Part shown: piece by piece, positions 1-64,000 of the stretch
Numbering within the stretch: position 1 is the stretch's first letter
Layout of the letters: every line of letters starts with the position of its first letter
Assembly (NCBI RefSeq): GCF_017921815.1
Contig: NZ_JAGEMM010000009.1
Location: 1 to 64,000, forward strand
Reading direction: 5' to 3'
Length of the DNA stretch: 64,000 bases
Source: Microvirga antarctica
Lineage (GTDB): Bacteria; Pseudomonadota; Alphaproteobacteria; Rhizobiales; Beijerinckiaceae
Translations under genes and position numbers: made by a program
Notes under the pieces: generated by a model
Seen by the model: only the letters and a program-made list of their open reading frames with translations
Told to the model about the DNA's origin: nothing
Databases searched by the model: none

Positions 1-62
1 TTGGGGAAATACGGCTGAAGCCGTGCCATCTGCTCGTCCGTCAGCCAGTAAAGGTCGCTCAT
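1..62 (-). CDS. IS5-family transposase, N-terminal fragment (runs off the window)
   Basis: Only the first 20 codons are inside the window. They read MSDLYWLTDEQMARLQPYF, which I recognise as the usual N-terminus of IS5-family (IS427/IS1031 group) DDE transposases, where this stretch precedes the DUF4096-type helix-turn-helix. An AAGGAG-like ribosome binding site lies just upstream of the ATG at 62. Whether the rest of the gene is intact cannot be seen. Confidence 0.7.
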   Translation of the reverse strand, partial: MSDLYWLTDEQMARLQPYFP

Positions 63-123
63 GCTCAGTCTCCTTGCGGAACCTGAATCAGATCGAGCAT
101 CTTAAATCAATGGGTCCTGACCC
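1..123 (-). mobile_element. IS5-family insertion sequence, left end only (truncated by window edge)
   Basis: A transposase reading frame enters from the window edge on the minus strand and starts at 62. About 60 bases further out, the strand reads GGGTCAGGACCC (plus strand 112-123), which fits a terminal inverted repeat, followed directly by a TA/CTAG-like target. IS5-family elements of the IS427/IS1031 groups insert at TNA or CTAG-type sites, so I place the element end at about 123. Only one end is visible, so the repeat cannot be paired. Confidence 0.6.
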
Positions 124-384
124 TAGGGGTGATTGGGAAATGGTTTCCGCTCCGGCGATTGAGACTCAGAGGCTCACACATCGGCTGAGCGATGATCCGG
201 GTGACGTTTACCGGCGCAGCCCCGGCGATGTTCTACACAACGAACATCGGAATTTTTCCTTACGCTTTCGAAAACATGTTCAGCAGCGCCGATCAACATG
301 GCGTCGTCGAATGCCGCAGGTATGGCGATATCAGGCGACATGGAGGGCGTATGGTGATCGGTGGCGCTGATCCAGGTCTTTTGG
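124..384. other. Spacer between IS end and first SDR gene, no gene recognised
   Basis: About 260 bases between the inferred IS end and the stop of the SDR gene. An open frame crosses it on the plus strand and continues antisense into the SDR gene, but it has no ribosome binding site and its product resembles nothing I know. It may be debris of a gene interrupted by the IS. Confidence 0.4.
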
Positions 385-1149
385 CTAACGCCCCCCAGAG
401 ATGTCGATCAGCGCACCGTGGATGTAGCTCGACTTGTCCTGAAGCAGGAAGAGAACCGTGTCGGCCACCTCCTGCGCAGTGCCAGCACGGCCGAGCGGCA
501 CTGTGGGAGCCATCCTGCGGATAGCCTCGTCGCCGCCATGAATGGAATGGATCGCCGTGTCGATTAGACCCGGCCTGATAGCATTGACGCGGATTCCCAT
601 CGGGGCGAGCTCCTTCGCAAGAGAGAGCGTGAGGCTATCAATCGCGCCTTTTGAGGAAGCATAATGGGCTTCCTGCGGCATGCCGCCGTGGCGTGCGGCG
701 GCGGACGATACGTTGACGATCACCCCGCCTTCGCCACCTGCCTGCTTCGACATTTGCCGCACCGCCTCCGCCACGCAGTAGAAGGCACCGAACACGTTCG
801 TTCGAAACACGAGATCAAGATGCTGTTCATCTACATCAATGATGGACCGAGGCTCTCCGATAATGCCTGCATTGTTGACGAGCGCATCCAATCGGCCGAA
901 TCGCTCTTTGGCCGAGGCGAAGGCGGCCCTGACATCGTCTTGCCGCGCCACATCGGCATAAACGGCGATTGCCTCGCTTCCGAGGGATTCAATCGCCGCC
1001 ACGGTCTTTTCCGCGGCCTGTTGATCAGACCGATAGGTAAAGGCGATACGATATCGGGCCGCAGCAGCTGCCAGGGCGACCGCGCGACCGATCCCGCGGT
1101 TTCCGCCCGTCACCATCAGGACAGGAAATTCCTTGCTCTTGGCGTTCAT
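385..1149 (-). CDS. SDR-family NAD(P)-dependent oxidoreductase
   Basis: 254-residue classical short-chain dehydrogenase/reductase, the usual length for the family. The Rossmann glycine motif TGGNRGIG is at residues 14-21, the NNAG motif near residue 90 and the catalytic YASSK near 163, with a conserved Ser-rich strand (VNVSSAAA) before it. Substrate is unknown; FabG-like sequence suggests oxidation or reduction of a hydroxyl/keto group. Its ATG overlaps the stop of the upstream LivF-type ATPase gene by four bases (ATGA), so it is the last gene of the minus-strand transporter operon and probably acts on the imported compound or a product of it. Confidence 0.85.
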   Translation of the reverse strand: MNAKSKEFPVLMVTGGNRGIGRAVALAAAAARYRIAFTYRSDQQAAEKTVAAIESLGSEAIAVYADVARQDDVRAAFASAKERFGRLDALVNNAGIIGEPRSIIDVDEQHLDLVFRTNVFGAFYCVAEAVRQMSKQAGGEGGVIVNVSSAAARHGGMPQEAHYASSKGAIDSLTLSLAKELAPMGIRVNAIRPGLIDTAIHSIHGGDEAIRRMAPTVPLGRAGTAQEVADTVLFLLQDKSSYIHGALIDISGGR

Positions 1150-1958
1150 TGGAGCTCCTTGCCACTTTGGGCGGGCTTTTGATGTTGCTGAACCGTATCT
1201 GAAGTTGAAGAGCCACCGAGATACGCGCTCACCACTTCGGGATTATTCTCGATCTCTTCGCTCCGGCCGGAAAGCCGGACCTCGCCGTTCTGGATGACGT
1301 AAGCTCGGTCGGAGACCGCGAGCGCCAAAGTTGCCATTTGCTCCACCAGAAGGATCGTCATGCCTTGTTTCTGCAGTTGGATAATGATCTCGCCGACTTG
1401 ATGCACCAGCCGAGGCGCGAGGCCCATGCTCGGCTCGTCGAGCAGCAGAAGCCGCGGACGGATCATCAGACCTCGGGAAATCGCGAGCATCTGCTGCTCG
1501 CCTCCGGACAATGTGCCGGCACGTTGATGCTGCCTCTGCCGCAGGATCGGAAAGCGGTCGAGTTCGTGCTCGGCCCGTGCCCGTCCTTCGTCACGAGATA
1601 GGGTAATGCCGCCGAGAATGAGATTATCGTGGACAGACTGGTCACCGAAGACCTGCCTGCCTTCTGGCACGTGGGCAAGACCCATCTTGACGATGTCGTG
1701 GCCCGGGACGCCGGTGATGTCGTCTCCATTGAAAGTGACGCTTCCCGCGGCGGATGGGATCATCCCTGAGATCGCTCTCAAGGTGGTGCTCTTGCCGGCG
1801 CCGTTCGATCCAATCAGGCAGACGACTTCACCTTGATGGACATCGATGGACAATCCGTGGAGCGCTCGGACGTATCCGTATTCGACCACGAGGTTGCGCA
1901 CGGAAAGAAGTGGAACCTTACCAGTCGGGTATTCGTCGACTGCGCTCATCGTCGTCAC
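1146..1958 (-). CDS. Branched-chain amino acid/amide-type ABC transporter ATPase (LivF-like)
   Basis: 270-residue cytoplasmic ATPase of the HAAT/LivF type. Walker A GSNGAGKST is at residues 50-58, the signature LSGGEQ at 150-155, and Walker B LLLLDEP at about 170-176. The stretch 'AHVPEGRQVF' is characteristic of LivF. It should pair with the ATPase domain of the fused LivM-LivG protein encoded just upstream to energise import. Both ends overlap neighbours by four bases (ATGA), so it is translated from one operon with the permeases. A C-terminal tail of about 25 polar residues goes beyond the usual LivF end. Confidence 0.9.
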   Translation of the reverse strand: MTTMSAVDEYPTGKVPLLSVRNLVVEYGYVRALHGLSIDVHQGEVVCLIGSNGAGKSTTLRAISGMIPSAAGSVTFNGDDITGVPGHDIVKMGLAHVPEGRQVFGDQSVHDNLILGGITLSRDEGRARAEHELDRFPILRQRQHQRAGTLSGGEQQMLAISRGLMIRPRLLLLDEPSMGLAPRLVHQVGEIIIQLQKQGMTILLVEQMATLALAVSDRAYVIQNGEVRLSGRSEEIENNPEVVSAYLGGSSTSDTVQQHQKPAQSGKELQ

Positions 1959-4120
1959 TCCGCCGTCTTTGACATCTTGGAGCGCCTCAGCTCCGCAAAG
2001 GAATGCTCCGCGCTTCCGAGATAGGCGTCGATGACACGGGCATTGCGCTGCACGTCACCCGGAATACCTTCGGCGATTTTCTGGCCATAATCGAGAGCAG
2101 TGATCCGACTTGACACCCCCATGACCAGTTCCATGTGATGCTCGATGATCAACACAGTCACACCGGCATCCCGGATACGTTCGACGACGCGGGCAAGTCT
2201 GCCGAGCTCACTCGAATTGATGCCTGCGGCGGGCTCGTCGAGCAGCAGGATGGAGGGAGACGTTGCAAGCGCCCTGCCAATCTCGACGAGTCTCTGGAAG
2301 CCATACGGAAGTGACTCCGCCTCTTCGTGTGCAAGGTGGCGAATCTCAAGAAATTCGAGGAGTTCAAGCGCGCGTGTACGAAACGCGTGCTCTTCCCTGG
2401 CAAAGCGTCGCGTCCGAAGTGCCTGGTCGAAGAACGTCGCCGAGCGATGCTTGGAAAAGCCCATCATGACATTGTCCAAGACCGACAGGTCCTTGAAGAG
2501 CTGAATGTTCTGAAAGGTTCTCGCAATCCCCAATCGTGCGATTCGGAATGGCGCCAAGCCATCGATCCTTCGCCCTCCCAACCGAATCTGGCCTCCAGTC
2601 GGCGCATAGACGCCGGTCACGATGTTGACGAGCGTACTCTTACCCGAACCGTTGGGGCCGATAAGCCCATGAACCGTGCCGGGCTTCACGACGAGGGTAA
2701 TACCGTCAAGTGCCTTAACGCCGCCAAAATTCATCCGTCCGTCATTGATCACGAGCTCATCGCGCGATGGTGCAGCGACAATGGGATTCTCAACCTCGCC
2801 GGTGAGACGAGCGTCGAAACGAGGCTGCCAATCCGCTTTCGACAAGGTCTTTCGACCGAAGTAAAAGAAGCCGGACAGAAACCCTGCCATACCTGTCGGC
2901 ATCGTGATCAGGAACAGGATTAGAAGCACCCCGTAGACGAGCAGATAGTGCTCGACGATCTGCGGCGTGACCAGCATGAAGCCGATAAGACCGACGACAA
3001 CTGCGACGCCAGAAACAAATCGAAGCGAACGGATCCCTCCTCCTTGTCTGGCAAAAACAAACAAACCCAGGGAACCGAAAAGGGCAAGAACCAAGAGTGT
3101 AACTTGTATCGTCAAGTCCGAGCTTGGAAGGATCCCGTATGCGCTCACAGTCTTCAACGCTTCAGGCAGCACGACGAGGACTGCCGTTCCAATCAGTGGG
3201 CCAAATAGGCTGCGGGCTCCGCCCAGAATGACGAACACGAGAAACTCCACGGACTTTTCGAACGTAAACGTATCCGAGACGATGTATTCCTGCTGATGCG
3301 CGAACAGCGAGCCGGCAAGGCCAGCAAATGCCGCACTCAACGTGAATGTCGCGAGCTTTACTCGGTATACAGAAACGCCGACAGATTCCGCCGCTATCTC
3401 GGACTGTCGGACGGCGCTCACGGTTCGTCCCCAGTTTCCTGTCAGCAGATTGATAGCCAGAAGCTGCGCGAGAACGAGAAAGCCTGCGCAGACCCAGAAG
3501 TAGAGGACCTGTCCGGTCAGGATCGGGCCGTCTGCTCCAAAGGGACGAAACTTTCGGAGCGACCCCATCGTGGTTCCGAACCAATCGGGCCGCGGGATTC
3601 CCCCTAAACCAGCAGGACCGCCCGTAAGATCCGTCCACGTCTGCGCGATAACGAACGTGACGATTGCCAATGCGATCGTGACCATCGCAAGGAAGTGACC
3701 TCGTGCCCGGAGCGTCGGAAGGCCAATCAGGAAGCCAGCCAGTGCAGCGATCGCCGTCGAGAGCGCGAAGGCCAACCAAACGGATATGCCGAGGCTCGTC
3801 GTCAGGAGAGCGGATGCATAGGCTCCGATCGCGAACAGAGCGCCATGGCCAAGCGACACCTGTCCCTGATAACCGACGAGGATATTCAGGCCGATTGCAG
3901 CGATGCTGTAATAGGCGATCGTTTGGAGGATCTGCTGAAAATATCCATCGGAGAGCGCGAGCGGTGCTACCACAATGCCGACGATTGCCAGGAGAAAAAG
4001 CCCGATTTGTCCGATGGAGACGTCGTTAAAAATCGGCAGGTTCAATCGCTTTCGGAGAATCCCGCCATTTGGCTCGAACCCTCGCTTCTGCACTTCGACC
4101 TTCATCAAATGGGAAACCAT
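1955..4120 (-). CDS. Fused ABC permease-ATPase (LivM-LivG fusion)
   Basis: 721-residue single chain. Residues about 30-350 are a LivM-type permease with the conserved stretch LNILVGYQGQVSLGHGALFAIGAY, split here as LNILVGYQGQ (78-87) then VSLGHGA. Extra membrane segments follow at about 365-415. Residues about 455-720 are a LivG-type ATPase with Walker A GPNGSGKST (488-496), signature-region LPYGFQR (604-610) and Walker B LLLDEP (625-630). No stop or start separates the halves, so the fusion is genuine unless the sequence has an error. Fused LivM-LivG proteins are known in proteobacteria, while separate subunits are the norm. It lies three bases after the LivH gene and overlaps the LivF gene by ATGA. 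Confidence 0.88.
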   Translation of the reverse strand: MVSHLMKVEVQKRGFEPNGGILRKRLNLPIFNDVSIGQIGLFLLAIVGIVVAPLALSDGYFQQILQTIAYYSIAAIGLNILVGYQGQVSLGHGALFAIGAYASALLTTSLGISVWLAFALSTAIAALAGFLIGLPTLRARGHFLAMVTIALAIVTFVIAQTWTDLTGGPAGLGGIPRPDWFGTTMGSLRKFRPFGADGPILTGQVLYFWVCAGFLVLAQLLAINLLTGNWGRTVSAVRQSEIAAESVGVSVYRVKLATFTLSAAFAGLAGSLFAHQQEYIVSDTFTFEKSVEFLVFVILGGARSLFGPLIGTAVLVVLPEALKTVSAYGILPSSDLTIQVTLLVLALFGSLGLFVFARQGGGIRSLRFVSGVAVVVGLIGFMLVTPQIVEHYLLVYGVLLILFLITMPTGMAGFLSGFFYFGRKTLSKADWQPRFDARLTGEVENPIVAAPSRDELVINDGRMNFGGVKALDGITLVVKPGTVHGLIGPNGSGKSTLVNIVTGVYAPTGGQIRLGGRRIDGLAPFRIARLGIARTFQNIQLFKDLSVLDNVMMGFSKHRSATFFDQALRTRRFAREEHAFRTRALELLEFLEIRHLAHEEAESLPYGFQRLVEIGRALATSPSILLLDEPAAGINSSELGRLARVVERIRDAGVTVLIIEHHMELVMGVSSRITALDYGQKIAEGIPGDVQRNARVIDAYLGSAEHSFAELRRSKMSKTAE

Positions 4121-4123
4121 AGG

Positions 4124-5059
4124 TTATACCTTCTCGCGGCCGGATTTATCGAACAAACCCATCGGACGCCAAGCAAGGATGGCGATCAAAATCAGGAACG
4201 TGACCGCATCCCGGAGCGATGCATTGAAGATCGCGACCACAAATTCCACGATACCAAGAGCAAGACCGACGACCAGAATACCAACAGGATTGCCCAGACC
4301 CCCAATGATGCCGACTGCAAAGGCTTTCAATCCGGGGAGAGTTCCCATATGCGCGTGGGCGAAGAGGACTGGCGCAACGAGTACGCCGGCCAAGCCCGCG
4401 AGGACGCTGGACAAAGCGTAGGAAAGGACGACGATGTGGCGCACGTTGATCCCCATCAGCGCTGCAGCCGGCGCATTGAACGCGACGGCCGCCATCGCCT
4501 TTCCAAGGCGCGACTTCTTCAAGAAGAATAATACCGCGATCATCGCGCCGAGGGACGCTGCAAGGATAAAGACTTCCTGCGGCAGGATCCCGATTTGGAC
4601 CGTCCCAAGATTCAGCCGTATCGGAACGTCCCCGAAAACCGAGGGAACGCGCATATGCTCGCGCCCCCAGATGATTTCCGCCATCTGCCGCAGGATCACA
4701 GCCACGCCCACCGTGCTGAGAATCCAGCCGAACGAGAAGATTCCTCGGAGGGGCCGAATGGCGATGCGCTCGACGGCTATTCCCATCAGCGCCAGCACGA
4801 CAACGACCACAGCGATCGCCGCCAGGAGGGCGAGCCACAGGGATACGCCTGACAGCGCTAACCCTCCGAGCACCGTGAAGCTCAGCATGGCGGCGATCAT
4901 GAGAAAGTCGCCTTGGGCAAAGTTCAGAGTGTCGGTCGTCGAAAAGGTGACGTAATAGCCCTGGGCGACCAGCGCATAGATGCTGCCATAGACCAACCCA
5001 CTTACGATGGCCTGCGGCAATCCTTGTGCCAGCATTTCGGCTATGGACGCGAGATCCAA
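4124..5059 (-). CDS. Branched-chain amino acid/amide-type ABC transporter permease (LivH-like)
   Basis: 311-residue integral membrane permease of the LivH family, with about eight hydrophobic segments. The N-terminal GLVYGSIYALVAQGYYVTFS region and 'DTLNFAQGDFLMIAAML' are typical of LivH, as is the late GGLGNPVGILVVGLALGIVE stretch. It should form the translocation pore with the permease half of the LivM-LivG fusion. It is the first membrane gene after the binding-protein gene, with a 76-base gap, and is followed after three bases by the fusion gene, so all are probably one transcript. Confidence 0.9.
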   Translation of the reverse strand: MDLASIAEMLAQGLPQAIVSGLVYGSIYALVAQGYYVTFSTTDTLNFAQGDFLMIAAMLSFTVLGGLALSGVSLWLALLAAIAVVVVVLALMGIAVERIAIRPLRGIFSFGWILSTVGVAVILRQMAEIIWGREHMRVPSVFGDVPIRLNLGTVQIGILPQEVFILAASLGAMIAVLFFLKKSRLGKAMAAVAFNAPAAALMGINVRHIVVLSYALSSVLAGLAGVLVAPVLFAHAHMGTLPGLKAFAVGIIGGLGNPVGILVVGLALGIVEFVVAIFNASLRDAVTFLILIAILAWRPMGLFDKSGREKV

Positions 5060-5135
5060 ATGCCCCTCCCACTCTCATCAAGATCTGTAAGAGCTGGCGT
5101 CCGATTTTTATCGCGAACGCCAGCGAGTGAGCCTG

Positions 5136-6380
5136 CTACTTGGCTTTGACGAGATCGCCATTGCGCCACGTGGCGACGAACATGTCGTTGGAGTCGAGCG
5201 AATGATGACGAGTGGGAGAGAAAGGACGCGAGGGGATTGAGGAGACGCCGCTGAAACCCTCGAGTGTTTCGATAGCGTCCCTGAGTTTGACCTGATCGGG
5301 GCCTGACTTGGCAAGTGCCGTCAACATGAGCTTGGCCGCGTCGTAGCCGAGCGCGGCGGTCATCGGGAAGGGGTTTTCGTTGAAGGACTTGAGCATCTTC
5401 TGATGGAAGTCAGCGGCAGCCGGGCTGCTATCGATTGTGAATGAAGCGACTGCCAGCACACCCTCCATCAACTCTTGGCCCGCGAGGCGTCCGACCGCAG
5501 GATCTGCGTATCCCCAGGGACCGGCCCATTGGACCTTGTAGTCAATTTTCTGAGCGCTTCGGAGAAGACCGGCAAGCTCCGCTGCCAGTCCGAAATTGAT
5601 GATCTGCTTCACGCCGGCGGATTTCATCTTCTGAAGCTGCGAGGTCATGTCGGTGTCGCCAACATTGTAGGTTTCCGTCGCGAGAATCTTCAGGCCCTGG
5701 CCGGCGATGATCCGTTGGGCGGTGGCTTTCGCCTGCGATCCGTAACCGGAAGTATCGTGCATGATTCCAATCGCGTCCCAGCCCGCCTGCTTGGCGTAGG
5801 CCAGCACGGTTTCGATCTGGAAGTCGTCTTGCATGGACGTGCGGAAAGTATACTTGCGCGGCTTTGCACCCGGTGCCGTGGAATTGGCGACTGGCTTGCC
5901 GTCAGCATCCACATAGACAATGCCAACCGATGAAGCGATGGGCACGATAACGGGCGTTTCGGCCTCTTCTGTCTTGGGCAGGAACGCGAGCGCATTGCCG
6001 GAATTGACCGGACCCAGGATACCGACAACCTTGTCACGTTGGATGAAGCGGCTGATATTGTTGATCGCAACTTCTGGTTTGGCCTGGTCGTCCAGATAGA
6101 TCATCTCGACCTTGCGGCCCTTATAGCCACCCGCATCGTTGTATTCCTTGGTGCAGATTTCGATGCCGCGTTTCATTCCCTGACTGAAGCTCGCCGATGG
6201 CCCTGTAAACCCGCCATTGACGCCTATCGTGATGTCAGGCCCTCCGGCGCCTTGGGTGGCAGCGTCGGCGCAGCTCACATTGCCTTGCGCCCCTGCGCTT
6301 GAAGCTCCGAAGATCGGCGCAAGACACAGCGCCAGGACGTATCGGCGAACGCGCAATCTGTCATTCGAATTCACGATCAT
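5136..6380 (-). CDS. ABC transporter substrate-binding protein (Peripla_BP_6/LivK type)
   Basis: 414 residues. A signal peptide (basic RVRR, then LALCLAPIFGASSAGA) ends near residue 31, so the protein is periplasmic. The mature part begins with the family's DITIGVNGGFTGPSASF strand and has the two-lobe features of class I binding proteins (ILGPVNSGN; SGYGSQAKATAQ). Relatives bind branched-chain amino acids, amides, urea or aromatic acids, and specificity cannot be read from sequence. It is the promoter-proximal gene of the minus-strand operon and lies divergent from the SDR gene at 6537 across a region with a candidate operator. Confidence 0.88.
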   Translation of the reverse strand: MIVNSNDRLRVRRYVLALCLAPIFGASSAGAQGNVSCADAATQGAGGPDITIGVNGGFTGPSASFSQGMKRGIEICTKEYNDAGGYKGRKVEMIYLDDQAKPEVAINNISRFIQRDKVVGILGPVNSGNALAFLPKTEEAETPVIVPIASSVGIVYVDADGKPVANSTAPGAKPRKYTFRTSMQDDFQIETVLAYAKQAGWDAIGIMHDTSGYGSQAKATAQRIIAGQGLKILATETYNVGDTDMTSQLQKMKSAGVKQIINFGLAAELAGLLRSAQKIDYKVQWAGPWGYADPAVGRLAGQELMEGVLAVASFTIDSSPAAADFHQKMLKSFNENPFPMTAALGYDAAKLMLTALAKSGPDQVKLRDAIETLEGFSGVSSIPSRPFSPTRHHSLDSNDMFVATWRNGDLVKAK

Positions 6381-6453
6381 CTGCTTCTCCTCCGGCTGGT
6401 TGACGAGCCATGTCGCACAGAAGGCGCCCTCTGTTGCGCCAGCTTGCTAACAT

Positions 6454-6476
6454 ATTTCACATATGATATTTGAAAT
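6454..6476. promoter_or_regulatory. Candidate operator (inverted repeat) between the LivK-type gene and the divergent SDR gene
   Basis: ATTTCA (6454-6459) and TGAAAT (6471-6476) form a perfect inverted repeat around 11 bases. The left arm reads TTTCACATATGAT (6455-6467), and the reverse strand of the right arm reads TTTCAAATATCAT. Each differs by one base from TTTCAAATATGAT at 9441-9453, upstream of the GntR gene. Such symmetry and sharing suggest a binding site for the GntR/FCD protein encoded at 9465. Inferred from sequence only. Confidence 0.45.
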
Positions 6477-6536
6477 TCAAGAAGATTCTTCAATGGATCT
6501 GATTTCACTGCAGCCTTTTTTCAGGAGAGTGGGCCG

Positions 6537-7259
6537 ATGCGTATTGTGGTGACCGGGGGATGTGGAGGAATTGGCCAGAGCGTGGTCGAGCTGCTTGACG
6601 AGAGAGGTCACGAGGTCATTCGGCTGGACCGTCGACCCAACGGGCGGCCGGGTGGCGCCATCATCGAGACCGACCTGACGGATCTAAGAAGCACCCAGGC
6701 TGCGTTCGATGAGATTGCAACCGGCGGAGCCATTCAAGGGCTGGTGATGGCCGCCGGTCTTGGCGCAGGCCAAGCTGGAGATTCGACCGTGGAGATGTTG
6801 GACCCCGAGGTGTGGTCAAATCTTATTGCCGCCAATCTGAGCAGCGTTTATTTCAGCCTCAGGTGTGCTCTGCCTCTTCTGCGCGAAGGCGCACCTTCCT
6901 CGGCGGTCACCATCGCGTCGGTTGCGGGATTGGTCGGGTCGCCGGGCGGCGTCGCGACACACGGCTATGCCGCCTCCAAGGGCGGCGCAATAGCCCTTAC
7001 ACGAGCAGCAGCGGTCACCTATGCCCCTGAGCGGATCCGCTTCAATTGCATTTGTCCGAGCGCTGTTCAAACACCGTTGATCGATGCATTCATTAGTGCC
7101 CATCCCGAGCGGGAAAGCGCCTTGCGCTCGCGCCACCCCATCGGACGAATCGGATTGCCGCGCGAAATCGCCGAAACCGTAGCCTTTCTGCTGGACCCGG
7201 GTGCGGGGTTTCTGACCGGCGCTACTGTGCCCGTCGATGGTGGCCTGACCGCCCAATAA
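6537..7259 (+). CDS. SDR-family oxidoreductase
   Basis: 240-residue classical SDR. The glycine-rich motif TGGCGGIG is at residues 6-13, the catalytic Ser lies in the VTIASVAG strand, YAASKGG is the Tyr-Lys motif near residue 151, and the C-terminal VPVDGG motif is present. The FabG-like C-terminal arm fits a soluble tetrameric dehydrogenase. An AGGAGAG ribosome binding site precedes the ATG at 6537. It is the first gene of a plus-strand pair with the Gfo/Idh/MocA dehydrogenase 12 bases downstream, so both probably act on the same polyol- or sugar-like substrate. It is divergent from the transporter operon. Confidence 0.85.
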   Translation: MRIVVTGGCGGIGQSVVELLDERGHEVIRLDRRPNGRPGGAIIETDLTDLRSTQAAFDEIATGGAIQGLVMAAGLGAGQAGDSTVEMLDPEVWSNLIAANLSSVYFSLRCALPLLREGAPSSAVTIASVAGLVGSPGGVATHGYAASKGGAIALTRAAAVTYAPERIRFNCICPSAVQTPLIDAFISAHPERESALRSRHPIGRIGLPREIAETVAFLLDPGAGFLTGATVPVDGGLTAQ

Positions 7260-7271
7260 GGAAGTCTGCTC

Positions 7272-8342
7272 ATGACACTGCGTGTGGCCGTTGTCGGAAC
7301 GGGCTTTGGTGCAAACATTCATATTCCGGCGTTTCGTCTGCTTAGAGATGTAGACGTCGTCGCGATCGTCAGTTCCCGTCGCAACAGAGCGCAATCAATC
7401 GCAGAGCGCCACGGGATCCCGAATGCGTTCGATAACTACAGCGAGATGCTCGCAACCGTTGCGCCAGATCTCGTCACGATCGCGACTCCGCCCTACCTGC
7501 ACCATTCGATGGCTCTAGAGGCGATCGAGCGCGGGATTCATGTGCTTTGCGAGAAGCCGCTGGCGCTGAACGTCCAAGAGGCGAGAGAGATGGTGGCTGA
7601 GGCGGAACGACGGGGCGTCATCGCCGCCGTCAACCATGAATTCCGCTTCCTCCCTGTTCGCGCCGCCTTTCGGGAGCGCATCCGGCGCGGTGATATCGGA
7701 ACGCCTCATCAGGTTCAGATTCAGTGGCACGCCATCCTTGGCCCGAATGGGCAACCTGGCCCGTACGATTGGTGGTCCAGCGAGACGAAGGGTGGGGGGA
7801 TTCTCGGAGCGGTGGGTTCTCACTACATCGATTGCCTGCTGTGGTGGTTCGGTCCGATCGTAGAGGTCGCTTCGGTACTCGATGCCCGGGTGCCATTCCG
7901 TCCCGATTCTCATACGAATGAATTGCGCGCTGTGACGAGCGACGACACAACAGCAGTCCTCCTGAGGATGGAGAGTGGGGCTGTCATCAATCTCAGCCTC
8001 ACGGCTGTCGCTGGCGTACGTGGGAGCCGTGTTGAGGCCCACGGGCCGAAAGGTTCGCTCGTGATCGAGAACGACGAGCGCCTTCTTTATGGCGCCGCCG
8101 GGGGCGCCATGAAACTGCAGGAGCTATCTCTTGGCAATGGGCTTGCCGATGCAAGCCACCCGCCGATGCTCGCTGCCTTCATCGAATTGGCCACCCACGT
8201 CGTCGGCCTGATCAAGGGAGATCGGTCGACGATCGTTCCCGGCTTTCGTGACGGTTTGGCGGTCCAGGCGGTCATGCACGCGATCCAACAGGCGGGTAGA
8301 AATCGGCGCTGGGCGACTGTTGACCGTGTCGATGGGCCATAG
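7272..8342 (+). CDS. Gfo/Idh/MocA-family oxidoreductase
   Basis: 356-residue NAD(P)-dependent dehydrogenase. The N-terminal Rossmann fold has VVGTGFGANIHIPAF. The cofactor/active-site signature HVLCEKPLALN (EKP) sits near residues 93-103. The C-terminal alpha/beta domain begins near residue 135 and carries GGGILGAVGSHYIDCLLWW, where the GxHxID Asp/His pair is typical of the catalytic site. Family members oxidise sugars, inositols or related hydroxy compounds. It follows the SDR gene closely and is probably co-transcribed. A gap of 234 bases with no recognisable gene separates it from the convergent aldolase gene. Confidence 0.88.
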   Translation: MTLRVAVVGTGFGANIHIPAFRLLRDVDVVAIVSSRRNRAQSIAERHGIPNAFDNYSEMLATVAPDLVTIATPPYLHHSMALEAIERGIHVLCEKPLALNVQEAREMVAEAERRGVIAAVNHEFRFLPVRAAFRERIRRGDIGTPHQVQIQWHAILGPNGQPGPYDWWSSETKGGGILGAVGSHYIDCLLWWFGPIVEVASVLDARVPFRPDSHTNELRAVTSDDTTAVLLRMESGAVINLSLTAVAGVRGSRVEAHGPKGSLVIENDERLLYGAAGGAMKLQELSLGNGLADASHPPMLAAFIELATHVVGLIKGDRSTIVPGFRDGLAVQAVMHAIQQAGRNRRWATVDRVDGP

Positions 8343-8576
8343 ATTTCGCACGCCCGCTGCGGTCCAGCGATATACCCTCTTGGCGCCCGGTGGGCCCGGG
8401 TATGAAGGTCCCAAGGTCCGACAGCCACGCACTCGGTCGCTGCCGAAGTAGCGCCGATGTAGCAGTTGCTCCCTCCAAGGCGTGATCTTTGCTCTCCGCA
8501 TAAGACAGCGCAGGCCTATGAGTACGCGCTGTCGCTCGATCAATAGGTGATACCCGCCATGTTTCGGAAAAGGCTG

Positions 8577-9356
8577 CTATCCATTCCTCACAGGATCTTT
8601 GAATGCACTGCAGAGCTTTTCCGATCCGCGCGCCAGAAGACCGACGTCGGAACCGACAGCCGTAAAGAGACAGCCGGCCTCGATATAAAGTCGTGCCAGT
8701 TCCTCATTGGCAGTCACGATTCCGGGAGCTTTTCCGAAGGCGCGGATACGACGCATCGCATTCTCGATCAGCGGGACAATAGTCGGGTTTTCGACTTCAC
8801 CATTCAAACCGAACGAGGCATGTAAGTCGGCCGGGCCGATGAACACGCCGTCGACGCCCTTGACATTGGCGATAGCCTCCAGCTGGTCCAAGGCGGCCTT
8901 GCTCTCGATCTGGACCAGGACGCAGAGCTCTTCGGCGGCCTGCGAAGGATAATTCCTGACGCGGCCAAAGCGGTTGGCGCGAACGGCGGCCGCGACGCCG
9001 CGCACGCCTTCTGGCGGATAGCGGGTATAGGCCACGGCCATAGCAGCCTCTTCGGCGTTCTGGATATAAGGAAAGAGAAGCGTCTGGACGCCAATATCGA
9101 GCAGTCTTTTCACCGTAACCATATCATTCCAGGGAACTCGGACGATCGGGTGGGTGGGATAAGGAGCGACCGCCTGGAGTTGATTGAAAACCGTATCGAT
9201 CTCGTTGGGTGAATGTTCCATGTCGATGAGTAGCCAGTCGAATCCGCTGCCCGCGATAATTTCCGTCGAATAGTTCGAGCATAGGCTGCACCAAATCCCG
9301 ATTTGCTGGTGATCGGACTGAATGGCGCGTTTGAACGCATTGACCGGCAGATCCAT
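8577..9356 (-). CDS. HpcH/HpaI-family aldolase
   Basis: 259 residues from the ATG at 9356, preceded by GGGGAAG; the frame stays open to 9539, but that would overlap the divergent GntR gene and add a non-family tail. Family motifs present: QIGIWCSL (substrate-side strand), FDWLLIDMEHSP (acidic metal-binding strand), VQIESKAALDQLEAI (Glu ligand) and VDGVFIGPADLHASFG. These are class II, divalent-metal pyruvate aldolases that cleave 2-keto-4-hydroxy acids to pyruvate and an aldehyde. In this cluster it would supply the C-C cleavage step. It is divergently transcribed from the GntR regulator gene. Confidence 0.85.
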   Translation of the reverse strand: MDLPVNAFKRAIQSDHQQIGIWCSLCSNYSTEIIAGSGFDWLLIDMEHSPNEIDTVFNQLQAVAPYPTHPIVRVPWNDMVTVKRLLDIGVQTLLFPYIQNAEEAAMAVAYTRYPPEGVRGVAAAVRANRFGRVRNYPSQAAEELCVLVQIESKAALDQLEAIANVKGVDGVFIGPADLHASFGLNGEVENPTIVPLIENAMRRIRAFGKAPGIVTANEELARLYIEAGCLFTAVGSDVGLLARGSEKLCSAFKDPVRNG

Positions 9357-9427
9357 TGTCTTCCCCGTAAAGTTGAGCCACAGACGCGACATTTCAGCCT
9401 GAGTCTGCAATCCGCGGACATTAGATG

Positions 9428-9453
9428 ATTTGACAGAATCTTTCAAATATGAT
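9428..9453. promoter_or_regulatory. Candidate operator in the aldolase/GntR divergent region
   Basis: ATTTGA (9428-9433) and TCAAAT (9443-9448) form an inverted repeat with a 9-base spacer. The right part reads TTTCAAATATGAT (9441-9453), which matches the site at 6455-6467 in 12 of 13 bases. The position just upstream of the GntR start fits autoregulation plus control of the aldolase gene. Confidence 0.45.
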
Positions 9454-9464
9454 TTACGATAATT

Positions 9465-10175
9465 ATGATTGGGTTGATCAAGATGGATGAGAATCTCGGA
9501 TACCGCTCGCTCCAGGAAATTCTGCGGCAGAAATTGCACCAGGCCATTCTCGGCGGACAGTATCAGCCGGGCGAGCGGCTAAACATCAACAAGCTCGCCA
9601 AGTACTACAACGTAAGTCCCGTCCCCGTGCGCGAAGTACTCAGGGCGCTCGAAGCGGAAGGGCTAATTTCCTTCACCCCGAATCGGGGAGCCGTCGTGAA
9701 GGCCCTCTCCATCGACGAGCTCCGAGAGACGTTCGCCATACGGATCGTTCTGGAAAGTCTCGCGGCCCGGGAGGCAGGATCACATCTCACCAAAAATGAT
9801 CTGAAGCGGCTCGATCAGCTCATAGCCGAGATGGACAAGACGGTCGACACCTCTGCTTGGCTCAGTCTGAATCAGGACTTCCATCTTCTGATTTATCAGG
9901 CCGCGTCTCTGCCGCGACTCTGTCATATCATTGTCAGTCTGTGGGCCATAGCCCGCCCGTATCTCGGCGTGTTCATGACGGAAGTCGACAACCTCGCCAA
10001 GGCTCAAACGGAGCACCGCGAGATCGTGGATGCTTATCGCCGCAATGATGCGGGCATGGCGTCAGTGATCATCGAGCAGCATCTCACGGATACGCGCAAT
10101 GTGGTGATGAGCGCATTCGAGCGTGCTGAACGAGTGAAACAGTCGCTGCCAGCCGATCTGACGCAGAAAAAATGA
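9465..10175 (+). CDS. GntR-family transcriptional regulator (FCD subfamily)
   Basis: 236 residues from 9465; an alternative ATG six codons later (9483) would give the more typical N-terminus, and neither has a clear ribosome binding site. The winged-helix domain spans about residues 10-80, with PGERLNINKLAKYYNVSP and VPVREVLRALEAEGLI as the GntR signature. The C-terminal FCD domain (about 90-220) has ETFAIRIVLESLAAREA and the two metal/ligand-binding His regions (LNQDFHLLIYQAA; TEHREIVDAY). FCD regulators usually repress catabolic genes until an organic acid or sugar acid binds. It sits between the aldolase and dehydrogenase genes, near two copies of a shared motif. Confidence 0.88.
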   Translation: MIGLIKMDENLGYRSLQEILRQKLHQAILGGQYQPGERLNINKLAKYYNVSPVPVREVLRALEAEGLISFTPNRGAVVKALSIDELRETFAIRIVLESLAAREAGSHLTKNDLKRLDQLIAEMDKTVDTSAWLSLNQDFHLLIYQAASLPRLCHIIVSLWAIARPYLGVFMTEVDNLAKAQTEHREIVDAYRRNDAGMASVIIEQHLTDTRNVVMSAFERAERVKQSLPADLTQKK

Positions 10176-10254
10176 TCTCTGCCAGGCAGCTTCCCTCTTC
10201 CCATTCAATGCAGGAGGTTCCAATCCCGGACCTGCATCTATCGGTTCAAAGGCG

Positions 10255-11256
10255 ATGACTGTGCGGAAGGTCTGTATCGTTTCCAAGACAGCACGATACC
10301 CGGACATCTTGGAGCGCTTCGCTGCCCGGGGCTGGCAGGCGGAATTTCGGACGCTCTCGGCGCGGCCAAGCGAAGACGAGGTACTCGCGGCACTACAGGG
10401 CGTCCACGGTGTCATTGCGGGTCCCGAACCTTACTCCCGACGCGTCCTGGAGAGCTTGCCCGACCTTCGTGCCATCGCCCGGACGGGCGTCGGATACGAT
10501 GAGATCGATGTTGCCGCAGCGACCGAACGGGGCGTGGCGGTCTGTACCACGCTGGGCACCAATGACCGCGCGGTCGCCGATCTCACAGTCGGGTTGATGA
10601 TCGCACTGGCGCGCGGAATCGTGCCGGCCCACGCCGATATCGCTGATCGCGGTCTCTTCCAGCGGCCCAACGCCATCGATTTCTCAGGCAAGACAGTAGG
10701 GCTGGTCGGGACGGGGGCGATCGGGAGGCATGTCGCGCGGCGGGTGAGAGCCTTCGATTGTGCGGTGCTCCTATACGACGTCACACAAGATCCGGCCTTC
10801 GCGCGTGAGGTCGACGGATCCTATGTCGACTTCGAAAGGCTCTTGCGGAAATCGGATTTCATCTCTCTGCACCTTCCCCTGTCACCCAGGACGCGCAACA
10901 TCATCAACACCGATGCGCTGATGCGGATGAAGCGGAGTGCCTTCCTTGTCAACACGGCGCGTGGCGGCGTTGTGGACGAGCATGCCTTGTGGCGCGCCTT
11001 GAGTGACGGAGTCATCGCGGGCGCCGCGCTCGATGTGTTCGAGAAGGAACCGCTCGTTGCGGAGAGCCCGCTCCGCTCACTGCCCAACGTAATTCTCACG
11101 CCGCATATGGGCGGCATCACCGCTGAAGCCATGCGTCGCGCCGCTCTACTGGCCGCGGAGCACGTGCATCATTTGCTTGAAGGCAGTCGCCCGTCATCAT
11201 GCATCAATGCTGAGGTACTCGACCATCCTCAGCCAATCCCCGCCAATCAATCTTAG
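10255..11256 (+). CDS. D-isomer-specific 2-hydroxyacid dehydrogenase (phosphoglycerate dehydrogenase-like)
   Basis: 333 residues with the two-domain fold of the D-2-hydroxyacid dehydrogenases. The NAD-binding motif GLVGTGAIG is at about 149-157. The catalytic Arg lies in NTARGGVVDEHAL, the Glu in FEKEP and the His in LTPHMGG. No C-terminal ACT domain, so biosynthetic serine synthesis is less likely than reduction or oxidation of a 2-hydroxy/2-keto acid in catabolism. It lies 80 bases after the GntR gene and 14 bases before the cyclase gene, heading a plus-strand run of three genes. Confidence 0.85.
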   Translation: MTVRKVCIVSKTARYPDILERFAARGWQAEFRTLSARPSEDEVLAALQGVHGVIAGPEPYSRRVLESLPDLRAIARTGVGYDEIDVAAATERGVAVCTTLGTNDRAVADLTVGLMIALARGIVPAHADIADRGLFQRPNAIDFSGKTVGLVGTGAIGRHVARRVRAFDCAVLLYDVTQDPAFAREVDGSYVDFERLLRKSDFISLHLPLSPRTRNIINTDALMRMKRSAFLVNTARGGVVDEHALWRALSDGVIAGAALDVFEKEPLVAESPLRSLPNVILTPHMGGITAEAMRRAALLAAEHVHHLLEGSRPSSCINAEVLDHPQPIPANQS

Positions 11257-11270
11257 CCTCCGGAGATCCG

Positions 11271-11939
11271 ATGCGCAGGCTCCTGTCCTATCCCTTCAGT
11301 CAGAATACGCCAACGTACCGCTTCAGCCCTCCAATCGTGATGTATGGGGTCCGGCTTATCGAGCGCGGCGATCTGTTCAACAGCTACCGGCTCGAAATGT
11401 GGAACCATCACGGCACCCATATCGACGGCCCGAACCATGCCGACGATTCCTGGAAAAAGCTGCATGAGTTTCCTTTGGACAGCTTCTTCTTCGAAAGGCC
11501 TGCGCTCATCGACATCCCGATGGGCGACTCGGACCTGGCCTCGCTCGAAGCGATGCAGGTCGCGACCGCTGATCTCGTCGATCCGGACGTGATTTTGGTC
11601 AGGAGCGGATGGACCGAGATCCGCCGGACCGATCCCGAGCGCTACACCAGCAGCAATCCAGGCATCAGCCCCGACGCGATCCGTTACCTGTTGGAGCGCT
11701 TTCCGAGCCTGAGAGCAATCGGCTTCGACAACGTCTCGCTTGGCGCCATGAAACGCTATGACGAAAATCATGAGACGCATCGGCTCTGGTTAAACCCCAA
11801 CCAGCCGCGCACCGACCGCATGATCATCGAAGATCTGAATCTCCCAGCAGACCTGCCAACTCCGAAGAGCCTGAGCGCGATCCCGCTCTTCATCGAAGGC
11901 ATCGACAGTTGCTGGGCCACCGTTATCGCAGAAGTTTGA
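11271..11939 (+). CDS. Cyclase-family (kynurenine formamidase-like) hydrolase
   Basis: 222 residues. The metal-binding signature HHGTHIDGPNH at residues 46-56 is the HxGTHxDxPxH motif of the Cyclase/KynB superfamily, whose members hydrolyse amide, formamide or lactone bonds with Zn or Mn. A second conserved region (AIGFDNVSLG) and the late His near the DENHETHR stretch also fit. The family includes N-formylkynurenine formamidases, isatin hydrolases and many unassigned amidases. It lies between the hydroxyacid dehydrogenase and RidA genes, so a hydrolytic step in the same pathway is likely. Confidence 0.8.
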   Translation: MRRLLSYPFSQNTPTYRFSPPIVMYGVRLIERGDLFNSYRLEMWNHHGTHIDGPNHADDSWKKLHEFPLDSFFFERPALIDIPMGDSDLASLEAMQVATADLVDPDVILVRSGWTEIRRTDPERYTSSNPGISPDAIRYLLERFPSLRAIGFDNVSLGAMKRYDENHETHRLWLNPNQPRTDRMIIEDLNLPADLPTPKSLSAIPLFIEGIDSCWATVIAEV

Positions 11940-11952
11940 AGGAGACGGAGTT

Positions 11953-12396
11953 ATGCATCCGGTCAACGGCCTACCCGTGGATGGCGATCGCCAATATCTG
12001 ATGCCGCCTGGACTCAACACGGCGCGCGCGCGGAACGCTGCCTATTCCTATGGCGTTCGAACAGGCGACGTGGTGTGGCTTGCGGGCCAGATCTCGCGAG
12101 AGGCGGACGGTAGCCTTGTCGGCTCGGGCGACATCGCGGCACAGACCATCCAGTGTTTCGAGAATATGCGTAAGGTGGTCGAAGAAGCCGGCGGAAGCAT
12201 GAACGATATCGTCATGACAACCACCTATATCACCGATCGAGCGCATCGAAATATTGTCAACGATATCCGACTGAAGTATTTCCACGCGCCCCATCTGCCG
12301 GCATCCACATTGATCGTCGTCGCTGCTCTCGCGTTGCCGGAATACCTCATCGAAATCGATGCTATCGCCGTTGTAAACCAGGGATCTCGATCGTAA
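11953..12396 (+). CDS. RidA/YjgF-family protein lacking the catalytic arginine
   Basis: 147 residues with the chorismate-mutase-like RidA fold: GVRTGDVVWLAGQISREADG, MRKVVEEAGGSMNDIV and the terminal PASTLIVVAALALPEYLIEI region (given here as its start and end, PASTL and YLIEI). In imine deaminases such as E. coli RidA the P-A-R-S-C segment holds the active-site Arg; here it reads P-A-S-T-L, so Arg is replaced by Ser. Proteins of this kind belong to RidA subgroups without 2-iminoacid deaminase activity and often occur in catabolic operons. A GGAGACGGAG ribosome binding site precedes the ATG. Confidence 0.85.
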   Translation: MHPVNGLPVDGDRQYLMPPGLNTARARNAAYSYGVRTGDVVWLAGQISREADGSLVGSGDIAAQTIQCFENMRKVVEEAGGSMNDIVMTTTYITDRAHRNIVNDIRLKYFHAPHLPASTLIVVAALALPEYLIEIDAIAVVNQGSRS

Positions 12397-12543
12397 AGCG
12401 GCACCGCCTCGTTCATCAATTGAAGCGCGGCATGACCGATTCTAAAACTCTTCCTGCGATTTGACACTCTCATGCAGCGATGGATGAGCGTACATTTGTG
12501 TAAAGTATCTTGTCTCGCTTTAATGCATGGCTGATTAGCGCTG

Positions 12544-13680
12544 ATGATCATTTCTGGACCCAATGACTACCGCGCCGCCGCGAGGCGTCGCCTGCCTCCA
12601 TTTCTGTTTCACTACGCGGATGGGGGTGCCTACGCCGAGACGACGTTGCGCCGGAATGTGGACGACCTCGCGTCCATCGCGCTCAGCCAGCGCGTGCTGC
12701 GAGATGTCTCCGGCGTCAGCACGGAAACCCTGCTGCTTGCTCAGAGTATTGCGATGCCGGTCGTCATCGCGCCCGTAGGTCTCGCAGGGATGTATGCGCG
12801 GCGAGGTGAAGTCCAGGCCGCCAAAGCAGCAGAGCGAAAGCGCGTTCCCTTCACACTTTCGACTGTCGCCGTCTGTTCAATCGAGGAAGTCCAGCGCGCT
12901 ACGGCACAGAGAATCTGGTTTCAACTCTATGTGCTGAAAGATCGCGGTTTCATGAAGAATGTGCTTGAGCGGGCGAAGGCCGCTGGTGTCGAGACGCTCG
13001 TCTTTACCGTCGACATGCCTGTGCCAGGCGCGCGGTACCGCGATAGGCATTCCGGGATGTCCGGCCCGGCCGGCCCGGCACGGCGCATTCTTCAAGCGAT
13101 GGCTCATCCGGCATGGGCATGGGATGTCGGCGTTCGCGGACGGCCACACGACCTCGGCAACATCTCATCTTACCTGCAGAAGACCATCGGGCTGACAGAT
13201 TACATTGCGTGGTTGGCGGAAAATTTTGATCCTTCGATTTCGTGGAAGGATCTCGAATGGATCAGGGACTTCTGGCAGGGGCCGATGATCATCAAAGGGA
13301 TCCTCGATCCTGCCGATGCAAAGGAAGCACTCGCATTCGGTGCGGACGGCATAGTCGTCTCTAACCACGGCGGACGCCAGCTCGATGGCGTCCTTTCAAG
13401 TGCCCGCGCGCTGCCGGCGATCGCAGAGGTAGTGAAGGGTAGACTGACACTTTTTGCTGATTCGGGTGTGCGCTCGGGTCTCGACATCATCCGGATGATC
13501 GCGCTGGGCGCCGATGCGGTCATGATCGGTCGACCTTTTGTTTACGCGCTGGCGACTGCCGGCGAGGCTGGCGTGCTCAACCTTCTCGATCTTCTGGAGC
13601 GGGAAATGCGGGTAGCGATGGCGCTGACCGGTGTCCGGACTGTCGGCGAGATCTCGTCGAACTGCTTGGCCGCAGCATAA
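12544..13680 (+). CDS. FMN-dependent alpha-hydroxy-acid oxidase/dehydrogenase
   Basis: 378 residues of the lactate/glycolate/mandelate oxidising family. The signature [10 protein letters not shown] near residue 270 carries the catalytic His and Arg; other FMN contacts include the N-terminal Tyr ([11 protein letters not shown]), PVGLAGM, the WFQLYV strand and the C-terminal [11 protein letters not shown]. No membrane anchor is obvious. It would oxidise an L-2-hydroxy acid to the 2-keto acid, complementing the D-specific dehydrogenase encoded at 10255. It stands alone after a 147-base gap, so it may have its own promoter. It is convergent with the M19-like gene at 13915. Confidence 0.88.
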
Positions 13681-13914
13681 CGCGAGTGATGCCGGTTCGG
13701 CGTTTCCGTAAAATTTGTAGGATGGTTGGGTTCCTGGTTCGTCACAACGATCGCAAGCCGCTGCGCGCGACCGCGGAAATGTCGGCACGTCCTATCGAGA
13801 AATCGGCCGAATCCGGCAAGATCAGCCTTGTCGGAAACACCTGTCCTGGCTTCGTCGATTCAGCAGTGGTTGTCTGCTAGGTCTGAGCGACACCCGTCGA
13901 CCGTTGATTGAGAG

Positions 13915-14937
13915 CTAGCTCCAAACATCCTTTAGCACCCGGAGCCAGTTGCCAGACATCAACCTTTCCACATCAGCTTCCGAGTAGCCTCGCTGACGCA
14001 GGCCTTCAACGACGCGCGGAGTGGAGACGATCGACTGAAAATCGATGTTGAGGCGGGTGTCCCATTCGTACCAGGATCCAAGGATACCAGTGATGTTGGG
14101 ATAAAGGCCCCGAGGGCCGAATGACTTCTCCCATTTGTCCCGATTCGGTGTGTAACCTTCAGCGATATCACTTGCGAAGGCCACGTGTTCGATACCTGCG
14201 ATATTCACCATGTGATCCACGTGGTCGAGATAATCGCTCAATGTCGGTCTTGTCTCGTGCTTCACAGCGGGCGACCAGAGAACTGCGCCGATCAGACCAC
14301 CGTTCTTGGCGATTCCGCGAAGCAGATCATCCGGTTTATTGCGGGGGCTTGGGCAGACCGCGAAGGCGTTGGCGTGGCTGAAGACGACAGGTTCCTTCGA
14401 TTCAGCCAGATAGTCTGCGCTCGTGCGGTGCCCGCAATGGGATAGGTCGATGAGAAGGCGTTGACGATGCATCTCGGCGACCCAGGCCCGACCGGCCTCG
14501 GTGATTCCCTTATCGGCCTCGCCCATATCAGGCGCTCCTTGCCCGAAAACGGAGGGCTCGTTGTAGGTGGGTTGCAAGATCCGCATCCCGAGCCGCTTGA
14601 ATGTTGCAAGCAGCGCGACATCGTCTGCGACCATCAGCGAGTTCTGCGCGCCGACAATCACTCCGAGCTTGCCCTCTCGATGCGCCGTGGTGATATCGTC
14701 GACCGATCGGACCACCAATGCGATGTCGTCCATTGCCTCGATGGCGGCGAGATTGGCCTCAAGCTCCTTCAGGCTCTTTGGCAAATCCGACCATGGCTCC
14801 ACGGCGGTGAGATTTATCGCCGAGATTCCTCCCTGCAGCGTCCGCTCGAACTGTTCGCGCGTTACCGCTGCGCAGTTGAGGCCGTCAACAATCAACGGCT
14901 GGCGGGTGGGCATAGTGGCGGTCTGCAAAGACATCAA
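13915..14937 (-). CDS. M19 (renal dipeptidase-like) family protein lacking several metal ligands
   Basis: 340 residues, typical M19 length with no signal peptide. In canonical members the first metal site is H-x-D (DGHND) plus a Glu (VEGGH). Here the first motif reads VDGLNCA, giving Leu20 and Cys22, and the Glu position is Gln98 (GAQNS, by ungapped alignment to the following LGMR). The later ligands remain: His167 in DLSHC, His188 in FSHAN, RNKPDD and Asp257 in ASD. It therefore belongs to a divergent M19 subgroup annotated as 'membrane dipeptidase' without proof of activity. A close paralog is encoded at 19303. It is probably co-regulated with the XRE-cupin gene just upstream. Confidence 0.82.
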   Translation of the reverse strand: MMSLQTATMPTRQPLIVDGLNCAAVTREQFERTLQGGISAINLTAVEPWSDLPKSLKELEANLAAIEAMDDIALVVRSVDDITTAHREGKLGVIVGAQNSLMVADDVALLATFKRLGMRILQPTYNEPSVFGQGAPDMGEADKGITEAGRAWVAEMHRQRLLIDLSHCGHRTSADYLAESKEPVVFSHANAFAVCPSPRNKPDDLLRGIAKNGGLIGAVLWSPAVKHETRPTLSDYLDHVDHMVNIAGIEHVAFASDIAEGYTPNRDKWEKSFGPRGLYPNITGILGSWYEWDTRLNIDFQSIVSTPRVVEGLRQRGYSEADVERLMSGNWLRVLKDVWS

Positions 14938-14982
14938 GTTTCCCCCGTGATGGATGCTGGAACAAAGGTGGCGACGGCCGCG

Positions 14983-15597
14983 TCAGGCCGGCATGTCGCG
15001 GTAATTAACCCATAGGATGCGCGCAGTTCGAGATCCGGCGTTCAGAAAGCGATGCGGTCTGTGGCTAGAAAAGCGGAAGGTGTCGCCCTCCCCAAGCACG
15101 TGCCTGCGTCCGTCGACGATGAGCTCCATTCCCCCCTCCAGGATCATTCCCGCCTCTTCACCGTCGTGGACGTACGCTTCGTCACCGGAGCTTCCTCCCG
15201 GCTCCAGCGAGATCAGGTAGAGGTCCAGTCGCGGTATCTGTTCGAACGGCGTAATCCACCGCTTCTCCGCGCCGGTGCTCGGCATTTCCAGACTCTTATG
15301 CTCCGCCGGGCGTGCAACGATACGATGATGGGCATCGACTTCGTCGTCTGCCGGTCCGAACAACTCTCCAATTCCAACCTCGAGCGCATCGGCGAGACGC
15401 GCAAGGGTCCGCACAGACGCTGAAGATAGCCCGCGTTCGATCTGGCTGACGAAGCTGATGGAGAGGCCCGTCTCGATGGAGAGATCCTTGAGAGATTTCC
15501 CGCGCGCCTTGCGCAAATGGCGGATCCGCTCGCCGAGCGCTAGATTCGTCGGTTCGCCGCTGGCTGGCTCGACACGCACTTGTGCTCTTTCGGACAA
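14983..15597 (-). CDS. XRE-family regulator with C-terminal cupin domain
   Basis: 204 residues if the TTG at 15597 is used; that codon has GGAGGTGAG six bases upstream, while the frame remains open to an ATG at 15699 without a ribosome binding site. An XRE helix-turn-helix (LGERIRHLRKARGKSLKDLS, then SFVSQIERGLSSASVRTL) occupies about residues 18-75. A cupin domain (VHDGEEAGMILEGGMELIVD; GEGDTFRFSSHRPHRF) fills the C-terminal half. Such regulators (PuuR-like) sense small metabolites and control adjacent catabolic or transport genes. It sits between an M19-like gene and the divergent oligopeptide transporter operon, so those are the likely targets. Confidence 0.85.
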   Translation of the reverse strand: MSERAQVRVEPASGEPTNLALGERIRHLRKARGKSLKDLSIETGLSISFVSQIERGLSSASVRTLARLADALEVGIGELFGPADDEVDAHHRIVARPAEHKSLEMPSTGAEKRWITPFEQIPRLDLYLISLEPGGSSGDEAYVHDGEEAGMILEGGMELIVDGRRHVLGEGDTFRFSSHRPHRFLNAGSRTARILWVNYRDMPA

Positions 15598-15744
15598 CGT
15601 TCCCTCACCTCCAGCTACAGAATGCGAGAATAAAGTGAAAAATCTGTTTGTAAATTCATTGACGCTGCGTATCATAAAAAAAATTACAACACGGTCCATC
15701 TCAGGGGTCAGCTTCGGATCACGCGCCGCAACGGGAGATTATCC

Positions 15745-17271
15745 ATGCACAAAGCACTACGTTCGCTCCTTGTCGCCTCCGCTTTGCTTGCGGCTGCCGG
15801 CCTAGCGCCCGCAGCTCGGGCCCAGGCGCCCAAAACCCTGACGATCGCTCAGGGCTTCGATCCGCAGACGCTTTGGCCCAATGGAACGACCGCGTCGGAT
15901 AATCTCAATGCGGGAGGCGCGATTGTCGAGTCGCTTCTGTGGACCAACCCGGCAACCGGGAAGAACGAAGGATTGCTCGCCGAGAAGTGGGAGCAAACCT
16001 CACCGACCACGATGAAGCTGACGTTGCGGGGCAATGTCAGCTTCAGCAATGGCGAGCCAATGAATGCAGACGCCGTGGTGCACAGTTTCCGGGTCTTTAT
16101 GGACCCGAAGCAGGCGCCAGCCTACGCGAATTATGCAGCGGCGCTGGACAAGGTGGAGAAGATCGACGACCTGACGGTCGCGGTGCACACGAAGCATCCC
16201 TATCCGCCGTTCGAATTGATGCTGACCCAGGTCTATGTCACTCCGCCCGATTACTGGGCCAAAATCGGCCTTGAGGCGTTCGGGCAGAAACCGGTGGGGA
16301 CAGGACCATTCAAGTTGACCGAATGGGTCAAGGACAATCGCCTGGTGATGGAACGAAACAGCGCCTACTGGGGTAAAGGTCCGTCCGGCATAGACCGGAT
16401 CATCTGGCGTCCCGTCCCCGATGACACGTCGCGGGTCGCAGGGTTCGTTACGGGTGAATATGATCTTGCTACCAATATTCCGATCTCGGCTATCGAGGAA
16501 ATCAACAACCAGCCTGACCGGAAGGTGGTGGAGACTCCCAGTTATCGAATCTTCCAGCTGATCCAATCATCGCTTGAAGAGCATGGGAGCCCACTCGCCG
16601 ACAAGCGGGTGCGGCAGGCCCTGAACTATGCGATCGACAAGAAGGCTATCATCGATAATCTGTTCGCCGGACGTGCCTTTGCGCTTAACGGACAATTGCT
16701 GCGAAAAGAGCAACTCGGCTTCGATCCTTCGCTCAAGGATTATCCCTATGATCCGGAAAAGGCGAAGGCGCTCCTGCGTGATGCAGGATTTGCTAATGGT
16801 TTCGAGATCGTTTTCAAGTTTCCGTCAGGACGCTACGCTCAAGACAGGGAAGTGTCTGAAGCGATCGCCGGAATGCTTGCGAAAGTGGGGGTGCGTGCGA
16901 AGATGACTTCGCTGGAACCTGGTGAATTTCTTCGCCAGCTTCGCGCCCGTGAGCTTTGGCCCCTGGCCTATCTTGGACTTGCGCCTCTCGACGATCCTGA
17001 TTTCCAACTCGCCCAATATCGCTCCACCTGGCGCTACTCCTACATTCGGAACGCAGCTCTCGACGAATTGATCGATGCTGGCGCGAAAGAGGTCGACCGC
17101 GACAAACGCGCGGCCATCTACCGGAAAGCTGCACAGCTCATGCATGATGAGGCCCCGGTCGTGTTTCTCTTCGGGGGATACGATTTCTACGGCGTCAGCA
17201 ACAAGCTTGAAGGTATCGTGCCGCGGGGCGACCAGAGGTTCTTCCTGCAGAACGTTTCTCTCAAGCCCTGA
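15745..17271 (+). CDS. Oligopeptide-type ABC transporter substrate-binding protein (SBP_bac_5)
   Basis: 508 residues with a clear signal peptide (HKALRSLLVASALLAAAGL, cleavage after ARAQA), so periplasmic. SBP_bac_5 features include AEKWEQTSPTTMKLTLRGNV near residue 77, the Tyr-rich QVYVTPPDYW, and VRQALNYAIDKKAIID near 290. Members bind di- and oligopeptides, opines, glutathione or other amino-acid conjugates. It is the first gene of the plus-strand transporter operon and divergent from the XRE-cupin gene. It is followed after 108 bases by the permease gene. Confidence 0.9.
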   Translation: MHKALRSLLVASALLAAAGLAPAARAQAPKTLTIAQGFDPQTLWPNGTTASDNLNAGGAIVESLLWTNPATGKNEGLLAEKWEQTSPTTMKLTLRGNVSFSNGEPMNADAVVHSFRVFMDPKQAPAYANYAAALDKVEKIDDLTVAVHTKHPYPPFELMLTQVYVTPPDYWAKIGLEAFGQKPVGTGPFKLTEWVKDNRLVMERNSAYWGKGPSGIDRIIWRPVPDDTSRVAGFVTGEYDLATNIPISAIEEINNQPDRKVVETPSYRIFQLIQSSLEEHGSPLADKRVRQALNYAIDKKAIIDNLFAGRAFALNGQLLRKEQLGFDPSLKDYPYDPEKAKALLRDAGFANGFEIVFKFPSGRYAQDREVSEAIAGMLAKVGVRAKMTSLEPGEFLRQLRARELWPLAYLGLAPLDDPDFQLAQYRSTWRYSYIRNAALDELIDAGAKEVDRDKRAAIYRKAAQLMHDEAPVVFLFGGYDFYGVSNKLEGIVPRGDQRFFLQNVSLKP

Positions 17272-17379
17272 AACGCTCATCGCCACGGATGCTTCCGGAT
17301 CCGCGTGGTGCGCGACTTTGGTTGAGACCCTGCCGAAGCCCGAACTTCGGACGACGAAGCGGAGAAGGAGTCATCGCTC

Positions 17380-18297
17380 ATGGGAGCCTATATCGCGCGA
17401 CGCCTCCTTCTCACAATACCGGTGCTGGTCGGCATCCTGGTGATTACCTTCTTGCTGACGCGTCTGAGCGGTGATCCCACCGACCTGATGCTACCGCCGA
17501 ATGCGACCGACGAAGCCCGCGAGGCTTTTCGCATCGTGCACGGTCTCGACCAGCCCTTATGGACCCAATTCGTTCGGTTTGCCGGCAACGCTGTTGTGGG
17601 AGATTTCGGCGCATCCCTTCGGTTTGGACAGCCAGCCATGACGTTGGTGCTGGAGCGCCTTCCCGCCACGGCCGAACTCGCGGCCGCAACGATGGCTCTG
17701 GCGCTTCTTTTGGGAATACCAGCCGGTGTAGTTGCGGCCGTGTGGCGTGGAACGAGCACGGACGTTTCAATCCGATTGGTGACCCTGCTCGGTCAGGCGG
17801 TGCCGTCCTTCTTCTTGGGAGTGGTGGCCATCATCGTCTTTGCGGTCTGGCTGCGGTGGTTGCCGACCGGAGGAAGGGGCAGTCTCGGCCAGTTGGTGCT
17901 TCCTGCCGCAACGCTGGCCTTCAATCTGGTGGCGCTCATTGCGCGCGTGACACGGTCCTGCATGTTGGACGTGCTGAAACAGGACTATGTGCGCACGGCG
18001 CGTGCCAAAGGTGTTTCAGAAACGAAGGTGGTGTGGCTGCACGCTTTGCGCAATGCGTTCATTCCTGTTCTCACCGTCATCGGTCTGCAGGTAGGCCTGT
18101 TGTTGGGAGGAGTGGTGGTGACGGAAACGATCTTCTCGTGGCCTGGCGTCGGTCGACTCGCAATTCAGGCGATTTACGCGCGTGATTTCCCGGTGGTTCA
18201 GGCGGTCGTTTTTGTCTTTGCGGTCATCTTTGTCGCGGTGAACCTCATCGTCGATCTGCTTTACGCAGTCCTCGACCCGCGCATCAGTTACCGGTAA
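17380..18297 (+). CDS. Oligopeptide-type ABC transporter permease (DppB-like)
   Basis: 305-residue inner-membrane permease. It has the DppB/OppB N-terminus (MGAYIARRLLLTIPVLVGIL), six membrane segments, and the EAA coupling loop LKQDYVRTARAKGVSETKVV near residue 200, which contacts the ATPase. The C-terminal region FSWPGVGRLAIQAIYARDFP is highly conserved in the family. It is the partner of the DppC-like permease encoded six bases downstream. Confidence 0.9.
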   Translation: MGAYIARRLLLTIPVLVGILVITFLLTRLSGDPTDLMLPPNATDEAREAFRIVHGLDQPLWTQFVRFAGNAVVGDFGASLRFGQPAMTLVLERLPATAELAAATMALALLLGIPAGVVAAVWRGTSTDVSIRLVTLLGQAVPSFFLGVVAIIVFAVWLRWLPTGGRGSLGQLVLPAATLAFNLVALIARVTRSCMLDVLKQDYVRTARAKGVSETKVVWLHALRNAFIPVLTVIGLQVGLLLGGVVVTETIFSWPGVGRLAIQAIYARDFPVVQAVVFVFAVIFVAVNLIVDLLYAVLDPRISYR

Positions 18298-18303
18298 GAA
18301 CAG

Positions 18304-19230
18304 ATGGCTCAACCAAACGAATTGACCGACACTTCGCGCCTGCTCACTCCGGCAGATGAGATCCCCATCAGTCGTTTCAGACTGGTTGCATCACGGGTGA
18401 TCGAATCCTGGCCCGCGAAGATCAGTTTGGCGATTCTCGTCCTTGTTGTCATCTGCTCGCTCGTCCCCGGGCTTGTTGCCCCGCGAGACCCTTTCGCGCA
18501 GGATCTATCGCTTCGACTTGTACCACCAGCCTGGTCTGAGCGCGGTGTTCCTGGGTACTGGCTTGGGACCGACCAGCTCGGCAGGGACACCCTCTCGCGG
18601 ATCATCGAGGGAACTCGCATTACAGTTCTGGTCAGTCTGTTCGCAGTGTCGGTTTCAGGGCTCGTGGGCGTGGCGGCAGGTCTCGCCGCCGGCTTCTACG
18701 GCGGCAAGACGGATGCGATTATCCTGAGACTGATCGATATTCAGCTCGCATTTCCTCTGATTCTCTTGGTCATCGCTGTCGTGGCGGTCGTAGGGCCCTC
18801 CTTGACCAACCTGATAATCGTGATGGGATTGTCCGGTTGGCCCCGTTTTGCACGCGTGGTCCGCGGCTCGGTTTTGACTGTTCGCCATCTCGAATTCGTC
18901 GATGCCGCACGGTCGATCGGCGCCAGTCGGGTGCGCATCATGAGCCAACACATCCTTCCGAACATAATGTCGGCAATCATCGTTTATGCGAGCTTCGAGA
19001 TTGCGCGGATGATCCTCCTGGAGGCGACGCTGAGCTTTCTAGGCCTCGGCGTGCAGCCACCCACTCCCACATGGGGCGGAATGATCAGTGACGGCCGCAA
19101 ATACATCAGCCAGTCCTGGGCCATTTCGCTGATACCTGGAGTTGCGATCGCCCTTGTCATTCTGGCTTTCAATGTCCTTGGCGACAGCTTGCGTGACGCG
19201 CTCGACCCTCAACTCGACGAACGACTCTAA
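18304..19230 (+). CDS. Oligopeptide-type ABC transporter permease (DppC-like)
   Basis: 308-residue permease of the DppC/OppC type. The N-terminal cytoplasmic region is followed by a first membrane segment ([19 protein letters not shown]), then the characteristic periplasmic loop ([20 protein letters not shown]). The EAA loop is [20 protein letters not shown], and the C-terminus has [20 protein letters not shown]. It forms the heteromeric channel with the DppB-like protein. A 72-base gap separates it from the second M19-like gene, which interrupts the usual dppBC-dppDF order. Confidence 0.9.
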
Positions 19231-19302
19231 AGCAACATTTCAATCGGGCCGTGCCGACCAGTACCAGTTCGCGATTATCGCAACATCAGGGGAGACCGGA
19301 TT

Positions 19303-20313
19303 ATGCACAATGCCAGTTCGTCGCAAAACGCCATCGTTGTCGATGGATTAAATTGCGCGCCCACGACAAGGGATCAAATACTCCGTACCCTTGAAGGAGG
19401 AGTTACGGCCATCAACCTGACCGCTATAAGGCCTCCGCACGATTTCGATACTGCGATGAGGGACCTGTCGCGGACCTTGTCGAACATTGAAATGAATTCG
19501 GATGTCGCTTGTATCCCACGTTCCGTCCGTGACATCGAGAACGCCCAAGTGGAGGGTAAGCTCGCGATCATCCTGGGTGCGCAGAATTCGGTTGTTGTGG
19601 AAGAGGACGTGGAACTACTGCGCATTTTGCAACGGATCGGATTTCGCATTCTGCAACCCACCTACATGGAACGAAACAGTCTCGGCTGCGGTGTGCTTGC
19701 TAAAGGTGGGGATGACGGGCTCACCGAAAAAGGGCGGCGTTGGTTGGAGCTCATGAACGAACTCCGTCTCCTGATTGATCTTTCGCACGTAGGATATCGC
19801 ACGGCCGCGGACGTACTGGCCCTTTCCAAGCGTCCGGTGATCTTCAGCCATTCCAACGCCCGCACGCTTTGCAACAGCCTGCGTAATATTCCAGACGATC
19901 TCATCCGTGCGGCGGCCAAAACCGGTGGAACCGTGGGCGCTACCCTTTGGCCCCCAATGGTCCGTCACGAATCTCGCCCGACTGTTGACGATTGGGCCGA
20001 GCAAATTGTCTATATGGTCAACCTTGTGGGCATCGAGCATGTGGCCTTCGGGAGCGACCTTTCGGAGAACAAATACAAATCTGAGGCGGAATGGCAGGAG
20101 AGCTTCGGTCCCCGCGGAATCTATCCGGAAGTGACCGCGGTGCTCGGCCCATGGTTCCAGTTCGAGGCCCGACTTACTGAAGGGTACGAGAGTCTCGCCC
20201 AAACTCCACGTCTGGTGGACGCGCTTCGGAAACGAGGCTTTGCTCTTGATGCCATCGACAAGGTGATGGGCGGCAATCTGTTGCGTGTCTACCGCGAGGT
20301 CTGGGGCGAATGA
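19303..20313 (+). CDS. M19 (renal dipeptidase-like) family protein, paralog of 13915, metal ligands altered
   Basis: 336 residues, clearly homologous along its length to the protein at 13915 (shared VDGLNCA, LEGGV/LQGGI-TAINLTA, GAQNS, RILQPTY, SFGPRG). As there, the H-x-D pair is Leu16/Cys18 and the Glu ligand is Gln. Retained are His in LLIDLSHVG and FSHSNA, RNIPDD and Asp in GSDLSE. The gene sits inside the oligopeptide transporter operon and its stop overlaps the start of the DppD-like gene (ATGA), so transport and this protein are co-produced. A role on an imported peptide-like compound is likely; ordinary two-metal dipeptidase chemistry is doubtful. Confidence 0.82.
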   Translation: MHNASSSQNAIVVDGLNCAPTTRDQILRTLEGGVTAINLTAIRPPHDFDTAMRDLSRTLSNIEMNSDVACIPRSVRDIENAQVEGKLAIILGAQNSVVVEEDVELLRILQRIGFRILQPTYMERNSLGCGVLAKGGDDGLTEKGRRWLELMNELRLLIDLSHVGYRTAADVLALSKRPVIFSHSNARTLCNSLRNIPDDLIRAAAKTGGTVGATLWPPMVRHESRPTVDDWAEQIVYMVNLVGIEHVAFGSDLSENKYKSEAEWQESFGPRGIYPEVTAVLGPWFQFEARLTEGYESLAQTPRLVDALRKRGFALDAIDKVMGGNLLRVYREVWGE

Positions 20314-21371
20314 TCCTGGGTCCGAAGATGAACTCGGCTTCTCCAGCGACTCCCGTTCTTCTGAGTGACGAGGACGTTCTTCAGGTCGAGGATCTCAAAG
20401 CACATCTGCATGTGGGAAACGCAGTGGTCCGCGCTGTCGATGGCGTCTCCTTCACCATCAGCAGAGGCGAGACGCTGTGCATTGTCGGCGAGTCCGGATG
20501 CGGCAAGAGCATGACCGCGCTAGCCATCATGGGCTTGCTGCCAAAACCCGCAGGCCGGATCGTGGGCGGACGCGTTATGCTGCAGGGAGTGGGTGATCTT
20601 GCCCAGCGAACTCCGCGGCAAATGCGTGAGATCCGCGGACAATCCGTCTCCATGGTGTTTCAGGAGCCAATGACGTCGCTGAATCCCGTTTTTCGGATAG
20701 GTTGGCAGATCGAAGAGGCCATCCGCGTTCATGAACGCATCCCGCAGGCGCAAGCGCGTGAGCGCGTGATTGCGATGCTGGATCTTGTGGGGATCCCATC
20801 GCCCCACGAACGGTATAAGGCCTATCCACATCAGCTCTCCGGCGGAATGCGACAGCGCGTGATGATAGCTATTGCATTGGCTTGCCGCCCGAAGCTCATG
20901 TTGGCCGACGAACCGACGACGGCACTCGACGTCACGATTCAGGCACAGATCCTCCGGTTGATGAATCGCCTCAAGGCGGAGACGGGCGCGTCACTTCTCT
21001 TGATCACTCATGATCTCGGGGTCGTCGCGCGGATGGCGAAGCGAGTCTGCGTGATGTATGCGGGCGTGATTGTCGAAGAGGCCGATGTCGGTGCCATTTT
21101 TGCAACGCCCCTCCATCCCTATACGCAAGGGTTGCTTGATTCCATTCCCTCCGCTCGGGCGGGTGGCGAACGTCGACGCCTCCATACGGTACCGGGGCTC
21201 GTGCCCAACCTCGCGAAGCTGCCGCAAGGGTGTCGCTTCGCCGACCGCTGTCCCCACGTCTATGGTCGCTGCCGGGAGGAAGAGCCGCCCCTGTCCCAGC
21301 CCACGGTTGGGCCTCTTGCGGGAAGTGCCCAGAAGGTGCGGTGCTGGTTGCACCTCGATCACCGCCAATGA
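20310..21371 (+). CDS. Oligopeptide-type ABC transporter ATPase (DppD-like)
   Basis: 353 residues. Walker A is GESGCGKSM, the Q-loop region is FQEPMTSLNPVFRIGWQIEE, the signature is LSGGMRQR and Walker B is LMLADEPTTALD. The C-terminal oligo_HPY domain (PLHPYTQGLLDSIPSA; CRFADRCPHVYGRC) is typical of DppD/OppD. ATG at 20310 overlaps the M19-like gene's stop by four bases; a second ATG lies at 20328. It works as a heterodimer with the DppF-like ATPase. Confidence 0.9.
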   Translation: MILGPKMNSASPATPVLLSDEDVLQVEDLKAHLHVGNAVVRAVDGVSFTISRGETLCIVGESGCGKSMTALAIMGLLPKPAGRIVGGRVMLQGVGDLAQRTPRQMREIRGQSVSMVFQEPMTSLNPVFRIGWQIEEAIRVHERIPQAQARERVIAMLDLVGIPSPHERYKAYPHQLSGGMRQRVMIAIALACRPKLMLADEPTTALDVTIQAQILRLMNRLKAETGASLLLITHDLGVVARMAKRVCVMYAGVIVEEADVGAIFATPLHPYTQGLLDSIPSARAGGERRRLHTVPGLVPNLAKLPQGCRFADRCPHVYGRCREEEPPLSQPTVGPLAGSAQKVRCWLHLDHRQ

Positions 21372-22438
21372 CTGGAGACAGAGTCGTGATATCAAAGCCG
21401 CCTGTTTCTGCCGAGGCATCGCCGGATTCCGGCAGGCACGCTGACAACGAGGCGAGCCAAGAGCCGTTGCTCATCGCAACGGACTTGAGGCGGTATTTTT
21501 CGTTGCCTGACGGCCTTTTTCGAAAGAGTTCCCGGAAAGTCAAGGCCGTCGACGGAGTGAACCTCACGATTGGTGCAGGCGAGACATTAGGGCTGGTTGG
21601 TGAGAGCGGTTGCGGAAAGTCAACCTTGGGTCGAATGCTGGTGCGCCTCGACGAGCCAACTGCTGGCGACGTCATCTTCGAAGGACAGAACATCTCGATG
21701 TTGTCCGAAGGCGAGTTGAAGCCTGTGCGCCGCCGGATCCAGATGGTGTTCCAGAATCCCTTTTCGTCACTCAATCCGCGGAAGACGATCGGCGAGACCA
21801 TTTGCGAACCGCTGATCGTTCACGGGGTTGGCGACGCGCGCAGCCGACAGGCGCGCGCTATGGAACTCCTGGATATCGTCGGTCTCCGCAGGGAGCATTA
21901 TAATCGCTATCCGCATCAGTTCAGCGGCGGCCAGCGTCAACGCATCGGGATCGCTCGGGCCTTCGCACTCGAGCCCAAACTGATCGTTTGCGACGAGCCG
22001 GTATCAGCCCTTGACGTTTCCATCCAGTCTCAGATCCTTAACTTGATCGAGGACCTACAACGGGCTTTCGGCGTCTCGTATCTCTTCATTTCGCATGACC
22101 TTCGTGTGGTCGAGCACGTGAGCGACCGCGTTGCTGTGATGTACCTCGGTCGAATCGTGGAAGAGGCACCGACGGCCATTCTCTATCGCTCGCCCCGGCA
22201 TCCTTATACCCAGGCTCTTCTAGCGGCTGTCCCTGTACCAGACCCAAGCGTCGAGCAAACGGATATCGTGCTGGAAGGTGGCGTTCCAAACCCCATAGAC
22301 CCCCCGCAGGGTTGCCATTTCCACCCGAGATGCCCGCTTGCCGTAGACCGTTGCAGAATAGAGATGCCACCTCTTTTCGAAAGCAACGGTCACAAGGTAC
22401 GCTGCTGGATCAATGGGCCTGGGATGCATGAGGCCTAA
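21368..22438 (+). CDS. Oligopeptide-type ABC transporter ATPase (DppF-like)
   Basis: 356 residues from the ATG at 21368, which overlaps the DppD-like gene's stop (ATGA); the frame stays open upstream, but only as overlap with that gene. Walker A is GESGCGKST, the Q-loop region is FQNPFSSLNPRKTIGETICE, the signature is FSGGQRQRIGIARA and Walker B is LIVCDEPVSALD. The C-terminal domain has SPRHPYTQALLAAVPVPDP and the Cys-containing CHFHPRCPLAVDRC, which in this family can hold an iron-sulfur cluster or metal. It is the last gene of the transporter operon. Confidence 0.9.
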   Translation: MTGDRVVISKPPVSAEASPDSGRHADNEASQEPLLIATDLRRYFSLPDGLFRKSSRKVKAVDGVNLTIGAGETLGLVGESGCGKSTLGRMLVRLDEPTAGDVIFEGQNISMLSEGELKPVRRRIQMVFQNPFSSLNPRKTIGETICEPLIVHGVGDARSRQARAMELLDIVGLRREHYNRYPHQFSGGQRQRIGIARAFALEPKLIVCDEPVSALDVSIQSQILNLIEDLQRAFGVSYLFISHDLRVVEHVSDRVAVMYLGRIVEEAPTAILYRSPRHPYTQALLAAVPVPDPSVEQTDIVLEGGVPNPIDPPQGCHFHPRCPLAVDRCRIEMPPLFESNGHKVRCWINGPGMHEA

Positions 22439-22511
22439 GCCACGGATTGCTCGAAGGCAAAAGGCCGGAACAGTCCGGCTGGGCGATCGTAGTTCTGCTG
22501 CGCCAGATCGA

Positions 22512-22740
22512 CCTGCAGACTTCCCGGCTCGATACAGGCTGCCCTCGCGCCCGCCGCATTGATCAATCGCGAACCGCTTTGACGATAAATTCCTGACCGA
22601 TATCCGATCGAACGTGGCCCGGGACGCCCCGCAAGAGGAACAGGTCCGAGAGCACGTCAATCACATCGACAGCTTCCGGCTGACCTGATCGCGATGCATT
22701 CGCGAGTGAACGCGTCGATGAGATCGAGCATGCGGCCCCT
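22512..22740 (-). pseudogene. Decayed IS3-family transposase (OrfB integrase core fragment)
   Basis: Read on the minus strand from about 22740: MLDLIDAFTRECIAIR, then a frameshift or small deletion, then DVIDVLSDLFLLRGVPGHV, RSDIGQEFIVKAVRD, and after a gap and stop the IEPGS motif near 22,520-22,537. These are consecutive blocks of the IS3-group rve integrase core (compare RSDNGPEF and IEPGSPWENGY in intact copies). The catalytic-region Asn is Ile, the frame is broken and both termini are missing, so it is a dead remnant. Confidence 0.75.
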
Positions 22741-23066
22741 GCGGTTCACAGGGGTACAATGCTGACAATGAGAGGAATTATCGCGATCGGTGCCAAAGCC
22801 AAGTTGGAGAACAGGACTTTTGGATCACCACCGGACCTGCTGCGCATGATAGCCGGGCAGCGAATCAAACCGGCCTCTGAAAGGAGTGAAGGATTGCGAA
22901 GAAAATCCGCGAACCACCCTCGGGAACCCGCCCCCCAAAAGGCCAACTGCGCCCCGCCTGCTCAGCCTGCAGAGACCGCGAATTTCGGACCGCGACGCGG
23001 CCAAGCACCTGAGAAACCGTCATTTTGGGGAATCACCCAGAAACCATTGGTTCACTGGGGAGTGTT
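22741..23066. other. Intergenic stretch between transposase relic and tRNA-Ala, nothing recognised
   Basis: About 325 bases next to the 3' end of the tRNA gene. I see no coding sequence, no convincing repeat of the tRNA 3' end and no integrase. It is where an island junction would be expected. Confidence 0.4.
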
Positions 23067-23142
<76 letters not shown>

Positions 23143-23225
23143 ACTGAGCCGCGGTGTTTTGGGGACACTGCGGAAGGTGCGCCGCCGAAGCAGCGGCGCT
23201 TCTATAGTCGGGTCCGACGCGAGAC

Positions 23226-23606
23226 TCAAGTCTCTTCGTCGTCTTCCAGGTCACTATCGATCAGATCGGAAACGTCGTCGTCGCCTTCCTCTTCGTCTTC
23301 AAGGAAAGTGTCGTCCGCCGCATCCTCGTCCGCCACGTCGATATCGTCGTCAGAGACGGTATCCTTCTCGGCCTCTTCAGCCTCGACCTCATCGAGAGAA
23401 ACCAGCTCGGGACCGCTTGTGTCGATCTCGGCCTCTTCATCGTCCTTCGCTGCGCGCGCCACGACGGGAGCCGCTGCGCGGCTCAAGGCAACCGCTTGAA
23501 AGACCGTGCCGCATTTCGGGCAGATCGCCGGGTCCTTGTTCAAGTCGTAGAATTTCGCGCCGCAGCTCATGCACTGGCGCTTCGAGCCGAGTTCAGGTTT
23601 GGCCAC
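23226..23606 (-). CDS. TIGR02300-family (FYDLN acid) protein
   Basis: 126 residues. The N-terminus has a zinc-ribbon-like pair C12-x2-C15 and C29-x2-C32 around the diagnostic FYDLN motif (residues 19-23). The rest is strongly acidic (runs such as DDDIDVADEDAADD). The family is restricted to alphaproteobacteria and commonly lies beside aroA, as here; function is unknown. It is divergent from aroA across about 170 bases and downstream of nothing on its strand but the tRNA. Confidence 0.9.
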   Translation of the reverse strand: MAKPELGSKRQCMSCGAKFYDLNKDPAICPKCGTVFQAVALSRAAAPVVARAAKDDEEAEIDTSGPELVSLDEVEAEEAEKDTVSDDDIDVADEDAADDTFLEDEEEGDDDVSDLIDSDLEDDEET

Positions 23607-23766
23607 GGGTGATTGCCTTCACGTGAATTGAAATGGAAGCGCTCCGTTAGTCGCGGGGGGATGCCTTGTCAAATGGGAAATTTCCATACGTCGCCTCACT
23701 TGGCCCCGCTTCGGGATGACGTCCCTGTAACACCGTGTTAGGAGCCGCCAAGCGGACGTCGGATAG

Positions 23767-25125
<1,359 letters not shown>

Positions 25126-25133
25126 GGCCGCAG

Positions 25134-25775
25134 ATGATCATCGCCATCGACGGGCCCGCGGCCTCCGGCAAGGGAACCCTCGGCCGGCGTCTCGCCGACC
25201 ATCTCGGCCTCGCCCATCTCGATACCGGGCTGCTCTACAGGGCCGTTGCCTGCGCGCTGATCGACCGGAAGACCGCCCTGTCCGACATCGCGGCAGCCAC
25301 GCACGCGGCCGAAACCCTGACGCCGGAGCAATTGGCCGATCCCCGCCTGCGCGGCGCCGCCATGGGAGAGTTCGCCTCGGTGATTTCCGCCTACCAGCCG
25401 GTCCGCGACGCCTTGCTGGCGTTCCAGCACCAATTCGCCCGACAGCAACCCGGCGCAGTCCTGGACGGCCGCGATATCGGGACCGTGGTCTGCCCGGACG
25501 CCGATGTGAAACTGTTCATCACGGCAGCCCCGGAGGAACGGGCGCGCAGGCGTCATCTCGAGTTGCAGAACCGCGGCGAGAATACGGCCTACGACACGAT
25601 TCTCAGCGATATTCTCAGGCGCGACGGACGCGACATGACCCGCAGCACCGCTCCTCTCAAGGCGGCCGCCGACGCCCTGACCCTCGACACCACCCATCTC
25701 GACGCCGAGGCCGCCTTCAAGGCGGCGCTGGCGCTGGTGGCGGCCAGGACCGGCAAAACGGACCTTGCGTCGTGA
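25134..25775 (+). CDS. cmk: Cytidylate kinase
   Basis: 213 residues. Phosphorylates CMP and dCMP using ATP. The P-loop is [16 protein letters not shown] at residues 5-20, followed by [11 protein letters not shown] (CMP-binding start). The later [20 protein letters not shown] and ERARRRH regions match the family. It overlaps nothing and follows aroA by eight bases, the standard alphaproteobacterial order, but rpsA, which usually follows, is absent. Confidence 0.93.
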
Positions 25776-25827
25776 CGAGAAGCTGCCACACTTCCCGAAC
25801 CGGTTCGGCTCCTCAAAGGAGACAACG

Positions 25828-26625
25828 ATGGTTCGGCAAGGCCTCGCGCGTCTCGCCACGGGTCTAGCGCTCGCATTCACCTTGTGGATCCCGGCTGCGC
25901 GCGCGGAGACGGAGGTCGATCTGGCCCTCGTCGTGGCCGTGGACATCTCGTTCTCGATGGACCCGGAAGAGCAGAGTCTCCAGCGGGAGGGCTTTGCCCA
26001 GGCCTTTCGGTCGCGTCTCGTGCAGGACGCCATCCGCGGCGGATTGCTCGGCAAGATCGCCGTGACCTACATGGAATGGGCCGGCGTGACGGACCAGAAG
26101 GTCATCATCCCGTGGACAATCGTGGATGACCCCGAAAGCCTGATGGCACTGGCCGATCGGATCGCCGCGACGCCCCTCAGCCGCGCCCAGCGGACCTCGA
26201 TTTCCAGCGCCATCGATTTCAGCGTGAAGCTGCTCGACCAGAGCGGTGTGGAGGCGACCCGTCGGGTGATCGATGTTTCGGGCGATGGGCCGAACAACCA
26301 GGGCCGCGCAGTGGAACAGGCCCGCGACGACGCTGTCGCCAAGGGCATCATCGTGAACGGCCTGCCGATCATGCTGCGCAAACCGGGCTATCTCGACATT
26401 TCGGATCTCGACACCTACTACAAGGATTGTGTGATCGGAGGTCAGGGATCCTTCATGGTTCCGGTTCGTGAGCGGGATCAGTTCGTCAATGCCATCAAGA
26501 CGAAGATCCTCCTCGAAGTGGCCAACCTGATGCCGGCCCCACATCTGATCGAGCCCATCCAGAATACGCCGCGCGCCAATTGCTATACGGGCGAAATGCA
26601 GTGGCGGGAGCGCTGGAACAACTAG
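25828..26625 (+). CDS. DUF1194 (von Willebrand A-like) secreted protein
   Basis: 265 residues from the ATG at 25828, which has AAAGGAGACAACG in front; an open frame extends upstream to a TTG at 25765 but overlaps the end of cmk. A signal peptide (RLATGLALAFTLWIPAARA) ends near residue 26. The VWA-type metal site DISFSMD (D-x-S-x-S) lies near 38, followed by IDVSGDGPNNQGR, another VWA loop. The family DUF1194 is found in alphaproteobacteria and its function is unknown; a periplasmic protein-binding role is inferred from the fold. Confidence 0.85.
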   Translation: MVRQGLARLATGLALAFTLWIPAARAETEVDLALVVAVDISFSMDPEEQSLQREGFAQAFRSRLVQDAIRGGLLGKIAVTYMEWAGVTDQKVIIPWTIVDDPESLMALADRIAATPLSRAQRTSISSAIDFSVKLLDQSGVEATRRVIDVSGDGPNNQGRAVEQARDDAVAKGIIVNGLPIMLRKPGYLDISDLDTYYKDCVIGGQGSFMVPVRERDQFVNAIKTKILLEVANLMPAPHLIEPIQNTPRANCYTGEMQWRERWNN

Positions 26626-26646
26626 ACCGGCCAGTTTGGACTGAGA

Positions 26647-27024
26647 ATGAAACAACTCACGTTGGCGATCGTCGCGCACGACGCCAAGAAGGACGACATG
26701 GCGGATTTCATCGCCATGCACGAAACCACGATCAACCAGTTCTCCCTGTACGCGACCGGAACCACGGGTGCCCGGGTCATGGAGCGCTGCCCCGGCCTGT
26801 CCGTGACCCGCCTCAAGAGCGGGCCCATGGGCGGCGATCAACAGATCGGCGCGATGATTGCCGAGGGCAAGGTGGACGTGCTTTTCTTCTTCGTCGACCC
26901 CCTCTCGCCCCATCCGCACGATGTGGACGTGAAGGCCCTCATGCGGGTCAGCCTCGTCTACAACATCCCGATGGCGCTCAACCGCGCCACGGCCGATCGG
27001 CTGATCGCCAGCTTCGTCCTGTAG
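26647..27024 (+). CDS. mgsA: Methylglyoxal synthase
   Basis: 125 residues. Converts dihydroxyacetone phosphate to methylglyoxal and phosphate, a bypass of lower glycolysis under phosphate limitation. All the active-site blocks are visible: [11 protein letters not shown] (start), GTTGAR (phosphate), [16 protein letters not shown] with the catalytic Asp, and [17 protein letters not shown]. Its length is at the short end of the family. It is convergent with hrpB, with three bases between stops. Confidence 0.93.
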
Positions 27025-27027
27025 CCT

Positions 27028-29520
27028 CTAGGTTCCGCGCGGCTTGGCGCGCCGGGTCGGCGGAGCCGCGGCCGGGTCCTCCGGCCAGGGATGCCGCGGA
27101 TACTGGCCGCGCATGTCGGCCCGGACAGCAGCCCACGAACCCCGCCAGAAACCCGGCAGGTCGCGGGTGATCTGGATCGGGCGCTGCGCCGGTGAGAGCA
27201 AATGGAGGATCAGCGGCACGCGGCCGCCGGCGAGCGCCGGATGCGTCGTGAGACCGAACAGTTCCTGGACCCGGACGGCAAGAACCGGGCCCTCCGCACT
27301 TCCGTAATCCACGGGAATGCTCGATCCGGTCGGCACCTCCACATGGGTGGGCGCCTCGATGTCGAGGCGGCGCTGGAGCGCCCAGGGCAACAGCGCCCGC
27401 ATCGCCTCGCCGAGAATCTCAGATGAGACGTCGCTCAACCCGCTTTTCCCGACAAGGTGGGGCGCAAACCAGTCGCTGGCCGTGGCCGCAAGGGCAGCGT
27501 CGGACAGGTCCGGCCACACGTCGCCTTCGACCTTGCGCAGGAACATGACGCGCTCGCGCCATTGCGCCAGGCCCTTCGACCACGGCAGGGCGTCGATTCC
27601 CAGCGCGACGATCCCCTGCGCCAGAGCACGGGCGGCCTCCTCCGTCGCGGGCACCGGCAACGGCCGCTCCTTCAGCGCCAGAGCTCCGTAGCGTCGGATC
27701 GCCCGCGCCCGCAGCGCACGCGCCTGCCGGTCAAACGTCACCTCGTCGCGCTGGACGATGTCGTCACCCAGCGCCTCTTCGATCTCGTCGGCACTGATCG
27801 GAGCAGCCGCCAGAATGCGGGCCGCCGCAGATCCACCGGCAATCTCGGCCACTGCCAGGAAAGGCTCTTTCGCGAGGCGATCATGGGGCTCGGTCGCGCC
27901 CCCGCGGCCGTTGGCCATGAGAAACTCGCCGGGCTTGCCCCGGGCCTTGGCGATGCGATCGGGATAGGCGAGCGTCAGGAGCGCGCCCAGCGAGAGAGGG
28001 GCGGACAGCGCGACCGGCTTGGCGGCCCGGCCCGTCTGCGCCCAGCCTTGAGCGAGACGCCGCATGTCGTCTGCGCGCTTTGCGCGGTCGCGCCTGAACC
28101 GGTCGACCCGCTCCCCCAGATCCACCATGTCGCCACCAAGGCCGCGCTCCACGAGAACTGCCGCCAGATCGGCCGCATCCCGCTCCTGGCCCCGCTCGCC
28201 GGCGCTCAGGACCATGCGGGCAAGCCGCGGCGGCAGCGGGAGTTCGCGCAGCCTGCGGCCGGTTTCGGTGATACGTCCGTCGGCATCGAGAGCGTGGAGC
28301 TGCTGAAGAAGCTGCCGCGCTTCCTTTAGGGCAGGCGCCGGCGGCGCATCGAGAAACGCGAGGCTCGCCGGATCGGTGACGCCCCAGGCCGCGCAATCGA
28401 GCAGGAGGGGCGCCAGATCGGCCGAGACGATCTCGGGCCGGGCGAACGCCTCAAGCGCGCCGGTGCCGGCCTCCTCCCACAGGCGGTAGCAGATGCCGGG
28501 CTCGGTGCGTCCCGCCCGGCCGCGACGCTGGTCGGCCGCAGCCCGCGACACGCGTACGGTCTCCAGGCGGGTCAGCCCGATATCGGGCTCATAAATCGGA
28601 ATGCGGGCGAGGCCTGAATCGATCACGACCCGCACACCCTCGATGGTGAGGGAGGTCTCCGCAATGGACGTGGCGAGCACGATCTTGCGGCGTCCCGGCG
28701 CGGTTGGCCCCACCGCCAGGTCCTGCTCGGCGCGATCGAGCGCCCCGTAGAGCGGCGCCAGATCAACCGCCGGGTCGGAAAGGCGCTCGCGCAGCAGCCG
28801 ATCGACTCGCCTGATCTCGCCCTGCCCCGGCAGGAAGACGAGGATCGAGCCGGTGTCGGCGCGAAGCCCCCGCAGGACCACATCCGTTACCTGCTCTTCG
28901 ATGCGCCGGTTCGGATCGCGGGCGACGTACCGGGTCTCGACCGGGAAAGCCCGGCCCTCCGAGGTGATGACGGGGGCATCCCCCAGGAGACGGGACACGC
29001 GGGCGCCGTCCAGCGTCGCCGACATCACGAGAAGCCTGAGATCTTCCCGCAATCCGCCTTGGGCATCGATGGCAAGCGCGAGGCCCAGATCGGCGTCGAG
29101 GGAGCGTTCGTGAAACTCGTCGAAGATCACTCCGGCGACGCCGTCGAGCGTCGGATCATCGAGGATCATGCGGGCGAAGACGCCCTCGGTGACCACCTCG
29201 ATCCGCGTCTTCCGGCTGATCTTCGACCCCAGTCGAACCCGAAGACCCACCGTTTCGCCCACCCCCTCCCCGAGGGTCCGGGCCATCCGGTCGGCAGCCG
29301 CGCGGGCCGCAAGGCGGCGCGGTTCGAGCAGGATCAGCTTTCGGCCTTCGGCCCAGGGTTCGTCGAGGAGGGCCAGCGGCACGCGCGTGGTCTTGCCGGC
29401 GCCCGGGGGCGCGACGAGCACGAGGTTCGCACGCGCCCGCAAACTGGCCGACAGATCGGCCAGCACATCGTCGATGGGGAGAGAGGTGTCGAATTCCCGC
29501 ATCCCTGCGTGATCGCCCAT
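27028..29520 (-). CDS. hrpB: ATP-dependent helicase HrpB
   Basis: 830 residues, the standard HrpB length. Motif I is APPGAGKTTR (37-46), motif II is DEFHER (a DExH helicase), motif III is MSATLDGARV, and motif VI is QRRGRAGRTEPG. The C-terminal half has the HrpB-specific region (DYGSAEGPVLAVRVQELFGL) that is absent from HrpA. Probable RNA helicase or nucleic-acid-dependent ATPase of unknown physiological substrate. A downstream ATG (29502) could also be the start. Confidence 0.93.
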   Translation of the reverse strand: MGDHAGMREFDTSLPIDDVLADLSASLRARANLVLVAPPGAGKTTRVPLALLDEPWAEGRKLILLEPRRLAARAAADRMARTLGEGVGETVGLRVRLGSKISRKTRIEVVTEGVFARMILDDPTLDGVAGVIFDEFHERSLDADLGLALAIDAQGGLREDLRLLVMSATLDGARVSRLLGDAPVITSEGRAFPVETRYVARDPNRRIEEQVTDVVLRGLRADTGSILVFLPGQGEIRRVDRLLRERLSDPAVDLAPLYGALDRAEQDLAVGPTAPGRRKIVLATSIAETSLTIEGVRVVIDSGLARIPIYEPDIGLTRLETVRVSRAAADQRRGRAGRTEPGICYRLWEEAGTGALEAFARPEIVSADLAPLLLDCAAWGVTDPASLAFLDAPPAPALKEARQLLQQLHALDADGRITETGRRLRELPLPPRLARMVLSAGERGQERDAADLAAVLVERGLGGDMVDLGERVDRFRRDRAKRADDMRRLAQGWAQTGRAAKPVALSAPLSLGALLTLAYPDRIAKARGKPGEFLMANGRGGATEPHDRLAKEPFLAVAEIAGGSAAARILAAAPISADEIEEALGDDIVQRDEVTFDRQARALRARAIRRYGALALKERPLPVPATEEAARALAQGIVALGIDALPWSKGLAQWRERVMFLRKVEGDVWPDLSDAALAATASDWFAPHLVGKSGLSDVSSEILGEAMRALLPWALQRRLDIEAPTHVEVPTGSSIPVDYGSAEGPVLAVRVQELFGLTTHPALAGGRVPLILHLLSPAQRPIQITRDLPGFWRGSWAAVRADMRGQYPRHPWPEDPAAAPPTRRAKPRGT

Positions 29521-29546
29521 GCGGGGCTGCGGGGCAAGCCGTCTGG

Positions 29547-30164
29547 TCAGGCAGCGATTCCGTGGGCGCGCAGTTCCGCTGCCAGATCCATCGGCTCGAC
29601 GAAATGGATGGCCTGCATGCCCACCGCCCGCGCGCCTTCGACATTGGCCCCGGAATCGTCGATGAAGATGCAGTCCTGCGCCTCAAGGCCGTAGCGGTCC
29701 AGCAGCAGATTGTAGATGGCGGGCTCCGGCTTCAGGAGGCACTCGTCGCCGGACACGATGATCCCGTCAAAACCCGTCAGAAACGGATACCGCGCCTGCG
29801 ACAGCGCGAATTTCGGGCTCGAGAAATTGGTGATGCAGTAATTCGGAATGCCGGCCGCACGAATCCGGGCCAAGAGCGAGACGTTCTCGTCGATAGGGCC
29901 CGAGACGGTCTCCTCCCACCTTTCATGGAAGGCCCGGATTGCGCTCTCGTGGGCCGGATGGTCCTTCGTCAGGAGAGCCACCGCCTCCTCCCAATCCCGC
30001 CCCCGATCCTGCTCCAGATTCCAGGGCGGCGTGCAGACGGAAGACAGGAACCACTCCATCTCCGCGTCGTCGTCGAAGATCGCGCGATAGAGATGGCGAG
30101 GGTCCCACCGCAACAAGACGTTGCCGACGTCGAAGACCACGGTGGTGGGATTGCGGGCGCTCAC
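29547..30164 (-). CDS. HAD-superfamily hydrolase (YihX-like)
   Basis: 205 residues from the GTG at 30164, which has CGGGAG upstream; the open frame continues to 30335 but that part overlaps the end of maeB and looks unlike the family. Motif I is VFDVGNVLL, where the nucleophile Asp is followed two residues on by Gly-Asn as in YihX/sEH-N-like enzymes. Motif II is YCITNFSS, motif III KPEPAIYN, motif IV FIDDSGANVEGA. Probable sugar-phosphate or small phosphoester phosphatase. Its gene lies just downstream of maeB on the same strand. Confidence 0.83.
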   Translation of the reverse strand: MSARNPTTVVFDVGNVLLRWDPRHLYRAIFDDDAEMEWFLSSVCTPPWNLEQDRGRDWEEAVALLTKDHPAHESAIRAFHERWEETVSGPIDENVSLLARIRAAGIPNYCITNFSSPKFALSQARYPFLTGFDGIIVSGDECLLKPEPAIYNLLLDRYGLEAQDCIFIDDSGANVEGARAVGMQAIHFVEPMDLAAELRAHGIAA

Positions 30165-30207
30165 GGGCACTCCCGGATGGTGACGCGGGGATTCATCGCG
30201 GAAAGCC

Positions 30208-32496
30208 TCATCCGCCAATGTTGTAGGCGGCGAGAGCTGCCATGTTGACGATATCCGCATCGGTTGCGCCCAGCGACACGATCTGCACGGGGCGATCAAG
30301 GCCAATGACCATGGGACCCAGCACCATGGCGCCACCCAGCTCCTGAAGCATCTTCGTGGCGATCGACGCCGAGTGGAATGCCGGCATCACCAGCACGTTG
30401 GCCGGCCCAGTCAGGCGGCTGAACGGGTATTGGGCCATCAGTTCCGGGTTGAGGGCGACATCCGCCGACATCTCGCCATCGTACTCGAAATCGACCCGCA
30501 TCGTGTCGAGGATACGCACCGCCTCCTGAATCCGCTCCGCCCGTTCGGCCTTGGGATGACCGAAATTCGAGAAGGACAGGAGCGCGACCCGGGGCTCGTA
30601 GCCAAGCCGGCGGGCGACGCCTGCCGATTCGATGGCGATCTCCGCCAGTTCCTGAGCATTGGGCATCTCGTGAATGGCGGTATCGGCCACCAGGACGGTC
30701 CGGCCGCGCGCCAGGCACAGCGAGATGCCGATGACCCGGTGGCCGGGCTTGGCGTCGACCACGTGCCGCACGTCGTCGAGCGCCGTCGAATAGTTGCGCG
30801 TCGCGCCGGTCACCATGGCGTCGGCATCCCCCAGCGCCACCATGGAGGCGGCGAAATGGTTGCGGTCCTGGTTGATCAGGCGCTGGCAATCGCGGAACAG
30901 GAACCCCTTGCGCTGCAGGCGCTCGTAGAGGAACTGCGCGTAGGTACTGTTGCGCTGCGACAGGCGGGCGTTGTGAAGCTCGATTCCCTCGCGACCTTCA
31001 AGTTCGATGCCCGCATTGGCAGCGGTCTCCAGGATGCGGTCTTCGCGACCGACGAGGATCGCCCGCCCGAGGCCCTGATTGACGTAGGAGATTGCCGCGC
31101 GGATGACCTTCTCCTCTTCGCCTTCGGCGAACACCACCCGTTTCGGGAACCGCCGCACGCGTTCGAAAATACCGTTCAGCGTTCCGGCGACCGGATCGCG
31201 ACGGGCGGACAGCTGGGCCTTGTAGGCGCGCATATCGACGATGGGACGGCGGGCGACGCCCGTTTCCATGGCGGCGCGGGCCACCGCCATCGGAATGGTG
31301 TGGATGAGGCGCGGATCGAACGGCACCGGGATGATGTATTCCCGCCCGAACCGGGGGCGCGAGCCCTGATAGGCCGCCGCCACCTCGTCGGGCACGTCTT
31401 CGCGGGCGAGCGCCGCCAGCGCCTCGGCGGCGGCGATCTTCATCTCCATGTTGATGGTGGTCGCCTGCACGTCCAGCGCACCGCGGAAGATGTAGGGGAA
31501 GCCCAGGACATTGTTGACCTGGTTGGGATAATCCGACCGGCCGGTGGCGATGATGACGTCGTCGCGGATATGCGCCACGTCCTCGGGGGTTATTTCCGGG
31601 TCCGGATTGGCCATGGCGAAAATGATCGGATTGGGGGCCATCGAGCGGATCATCTCGTCCGTGAACGCGCCCTTGGCCGAGAGCCCGAAGACCGCATCGG
31701 CGCCCTTCATGGCATCGGCGAGGGTCCGCGCGGGCGTGTCGGCCGCATGAGCCGATTTCCACTGGTTCATGCCCTCGGTGCGGCCGCGATAGATCACGCC
31801 CTTCGTGTCGCACAGAACGACATTGTTGGGCGCAAAGCCCATCGCCTTGAGCAGATCGGTGCAGGCGATGCCGGCCGAACCCGCCCCGTTCACCACGAGC
31901 TTCGTCTTCGACATGTCGCGGCCGGTCAGATGCAGCGCGTTGATGAGACCCGCGGCCGCAATGATCGCGGTGCCGTGCTGGTCGTCATGGAAGACCGGAA
32001 TGTCCATCAGCTCGCGCAGGCGCTCCTCGATGATGAAGCACTCGGGCGCCTTGATGTCCTCGAGATTGATGCCGCCGAAGGACGGGCCGAGATAGCGCAC
32101 GCAGTTGATGAACGCGTCCGGGTCCTCGGTGTCGACCTCGAGATCGATGGAATCCACATCCGCAAACCGCTTGAAGAGGACGGCCTTGCCTTCCATCACG
32201 GGCTTGGACGCCAAGGCGCCAAGATTGCCCAGGCCCAGAATCGCGGTGCCGTTCGAGATGACCGCCACCATGTTGGACCGGGTCGTGTAGTCGAAAGCCA
32301 GCGACGGATCGGCCGCGATCGCCAGCACCGGCACCGCGACGCCCGGCGAATAGGCCAGCGACAGGTCCCGCTGCGTCGCCATCGGCTTGGTGGGAACCAC
32401 TTCGAGTTTGCCGGGACGCCCCTGCGAGTGGAACTGCAGCGCCTCCTGGTCCGTGAAGGTGGGACGCGTGCGGCGAATCGGCGGGGTGTCGGTCAT
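30208..32496 (-). CDS. maeB: NADP-dependent malic enzyme with C-terminal phosphotransacetylase-like domain
   Basis: 762 residues, the length of the large MaeB-type enzymes. Oxidatively decarboxylates malate to pyruvate. The N-terminal catalytic part (about 1-430) holds [41 protein letters not shown] and the nucleotide-binding [11 protein letters not shown]. The C-terminal part (about 440-760) resembles phosphate acetyltransferase ([27 protein letters not shown]), which in this family is regulatory and usually without Pta activity. Divergent from mutS. Confidence 0.93.
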
Positions 32497-32649
32497 GAGG
32501 TTATCTTGCGACTTTATGGTTGGGCGTTTCCAGGTGGGGCTGCGACCTTAGGCCATTGACGCGCAGAACCTCAAGACTTGTCCACATGCCCGGCGCCCAA
32601 GTCCAATCGGCGGATGAAACAAACGGCCGGGTTTGCTAGGACAGGCGGG

Positions 32650-35373
32650 ATGTCATCCCAAGCGCTCTGTCAGCCCCCCGAAGCCAGCCCGCCCGACGAC
32701 GCGGCCGCGAAAGCAGCCCCCGCCGATCACCGCGTGACGCCCATGATGGCGCAGTATGTGGAGATCAAGGCCGCCAATCCGGATTGCCTGCTGTTCTACC
32801 GGATGGGCGATTTCTACGAACTGTTCTTCGAGGATGCGGAGACCGCCAGCCGGGCACTGGGCATCGTCCTGACCAAGCGGGGCAAGCATCAGGGCCAGGA
32901 CATCCCCATGTGCGGGGTACCCATCGACCGCGCCGACGATTATCTCCAGCGTCTCATCGGTCTCGGCCATCGGGTGGCGGTCTGCGAGCAGATGGAGGAC
33001 CCTGCCGAGGCTAAGAAGCGGGGCGCCAAATCGGTCGTGCGTCGCGACGTTGTCCGGCTCGTCACCCCCGGGACCATCACCGAGGAGCGCCTTCTCGATC
33101 CCGGCCGGCCGAACTTCTTCCTCGCCATCGCGCGGCGGAGGCTGTCGGAGACGGCGTGGCGTTACGGGTTGGCGGCGGTGGATATCTCGACCGGGCATTT
33201 CGCCCTGAGCGAGACCGATGCGGCAGGCCTTCCGGCCGAGATCGCGCGCTTCGAGCCGCGGGAGATCCTTCTCCCCGACAGCATCGCCGAGGACGCGGAC
33301 CTTGCGGCCTTCTGGCGTGAGACCCGCGCCTCGCTGACGCCCCTGTCGCGGGATGGGCTTGACCCTGCCTCAGCCGAACGACGGCTCAAGGAGTATTTCG
33401 GCGTCGCTACCCTCGACGCGTTCGGGGCATTCGACCGCGCCGCCATCGCGGCGGCGGGTTCGGCGTTGTTCTACATCGAGAAGACGCAGATCGGCAGCCG
33501 CCCGGTCCTCCACCCGCCGACCAGCAACCAGACTGGGGCTGCGCTCGCCATCGATGCGGCCACGCGCGCCAATCTCGAGCTGACCCGTACGCTCTCGGGC
33601 GAGCGTGCCGGCAGTTTGCTCGCGACGATCGATTGCACGGTCACGCCGGGCGGCGCCCGCCTTCTGGCCGAGCGGCTTGCCGGGCCGCTGACGCAGACCG
33701 GCCTGATCCGCGATCGCCACGACGCGGTCGCCTACCTGGTCGAGAACGCTAGCCTGCGGGACGCCGCGCGGCGGAACCTCAAACGCGCGCCCGATCTCGC
33801 CCGGGCCCTGTCCCGTCTCGGACTGGGCCGTGGCGGCCCCCGCGATCTCGCCTGTGTCCGCGACGCCCTGTTCGCCGCGCGCGATCTCGGCGCGTTGCTG
33901 GCCCGAAGCGCCCTGCCGACCGAACTCGCGGCCGCTGCCGCGACGCTCGGCTCGCTGCGGACGGAGATCGCCGACACGCTGCAGGCGGCGCTGGCGGACG
34001 AGATGCCGCTGCTGAAGCGCGACGGGGGCTTCATCCGCGCGGGCTACGACGCCACCCTCGACGAGCTGCGTGAGCTGCAGCAGGATTCCCGCCGGTTCAT
34101 CGCGGCCCTGCAGGCGCGCTACGCGAGCGAGACCGGCTGCCGCACGCTGCGCGTCAAGCACAACCACATGATCGGCTATTACGTGGAGGTGCCGCAGAAT
34201 ATCGGCGAGGACCTGCTCAAGGAGCCGTGGAAGGAAACCTTCGTGCATCGCCAGACCATGGCGGGCGCCATGAGGTTCTCCACCGTGGAGCTGGGCGAAC
34301 TCGAATCCAAGATCGCCTCCGCGTCGGACCGCGCAATGCGGATCGAGCTCGGTCACTTCGACAGCATGGCCGCGGGCCTCGTCTTGCAATCCGCCGAGAT
34401 TTCCGCCGCTGCCGAGGCGATGGCGGTGGTCGACGTCTGTGCGGCGCTGTCAGAACTTGCCGTCGATCGGGACTGGGTTCGGCCGGCAATCGACGACAGC
34501 CTGTCGTTTTCCATCAAGGCCGGCCGACACCCTGTGGTGGAGGCCGCGCTCAAGCGCGACGGGACGGCCTTCATCGCCAACGATTCGGAACTGTCCGGCG
34601 ATGATGCGGGCCATATCCTGCTGATTACCGGCCCGAACATGGGCGGCAAATCCACCTATCTGCGCCAGAACGCCCTGATGGTGGTGCTCGCCCAGATGGG
34701 CGCCTTCGTGCCCGCGAGATCCGCCCGGATCGGGATCGTCGACCGGTTGTTTTCGCGGGTCGGGGCAGCGGACGATCTTGCCCGCGGGCGCTCGACCTTC
34801 ATGGTCGAGATGGTGGAAACCGCCGCTATCCTGAATCAGGCAACCGCGCGCTCGCTCGTGATCCTTGACGAGATCGGGCGCGGCACCGCCACCTTCGACG
34901 GCCTGTCGATTGCCTGGGCGTCGATCGAACATCTGCACGAGACCAATCGCTGCCGTGCGCTGTTCGCCACCCATTTCCATGAGCTGACGGCGCTTGCCGA
35001 CAGGCTCGATCGGATCGAGAACGTCACGCTGAAAGTCACCGAGTGGAACAACGAGGTCGTGTTCCTGCATGAGGTGGTGCCGGGGGCGGCCGACCGGTCG
35101 TATGGGCTGCAAGTGGGCCGACTGGCGGGGCTGCCGGCCATCGTCGTCGAGCGCGCCCGCGCGATTCTCAGCGAGCTGGAGCGGACCGACCGGGAAAGTC
35201 CCAAACAGGCGTTGCTCGACGATCTCCCGCTGTTTGCCGCTCCGGTCAGGGCACCGCCCAGCCCGCCGCAGAGCGACACGCTGAGGATCGCATTGCAGGA
35301 GATCGATCCGGATCAGATGACGCCCCGGGAGGCTCTGGAGGCGCTCTATCGATTGAAAGCGACCGCCGGCTGA
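32650..35373 (+). CDS. mutS: DNA mismatch repair protein MutS
   Basis: 907 residues from the ATG at 32650; the frame extends to a TTG at 32578, but the extra codons are not family-like. The mismatch-binding N-terminal domain has the Phe-x-Glu motif in [10 protein letters not shown], and the C-terminal ABC-type ATPase has Walker [11 protein letters not shown], the STFMVEM loop and Walker [17 protein letters not shown]. The MutS dimer recognises mismatches and recruits MutL. A proline-rich linker near 865-885 precedes the C-terminal MutS dimer/tetramer tail. Divergent from maeB across about 150 bases. Confidence 0.95.
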
Positions 35374-35378
35374 GGTGA

Positions 35379-35831
35379 TCAGACGACCGACGGGGTGTCG
35401 GCGCGTGCACCCGCCACGAACGGGATGAAGGTCGTGGTGGGCGGCGCAGGTGACCTGCCGCTCTCGGCCGCCAGAACGTAGGCCAGGGCCTCTTTGACAC
35501 CCCGCTCGGTATAAGGCTTCGAGAGAACGCCGCTGGCGCCGGCGAAATCGGCCGGAATGCGCTTGGCGTTGGCGGTCATGAACACCACCGTGATGCCGCG
35601 TTCGGCCGCGAGCCGGCGGGCGACGTCGACCCCGGTGGGCCCATCCGTCAGGTGAATGTCAACGAGCGCGAGGTCGGGGCTGAACTGCTCGGCCTGCCGC
35701 AGGGCTTCGACCGAAGAGGTCGCGACGCTCACCACATCGTGGCCCGCATCCAGCAGCAGGCTTTCCAGCTCGAGAGCGATCAGGACCTCGTCCTCCACGA
35801 TCAGGATACGAAGCGATCTTTCGGTGTTCAC
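35379..35831 (-). CDS. Single-domain response regulator
   Basis: 150 residues from a GTG at 35831 preceded by GAGGAG. A receiver domain fills the protein: acidic pair in IVEDEVLIA, phospho-acceptor Asp in LALVDIHL, Thr in VFMTANA and Lys in LSKPYTERG. No output domain follows, only a 25-residue Pro-rich tail, so it must work through a partner protein. The start overlaps the stop of the histidine kinase gene (GTGA), so the two form a translationally coupled pair. Confidence 0.87.
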   Translation of the reverse strand: MNTERSLRILIVEDEVLIALELESLLLDAGHDVVSVATSSVEALRQAEQFSPDLALVDIHLTDGPTGVDVARRLAAERGITVVFMTANAKRIPADFAGASGVLSKPYTERGVKEALAYVLAAESGRSPAPPTTTFIPFVAGARADTPSVV

Positions 35832-36946
35832 GCGCGAATCTCCTCTGTGCCGACGGGCAGCACAACCTCTGCGCGGGTTCCTGCGCCGCGATCGCTCCAG
35901 GCCAGCTCTCCGCTGGATTGCCGCACCAGCAGGTCGATCAAAGTCCGGCCGAAGCACCCTTCGGGCGGAGGAGCGTGGTCGATGCCGACGCCGTCGTCAT
36001 CCACCACGATGTGGATCCGGTCGCCCCGATTGCGGATCTCCACAGTCAGGACGCCTTTGCGCCCGTCCGGGAACGCGTGCTTGACCGCATTTCCCACGAG
36101 TTCGTTCAGGAGCAGCGCCAGGGACGCTCCCTTCGCAGCGGGGATTTTGACAGCATCGACGTTAAGATTCAGTGTGACCTGATCCGGATGAAGATGGGAC
36201 GCCATCTCGGTCACCAGTTCGCGGGCAAACAGACCGAGGTCGAAGCGTCCGAGATCGCCGCCCGTATACAAAAGTCGATGGACCGTCGACAGGGCTGCCA
36301 CTCGCTCGGCGAGTTCGTTCAGCACGCGCCGGGTTTCAGGACTCCGGACACGCCTTGCCTTCAGCAGCACCAGGGAGGCGATGACCTGGAGGCTGTTCTT
36401 GACGCGATGATCGACTTCGTGGAGCAAGGCGGTCTTCTGGTCGAGAGCGGTCTGAAGATCGGCCGTCCGGCGAGCAATCTCGCGCTCAAGCATGCGCCGC
36501 GATTCCGCACTCTCCAACGCCTGATGCCTCATGGGGGTCACATCGCGCTGTGACACGGACACATAGATCAGTTGGCCGTCTGCGTCGGCGATCGGACGAA
36601 TGGCGACCGCGCTCCAGAACGAAGACCCATCCTTGCGGTAGCTGAGAATCTCGGCCTCGATCGCTACGCCGGACGCAAGCGCCCGATGGATAGCAGCTGC
36701 GGTTTCTGGATCCGACTCGGGGCCGTGGAGGAAATCTCCCGGTCGCCCCTGCGTTTCCGCAGAGTCATAACCGGTCAGCCTCGAGAAAGCCGCATTGGCG
36801 AATACGACCGGCGTGTTGTGCGTGTGAGGGTCCAGCATCGAAATGGCGACAGGAGCCGTGTCGAAGATGGCCTTGTAAGGGTCGCTGATTGTCCTGTCCG
36901 GGGGTGGCCGAGCCATTTGATCGAGAGGGCTGGACTTGGCCGGCAT
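35828..36946 (-). CDS. PAS (degenerate LOV-like) sensor histidine kinase of the HisKA_2 type
   Basis: 372 residues from the ATG at 36946 (CAGGGA upstream); the open frame continues to 37024. PAS domain at about 23-137: VVFANAAFSRLTGY and FLHGPESDP match LOV domains, but the flavin-adduct motif NCRFLQGP reads PGDFLHGP, with Gly70 at the Cys position, and the later NYRKDG/FWN asparagines are Ser (SYRKDGSSFWS). The HisKA_2 dimerisation domain has LLHEVDHRVKNSLQ with His180 as phospho-acceptor, and the ATPase domain has LNELVGNAVKHAF and DDDGVGI. Cytosolic; its partner is the single-domain regulator downstream. Confidence 0.88.
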   Translation of the reverse strand: MPAKSSPLDQMARPPPDRTISDPYKAIFDTAPVAISMLDPHTHNTPVVFANAAFSRLTGYDSAETQGRPGDFLHGPESDPETAAAIHRALASGVAIEAEILSYRKDGSSFWSAVAIRPIADADGQLIYVSVSQRDVTPMRHQALESAESRRMLEREIARRTADLQTALDQKTALLHEVDHRVKNSLQVIASLVLLKARRVRSPETRRVLNELAERVAALSTVHRLLYTGGDLGRFDLGLFARELVTEMASHLHPDQVTLNLNVDAVKIPAAKGASLALLLNELVGNAVKHAFPDGRKGVLTVEIRNRGDRIHIVVDDDGVGIDHAPPPEGCFGRTLIDLLVRQSSGELAWSDRGAGTRAEVVLPVGTEEIRA

Positions 36947-37161
36947 GATATTCCCTGGTTTGACGCCACGCTCCGTGAGAAGGGCCGGCGGCCGTGTAGG
37001 CCACGACGGGGCCTGCCGCGACAATATCTCTCACAACGGGCGAGAATCCCCACGGTTCCCAGCCCTTTTGCGCTGCGACAAAACTCGTCATCCCGTGAAT
37101 TGAAACACTATCGCATTTCCTGCGCGTTCGGTACACACGTCGAACGGCAGGGAGGCCAACC

Positions 37162-38700
37162 ATGGTCACGCGGGTTTCAACCGTCGCCTTTGAGGGCATC
37201 GAGGCGCGACCGGTCGACGTTCAGGTCCAGATTGCGCCCGGGAACGTCGCCTTCATGATCGTCGGGCTTGCCGACAAGGCGGTGGCAGAATCGCGCGAGC
37301 GCGTCCGCTCGGCGCTCATCGCATCCGGGCTCTCGCTTCCCGCCAAGCGCATCACCGTGAACCTTGCCCCGGCAGATCTGCCCAAGGAGGGCAGCCACTA
37401 CGATCTGCCGATCGCGCTCGGGGTCATGGCCGCCATGGGGGCCATTCCGGCCGACGCGCTGAACGGCTTTACCGTGCTGGGAGAGCTTGCCCTCGACGGC
37501 TCGATCACGGCAGTGGCGGGCGTCCTGACCGCCGCCATCGCGGCAAACGGAAACGGTCATGGGCTGATCTGCCCCCATCCCTGCGGACCGGAGGCTGCGT
37601 GGGCCAGCAGCGACCTCGAGATACTGGCGCCGCGGTCGCTGATTCAGCTCGCCAATCATTTCAAGGGAACGCAGGTGATGGCCCGCCCCGAACCCGCCAT
37701 CTTGCCGAGCTCCGGTCCGCAACCGGATCTGCGCGACATCAAGGGACAGGAAAGCGCCAAGCGGACCCTCGAGATTGCGGCCGCCGGCGCGCATAATCTG
37801 CTCATGAGCGGTCCGCCGGGCGCCGGCAAGTCAATGCTGGCCCAACGCCTGCCGTCGATTCTGCCGCCGCTGACGCCCCGCGAACTGCTCGAGGTCTCGA
37901 TGATCCAGTCCGTGGCGGGCCTGCTGGCGAACGGCGCATTGTCGAGCCGTCGGCCGTTCCGCGCGCCCCATCACTCCGCCTCCATGGCGGCGCTGGTGGG
38001 CGGGGGGCTCAACGCCCGTCCCGGCGAGGCCTCGCTTGCGCATCATGGCGTCCTGTTTCTCGACGAGATGCCGGAATTTCAGCCGCAAGTCCTGGATTCC
38101 CTGCGCCAGCCTCTCGAGGCGGGCGAAATCCTCATCGCGCGCGCCAATCACCGGGTTACCTATCCGGCCCGCTTCCAGCTCGTGGCGGCCATGAATCCGT
38201 GCCGGTGCGGACAGGCGAGGGAACCGGGATACGTCTGTCGCCGTCAGCCGAATGAACGCTGCATGGCGCATTATCAGGCCCGTATCTCGGGACCGCTGCT
38301 CGATCGCATCGACCTGTCCATCGAGGTGCCGGCCATTGCAGCCTCGGATCTGATCCTTCCACCGCCGACCGAGGGCTCCGCCGAGGCGAAGGCGAGGGTC
38401 AAGATCGCACGGGACCGGCAGGCGAGACGCTTCGCGGCCCTGGGACTCGACAGCATTTCCACGAACGCCGCCTGCCCTGCTGCCGTCATCGAGCAGATCG
38501 CCCAACCGGATCGCGAGGGGACCGCCCTGCTTCACGACGCCGCCAATGCGATGCGCCTTTCCGCGCGCGGATTTCACCGGGTGCTCAAGGTCGCGCGAAC
38601 CCTGGCCGATCTCGACAGCGAGGAGCATGTTCGCCGGATTCACCTGGCCGAGGCCCTGTCGTACCGGGCGCAATCGGATCGCCGGCCAAACGCCGCCTGA
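37162..38700 (+). CDS. comM: YifB/ComM-family AAA ATPase (Mg-chelatase subunit ChlI-like)
   Basis: 512 residues. The N-terminal Lon-protease-S16-like domain starts MVTRVSTVAFEGIEARPVDV. The AAA core has Walker A MSGPPGAGKSML and sensor/Walker B GVLFLDEMPEFQ. The zinc-finger-like CRCGQAREPGYVC insert and the Mg_chelatase C-terminal domain follow. The family includes ComM, a helicase for branch migration in natural transformation. The ribosome binding site AGGGAGG is strong. It is divergent from the sensor kinase gene. Confidence 0.9.
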   Translation: MVTRVSTVAFEGIEARPVDVQVQIAPGNVAFMIVGLADKAVAESRERVRSALIASGLSLPAKRITVNLAPADLPKEGSHYDLPIALGVMAAMGAIPADALNGFTVLGELALDGSITAVAGVLTAAIAANGNGHGLICPHPCGPEAAWASSDLEILAPRSLIQLANHFKGTQVMARPEPAILPSSGPQPDLRDIKGQESAKRTLEIAAAGAHNLLMSGPPGAGKSMLAQRLPSILPPLTPRELLEVSMIQSVAGLLANGALSSRRPFRAPHHSASMAALVGGGLNARPGEASLAHHGVLFLDEMPEFQPQVLDSLRQPLEAGEILIARANHRVTYPARFQLVAAMNPCRCGQAREPGYVCRRQPNERCMAHYQARISGPLLDRIDLSIEVPAIAASDLILPPPTEGSAEAKARVKIARDRQARRFAALGLDSISTNAACPAAVIEQIAQPDREGTALLHDAANAMRLSARGFHRVLKVARTLADLDSEEHVRRIHLAEALSYRAQSDRRPNAA

Positions 38701-38807
38701 CGCCGCGAAAGAGGGGATGCAACGACGCCGGTTTGTGACAGTTTTTTATCGAAGGACGGGTAACCCTCTCGTCATCCACGGAATTCGTCGTCACATTACC
38801 GTTTGAA

Positions 38808-39839
38808 ATGAGCCCTATGTCACGAAACAAGACGGTCTCACCGTCCGATGGCCCGGGAACTGGCGCGCGGGCGAGCGAGGTTTCGATGATCCCCTCCCCG
38901 ATGACCCCAACGGTTTCACCTCTCCCGGTCCTGACACCGGCCTATCCGGTTCCGCTCCTGCGTCCAGGGCGCATGGGCGATCTTCTGCCGGGGCGAACCC
39001 GCATCGTTCGCGACCATGGCACCCTCAATCCGCTGCTGGGCCGACTGGGATCCCTGGAAGTGCGGCTTGCCACCACCACCAAGGATATCCGCCGCGCCCA
39101 GAAGCTGCGCTACAAGGTGTTCTTCGAGGAGATGTCGGCCGCTCCCAGCGCCTCTGCCAGGCTGTCCCGCCGCGATATCGACGATTTCGACCTTCTGTGC
39201 GACCACCTGCTGGTCCTCGACCATGCGGTGAAGGCGAAGCGCTTTCGGACTGCCAAACCCAAGGTCATCGGCACCTACCGCTTGCTGCGGCAGGAGGTGG
39301 CCGACCGCAACTGGGGCTTTTATACCGCTGGCGAGTTCGACGTCGCTCCCATGATCGCCGCTCATCCAGACCTGCGGTTCCTGGAACTGGGCCGGTCCTG
39401 CGTGTCGAAGCCCTATCGCAACAAACGGACGGTGGAACTGCTGTGGCACGGCATCTGGGCTTATGTGCTGCACCACCGGGTGGATGTGATGATCGGATGC
39501 GCCAGCCTCGAGGGCACCGATCCCCGCAAGCTCGCGCTGCCGCTGAGTTTCCTGCATCACCATGCGGGCGCCAGCGCGGAGTGGCGGGCGCCGGCCCTGC
39601 GAGATCGGGCCATTTCCATGGACTTGCTGCCGCCCGAGGGGGTCGACCCGAAATCAGCCCTCAGAGCCCTCCCGCCGCTGATCAAGGGCTACCTGCGGAT
39701 CGGCGCGACTTTCGGCCAGGGGGCGGTGGTGGACCGTCAATTCGGCACCACCGACGTGCTGGTCGTGATGCCGGTCGCCCAGATCAATCCACGCTATATC
39801 GACCATTTCGGCCCCGAGGCCACCCGTCACCTGGCCTGA
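38808..39839 (+). CDS. olsB: OlsB-type ornithine N-acyltransferase (GNAT fold)
   Basis: 343 residues. Family signature blocks: LGSLEVRLATTTKDIRRAQKLRYKVFFEEM, quoted here as its ends LGSLEVRLATT and LRYKVFFEEM; DHLLVLD; VIGTYRLLRQEVA; FLELGRSCV; RTVELLWHGIWAYV. These match OlsB enzymes that form 3-hydroxyacyl-ornithine, the first step of ornithine-lipid synthesis; hemolysin-annotated relatives are the same family. The N-terminal 70 residues are longer and more proline-rich than in typical OlsB. The partner OlsA is not in this window. Its stop overlaps the convergent SDR gene by 13 bases. Confidence 0.82.
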   Translation: MSPMSRNKTVSPSDGPGTGARASEVSMIPSPMTPTVSPLPVLTPAYPVPLLRPGRMGDLLPGRTRIVRDHGTLNPLLGRLGSLEVRLATTTKDIRRAQKLRYKVFFEEMSAAPSASARLSRRDIDDFDLLCDHLLVLDHAVKAKRFRTAKPKVIGTYRLLRQEVADRNWGFYTAGEFDVAPMIAAHPDLRFLELGRSCVSKPYRNKRTVELLWHGIWAYVLHHRVDVMIGCASLEGTDPRKLALPLSFLHHHAGASAEWRAPALRDRAISMDLLPPEGVDPKSALRALPPLIKGYLRIGATFGQGAVVDRQFGTTDVLVVMPVAQINPRYIDHFGPEATRHLA

Positions 39840-40702
39840 TCGGCGGCCCCTTCGGCAAAGAGGGCGTCGAGCCCTTCCCGGTAGGTCGGGTAGCGCAGGC
39901 GCACATTCAGCTCGGACAGGATGAGCCGGTTGGAGATGCGTTTGTTCTCTGCATAAAAGCTCTGCGACATGGGACTGAGGACCGCGTCCGCGAAAGCGAT
40001 GGCCGGCGGCACCGGAATTCCCGCCCGCTCGGCCGCATAGGCGATGATGTCCTGCGGCGGGGCAGGTTCGCAATCCGACACATTGTAGATGGCCCCCCGG
40101 CGCGGCCGACGCATAGAGGCTGCCAGGACGGTGGCGATGTCATCCACATGGATGCGGTTGGAGACCTGCCCTTCCTTGACGATTCGCTGCGCGGTTCCGC
40201 GCGCCAGGGACACGAAGGCATTCCGGCCCGGCCCGTAAATGCCGGACAGCCGGAAGATCGCAACGGCCGGCCCGGCGGCCTCGCCCCAGGCGAGCCACGA
40301 TTGCTCGGCCGCAACGCGGCGTGCCGAACGCTCGCTGCGGGGCTCGGCGGGCGCCGTCTCGTCGACCCACGCCCCCTTGTGGTCACCATAGACCCCGGTG
40401 GTCGAGAGGTAGCCCAGCCATGAGGCGTTTGCGGCAGTTGCTGCCACGATGGGCGCGTACGCCGCAAAGGCCGGGTCCTGGCCGGTCGATGGCGGGGTCG
40501 AGACGAGGATGGCGTCCGCGGAGCGTAAGGACGCGGTGACGGCCCTCACGTCGTCAAAGACCAGCGCGTCAATGCCCTCGGCCCTCAGGCGATCCGCCTT
40601 CTCGGCATCCCGCACGGTCCCGGCCACCGATGTCCAGGGGAAGTCCTCGCGCGCGATGAGCGCCTGCGCCGCGTAGCCGAGGCCGAAAACAAAGAGATTC
40701 AT
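39827..40702 (-). CDS. NAD-dependent epimerase/dehydratase-like protein (YeeZ-like)
   Basis: 291 residues from the ATG at 40702, whose first base overlaps the stop of queG (ATGA). The N-terminus MNLFVFGLGYAAQAL is a shortened dinucleotide-binding loop (GLGYAA), followed by STTGVYGDHKGAWVDE and FRLSGIYGPGRN, as in extended SDRs of the YeeZ type. The usual catalytic Tyr-x3-Lys is not obvious, so it may not be a normal epimerase. Function unknown. Confidence 0.75.
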   Translation of the reverse strand: MNLFVFGLGYAAQALIAREDFPWTSVAGTVRDAEKADRLRAEGIDALVFDDVRAVTASLRSADAILVSTPPSTGQDPAFAAYAPIVAATAANASWLGYLSTTGVYGDHKGAWVDETAPAEPRSERSARRVAAEQSWLAWGEAAGPAVAIFRLSGIYGPGRNAFVSLARGTAQRIVKEGQVSNRIHVDDIATVLAASMRRPRRGAIYNVSDCEPAPPQDIIAYAAERAGIPVPPAIAFADAVLSPMSQSFYAENKRISNRLILSELNVRLRYPTYREGLDALFAEGAADQAR

Positions 40703-41850
40703 GGGGCGCTTTCGCGGGCGGCATGAGAGGGGGAGATCCGGGACCATTCCCGCAGGACGTCATCGTCGGTCTCGCGCGCCTGGCGGGCGTCGCGCAAGGC
40801 GGTGATCTCGCCGGGCGTCAGCAGGCGGGCGCTTGCCCAGACGGCCATGGCCCGCACCAGCGGAGACGAATCGTCGAGGTGCGCCACCGCGTCGGCCGCC
40901 AGGGCCGGATCGCCGGAATTGCCGATGGCGATGAGGACGTTGCGCAGGAAACGGTCCCGCCCCGCACGCTTGATCGGCGTGCCGGCGAACCGGATCCTGA
41001 AATCCGCGTCGTCGAGACGGGCGAGTTCCGAGAGCGGAACAGCCGCGAGATCCTCGCGCTGCATGAGCCGCGCCTCGCGGCCGGCCTGCGCGAACTTGTT
41101 CCACGGGCAGACCGCCAGACAATCGTCGCATCCGAAGATGCGGTTGCCGATCGGCGCGCGAAACTCCTCGGCGATATGGCCCTTATGCTCGATGGTGAGA
41201 TACGAGATGCAGCGGCGCGCATCGAGTTGGTAAGGCGCCGGGAAGGCGTTCGTCGGGCAGACATCGAGGCAGCGACGACAGGAGCCGCAATGGTCCGTCT
41301 CCGGCTCGTCCACCGGCAAGTCCGCAGTGGTGAAGATCGCCCCCAGAAACAGCCAGTTGCCGAATTCCCGCGACACGACGACCGTGTGCTTGCCCTGCCA
41401 GCCGAGCCCTGACGCCTCAGCCAATGGCTTTTCCATCACCGGTGCGGTGTCGACGAAGACCTTCACGTCCGAACCGCCGCGGACCGCCAGGAGGCCCGCG
41501 GCCTCCTTGAGCTTTCCCTTGATGACATCGTGATAGTCGCGGTTGCGGGCATAGACCGAGATCGACGCCCGGTCCTTGAGGGCGAGTGCGGCGAGCGGAT
41601 CGGTCGTCGGGCCGTAATTCAGCCCCAGCAGGATGACGCTCTGGACCTGTGGCCACAGAATGCGCGGGTCGGCGCGCCGGTCGGCCGTGTCGGCCATCCA
41701 GTCCATCGATCCTTGGAAGCCTTGCGCGAGCCACGCGGCGAGCCGTTCGGGCGCCAGCGGCATTGCGTCAGGGCGCGTGACCCGGACGGTGTCGAAGCCG
41801 AGCGCCCTCGCGCGCTCAACGAGGGCGCGCTTGAGGCCCTCGCCGGTCAG
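40699..41850 (-). CDS. queG: Epoxyqueuosine reductase, probable CTG start
   Basis: 383 residues if the CTG at 41850 is the start. It catalyses the last step of queuosine synthesis in tRNA using cobalamin and two 4Fe-4S clusters. Cluster motifs are CGSCRRCLDVCPTNAF and CDDCLAVCPWNKF, and the QueG-specific GWQGKHTVVVSREFGNWLFL block (split here as GWQGKHTVVV and REFGNWLFL) is present. No ATG, GTG or TTG lies near the expected N-terminus GEGLKRALVERARALGF; CTG overlaps the upstream gene's stop (CTGA). The first internal ATG would remove about 25 residues of the fold. Confidence 0.85.
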   Translation of the reverse strand: MTGEGLKRALVERARALGFDTVRVTRPDAMPLAPERLAAWLAQGFQGSMDWMADTADRRADPRILWPQVQSVILLGLNYGPTTDPLAALALKDRASISVYARNRDYHDVIKGKLKEAAGLLAVRGGSDVKVFVDTAPVMEKPLAEASGLGWQGKHTVVVSREFGNWLFLGAIFTTADLPVDEPETDHCGSCRRCLDVCPTNAFPAPYQLDARRCISYLTIEHKGHIAEEFRAPIGNRIFGCDDCLAVCPWNKFAQAGREARLMQREDLAAVPLSELARLDDADFRIRFAGTPIKRAGRDRFLRNVLIAIGNSGDPALAADAVAHLDDSSPLVRAMAVWASARLLTPGEITALRDARQARETDDDVLREWSRISPSHAARESAP

Positions 41851-42539
41851 AAGTCGAGGTTGTCGTATTGTTCGGAGGCCGCCATCCCCGGAACCCGATC
41901 GGCCAGCAGGGTGCGGAAGGACGGCCGGGATTTCACCCGCGCGTACCAATGCTTCGCCGTCTCGTTCTCGTCCCATGGCACGTCGCCGAGGTAATCCACC
42001 ACAGAGAGGTGGGCCGCCGCCGCAAGGTCGGCGTAAGTCAGTTGGTCGCCCGCAAGCCAGTTCCGCGAGGCGATGAGATATCCGATATAGTTGAGGTGAT
42101 ATCGCACGTTGGCCCGTGCCGCGCGAATCGCCCCCATATCGGGCGGGCCTCCGCCCAGATCCAGCGGCATGAAGCGCTTGTAGATCTTCTCCGTGGCGAG
42201 ATAGTCCGAGACCTCCTCGTTGAACTTCACGAGGAACCAATCCATCAGCCGGCGGACCTCCATACGCGCCGCCGCGCCCGGAGGCAGCAGGCGTCGGTCG
42301 CCCATCGCCTCGCCCCGCGTATCCTCGAGATACTCCGCCATCACATGGGCGCCGGGCACCGCCAGCCCGTTCTCGTCCACGAAGACCGGCAGGTTGCCGC
42401 CCGGGTTGATCTCCAGCAGCGGCACGCGGCGTTCCCACGGCTTCTCGTCGGCGATCTCCGGCTCGATGCCGTGTTCGCCAAGGACAAGGCGTGCGAACCG
42501 CGATTGCGGGCAGAAGGGATAGGAATGCAGGATGGCCAT
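41847..42539 (-). CDS. fzlA: GST-fold protein, probable FtsZ-associated FzlA
   Basis: 230 residues. Thioredoxin-like N-terminal domain (AILHSYPFCPQSRFARLVL; LEINPGGNLPVFVDENG) and a GST-type helical C-terminal domain (DQLTYADLAAAAHLSVVDYLG). In Caulobacter, FzlA is a GST-fold regulator of FtsZ curvature and constriction, and its conserved C-terminal tail matters for function. This protein ends in a conserved-looking EQYDNLDF tail, and its genes lie beside uppP and queG, as is usual for fzlA homologs. An ordinary GST is the alternative. Its ATG is at 42539, divergent from uppP. Confidence 0.6.
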   Translation of the reverse strand: MAILHSYPFCPQSRFARLVLGEHGIEPEIADEKPWERRVPLLEINPGGNLPVFVDENGLAVPGAHVMAEYLEDTRGEAMGDRRLLPPGAAARMEVRRLMDWFLVKFNEEVSDYLATEKIYKRFMPLDLGGGPPDMGAIRAARANVRYHLNYIGYLIASRNWLAGDQLTYADLAAAAHLSVVDYLGDVPWDENETAKHWYARVKSRPSFRTLLADRVPGMAASEQYDNLDF

Positions 42540-42706
42540 GAGCGTGTCAGACGCGAAACAGGCGGCGAGAATAAGGCCGTGTTTCCTTAAGAGTTCGTAA
42601 GGAATTTTGGTGAATCACATGTCCTCGACGCAGGCGTCGGGCGCGTGGTGCGCAATCGACCTTGACAGGGTTATGAAGCCCCCTGCAAGTGGCGCCGGTC
42701 TGAGGA

Positions 42707-43513
42707 ATGTCAACGATGTCGCAAATGTTCGAGGCGCTCTTTCTCGGCCTTGTCGAAGGCCTGACGGAATTCCTGCCGGTGTCCTCCACCGGGCACCTCC
42801 TCCTGATCGGTCATTTCCTCGGATTCGAATCCACCGGCAAGACCTTCGAGGTCCTGATTCAGCTGGGCGCCATCCTGGCGATCCTGGCGGTCTACTTCAA
42901 TCGGCTGTGGGCGATTGCCCGCGCCCTGCCCTACGACCCGGACGCGCGCCGCTTCGTGATCGGCCTCCTGGCGGCCTTCCTGCCGGCCGCCATCATCGGG
43001 GCGGCGCTTCACAGCTTCATCAAGGACGTGCTGTTCAATCCCTGGATCGTCTGCATGACGCTGATCGCCGGCGGCTTCGTGCTGATGATGGTGGATTCCA
43101 TGCCGCTTCGCGCGACCTACAAGGACGCCACCAAGTTCCCGATCGCGATGTATATCAAGATCGGCTTCCTGCAATGCCTCGCGATGGTGCCGGGGGTGTC
43201 GCGCTCGGGCGCGACGATCGTCGGCGGCATGCTGCTCGGGGCCGACAAGCGGGCGGCGGCCGAATTTTCGTTCTTTCTGGCGATCCCCACCATGGCGGGC
43301 GCCTTCGCGTATGACCTCCTCAAGAATTACAGCATCCTGACGGCCGACGACGTCCGGATCATCACGGTCGGGTTCATTGCGGCGTTCGTGTCCGCACTGT
43401 TCGTTGTCCGCACCCTGCTGAATTATGTCTCCCGGCACGGCTTCACGCCGTTCGCCTGGTGGCGGATCATCGTCGGGTCGGCGGGTTTGGCCGGCTTGAT
43501 CGTCTTCGGCTGA
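42707..43513 (+). CDS. uppP: Undecaprenyl-diphosphate phosphatase
   Basis: 268 residues of the BacA/UppP family, an inner membrane protein that recycles undecaprenyl diphosphate for peptidoglycan synthesis. The [10 protein letters not shown] motif (near 21-30) and [10 protein letters not shown] (near 162) are the two catalytic blocks. About eight hydrophobic segments. ATG at 42707 is close to GAGGA; the ATG at 42716 has better spacing. Divergent from the FzlA-like gene, so both serve cell-wall or division functions. Confidence 0.93.
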
Positions 43514-43514
43514 G

Positions 43515-44264
43515 CTATCCCGGGAGGGTCTTGTCCGGGTAGCGGCACAGATCGGCGATCAGGCAGCGCCAGCATTCGGGCTTTCGCGCCTTGCAGACGT
43601 AGCGCCCATGCAGGATCAGCCAGTGATGGGCATGGAGCCGGTAGGCGTCCGGAATCCGCGCCTCCAGCGCGACCTGCGTCTCGAGCGGGGTTCTGGTGAT
43701 CGCAAACGGGATGCGGTTTGTGACCCGGAAGATATGCGTGTCCACAGCGATTCGAGGGTCGCCAAACGCGACATTGACCAGCACGCTCGCGGTCTTGCGC
43801 CCAACGCCCGGCAGGGTTTCCAGGATCTCCACGCTGTCCGGCACCTCGCCGCCGAATTCATCGACCAGGCGCCGCGCGAGGGCCATGACGTTGCGCGCCT
43901 TGGTGTTGAAGAAGTTCAGGGTTTTCACATGCTCGCGCAGGCCCTCCTCGCCGAGGTCGAGCATCTTCTGCGGCGTGTCCGCGACGGCAAACAGCGCCCG
44001 GGTCGCCTTGTTGACCCCCACATCGGTGGATTGCGCCGACAGGGCGACGGCGACGAGCAGGGTGTAGGGGTTGGTGTAGTCCAGTTCCCCCTTTGGCTCG
44101 GGATTTTCGGCGTGGAAGCGCCGGAAGATCTCCACCAATGTCGCCTGGTCGACGGGCTTTGGCGGACGAACGGCCTTGGCGGGCCGGCGCGCAACCGTCG
44201 GCTTGGCCGGGGACTCGCCTGGGGTCTTCGGGATGCGGCGTGGCGACCGTTTCAGTTCGGGCAT
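43515..44264 (-). CDS. nth: Endonuclease III
   Basis: 249 residues from the ATG at 44264. DNA glycosylase/AP-lyase for oxidised pyrimidines. Helix-hairpin-helix LPGVGRKTASVLVN contains the catalytic Lys, VDTHIFRV the catalytic Asp, and the terminal CKARKPECWRCLIADLC (C-x6-C-x2-C-x5-C) holds the 4Fe-4S cluster. A basic, proline-rich N-terminal extension of about 40 residues is common in alphaproteobacteria. It is convergent with uppP (stops two bases apart). Confidence 0.94.
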   Translation of the reverse strand: MPELKRSPRRIPKTPGESPAKPTVARRPAKAVRPPKPVDQATLVEIFRRFHAENPEPKGELDYTNPYTLLVAVALSAQSTDVGVNKATRALFAVADTPQKMLDLGEEGLREHVKTLNFFNTKARNVMALARRLVDEFGGEVPDSVEILETLPGVGRKTASVLVNVAFGDPRIAVDTHIFRVTNRIPFAITRTPLETQVALEARIPDAYRLHAHHWLILHGRYVCKARKPECWRCLIADLCRYPDKTLPG

Positions 44265-44299
44265 GAACGCGTTATAACCACCGCGAAGGGACCGGCAAG

Positions 44300-44794
44300 A
44301 TGGCATACGATTCCCCGCATCGATCGGACAGCCCCGTCTTCTGCGCCGAGATCCGGCCCCATCGCTCCCTCGGCCCGCAGGGCTTCCGGGTCCTGATGAT
44401 GCTCCTGTGCGTCGCCTCGATCGTTGTCAGCCTGCCCTTCGTGATCCTCGGCTTCTGGCCGGTGGTTGGGTTCTTCGGCCTCGATTTTCTCGGGCTTTAT
44501 ATCGCGTTTCGGGTCAGCTACCGGCAGGGCCTGGCGTTTGAGGTTCTCGAACTGACCCCGGTGCGATTGCTGCTGCGCAAGGTCGATCCCCGCGGGGTGG
44601 CCCGGGAATGGCTGTTCAACCCCCTCTGGACACGGCTCGACCGGCAGGACGATGCCGATTTCGGGCTCCAGCGCCTGGCGCTCTCCTCGCGTGGGCAGGA
44701 GGTCGTCATCGCCAGGGACCTTTCGCCCCCGGAACGGGAGAGTTTCGCCGAGGCGTTCAGTCGGGCCCTGGCTGAGGTCAAGCGCGGCCTGTGA
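44300..44794 (+). CDS. DUF2244 membrane protein
   Basis: 164 residues. An N-terminal PVFCAEIRPHRSLGPQGFRV block is followed by two membrane segments (VLMMLLCVASIVVSLPFVIL and WPVVGFFGLDFLGLYIAFRV) and a soluble C-terminal beta-rich domain (EVLELTPVRLLLRKVDPRG). This is the DUF2244 pattern; function unknown. It is divergent from nth with 35 bases between starts and precedes dnaK with a 275-base gap. Confidence 0.85.
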   Translation: MAYDSPHRSDSPVFCAEIRPHRSLGPQGFRVLMMLLCVASIVVSLPFVILGFWPVVGFFGLDFLGLYIAFRVSYRQGLAFEVLELTPVRLLLRKVDPRGVAREWLFNPLWTRLDRQDDADFGLQRLALSSRGQEVVIARDLSPPERESFAEAFSRALAEVKRGL

Positions 44795-44925
44795 CCGGCC
44801 ACCCTCCACTGGCGAGCGATTGAAAATCAAGGGCTTGCGGGCAATTCGAACACCCGTTTGACGCATGCCCGCCCTGCTTTGGCGCCCCCATTGGCGAATT
44901 GAAGCAAATGAGGCCGCAAGATCGA

Positions 44926-44954
44926 CTTGCGGCCATCTCGGCCCCTTCTTATAT
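44926..44954 (+). promoter_or_regulatory. Sigma-32 (RpoH) promoter of dnaK
   Basis: CTTG (44926-44929), an 18-base spacer, then CTTATAT (44948-44954). This matches the alphaproteobacterial RpoH consensus CTTG-N17/18-CYTATNT at every defined position. It lies about 115 bases upstream of the dnaK start, so dnaK is expected to be heat-induced. Confidence 0.75.
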
Positions 44955-45069
44955 CAGCGATTGCACCGGGGGCGCTTCATTGGAAGGGCTCCCGACTATC
45001 ATCAACGTCCAGCCATGGGCCGTGCCGCTTCGGGGCTCGGCGGTCTGCTTGAAAGTGAGGGATCCCGCC

Positions 45070-46986
<1,917 letters not shown>

Positions 46987-47000
46987 TCCAGAAAACGACG

Positions 47001-47027
47001 CAATCCCCGGGCTGGTCCCGGGGATTG
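47001..47027 (+). terminator. Hairpin between dnaK and dnaJ
   Basis: A perfect 11-base-pair stem (CAATCCCCGGG with CCCGGGGATTG) around the loop CTGGT, starting 15 bases after the dnaK stop. No T-run follows, so it may attenuate or protect the dnaK transcript rather than terminate fully. Confidence 0.55.
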
Positions 47028-47111
47028 CTCATGAAGAGGGGCACCCTTATCTGACCGTTTGGGCTGCGTGATCTCAGCCCGGACGTCGTCGGGTCCAGGG
47101 GGCGGAGCACA

Positions 47112-48248
47112 ATGTCCAAACGCGATTTTTACGAGGTCCTCGGGGTGTCGAGGACGGTCACGGAGGTGGAGCTCAAGACCACCTTCCGCAAGCTTGCGAT
47201 GCAGTTTCACCCGGACCGCAACCCCGGGAATGAAGAAGCCGAGCTGAAGTTCAAGGAAATCAACGAGGCCTACCAGACCCTGTCCGACGGGCAGAAACGG
47301 GCGGCCTACGACCGCTACGGTCACGCGGCCTTCGCCAATGGCGGCGGCGCGGGCGGACCGGGATTCGGCAATGATTTCTCCGAATTCATGACCGATATCT
47401 TCGAGAATTTCTTCGGCGAGACCCGCGGGCGCGGGCGCAGTACGGGCGGCCGCGAACGTGGCGCCGACATGCGCTACAATCTCGAGATCACTCTTGAGGA
47501 AGCTTTTCTCGGCAAGACCGCCGAACTCAAGATCCCGACCTCCATCACCTGCGAATCCTGTAGCGGCAGCGGCGCCAAGCCCGGCTCCAAGCCCAAGCAA
47601 TGCCCGACCTGCGGCGGCGCGGGGCGCGTGCGCGCCACCCAGGGCTTCTTCTCCATCGAGCGGACCTGCCCCAATTGCCACGGCCGCGGCGAGGTCATCG
47701 ACGATCCGTGCGCGGATTGCGGCGGCGCAGGGCGCGTGACCCGCGAGCGCGTTCTGTCCGTGAACATTCCGGCCGGTGTCGAGGAAGGCACCCGCATCCG
47801 GCTTGCCGGCGAGGGCGAGGCCGGAACACGCGGCGGCCCGGCAGGCGATCTCTACATTTTCCTGTCGATCCAGGCGCATCAGTTCTTCCAGCGCGATGGA
47901 GCGGACCTGTTCTGCCGTGTGCCGATTTCCATGGTCACGGCAGCCCTCGGCGGCGAGCTCAAGGTCCCGACCATCGGCGGAGCGGATACGAGCCTGAAGG
48001 TCCCGGAAGGCACACAATCGGGCAAGCAGTTCCGTCTCAAGGCAAAGGGGATGCCGGTCCTGCGCTCGCGGGATGTCGGTGATCTCTACATCCAGGTCGC
48101 CGTGGAAACGCCGCAGAACCTGTCCAAGCGGCAGCGCGAACTCCTGGCGGAGTTCGATGAGGAATCGTCGAAGGACAATCATCCCGAGAGTTCCGGCTTT
48201 TTTGCACGGGTTCGCGAATTCCTCGACGGGTTCAGTGGATCAACTTAG
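47112..48248 (+). CDS. dnaJ: Chaperone DnaJ
   Basis: 378 residues. The J domain has the HPD tripeptide in [11 protein letters not shown] Gly/Phe-rich linker follows ([15 protein letters not shown]). Four zinc-ribbon CxxCxGxG repeats are visible: [32 protein letters not shown]. Stimulates the DnaK ATPase and presents substrate. A GGAG ribosome binding site precedes the start. Confidence 0.97.
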
Positions 48249-48313
48249 CTTGACGGTCGTTTTCATTGAGTTCTAAAGAACCTTCGTGATCTGCCGTTCA
48301 AGGGGCTAACGCA

Positions 48314-48937
48314 GTGCTACAGTCGTTCCAACGACCCAGTCACCGAAAATTGCCCCTTGGCAAGGATCGTTTCAAAGACGAAGCGCAGTTTCTCAGGCTC
48401 TGGCTGGAACGTCCGCTCGCCATCGGGGCCGTCATGCCCTCCGGCAAGGCGCTGGCCAGGACCATGGCGTCCTACGTCGATCCCCGTATCCCCGGCCCGA
48501 TCCTCGAGCTCGGGCCCGGCACGGGCCCCGTCACCGACGCCCTCATCCGCCGCGGGGTCGCCCAAGACCGGCTGGTCCTCATCGAATTCAATCCCGAGTT
48601 CTGCCAGCTTCTCAAGCGGCGCTTTCCGAAGGCGACGATCATCCAGGGCGACGCCTACGATCTCAAGGAGACCCTGTCGGGGATCCTGACGGAGCAGCCA
48701 GCCGCCACCGTGTCCAGCCTGCCGCTCTTCACCAAGCCGATGGACCAGCGCCTCGACCTGCTGGAGACCGCCCAGGCGATGATGCATCCGGACGCCCCGT
48801 TCATCCAGTTCACCTACGCGGTCGTCCCGCCGATCCCGGCCCGGTCCGAACTCTACGACGCGCGCGGGTCCAACCGGGTCTGGCGCAACCTCCCGCCGGC
48901 ACGGGTCTGGGTCTACAACAAGGTCAAGACCCCGTGA
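48314..48937 (+). CDS. pmtA: SAM-dependent phospholipid N-methyltransferase (Sinorhizobium-type PmtA)
   Basis: 207 residues from a GTG. The pattern [19 protein letters not shown], then [19 protein letters not shown] (SAM motif I), [11 protein letters not shown] and the late [13 protein letters not shown] matches the Sinorhizobium-type PE N-methyltransferases that make phosphatidylcholine. Ribosomal RNA adenine dimethyltransferases are related, but the N-terminal [11 protein letters not shown] block favours PmtA. Coupled to pyrF by a GTGA overlap. Confidence 0.72.
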
Positions 48938-49677
48938 GCGCGACAGCGGCCCATGCCGGTGAGCCTTTCCCGGTCAAAGACCCTCGCGATTCCCTCATCA
49001 TCGGCCTCGATCTCTCGTCCGTGGAGGACGCTCGCGCGCTGGTGCACCGGATCGGCGATGCGGGGACCTTCTACAAGATCGGCTATCAGCTCGGTTATGC
49101 GGGCGGGCTTTCTTTCGCGCGCGAGCTGGTCGAGTCCGGCAAGAAGGTCTTTCTGGACCTGAAACTCCACGACATCGGCAACACGGTCGAGGCCGGTGTT
49201 CGCGCCGTGTCCCAGCTCGGCGTCACCTTCCTCACCGTTCATGCCTATCCCCAGACCATGCGGGCGGCCGTGGCGGGGCGGGAAGGGACGGCGCTCAAGA
49301 TCCTCGCCGTCACCGTGCTCACCTCATATGACGACGATGATCTCGTCGAGGCAGGCTACGCCCCCGGCCACGCGGCAGACCTCGTGGCGCGCAGGACGGT
49401 CCAGGCGCGCGACATCGGCATTGACGGCATTGTCTGTGCTGCCCCCGAAGCATCGCGGGTGCGTGCTCTTCTGGGGCCTGACAGGCTCATCGTGACACCG
49501 GGCATTCGCCCCGCGGGCGCCGCGACCGGCGATCAGAAGCGGGTGATGACGCCGCAAGAGGCCATTCGCGGCGGCGCCGATCATCTGGTTGTCGCACGGC
49601 CCATCATCCAGGCTGTCGATCCCAGGGCGGTCGCGCAGGCGATCGTTGCCGACATTTCCGCCGCCTCGGCAGGTTGA
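48934..49677 (+). CDS. pyrF: Orotidine-5'-phosphate decarboxylase
   Basis: 247 residues from the GTG at 48934. Final step of UMP synthesis. LIIGLDLSS holds the first Asp, [12 protein letters not shown] is the catalytic D-x-K-x-x-D region, and [20 protein letters not shown] is the phosphate-binding loop. Its start overlaps the pmtA stop. About 15 residues of the N-terminus precede the family core. Confidence 0.94.
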
Positions 49678-49728
49678 CGCCGGGGTGTCCCTGGCGTTCC
49701 GTGCCGATCCGACACCGAGGAACCATCC

Positions 49729-50019
49729 ATGCCCAAAGCTTATGTGATCGCGCGCGTGACCGTGACAAACCCTGAAGCCTATGCGGAATATGCCAAGGGG
49801 GCGACGGCGGCCATCCGCCAGTATAACGGCAAGCCGCTCGTGCGCGGCGGCGCCTTCGAGGCGCTGGAGGGCGAGGCGCGGGCCCGCAACGTGGTGATCG
49901 AGTTCGAGTCCATGGAGCAGGCCCGGCGCTACTATCACTCGCCCGAATATCAGGCCGCCAAGGCCAAGCGCGATGGCGCCTGCGTGGCCGAGTTCGTGCT
50001 CGTCGAGGGAGCCGACTGA
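49729..50019 (+). CDS. DUF1330 protein, first of a tandem pair
   Basis: 96 residues. Ferredoxin-like dimeric alpha-beta barrel family DUF1330: KAYVIARVTVTNPEAYAEY, then KPLVRGGAFEALEG, ARNVVIEFESMEQARRYYHS. No known activity. Its stop and the next gene's ATG share one base (TGATG), so the tandem pair is translationally coupled. Starts 51 bases after pyrF. Confidence 0.88.
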   Translation: MPKAYVIARVTVTNPEAYAEYAKGATAAIRQYNGKPLVRGGAFEALEGEARARNVVIEFESMEQARRYYHSPEYQAAKAKRDGACVAEFVLVEGAD

Positions 50020-50312
50020 TGAAGAAGGGGTACTGGATCGGACGCGTCGATGTGGCCAATCCGGAGGCCTATCAGGCCTATGTCGACAGCAACGGCCCGG
50101 TCTTCGCCAGGTTCGGCGGGCGCTTCCTCGTACGCGGCGGCCCGTTCCGGGCGGTCGAGGGCCCCAGCCGAAGCCGCAACATCGTGCTCGAGTTTCCCTC
50201 CGTTGAGGCCGCGCAGGCCTGCTGGGATTCCGCCGACTACCAGGCCGTGAAGGCCAAACGCGACGGACACGCCACCGCCGAGATCATCGTGATCGAAGGC
50301 ACCGAGGTCTGA
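50019..50312 (+). CDS. DUF1330 protein, second of a tandem pair
   Basis: 97 residues, homologous to the preceding gene's product along its whole length ([47 protein letters not shown]). The repeated VxNPEAYxxY and LVRGG.F..xEG blocks mark a tandem duplication. It may form a heterodimer with its neighbour. The dapB gene follows 55 bases later. Confidence 0.88.
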
Positions 50313-50367
50313 GAACCCGCCGGACCGGCTTGACCCGTCTGGCGCAGGGATACGGGAGTCGAGAGCC

Positions 50368-51174
50368 ATGACCGAGATGCGTCTCGTCGTCGTCGGCGCC
50401 GCTGGGCGCATGGGCCGGATCCTCATCCGGGCGATCGCTGAAACCGACGGCTGTCGCCTGGTCGGCGCCATCGAACGCGGCGGATCGGAGGCGCTGGACC
50501 ACGATGCGGGCCTCATCGCCGGCGTCGGCCTGCTCGACGTCACCATCACCGACGACCCGCTGCCGGTTTTCGCCGCGGCCGATGGCGTCCTCGACTTTAC
50601 CAGTCCGGCCGCAACCGCCGCGTTCGCGGGGCTCGCGGCGCAAGCTCGCATCGTCCACGTGATCGGCACCACCGGCCTCCAACCGGCGGATTTCGAGACG
50701 CTGGAGGCGGCCGCCCGCCATGCCCGCATCGTCCAGTCCGGCAACATGTCGCTAGGCGTCAACATGCTGGCCGGTCTCGTGCGCAAGGCCGCCGAGACCC
50801 TGGGCGAGGATTTCGACATCGAGATCGTCGAGATGCACCACCGCATGAAGGTGGATGCCCCGTCGGGAACGGCGCTCCTGCTGGGCGAGGCCGCAGCAGC
50901 GGGGCGCGGGATCTCGCTCGAGGATCGCTCCGTGCGCTCGCGCGACGGCCATGTGGGCGCACGCCGCAGCGGCGATATCGGCTTTGCGGCCCTGCGCGGC
51001 GGCACCGTGGTGGGCGACCATACGGTCACGTTTGCGGGCAACGGAGAGCGCATCGAACTCACCCACCGGGCCGAGGACCGCAGCCTGTTCGCCCGGGGGG
51101 CCGTGAAGGCGGCGCTCTGGGCCTTCGACAAGAAGCCCGGCTATTACACCATGGCGGACGTGCTCGGCTTTTGA
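50368..51174 (+). CDS. dapB: 4-hydroxy-tetrahydrodipicolinate reductase
   Basis: 268 residues. Diaminopimelate/lysine pathway enzyme. The NAD(P) loop is [15 protein letters not shown] at 5-19. The substrate motif [18 protein letters not shown] near 150 carries the catalytic His and Lys, and the C-terminal GDHTVTFAG and [12 protein letters not shown] regions are standard. Confidence 0.95.
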
Positions 51175-51176
51175 CG

Positions 51177-51225
51177 CCGGGCGGGAACCGCCGGTAAAGA
51201 GGGCTCCGGCCCCGCCCGGTCTTTG
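51177..51225 (+). terminator. Candidate terminator after dapB
   Basis: CCGGGCGGG (51177-51185) can pair with CCCGCCCGG (51211-51219), and TCTTTG follows. The 25-base loop is long, so strength is uncertain. Confidence 0.35.
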
Positions 51226-51280
51226 AAACCGCAAACCTGTCCGCCCTCGCTCTTTGTTTCCCTGTCCCGGAGTTCTCACG

Positions 51281-51901
51281 ATGAACCGCCTTCTCGTCCT
51301 CGTCCGTCACGGCCAGAGTGATTGGAACCTCAAGAACCTGTTCACCGGCTGGAAGGACCCGGACCTCACCGACCTCGGAATCGAGGAGGCGATCACCGCC
51401 GGGCGTCGCCTGAAAGCCATGGACGTGCAGTTCGATGTGGCCTTCACGTCCAACCTGTCGCGGGCGCAGCGGACCTGCACCCTGCTGCTCGAGGCGCTCG
51501 GCCAGCCCGGCCTTCCGACGCTCGCCGACGAGGCGCTCAACGAGCGCGATTACGGCGACCTCTCGGGGCTGAACAAGGATGACGCGCGCGCCCGCTGGGG
51601 CGAGGACCAGGTCCACCTGTGGCGGCGCTCCTACGACGTGAAGCCTCCGGGCGGCGAGAGCCTCAAGGACACGGTGGCGCGGGTGCTGCCGTACTACCTG
51701 CGCGAGATCCTGCCCCGGGTCATGCGCGGCGAGCGTGTGCTGGTGGCAGCCCACGGCAATTCCCTGCGGGCCTTGGTGATGGTGCTGGACGGACTGACCC
51801 CTGAGACGATCCCGTCGATGGAGCTTTCGACCGGCATCCCGCTCGTCTACCGCCTGAAGGCCGACACCACGGTCGAGGACAAGAAGGTTCTCGACGCGTG
51901 A
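51281..51901 (+). CDS. gpmA: 2,3-bisphosphoglycerate-dependent phosphoglycerate mutase
   Basis: 206 residues from the ATG at 51281; the frame begins earlier but that is not conserved. [19 protein letters not shown] contains the RHG histidine, [12 protein letters not shown] the active-site Glu, and [15 protein letters not shown] the second His. Interconverts 2- and 3-phosphoglycerate. The next gene's GTG overlaps its stop (GTGA). Confidence 0.94.
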
Positions 51902-52413
51902 TCGACGTCCGCATGCTCGACGCTGAGAGCGCCCGTCGCGAGCAGCGCCGGCTTGCGGAGGTTCTGGCCGATTGCGTCGAGGGCGGCGCATCGGTCAGTT
52001 TTATGTGGCCGTTCTCCGTGGACGATGCCGCCGCATGGTGGGTCGGGGTGCTCGACTCGGTTGCGGCCGACAAGACGATCCTGTTTGGGGCCTATCGCGA
52101 CGATGTCCTGGTGGGCACGGTGCAGCTCGGGCTCGACGGCCCCTGCAACCAGCGCCATCGCGGCGACGTGAAGAAGCTGCTGGTCCACAGGTCCGGACGC
52201 GGCCAGGGTGTTGCCGGGCGGCTGCTGAGCAGTTTGGAGGACGAGGCCCGGCGGCGAAACCTGTGCCTGCTCACCCTGGACACCGTCACCGGCTCGACCG
52301 CCGAGCGGCTTTACGCCCGGCTGGGCTGGACGAAGGCCGGTGTCATTCCCAATTACGCCTTGTTCCCGGACGGAGCCTTTTGCGACACCACGATTTTCTG
52401 GAAGGCCGTCTGA
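51898..52413 (+). CDS. GNAT-family N-acetyltransferase
   Basis: 171 residues from a GTG. The acetyl-CoA loop [19 protein letters not shown] has the R-G-x-G-x-A pattern, followed by [23 protein letters not shown]. Substrate unknown. Coupled to gpmA by GTGA; alkB follows 24 bases on. Confidence 0.87.
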
Positions 52414-52437
52414 TCATCTCCAGGGAGGAGCCGTCGC

Positions 52438-53055
52438 GTGGGTTTGAGTCTGGCGCCGGGTTTCACGTATTACCCCGATTATCTCGACCGTGCGGTCCAG
52501 GAGGCCCTGCTCGACGCCATCCGGGCGATAACGCGGGCTGCACCGCTCTACACGCCGCGCATGCCGCGCACCGGCAAGCCGTTCTCCGTGCGCATGACCA
52601 ATTGCGGCCCGCTGGGCTGGGTGTCGGACCAGACGGGCTATCGCTACCAGCCCACCCATCCCGAGACCGGCGCGCCCTGGCCGCCCCTGCCGCCGGTTCT
52701 GCTTAAGGCCTGGACAACGCTCAGCGATTTCCCCCATCCGCCGGATGCCTGCCTGATCAATTTCTACGAACCCACGGCGAAGATGGGCCTCCATCAGGAC
52801 AAGGACGAGGATGAACTGGGCGCGCCCGTTGTCTCCCTGTCGCTCGGCGACACCGCCCTGTTTCGCTATGGCGGCCTCGACCGCAAGGACCCGACCCGCT
52901 CGATCCGGCTGAAATCCGGCGACGCTGTGGTGTTCGGCGGGCCGGCGCGGCTCGCTTTTCACGGCATCGACCGGCTTCTGCCGGGAAGCTCGGACCTCCT
53001 GCCGCAAGGGGGGCGGCTGAATCTCACCTTGCGCAAGGTTGTGCGGGCGCTCTAA
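52438..53055 (+). CDS. alkB: Alpha-ketoglutarate-dependent DNA dealkylase AlkB
   Basis: 205 residues from a GTG start. Fe(II)/2-oxoglutarate dioxygenase that removes alkyl groups from DNA bases. The metal ligands are in MGLHQDKDEDE (H-x-D) and LAFHGIDR (His). The 2-oxoglutarate-binding Arg is in RLNLTLRKV. The MTNCGPLGWVSDQTGYRY nucleotide-recognition lid fits AlkB proper rather than remote homologs. Confidence 0.93.
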   Translation: MGLSLAPGFTYYPDYLDRAVQEALLDAIRAITRAAPLYTPRMPRTGKPFSVRMTNCGPLGWVSDQTGYRYQPTHPETGAPWPPLPPVLLKAWTTLSDFPHPPDACLINFYEPTAKMGLHQDKDEDELGAPVVSLSLGDTALFRYGGLDRKDPTRSIRLKSGDAVVFGGPARLAFHGIDRLLPGSSDLLPQGGRLNLTLRKVVRAL

Positions 53056-53151
53056 GCCTGAGGGATCGGGCATCGTTCGCCCGCGTGAGATAGCCGAGGC
53101 CGCGCCGGGCATTTCCTATGGGCGCTTCTTCGAGAGGGTTTGGAGACCACG

Positions 53152-54087
53152 ATGAAAGCTCCCCTGGCCGCCGCCTTTGTTCTGCTGTCGCTTCAGGCGG
53201 CGTTTTCAGCCGAGCCGGTCTTTCCCCCCGCTTCCCGGGTCGGTCTCGTGCCGCTCGACGACATGGTGCTGTCGAAACGCTTCAGCGGGTTCGAGAATGC
53301 GGAAAAGGCCGCTGCGATCACGATCTCGGAAATGCCGCGGGAGGCCTACGACCAGTTGGTCGTAGGCCTCACCAAGGACGCCCTCAAGCGCCAGGGCCTG
53401 ACCGTGACGTCGCGCGAGACCGTGAAGGTCGGAGCGTCCTCGGGCCTCCTCATTTCGGGCGCCATGACAAGCCCGGTCAAGGGGCGGAAATGGGTGCTGG
53501 CCGTCAAGGGCGCCGACATGACGGCGCTCCTGATTGCCCAAGTGGAAGGTGGCGGGGACGGCTACAGCGAACAGCAGATGCGCAAGGCACTGACGAGCGT
53601 GGCCCTGCGCGGGCCGGTCTCCCTCGACGAGCAGATCTCCGCCCTGCCCTTCCGCATCGCCGACAGGGCCGGCTTCCGGCCCGTGAGGGTGCTGGCGGGC
53701 AATTCCGTGCTGCTGACCGAGGGCCCGCTCGATACCATCAAGGCCGTGGAACAGCCCGTCCTGATCCTGGCGGTTTCCGTCGCGCCGCCGCCCTACACCA
53801 CCGAGCAGCGGGACCGTTTCGCCCGCAACGCGCTCACCTCCAACCAGAGCATCAAGGATGTGGCGATCGAACGCGCCGAGTCGTTTCGCCTGAAAGGGCA
53901 GGATTGGCACGAGATCGTCGCCAAGGCCGTCGACACCGCTTCGGGCGAGCCGATCATCGTCATGCAGAGCATTCGGTTCGATCCGGACCGCTACGTGCGG
54001 ATGGTGGGGATCGCCCGGGTCGCGCAGCGAGCCGACACACTCCCGCGGTTTCGCAACGTCATCGACAGCGTCGACATGGCCCCGTGA
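53152..54087 (+). CDS. Conserved secreted protein of unknown function
   Basis: 311 residues from the ATG at 53152. A signal peptide (PLAAAFVLLSLQAAFSAEP, cleavage near residue 20) makes it periplasmic. Two halves seem visible: an N-terminal part with RVGLVPLDDMVLSKRFSGFE, then KWVLAVKGADMTALLIAQVE, and a C-terminal part with PVLILAVSVAPPPYTTEQRD. No family known to me. It stands between alkB and the TRIC-type channel gene, convergent with the latter. Confidence 0.7.
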   Translation: MKAPLAAAFVLLSLQAAFSAEPVFPPASRVGLVPLDDMVLSKRFSGFENAEKAAAITISEMPREAYDQLVVGLTKDALKRQGLTVTSRETVKVGASSGLLISGAMTSPVKGRKWVLAVKGADMTALLIAQVEGGGDGYSEQQMRKALTSVALRGPVSLDEQISALPFRIADRAGFRPVRVLAGNSVLLTEGPLDTIKAVEQPVLILAVSVAPPPYTTEQRDRFARNALTSNQSIKDVAIERAESFRLKGQDWHEIVAKAVDTASGEPIIVMQSIRFDPDRYVRMVGIARVAQRADTLPRFRNVIDSVDMAP

Positions 54088-54090
54088 CGG

Positions 54091-54723
54091 TCAATCCCGG
54101 CGCGGGAACGCGGGAAGCGACCAGCCGCGACTGATCGCGAGCGCCCGCAGCACGAAAGCCGCCGCAAAGCCCGCGATCGCGCAGATCTGCGGATCGAGTC
54201 CCAGGCTGCTCAAGCCGACCATGACGCCAGCCCCGAGAGCCGCTGCGGTGACATAGATTTCCTGTCGCAGCACGAGGGGCGTGGTACCCGCGAGGATGTC
54301 CCGCAGGATGCCTCCGAACGTGGCCGTGACCGTGCCCAGCACGATGGCCGACAGGGCTGGCGCGCCCGCCGCCAGTGCCTTGGCCGTCCCCATCACGGCG
54401 AAGAGCGCCAGGCCGAGGGCATCCGCCCACAAAAGGGCAAGGCCCCGCCGGCCGCCGTCAAAGACGCGGACTCGGCGCGGCCCGAGCAGAAACAGCGCCC
54501 CGGCGACGAACAGGCAAACCAGCAGGTCGCGTGGCTCGCTGACCCAGAAGACCGGGCGAGTCCCGATCAGCAGGTCCCGCAAAGTGCCGCCGCCGATCCC
54601 CGTAACGGTCGCCAGCATGGCAAAGCCGAACGGGTCCATGCCGCGCCGGGCAGCCACAAGGGCACCCGACAGGGCGAACACCGCGACCCCGACAGTTTCC
54701 GCGCTGACGGGGTCGGGAAACAC
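54091..54723 (-). CDS. Trimeric intracellular cation (TRIC)/UPF0126 channel protein
   Basis: 210 residues with two UPF0126 repeats: GIGGGTLRDLLIGTRPVFW and FGGILRDILAGTTPLVLRQE, with the conserved Gly-Gly-x2-Arg-Asp motif in each. Seven membrane segments are evident. Bacterial TRIC homologs conduct K+ and other cations. It lies immediately downstream of grpE on the same strand, four bases away. Confidence 0.87.
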   Translation of the reverse strand: MFPDPVSAETVGVAVFALSGALVAARRGMDPFGFAMLATVTGIGGGTLRDLLIGTRPVFWVSEPRDLLVCLFVAGALFLLGPRRVRVFDGGRRGLALLWADALGLALFAVMGTAKALAAGAPALSAIVLGTVTATFGGILRDILAGTTPLVLRQEIYVTAAALGAGVMVGLSSLGLDPQICAIAGFAAAFVLRALAISRGWSLPAFPRRD

Positions 54724-54727
54724 GCGC

Positions 54728-55324
54728 CTAGTTCAGCGGCGGGGTCGTGTTGTCCTGCGCGTCGCCGCCCCCGGCCTTCGGGCCGCCCTTGGCGACGCCG
54801 ACCAGAGCCGGACGCAGGACGCGGTCGCCGATCACATAGCCTGACTGCACCACCTGCACGACCGTTCCGTTCGGGACATCGGGATTGGGAACCTCGAACA
54901 TCGCCTGGTGGACATGCGGATCGAATTTCTGGCCCTGCGGATCGAGCTTGCGCACGCCGTGGCGTTCAAGCGTCTTGAGGAGGTCGCGCTCGGTCAGGTC
55001 GATCCCCTCGAGAAGACCCTTGAAGGCGCCCTCGGCGCTCTCCCGCGCGTCGGCCGGGACATTCTCGATGCCACGCCGCACGTTGTCCGCCACGTTGAGC
55101 ATGTCGCGGGCAAAATTCGCGACCGCATAGGTCCGCGCGTCGGCGACCTCGCGCTCGGTGCGCCGACGCAGGTTTTCCATATCGGCCATGAGACGGAGGA
55201 ACTTGTCCTTGAGTTCAGTCTTTTCGGCCTCGAGCGCCGCGATGGGGTCGGCAGCCGGGGCATCCGCGACGGAATCGGGCTGGGCGGTCTGGTTTTGCGG
55301 GTCGGTGTCGTTTTGATTCATCAT
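54728..55324 (-). CDS. grpE: Nucleotide exchange factor GrpE
   Basis: 198 residues. Releases ADP from DnaK. The N-terminal coiled-coil stalk ([21 protein letters not shown], here as its ends [11 protein letters not shown] and MENLRRR) leads to the beta domain with [13 protein letters not shown] and [23 protein letters not shown]. The RpoH-like promoter just upstream suits heat regulation. Confidence 0.96.
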
Positions 55325-55360
55325 ACATCAACTGCAATCGAGGAATGGGTTTCAACGCAC

Positions 55361-55389
55361 ATATCAGACCGTCGCGCCGACAAATCAAG
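55361..55389 (-). promoter_or_regulatory. Sigma-32 (RpoH) promoter of grpE
   Basis: On the minus strand, CTTG (55389-55386) is followed by an 18-base spacer and CTGATAT (55367-55361), matching CYTATNT at six of seven positions. It lies about 40 bases upstream of the grpE start, like the dnaK promoter in spacing. Confidence 0.65.
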
Positions 55390-55413
55390 CGCCTGCACCA
55401 CGCCAAGGGCCCG

Positions 55414-58161
55414 CTAGCGCTTGAACACGTCCAGAACGGCGCGGCGGATGGCGGCCTGGCGGCCCGCATGGGTGACCTTGGTGCCCGTCAGATCGGTGAC
55501 GTAGAAGACGTCCACGGCCTTCTCGCCGAAAGTCACGATATGGGCTGACGCGATGTTGAGGTTGAGCTTTCCCAGCGCCGTCGTGAGGTCGTAGAGAAGA
55601 CCCGGGCGGTCGAGGCCCGAAATCTCGATCACCGTCTGCCGGTTCGACAGGGAATTGTCGATCGTGACCTCAGGCGGCACGTTGAACGGCTTCACGCGGG
55701 GTTGCGCGGGTCGCTTGCCGTCCACCAGATCGGCGATCCGGACTTCTCCCTTCAGGGCGCGCTCGATGGCGTTGGCGACGCGGCCTGCCCGGCGCAGCTC
55801 GTCCTCGTCCCGGTCGAAGGCCCGCGACAGGACGATGGTGTCGAGCGCCATGCCGTCGCTCGTGGTGAAAATCTGCGCATCGACGATGTTGCCGCCGGCT
55901 GCCGCGCAAGCGCCCGTCACGATGGCGAGCAGGCGGGGATGGTCCGGCGACAGCACCGTCAATTCTGTGACGCCCCGGAAGGGATCGGTCTCATAGTGGG
56001 TCGTCACCGTCCGTCCGGCTTTCTCCGCCTCGCGCACGAACCTCGCCTGCTTGATGCGCCGGGACAGGTCGGTCTTGAGCCAGTAGCCCGGCGAGAGACG
56101 CGCCGCATACACGTCGAAATCCTCGGCCGTCCAGCTCGGAAGTTCCTGCCGGAGTTCCTCCTGTGCCAGCCTCACGCGCTCGGAGCGGGCGATATCGGCC
56201 GTCCCGCCGCCGAGAAGGATCTCGGTCTCGTGGTACAGGTTGCGGAGCAGCTGCCCTTTCCATCCCGTCCACACCCCCGGGCCCACGGCCTTGATGTCGA
56301 CGATGGTCAACACGAGCAGCAGCTTCAGTCGCTCCATCGTCTGCACCACGGCGGCAAAGGCCTTGATGGTGGCAGGATCGGACAGGTCTCGGCTCTGGGC
56401 GGTGTTGGACATCAACAGGTGGTGTTCCACCAGCCACGCCACGGTCTCGGTCTCGGCCTCTGACAGGCCGAAGCGCGGACCGAGCTTGCGGGCGATGATC
56501 GCGCCCGCCTGCGAATGATCGGCCGGCCGGCCCTTGGCGATATCGTGCAGGAACACCGCCACGAACAACGCCCGCCGGTTGCGGATCGTGCCCACGATGG
56601 TGTTGGCCAGCGGGTGATCGTCGCCCAGCCGTCCGGCCTCGATCTCGGTCAGCACCCCGATGGAGCGCAGCAGGTGCTCGTCGACCGTGTAGTGGTGATA
56701 CATGTTGAACTGCATCATCGACACGATGCGGCCGAAATCCGGCACGAAGCGCCCGAGCACGCCGGCCTCGTTCATCAGTCGCAGCACCACCTCCGGCGCG
56801 TTCTTCGACGACAGGATGTCGACGAACATCCGGTTGGCGTCCGGGTCCTTGCGCAGGGTCGGGGTGATGAGCTTGAGCGAGCGCGTCGCCAGGCGCGTCG
56901 CGTCAGGGTTGATCGGCAAATTGTGTTTGTCGGCGAGCCAGAACAGGCGGATGAGATTGACCGGGTCGCGCTCGAAGGCGAGGTCATCGACGACGTTGAT
57001 GCGGTTGTTGTCGATGATGAAATCGTCCGCCACCAATGCGCCGCCGCGCTGACGGCGGAAATGGCCGAACAACCGGTTGAGGACAGGACGACGCTTGGTC
57101 TGCCGGGCTTCGAGTTCCGCGCAGACGATGGCGGTGAGATCGCCCACATCCTTGGCGACGCGAAAATACGCCTTCATGAAGCGCTCGACGCCGGACAGTC
57201 CGCCGCGCCCCTTGTAGCCGATCCGTTCCGCGATGACGCGCTGCAGGTCGAACGTCAGGCGCTCCTCCGCGCGGCCGGTGACGAAGTGAAGATGGCAGCG
57301 CACCCGCCAGAGAAATTCCTCGCAGCGGGCAAAGAGCTGGAATTCTTCCGGCGTGAACAGGCCCGCGCGCACCAGCTCTTCCGGCTCACGCACCCGATAG
57401 ACGTATTTGGCGATCCAGAAGAGCGTGTTGAGATCGCGCAGGCCGCCCTTGCCGTCCTTGACGTTGGGCTCCACGAGGTAGCGCGACACACCGGCTTTCG
57501 CCACGCGGGCGTCGCGTTCCTTGAGCTTGGCGTCCACGAAGGCGGGAGCAGAAACGGCCACCAGTTCCCGGTCGAAGCGCTCGACCAGCGTGTCGTAGAG
57601 TTCGAGATCGCCAAAGAGATAGCGCGCTTCCAGCAGGGAGGTGCGGATCGTCATGTCGCCTGCGGCCTCGCGCATGCACTCCTCGACCGACCGGGTCGCG
57701 TGGCCGACCTTTAATTTCAGGTCCCACAGCACATACAGGATCGCTTCGACGACGCTCTCGCTCCAGGCAGTCTGCTTGTAGGGCAGCAGGAATAGGAGAT
57801 CCACATCCGAGCCGGGAGCGAGCGTCCCGCGCCCATATCCCCCGGTCGCCACAACCGCGAGCCGTTCGCCCGATGACGGGTTGGCGGCGGGGTAGAGATG
57901 GCCCACCACCGCGTCGTAGATGGTGCGGACGATGCCATCCATGTCGGCGCACAAGGTGCGGGCGCAGGCGAGGCCATCCTGGTGCGCGAGAAGGTTTTTC
58001 TCCGCCTCCGCATGCCCTTCGGAAAGCTGGCGCAGCAGTTCAGGCACCAGCACCTGTCGCAGATCGCTCGTATCGCGAATGGTGGCCTGCTTCAGGGCGG
58101 TCAGGACATGGGCGGAGGACGTGGTCAGCATGAGCGGCCTTGGTTGTCTCGCCTCCGCCAT
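55414..58161 (-). CDS. glnD: Bifunctional uridylyltransferase/uridylyl-removing enzyme GlnD
   Basis: 915 residues. Senses glutamine and modifies PII. The nucleotidyltransferase has GGYGRGTLAPGSDVDLLFL (G-G-x-x-G-x12-D-x-D) near 108-126, the HD domain has FLHDIAKGRPADHS, and two C-terminal ACT domains carry VLSPDHPRLLAIVTGA and ISGLDRPGLLYDLTTAL. The start at ATG 58161 has AAGGG upstream; a second ATG lies ten codons on. It is upstream of grpE on the same strand, but grpE has its own promoter. Confidence 0.96.
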   Translation of the reverse strand: MAEARQPRPLMLTTSSAHVLTALKQATIRDTSDLRQVLVPELLRQLSEGHAEAEKNLLAHQDGLACARTLCADMDGIVRTIYDAVVGHLYPAANPSSGERLAVVATGGYGRGTLAPGSDVDLLFLLPYKQTAWSESVVEAILYVLWDLKLKVGHATRSVEECMREAAGDMTIRTSLLEARYLFGDLELYDTLVERFDRELVAVSAPAFVDAKLKERDARVAKAGVSRYLVEPNVKDGKGGLRDLNTLFWIAKYVYRVREPEELVRAGLFTPEEFQLFARCEEFLWRVRCHLHFVTGRAEERLTFDLQRVIAERIGYKGRGGLSGVERFMKAYFRVAKDVGDLTAIVCAELEARQTKRRPVLNRLFGHFRRQRGGALVADDFIIDNNRINVVDDLAFERDPVNLIRLFWLADKHNLPINPDATRLATRSLKLITPTLRKDPDANRMFVDILSSKNAPEVVLRLMNEAGVLGRFVPDFGRIVSMMQFNMYHHYTVDEHLLRSIGVLTEIEAGRLGDDHPLANTIVGTIRNRRALFVAVFLHDIAKGRPADHSQAGAIIARKLGPRFGLSEAETETVAWLVEHHLLMSNTAQSRDLSDPATIKAFAAVVQTMERLKLLLVLTIVDIKAVGPGVWTGWKGQLLRNLYHETEILLGGGTADIARSERVRLAQEELRQELPSWTAEDFDVYAARLSPGYWLKTDLSRRIKQARFVREAEKAGRTVTTHYETDPFRGVTELTVLSPDHPRLLAIVTGACAAAGGNIVDAQIFTTSDGMALDTIVLSRAFDRDEDELRRAGRVANAIERALKGEVRIADLVDGKRPAQPRVKPFNVPPEVTIDNSLSNRQTVIEISGLDRPGLLYDLTTALGKLNLNIASAHIVTFGEKAVDVFYVTDLTGTKVTHAGRQAAIRRAVLDVFKR

Positions 58162-58233
58162 AGCATTTCGCCCTTCACAAGCCCATGCGGTGTGTGCAAT
58201 GCAGGAAGCACAGTTCTTTCTTGAACTCCACGT

Positions 58234-58262
58234 TTGACATAAGAAACACTACGTCCTACAAA
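58234..58262 (+). promoter_or_regulatory. Candidate promoter of the Ssu-type operon
   Basis: TTGACA (58234-58239), a 17-base spacer, then TACAAA (58257-58262). An inverted repeat GTCCT/AGGAC (58253-58257 and 58264-58268) overlaps the -10, so a repressor site is possible. Lies about 120 bases before the binding-protein gene. Confidence 0.4.
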
Positions 58263-58382
58263 AAGGACACGCGCCGATTTGAGCATGCAGCTTGCGGGCG
58301 CGAAACAAGTGCAGCTAAAGCGCCGGGTAGCGACAGCCGATCAAGGCCGAAGCTCCAAAGCGCGGAACCCAGGACATTCCTC

Positions 58383-59342
58383 ATGAGCGTCTCCCGCCGT
58401 CTCCTTCTCGTTGCCGCCTTCACGGCAGGCCTCGCCAGCACCGCGTTCGCCCAGCCCAAGGAAGTGCGGATCGATTACGCGACATACAATCCCGTCAGTC
58501 TCGTCCTGAAGGACAAGGGTTTCCTCGAGAAGGAACTGGCCAAGGACGGCATTTCGGTGCGCTGGGTGCTGTCGGCGGGCTCCAACAAGGCGCTCGAATG
58601 TCTCAATGCCGGCTCGATCGATTTCGGCTCGACGGCGGGCGCAGCCGCGCTGATCGGCAAGATCAACGGCAACCCGATCACCTCGATCTATGTCTATTCG
58701 CGCCCCGAATGGACGGCGCTCGTCACGGGCAAGGACTCGACCATCACCAAGGTCGCCGACCTCAAGGGCAAGCGCGTGGCTGTCACCCGAGGCACCGACC
58801 CGCATATCTTCCTGGTGCGCGCGCTGCAGGAAGCCAAGCTCACCGAGAAGGACGTGAAGCTCGTCCTGCTCCAGCACGCTGACGGGCGCACCGCGCTGGA
58901 ACGCGGCGACGTCGATGCCTGGGCGGGTCTCGATCCCCTAATGGCGGCAGCCGAAGTCGAGAGCGGCGCGAAACTCTTCTACCGCAATGCGCCCGCCAAT
59001 ACGTGGGGCGTGCTGAACGTCAGCGAGTCCTTTGCCAAGGACAACCCGGCCCTCGTGCAGAAAGTGCTCAAGGCCTACGAGGAGGCGCGGGCCTACGCGC
59101 TCGCCAATCCGGCCGAGCTGAAGAAGTCCCTTATCGCCTATACCAAGCTGCCGGACGCGGTCATCGACCGTCAGCTTGCGCGCACCGAACTCACGCATTC
59201 GACCATCGGCAAGGCGCAGGCCGAGACCATCCTTGCCGCCGGTCTGGCGCTTCAGGAAGCAGGCGTGATCGCGGCCGACACCAACGTGAAGGCTGCCGTC
59301 GACTCCCTTATCGATCCCCGTTTCGCGACCGCGTCTCGCTGA
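58383..59342 (+). CDS. ABC transporter substrate-binding protein, aliphatic sulfonate/nitrate type (SsuA-like)
   Basis: 319 residues from the ATG at 58383. Signal peptide RRLLLVAAFTAGLASTAFA, cleavage near 23, so periplasmic. NMT1/SsuA-like features: PVSLVLKDKGFLEKELAKDG, ALECLNAGSIDFGSTAGAAA and GKRVAVTRGTDPHIFLVRAL. Sulfonate or sulfate ester is the likeliest substrate; taurine and nitrate relatives cannot be excluded. First gene of a four-gene plus-strand operon. Confidence 0.85.
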   Translation: MSVSRRLLLVAAFTAGLASTAFAQPKEVRIDYATYNPVSLVLKDKGFLEKELAKDGISVRWVLSAGSNKALECLNAGSIDFGSTAGAAALIGKINGNPITSIYVYSRPEWTALVTGKDSTITKVADLKGKRVAVTRGTDPHIFLVRALQEAKLTEKDVKLVLLQHADGRTALERGDVDAWAGLDPLMAAAEVESGAKLFYRNAPANTWGVLNVSESFAKDNPALVQKVLKAYEEARAYALANPAELKKSLIAYTKLPDAVIDRQLARTELTHSTIGKAQAETILAAGLALQEAGVIAADTNVKAAVDSLIDPRFATASR

Positions 59343-59364
59343 GACCTCACCACGGGAGAGCGCC

Positions 59365-60219
59365 GTGACAGGCAAAGCCGAACGCCAAGCCTGGTCCTCT
59401 GTCGAGGAAGCCGCCGCTCTCGCGGCTCCTCCACCTGCCGGGAAGCAGCGCCCTTTCGAGTGGCGCGTGCTTCTCGGTTTTCTGTTGCCCGTGATCGTGG
59501 CGCTCGCATGGGAGGCCGCGGTCCATTTCGGCTTCGCGCAGGGCCGGCTCGTCCCGCCCCCGAGCCGGATCTTCGCCACGCTCAGCGCACTTGCCGCGAC
59601 CGGCGAACTCTGGACGCATGTCAGTGCGACCTTGTGGCGGGTCCTTGTCGGATTCGTTCTCGGTGCGTCGGCGGGCATCGTGCTGGGCGCACTGTCTGGA
59701 TCCTCGGAGACGACCCGCAGGCTGCTCGACCCGACCCTCCAGGCCCTGCGCGCCATTCCGTCCATCGCCTGGGTGCCGCTGTTCATCCTCTGGCTCGGCA
59801 TCTTCGAGGCCTCGAAGGTGGCGCTCATCGCCATCGGGGTGTTCTTCCCCGTCTATCTCGGCATCACGGGCGCGATCCTCTCGGTCGACCGCAAGCTCGT
59901 CGAGGTCGGCCGCGTGTTTCGCCTGTCGCGCCTGAAAATGGCCCGCCGGATCCTGCTTCCCGCCGTGCTGCCCGAAGCCTTGATCGCGTTGCGGTCGGGG
60001 CTGGGCCTCGGCTTCATGTTCGTGGTCGCCGCCGAGATCATGGGCGCGTCGGAAGGGCTCGGCTATCTTCTCGTCGACGGCCAGCAGATGGGCCGTCCGG
60101 ACCATATCCTGGCGGCCATCATCGCCTTCGCGATTTTGGGCAAGCTCGCCGACAGCCTTCTGGTTGGCGCAACGAAACCCCTGGTGCGCTGGCAGGACAC
60201 GGCGCGGGGAACGCTCTGA
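59365..60219 (+). CDS. ABC transporter permease (SsuC-like)
   Basis: 284 residues from the GTG at 59365, with GGGAGAG upstream. About six membrane segments follow a 30-residue cytoplasmic N-terminus. The EAA-type loop RVFRLSRLKMARRILLPAVL near residue 190 contacts the ATPase. Conserved AIPSIAWVPLFILWLGI confirms the Ssu/Tau/Nrt permease family. Its stop shares one base with the ATPase start. Confidence 0.88.
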   Translation: MTGKAERQAWSSVEEAAALAAPPPAGKQRPFEWRVLLGFLLPVIVALAWEAAVHFGFAQGRLVPPPSRIFATLSALAATGELWTHVSATLWRVLVGFVLGASAGIVLGALSGSSETTRRLLDPTLQALRAIPSIAWVPLFILWLGIFEASKVALIAIGVFFPVYLGITGAILSVDRKLVEVGRVFRLSRLKMARRILLPAVLPEALIALRSGLGLGFMFVVAAEIMGASEGLGYLLVDGQQMGRPDHILAAIIAFAILGKLADSLLVGATKPLVRWQDTARGTL

Positions 60220-61007
60220 TGCTGAATCTCGCGCATCTCTCCAAGGTCTATGCGGACGGCACGCGGGCCCTGTCGGACATCAATCTGGCGGTGCGCGAGA
60301 GCGAGATCGTTGGCCTGATCGGCGGCTCGGGCTGCGGCAAGACCACCCTTTTGCGTCTCATCGCCGGCCTCGATACCGCCAGTCAGGGCCAGATCAGCCT
60401 CGACGGGGAAATCATCACAGAGCCGCATCCGGCCATCGGCATCGTCTTTCAGGAGCCGCGCCTGCTGCCCTGGCTTACGGTCTCGGACAACGTGGCGTTC
60501 GGCCTCGACCAGGTGGCGCCGGCAGAGCGCGCCGCGCGGGTCGCCCACGCCCTCGACAAGATCGGCCTTGCCGAACACGCCACGCGCTGGCCCCGGGATC
60601 TTTCCGGCGGGCAGCAGCAGCGGGTCGCCATCGCGCGGGTCTTTGTCGCCAACCCGAAGGTGTTGCTGCTCGACGAGCCTTTCTCGGCGCTGGATGCCTT
60701 CACGCGCGCCAGCCTGCACGAGCATCTGCTTGGCCTCTGGGAAGAGACGCGCCCCACCGTCGTCCTCGTCACCCACGACGTTCAGGAAGCGGTGACGCTT
60801 GCTGATCGCGCCATCGTCATGCAACCCAAGCCCGGGCGCATCTTCGACGAATTGCCGCTGGGCATTGCCCGTCCGCGCGACCGCTCCTCCCTCCCCTTCG
60901 AGAGCGCGGTCCGGCGCGTCATGGGCGCTCTGGACCATTCGCTCAACACCGTGCAAACATCGCCGCAACGCGAGCGCGACCGCGAGGCGGCCGGGCTCTG
61001 GTGGTAA
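60219..61007 (+). CDS. ABC transporter ATPase (SsuB-like)
   Basis: 262 residues from the ATG at 60219. Walker A GGSGCGKTTLLRLIAGL, Q-loop FQEPRLLPWLTVSDNV, signature LSGGQQQRVAIARVF and Walker B VLLLDEPFSALDAFTR. The 'RLLPWLTV' stretch is typical of the SsuB/TauB/NrtD group. The frame is open upstream only as overlap with the permease gene. Confidence 0.9.
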   Translation: MLNLAHLSKVYADGTRALSDINLAVRESEIVGLIGGSGCGKTTLLRLIAGLDTASQGQISLDGEIITEPHPAIGIVFQEPRLLPWLTVSDNVAFGLDQVAPAERAARVAHALDKIGLAEHATRWPRDLSGGQQQRVAIARVFVANPKVLLLDEPFSALDAFTRASLHEHLLGLWEETRPTVVLVTHDVQEAVTLADRAIVMQPKPGRIFDELPLGIARPRDRSSLPFESAVRRVMGALDHSLNTVQTSPQRERDREAAGLWW

Positions 61008-61022
61008 TTCAGGAAACGCATC

Positions 61023-61532
61023 ATGGAATCGACGGAACTGCGCGCCCTCCAGGCGCCGCTCAAGGACCAATATCGGGCAGCGCCGGAATCGGCCGTCGTC
61101 ACGTTGAAGGCGCAGGGCACCCTCGATGACCAGAGCATCGCCTGCAAGGTCGAGACGGGACGCGCCCTTGCCATCGCAGGGCTTCATCCGGCCAGCGGCG
61201 GAACCGGTGCGGAATTGTGCTCGGGCGACATGCTGCTGGAGGCGCTCGTCGCCTGTGCGGGCGTGACCCTGAAGGCGGTCGCCACAGCGCTCGAGATCGA
61301 CATCCGCCACGGCGTGGTGAAGGCCGAGGGCGATCTCGATTTCCGCGGCACGCTCGGCGTCGACAAGACGGCGCCGGTGGGCTTCCGGGCCATTCGCCTG
61401 AGCTTCGAGGTGGACACCGACGCGCCGCAGGAGAAGGTCGATCAGCTGCTCAAGCTGTCGGAGCGCTATTGCGTGGTCTACCAGACGCTCAACCACCGCC
61501 CCGAGCTGACCAGCACCCTGTCGCGCGCCTGA
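61023..61532 (+). CDS. OsmC-family protein
   Basis: 169 residues. OsmC/Ohr fold with the two reactive Cys regions EALVACAGVTLKAVA and ERYCVVYQTLN. Members detoxify organic hydroperoxides with a dithiol. It lies 15 bases after the SsuB-like gene, so it is probably the last gene of that operon; relatives often accompany sulfur-assimilation genes. A second Cys earlier (GAELCSGDML) is in the loop before the first. Confidence 0.87.
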   Translation: MESTELRALQAPLKDQYRAAPESAVVTLKAQGTLDDQSIACKVETGRALAIAGLHPASGGTGAELCSGDMLLEALVACAGVTLKAVATALEIDIRHGVVKAEGDLDFRGTLGVDKTAPVGFRAIRLSFEVDTDAPQEKVDQLLKLSERYCVVYQTLNHRPELTSTLSRA

Positions 61533-61542
61533 GACCTCTCGC

Positions 61543-62784
61543 TTAGTTGCCGCTCAACGACCGCGGCGCAGGGCTGATGGTCGCGGTCGCGCCCGTGTGG
61601 ATTTCCTGCACCGACAAAGCGCGCTCATTGGTGCCGTCGGCCTTGAAACGGAACACGCCGTCGGCCCCGGCAAAGCCCGCCGGGTTGGTGAGCACGCCAT
61701 CCGTGAAGCGCTGCGAGCCCTGGACCCGTGTGAGTGCGGCCGCGAGGGTCACGGCGTCGTAGGACAGGGTGGCAAGGCGGATCGGATCGCTGTTGAACCG
61801 ACCCCGGTAGCGGGCCGCAAAGGCGTTGAACCCGCGATTGTCCGGCGCCGAGAACCAGGCCCCGTCCAGGATCGCCACATCGAACAGACGGGGCTCATTC
61901 CACAGGCCGGTGCCCAGCAGCTTCACCTTCTGCGGATCGAAGGCCACGGCCTGGAGGTTCTGCGCGACGGCGCGCAGGCCATCGGCATTCTCCGGGACGA
62001 AGAGCGAATCCGCCTGCGGGGCGGATCCGCCGATCACCGCGCGCAGACGCTGAATGGCAGCCTGCGATTGCCCTTCCGCATAGCGCTCGATCGCCACCAC
62101 CCGCAGGCCCTGTCGGGCGGCGGCCTCCCGGAACTGCGCCTCGGCGACGCTGCCATAGGTCGTCTCCGGCACCAGCGCTGCGACGGACCGGCGTCCTTGC
62201 GAGGCCGCGTAGGTGATGATCCGGTCGACCTCCGCCTGGACCAGGAAACTGAGCAGATAGATGCCGCGCGCCGCCACCGTGGTGTCGGTCGAAAATGCGA
62301 TGACGGGCTTTCCGGCCTGACGGGCGACCTGCCCCGCCGCCCGAACGGATCCGGCAAAAAGCGGCCCGATGATCAATTCGGCGCCTTCGCCGATTGCTTC
62401 GCTTGCGGCCTCGCGCGCGCCCTCCGGCGTGCCGCGATCGTCCTTGACCATCAGGGAAATCTCGGCGTTCGGCGTCTCGCCCAGCGCGAGTTCGGCCGCA
62501 TTGCGCATGCTCTGGGCAGCGGCCGCCCCCTGCCCCTGTCCCGAAAGCGGAATGATCAGGGCGACCCGCACCGGCCCGGTGCCGATTGTGGAACCGGCCG
62601 CACTTTGCTGCGGCGCGGCAGCGACGCTGGCAGGCGGAAGATCGGGAGGACCGGCATCCCGGCCGACCCGACCGGGCGGAATCATGCTGCCGGAGCCGAC
62701 ACAGCCGGATAGACACAGGCCAGCCAGAACCGCGATCCGCGAACCGATACCGGCACGCCACGCGACACGGGATAAACGCACCAT
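61543..62784 (-). CDS. Penicillin-binding protein activator, LpoA-like lipoprotein
   Basis: 413 residues from the ATG at 62784, the start that places a lipobox (LCLSGC) after a short signal peptide; the frame continues upstream to 62916 without family-like residues. Most of the mature protein is a periplasmic-binding-protein fold (VRVALIIPLSGQGQGAAAAQ; IIGPLFAGSVRAAGQVAR; SFLVQAEVDRIITYAASQGR). This family resembles the C-terminal domain of LpoA, an activator of peptidoglycan synthase, and genomically sits beside rsmI and yraN. Divergent from rsmI. Confidence 0.82.
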   Translation of the reverse strand: MVRLSRVAWRAGIGSRIAVLAGLCLSGCVGSGSMIPPGRVGRDAGPPDLPPASVAAAPQQSAAGSTIGTGPVRVALIIPLSGQGQGAAAAQSMRNAAELALGETPNAEISLMVKDDRGTPEGAREAASEAIGEGAELIIGPLFAGSVRAAGQVARQAGKPVIAFSTDTTVAARGIYLLSFLVQAEVDRIITYAASQGRRSVAALVPETTYGSVAEAQFREAAARQGLRVVAIERYAEGQSQAAIQRLRAVIGGSAPQADSLFVPENADGLRAVAQNLQAVAFDPQKVKLLGTGLWNEPRLFDVAILDGAWFSAPDNRGFNAFAARYRGRFNSDPIRLATLSYDAVTLAAALTRVQGSQRFTDGVLTNPAGFAGADGVFRFKADGTNERALSVQEIHTGATATISPAPRSLSGN

Positions 62785-62909
62785 GTTCGGCCCCCTGGCG
62801 AAAGCAATCTTCTGTCGAGCCTGCCCATGGTAGAAAGAAAAGGTAAACATTGTTTCCAACCGGATATCCGGCTTCCGCCTGTGCCCGTCCCCATGCGAAA
62901 CTGCCCGCG

Positions 62910-63848
62910 ATGACACAGAGAATCGACAATCGGACTCGCCGGCGTGAGCCGTCCGGCCGCACCAGCACCTTCACGGCCTTTGGCCTTGCCGCGGAAGCCC
63001 AGCCCCTGCCGCCGGGCCTTTATGTGGTGGCCACCCCCATCGGCAACCTGAAGGACGTGTCGTTCCGCGGCCTCAGCACGCTTGCCGCAGCCGACGCGGT
63101 GCTGGCCGAGGACACCCGGGTCACGAAGACCCTGCTGGCCCATTACGGCATCACCACGCCGCTGGTGGCCTATCACGAGCATTCCAACGACGCGGTCCGC
63201 GACCGCATGGTGCACCGGATCCGCGAGGGGCAGGCCCTGGCGCTGGTCTCGGATGCCGGCACGCCCCTCGTGTCCGATCCCGGCTACAAGCTGGTTCAGG
63301 CTGCCATCGCCGAAGGCCTGCCGGTGACCCCGATTCCCGGCCCGTCGGCCGTGCTGACCGCGCTCGTGGTCTCGGGGCTGCCGACGGACCGCTTCTTCTT
63401 TGAGGGCTTCCTGCCGCCCAAGAGCGCCGCGCGCCGGGCGCGTCTTGCCGAGATCGGCAGCATTCCCGGCACGCTCATGCTGTTCGAGGGGCCGCACCGG
63501 CTGCCCGAGATGCTGGCGGATGCCGCGGCTGTTCTGGGCGATCGGCAGGCGGTGGTCGCCCGCGAGCTGACCAAGATGTTCGAAACCATTCGACGCGGCT
63601 CCCTGCCGGACCTCGCCGCGACCTTCGCGGCGGAAGGGCCGCCCAAGGGCGAGATCGTCGTGCTCATCGGCGAGGCCACAAAAGCCATGCAGGCGGTCGA
63701 AGTGGATGCAGCACTCGACGGCAAACTCGAGGCCGCCCTCAAGAACCATTCCATCAAGGACGCGGCGGCGATCGTCGCCGACGAACTCGACATGCCCAAG
63801 CGCGAGATTTACGCCCGCGCCCTCGCCCTCGCCAAAAAGGCCGAATGA
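62910..63848 (+). CDS. rsmI: 16S rRNA (cytidine-2'-O)-methyltransferase
   Basis: 312 residues from the ATG at 62910; the frame opens earlier at 62850. Methylates C1402 of 16S rRNA. Tetrapyrrole-methylase fold: [52 protein letters not shown] and [12 protein letters not shown]. The yraN start overlaps its stop (ATGA). Confidence 0.95.
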
Positions 63849-64000
63849 CCGGCGCGGCGGAGCGGCGGCGGACGACCTTTCTGCGCGGACATCAGGCCGA
63901 GTGGATCGCTCTCCTGTATCTTCTGGCCAAGGGCTACCGCCCCATCGCACGCCGCTTTTCGGCGGCCGGGGGCGAGATCGACCTCATCGTGTCGCGCGGC
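63845..64000 (+). CDS. YraN family (UPF0102) protein, 5' part only
   Basis: The first 52 codons before the window ends. [24 protein letters not shown] and GGEIDLIV match the UPF0102 nuclease-like fold (the GGEIDLI segment holds the conserved Glu and Asp of a PD-(D/E)xK-type site). Starts at ATG 63845 within the rsmI stop. Usually followed by gshB in alphaproteobacteria, which would lie outside the window. Confidence 0.85.

Follow-up and report, generated by a model that had tools for sequence, protein, structure and literature searches.

In Caulobacter crescentus, the genes lovK and lovR are controlled by SigT and together act as a phosphate sink that keeps the general stress response in check, with LovK acting as both phosphotransferase and phosphatase of LovR (PMC5964349, available part of the text). 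The LOV histidine kinase of Brucella transfers phosphate to LovR and PhyR; it has an extra PAS domain and is not encoded beside LovR, according to the accessible sections of PMC4438053. This kinase and EL346 from Erythrobacter (6ph4, 3t50 and 4r3a) are HWE/HisKA2-type LOV kinases that carry the NCRFLQG motif with the adduct-forming Cys. Naturally occurring LOV proteins without this Cys were described by Yee et al. (2015) as a flavin-binding class, defined in the accessible part of the paper (PMC4682037) by the absence of the Cys and the retention of at least nine of ten other conserved LOV residues. The same part of that paper reports that Cys-less Vivid, Cys-less YF1 and the natural BAT LOV domain signal by photoreduction or redox change. 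Among single-domain response regulators, MrrA, SdrG and Mext_0407 are defined by the FATGUY motif PFxFATG(G/Y) (PMC5964349, same part as above), and CstR of Methylobacterium, which is Mext_1965, is another single-domain regulator (PMC13344952, available excerpt). A literature search whose scope left out most subscription journals found no paper on Microvirga with a LOV domain, and the titles and abstract openings listed contained no publication describing the kinase and response-regulator locus between mutS and comM that we report here.

We analysed a stretch of 64,000 nucleotides from Microvirga antarctica (the window), in which a sensor histidine kinase and a response regulator are encoded between mutS and comM (Table 1). 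A reading made from the letters alone (the sequence-only reading) had proposed that the kinase is coupled to a single-domain response regulator. Indeed, both genes are read on the minus strand of 35379-36946, and the GTG start of the regulator overlaps the stop codon of the kinase by four bases (GTGA, at 35828-35831). The conserved order of the two genes and this overlap suggest one transcription unit, as in an operon of the LovK-LovR type. The kinase has the features of the HWE/HisKA_2 general-stress type, namely a HisKA_2 domain (8.8e-21), an HRVKN phosphoacceptor motif and a HATPase_c domain; His180, Arg181, Lys183 and Asn184 are invariant in 11 aligned orthologs, as are Asn281, Asn286, Asp317, Gly319, Gly321 and Gly333 of the catalytic domain. 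The regulator is a lone receiver domain according to Pfam. It scores 175.9 bits against the NCBIfam model PRK13435.1-4, for which the curated cut-off is 158, and, of all matches to the PhyR family model in its own genome, only one is better. The window shares with the Caulobacter system an apparently LOV-derived HisKA_2 kinase, a single-domain response regulator, their location at one locus and a stress sigma motif (PMC5964349 and PMC4438053, in the parts available).

Table 1. Features of the kinase and response-regulator locus (positions in the window)
Feature	Position	Strand	Basis or remark
mutS flank	32578-35373	+	name from reading of the protein
Single-domain response regulator, 150 aa	35379..35831	-	Pfam Response_reg 9e-16; NCBIfam PRK13435.1-4
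Phosphoacceptor Asp58 codon of the response regulator	35658-35660	-	receiver domain
Sensor histidine kinase, 372 aa (PAS former LOV + HisKA_2 + HATPase_c)	35828..36946	-	translation; Pfam PAS_9 1.4e-16, HisKA_2 8.8e-21, HATPase_c 9.4e-9
HATPase_c catalytic domain, residues 275-365	35852..36124	-	Pfam
HisKA_2 dimerisation/phosphoacceptor domain with HRVKN; His180 codon at 36407-36409	36200..36418	-	Pfam
PAS (former LOV) domain, residues 21-140	36527..36886	-	solved-chain matches, AlphaFold model, Foldseek
Gln133, signalling Gln, sole polar FMN contact retained	36548..36550	-	Gln in 31/36 Cys rows
Ser112 replacing the second FMN-binding Asn (FWN to FWS)	36611..36613	-	Asn in 35/36 Cys rows
Ser102 replacing the first FMN-binding Asn (LNYRKDG to LSYRKDG)	36641..36643	-	Asn in 36/36 Cys rows
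RPGDFLHGP, residues 68-76, replacing RNCRFLQGP (Asn69Pro, Cys70Gly, Arg71Asp, Gln74His)	36719..36745	-	alignment
Codon of Gly70, which replaces the adduct-forming Cys	36737..36739	-	53 aligned rows
EcfG-type promoter motif GGAAC-N16-CGTT, GGAACCGTGGGGATTCTCGCCCGTT, upstream of the operon	37035..37059	-	conserved in Microvirga
comM flank	37162-38700	+	name from reading of the protein

Sequence and structure comparisons show that the PAS domain derives from the LOV domain of a blue-light histidine kinase. The LOV hallmarks pointed out by the sequence-only reading, FANAAFSRLTGY, FLHGPESDP and YRKDG, are all present in the translation of the kinase. Among the best 60 of 157 solved chains (E <= 0.001), not all of which are titled LOV, the top-scoring ones are LOV kinases and LOV domains. 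An AlphaFold model built from 11 orthologs reaches a mean pLDDT of 80.4, and the blocks covering residues 31-140 have values of 88-94. With this model, Foldseek placed the LOV kinase EL346 at the top for the full-length protein, at a low whole-chain TM-score of 0.39, and superposed the PAS domain on the Brucella LOV domain 3t50_A with an r.m.s.d. of 1.3 Å and a TMt of 0.89. The Brucella and Erythrobacter kinases are among the best matches in sequence and fold, and both the comparison of sequences and the predicted model point to a PAS/LOV fold of common descent.

The gene neighbourhood gives a direction to this descent. Of the twelve relatives that turned up in a collection of named genomes, ten belong to Microvirga. 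The order mutS, response regulator, kinase and comM recurs across Microvirga, and Microvirga lenta SM9 has at this position an ortholog, 54% identical to the window kinase, with the same downstream regulator, upstream motif and flanking genes; it differs from the window kinase by its full LOV signature, with NCRFLQGP, LNYRKDG and FWN all intact. Outside Microvirga, mutS, the regulator and the kinase occur together at four of the 12 loci examined, all in the sister genus g33 and all with the Cys. Nine of these 12 loci end about 1.5 kb beyond the kinase, which possibly leaves mutS out of sight in some, and two loci of 10 kb lack mutS. Because the intact LOV signature is found at the equivalent locus of M. 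lenta and Cys kinases are found in g33, we regard the Cys form as ancestral and the form in the window as derived.

An ordinary PAS domain that merely resembles LOV is accordingly an explanation to which we give almost no weight. Generic PAS models of Pfam do match the domain, but the best sequence and fold matches are LOV proteins, and an intact LOV ortholog occupies the same locus. Close homology to a non-LOV PAS family, which the sequence-only reading had named as the result that would overturn it, was sought with family models, solved chains and Foldseek, and none was found. The kinase scores 178.3 bits against NCBIfam NF052306, the family of blue-light-activated histidine kinases, for which the cut-off is 450. 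Five scanned relatives, four of them with an intact LOV domain, reach 174.5-239.5 bits and all stay under this value as well; the cut-off therefore does not discriminate LOV kinases here. NF052306 ranks second among the 33 NCBIfam families matching the kinase, after a subfamily named only "hypothetical protein".

The predicted fold is that of a LOV domain, but the flavin pocket has not been preserved. From 71 distinct kinase rows, 18 that were truncated, belonged to another family (the GQDPHFMNG group) or were too remote were excluded before trees and counts. In the 53 aligned rows, the Cys position is occupied by Cys in 36 and by Trp in 13; Gly is found in the window kinase only. The sequence-only reading had correctly identified Gly70 at the site of the adduct-forming Cys and Ser102 and Ser112 at the sites of two FMN-binding Asn residues. 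Beyond these, we found four further contacts altered: Pro69 replaces an Asn present in 35 of the 36 rows with Cys (Cys rows), Asp71 an Arg present in 35/36, His74 a Gln present in 36/36 and His87 an Arg present in 29/36, the last being less telling for its lower conservation; M. lenta and another Microvirga kinase (genome G007) also lack this Arg. The positions that we assume to contact FMN (Asn-1, Arg+1, Gln+4, Arg+17, two Asn and Gln) were taken from AsLOV2. Three contacts of AsLOV2, N482, N492 and Q513, are named in the accessible part of PMC9098866. Six of the seven polar FMN contacts are changed in the window PAS domain and one, Gln133, is kept; this signalling Gln is gone in all 13 Trp rows.

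We compared the contact positions with other conserved positions of the domain. At sites conserved in at least 34 of the 36 Cys rows, the window kinase keeps none of five polar FMN contacts versus 19 of 23 other residues (Fisher p = 0.0013). Lowering the threshold to 29/36 gives 1/7 contacts kept versus 28/36 others (p = 0.0028), and raising it to 36/36 gives 0/2 versus 13/14 (p = 0.025). We consider this pattern to be beyond chance because the kinase, the regulator and their gene order recur in Microvirga and because the FMN-contact sites fare unlike other, equally conserved sites.

The usual flavin-cysteinyl adduct is impossible because the Cys is absent, as the sequence-only reading had expected, and the additional pocket changes argue against any binding of flavin. 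With the adduct Cys gone and the polar flavin contacts almost all lost, the window PAS domain most likely contains no flavin, and no light would enter the kinase through it; the retained Gln133 leaves some doubt about the loss of flavin. The photoactive sensor of a LovK-LovR type operon, with its Cys and FMN contacts, is therefore missing from the window, in contrast to LovK and to the Brucella and Erythrobacter kinases with their NCRFLQG motif.

That the Cys-less domain continues to bind FMN and signals by photoreduction or redox change, as other LOV domains without the Cys are able to do (PMC4682037, part available), appears very unlikely, even though Gln133, Phe72, Leu73 and Gly75 are kept. 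The proteins of Yee et al. likewise have a LOV-derived PAS domain without the adduct Cys, but, as stated in the same part of the paper, they were selected for retaining the other conserved LOV residues, and the window domain does not retain them. It keeps four of the nine named residues, which places it outside the class by the rule of at least nine out of ten, and the residues corresponding to N69, R71, Q74, R87, N102 and N112 are all altered.

The loss may extend to the whole organism. A scan of the complete window genome found no stretch encoding NCRFLQG, which is also absent from 33 of the 48 Microvirga genomes. A search with the LOV domain of M. lenta gave six matches in the window genome, and the five that were aligned all lack the Cys. 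Together, these two findings suggest that M. antarctica probably no longer senses light through any LOV domain, leaving aside the sixth match and variants of the motif.

We also noticed a second family of Cys-less LOV-like PAS domains, typically with GQDPHFMNGEGTDPE, LQYRKDG and FRAML or FWAML, beside kinase domains. It occurs in numerous Microvirga genomes and also in a second genus of the family (L029, L031, L033-L035, L063-L067, L103 and L104), and one copy lies in the genome of the window itself (L169, G000:C165:7149-7499), within a frame of 736 aa. In another genus of the same family, one domain (L090, genome G106) carries Val in place of the Cys and differs at all seven polar FMN contacts.

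We surveyed the stretch from mutS to comM in 47 of 48 Microvirga genomes; the remaining one, G025, in which comM was not found, was excluded. Kinase and regulator are both present in 15 of the 47 genomes, the regulator occurs without an intact kinase in 24 and the kinase without the regulator in two (G002 and G007), and neither gene is found at the locus in six. The 17 Microvirga kinases have Trp at the Cys position in 13 cases, Cys in two (M. lenta and G007), Gly in the window and Phe in G002. The closest relative of the window genome, G021, lacks both genes at the locus (L115, G021:C15), where mutS and comM are separated by 90 bases and the EcfG-type motif is gone. In G011, G070 and G005, stretches of 829-2326 bases between mutS and comM contain no match to the kinase or the regulator.

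In a tree of MutS and ComM, the window genome and its sister G021 branch off earlier than M. lenta and the Trp group do (SH-aLRT 99, or 95 with a mixture model), and G002 diverges before them (SH-aLRT 87 with or without the mixture model). The root of this tree is weak, as the outgroup fills 35% of the columns and joins the long G007 branch or, in a second version, is G007 alone. On this species tree, Dollo parsimony, which takes the genes as present at the root, passed on vertically and never regained, counts three losses of the Cys, 11 of the kinase and six of the regulator; the three Cys losses depend on the MutS and ComM tree and on these assumptions. In trees of the kinase itself, the window kinase groups weakly with the Trp kinases (88/45; 77/52.6), which would fit a single loss of the Cys there. 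The AU test on the kinase tree rejected neither a grouping of the Trp group with M. lenta (p 0.367) nor one of all Cys-less Microvirga kinases (p 0.232), so that kinase trees by themselves are compatible with different numbers of Cys losses.

Scraps of the C-terminal part of the kinase lie directly before the regulator in 16 of the 24 genomes that retain the regulator only (E <= 1e-3; 30 intergenic stretches searched), and at the same threshold five runs with shuffled queries and one with reversed queries found none in the 30 stretches. At E <= 0.05, the real queries matched 18/30 stretches, the shuffled ones 1, 0, 1, 1 and 0, and the reversed one 0. Because such relics remain before the regulator, many of the kinase losses are plainly deletions, as read from these sequences.

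These losses raise the question of whether the window kinase is itself a decaying remnant without a role, heading for deletion, with only the regulator of importance. The 11 losses by Dollo parsimony with their relics, the closest relative devoid of both genes at the locus and the faster evolution of the PAS half would fit such decay. We nevertheless judge it quite unlikely, because the reading frame of the window kinase is intact over 372 codons with its catalytic motifs present, the promoter motif is retained, and the catalytic half of the Trp-group kinases has an omega of about 0.18.

The flanking comM gene shows breaks of its own. It is in separate pieces in G006, G007, G031, G036, G062, G067 and G069, broken near codons 76-82 or 213-285, and the pieces are either kilobases from each other (about 3.6 kb in G007, 16 kb in G062 and 46 kb in G036) or on different contigs. 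comM is known as an insertion hotspot in Acinetobacter. From its sequence, comM looks like an insertion hotspot here too, assembly breaks being the alternative.

The two halves of the kinase differ in their rates of change. The mean ratio of dN in the PAS half to dN in the kinase half is 2.99 in the Trp group (58 pairs), whereas two Cys groups have values of 1.24 (66 pairs) and 0.71 (29 pairs), the pairs not being independent. The mean omega of the PAS domain, again from pairs that are not independent, is 0.35 in the Trp group, between the values of the two Cys groups (0.45 and 0.24). Being well under 1, this value indicates that the PAS domain is not free to drift; as it lies between those of the Cys groups, relaxation is visible only relative to the kinase half. 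With 12 Cys rows from the sister clade as the reference, the ratio of PAS to kinase divergence is 1.37 for the window; M. lenta has 1.10, G007 has 0.82 and the Trp rows have 1.29-1.57.

It is conceivable that what was once a LOV pocket now serves a different input, with the PAS domain binding another small molecule or sensing via a rebuilt core as a chemical stress sensor. The PAS fold is predicted with high confidence, the 13 Trp-type orthologs keep their PAS domain under purifying selection with Trp fixed in all of them, and the window retains most of the near-invariant LOV positions outside the pocket (19/23, see above). However, we found no ligand-binding signature, Gly70 occurs in none of the 52 other aligned rows, so that no conserved new pocket is demonstrable, and the elevated dN ratio of the Trp group looks more like relaxed than new constraint. 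We therefore consider a new input unlikely.

The response regulator, according to its sequences, is under strong purifying selection even where the kinase is gone. Its median omega is 0.14 in genomes with the regulator only (178 pairs) versus 0.12 beside Trp-type kinases (78 pairs), and all 24 regulator-only genomes encode the acidic trio, Asp58, Thr86 and Lys105 without any change.

The likeness to general-stress systems proposed in the sequence-only reading is backed independently by the EcfG-type motif conserved at the locus, the PhyR-NepR-sigma set of the genome and the parallel with the published lovK-lovR pair. Upstream of the operon, the window carries the putative general-stress sigma motif of a LovK-LovR type operon, GGAAC-N16-CGTT, in conserved form. 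A strict motif, GGAAC-N15-18-CGTT, is found at this place of the locus in all 39 Microvirga genomes that keep the regulator and in none of the six that lack both genes, and the letters of the spacer vary. The two kinase-only genomes have a strict (G007) or a loose (G002) form, and among the six genomes without both genes, G005 carries a loose form. A motif of a similar kind, GGAAC-N17-20-GTT, is given for EcfG of Sphingomonas in the available portion of PMC6599016. Outside Microvirga, the strict motif lies within 450 bases upstream in 7 of 40 rows versus 0 of 40 in the reversed control; six of these 40 rows are other kinase families, all without the motif. The motif is not enriched by count, either in the window (two found versus 1.12 expected; 30 of 100 shuffles reach two) or genome-wide (74 matches versus 79 in the reversed control). 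The case for EcfG control therefore depends on conservation at the locus. PhyR, NepR and an ECF sigma factor are encoded next to each other in the window genome, and the same motif ends 93 bases before nepR.

Two further occurrences of the motif were noted. One strict match, GGAAC-N17-CGTT, lies on the plus strand at 12032-12057 of the window, where about one is expected by chance. Elsewhere in the genome, a regulator resembling the PhyR receiver is encoded in a 148-aa frame (G000:C110:818537-818890). A kinase match lies close to it on the opposite strand (817859-818380), and a strict EcfG-type motif immediately precedes it (818926-818950), so that this is possibly a second stress-controlled regulator.

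Unlike the Caulobacter system, the window genome offers no FATGUY hub by exact pattern. The window regulator reads TVVFMTANA and lacks the motif, and the exact pattern, which variants would escape, gave two matches in the genome, neither in a response regulator by translation. For this reason, the phosphate sink that runs through MrrA in Caulobacter cannot be transferred unchanged to the window.

Weighing these results, we somewhat favour the view that the locus is a LovK-LovR type general-stress operon without light input, in which the kinase serves as a stress-induced, light-independent feedback kinase or phosphotransferase for its own regulator. Stress would free EcfG and thereby switch on the operon. 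The light-independent kinase would then exchange phosphate with the regulator as kinase, phosphotransferase or phosphatase, and this exchange could damp or tune the phosphate supply of the general stress response, by analogy with LovK-LovR in Caulobacter. As such feedback would need stress induction and phosphate exchange but not light, the loss of the pocket together with the retention of the operon would be explained. The regulator would be the core kept by selection, and the kinase, above all its sensor, would be expendable in Microvirga. That the regulator often outlives the kinase suggests that other kinases may serve it.

Taken more broadly, the mutS-comM locus might be a natural dismantling series, an idea that we put forward only tentatively and hold to be possible rather than probable. 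In such a series, light sensing would have been lost in at least three lineages through loss of the whole pocket (Gly, Trp and Phe), some sensors would have been rebuilt for an input other than light, as the Trp fixed in 13/13 kinases might indicate, the kinase would have been deleted about 11 times, and the stress-induced regulator would have been kept in most lineages as an independent node of the general stress response served by several kinases.

Across 47 genomes, one syntenic locus thus presents the photoreceptor in intact and in light-blind form, losses of the kinase that left relics, and a lone response regulator under strong selection. With this material, two questions become testable within one genus, namely which role a LOV kinase has in the stress response besides light sensing, and from where an orphaned single-domain response regulator obtains its phosphate.
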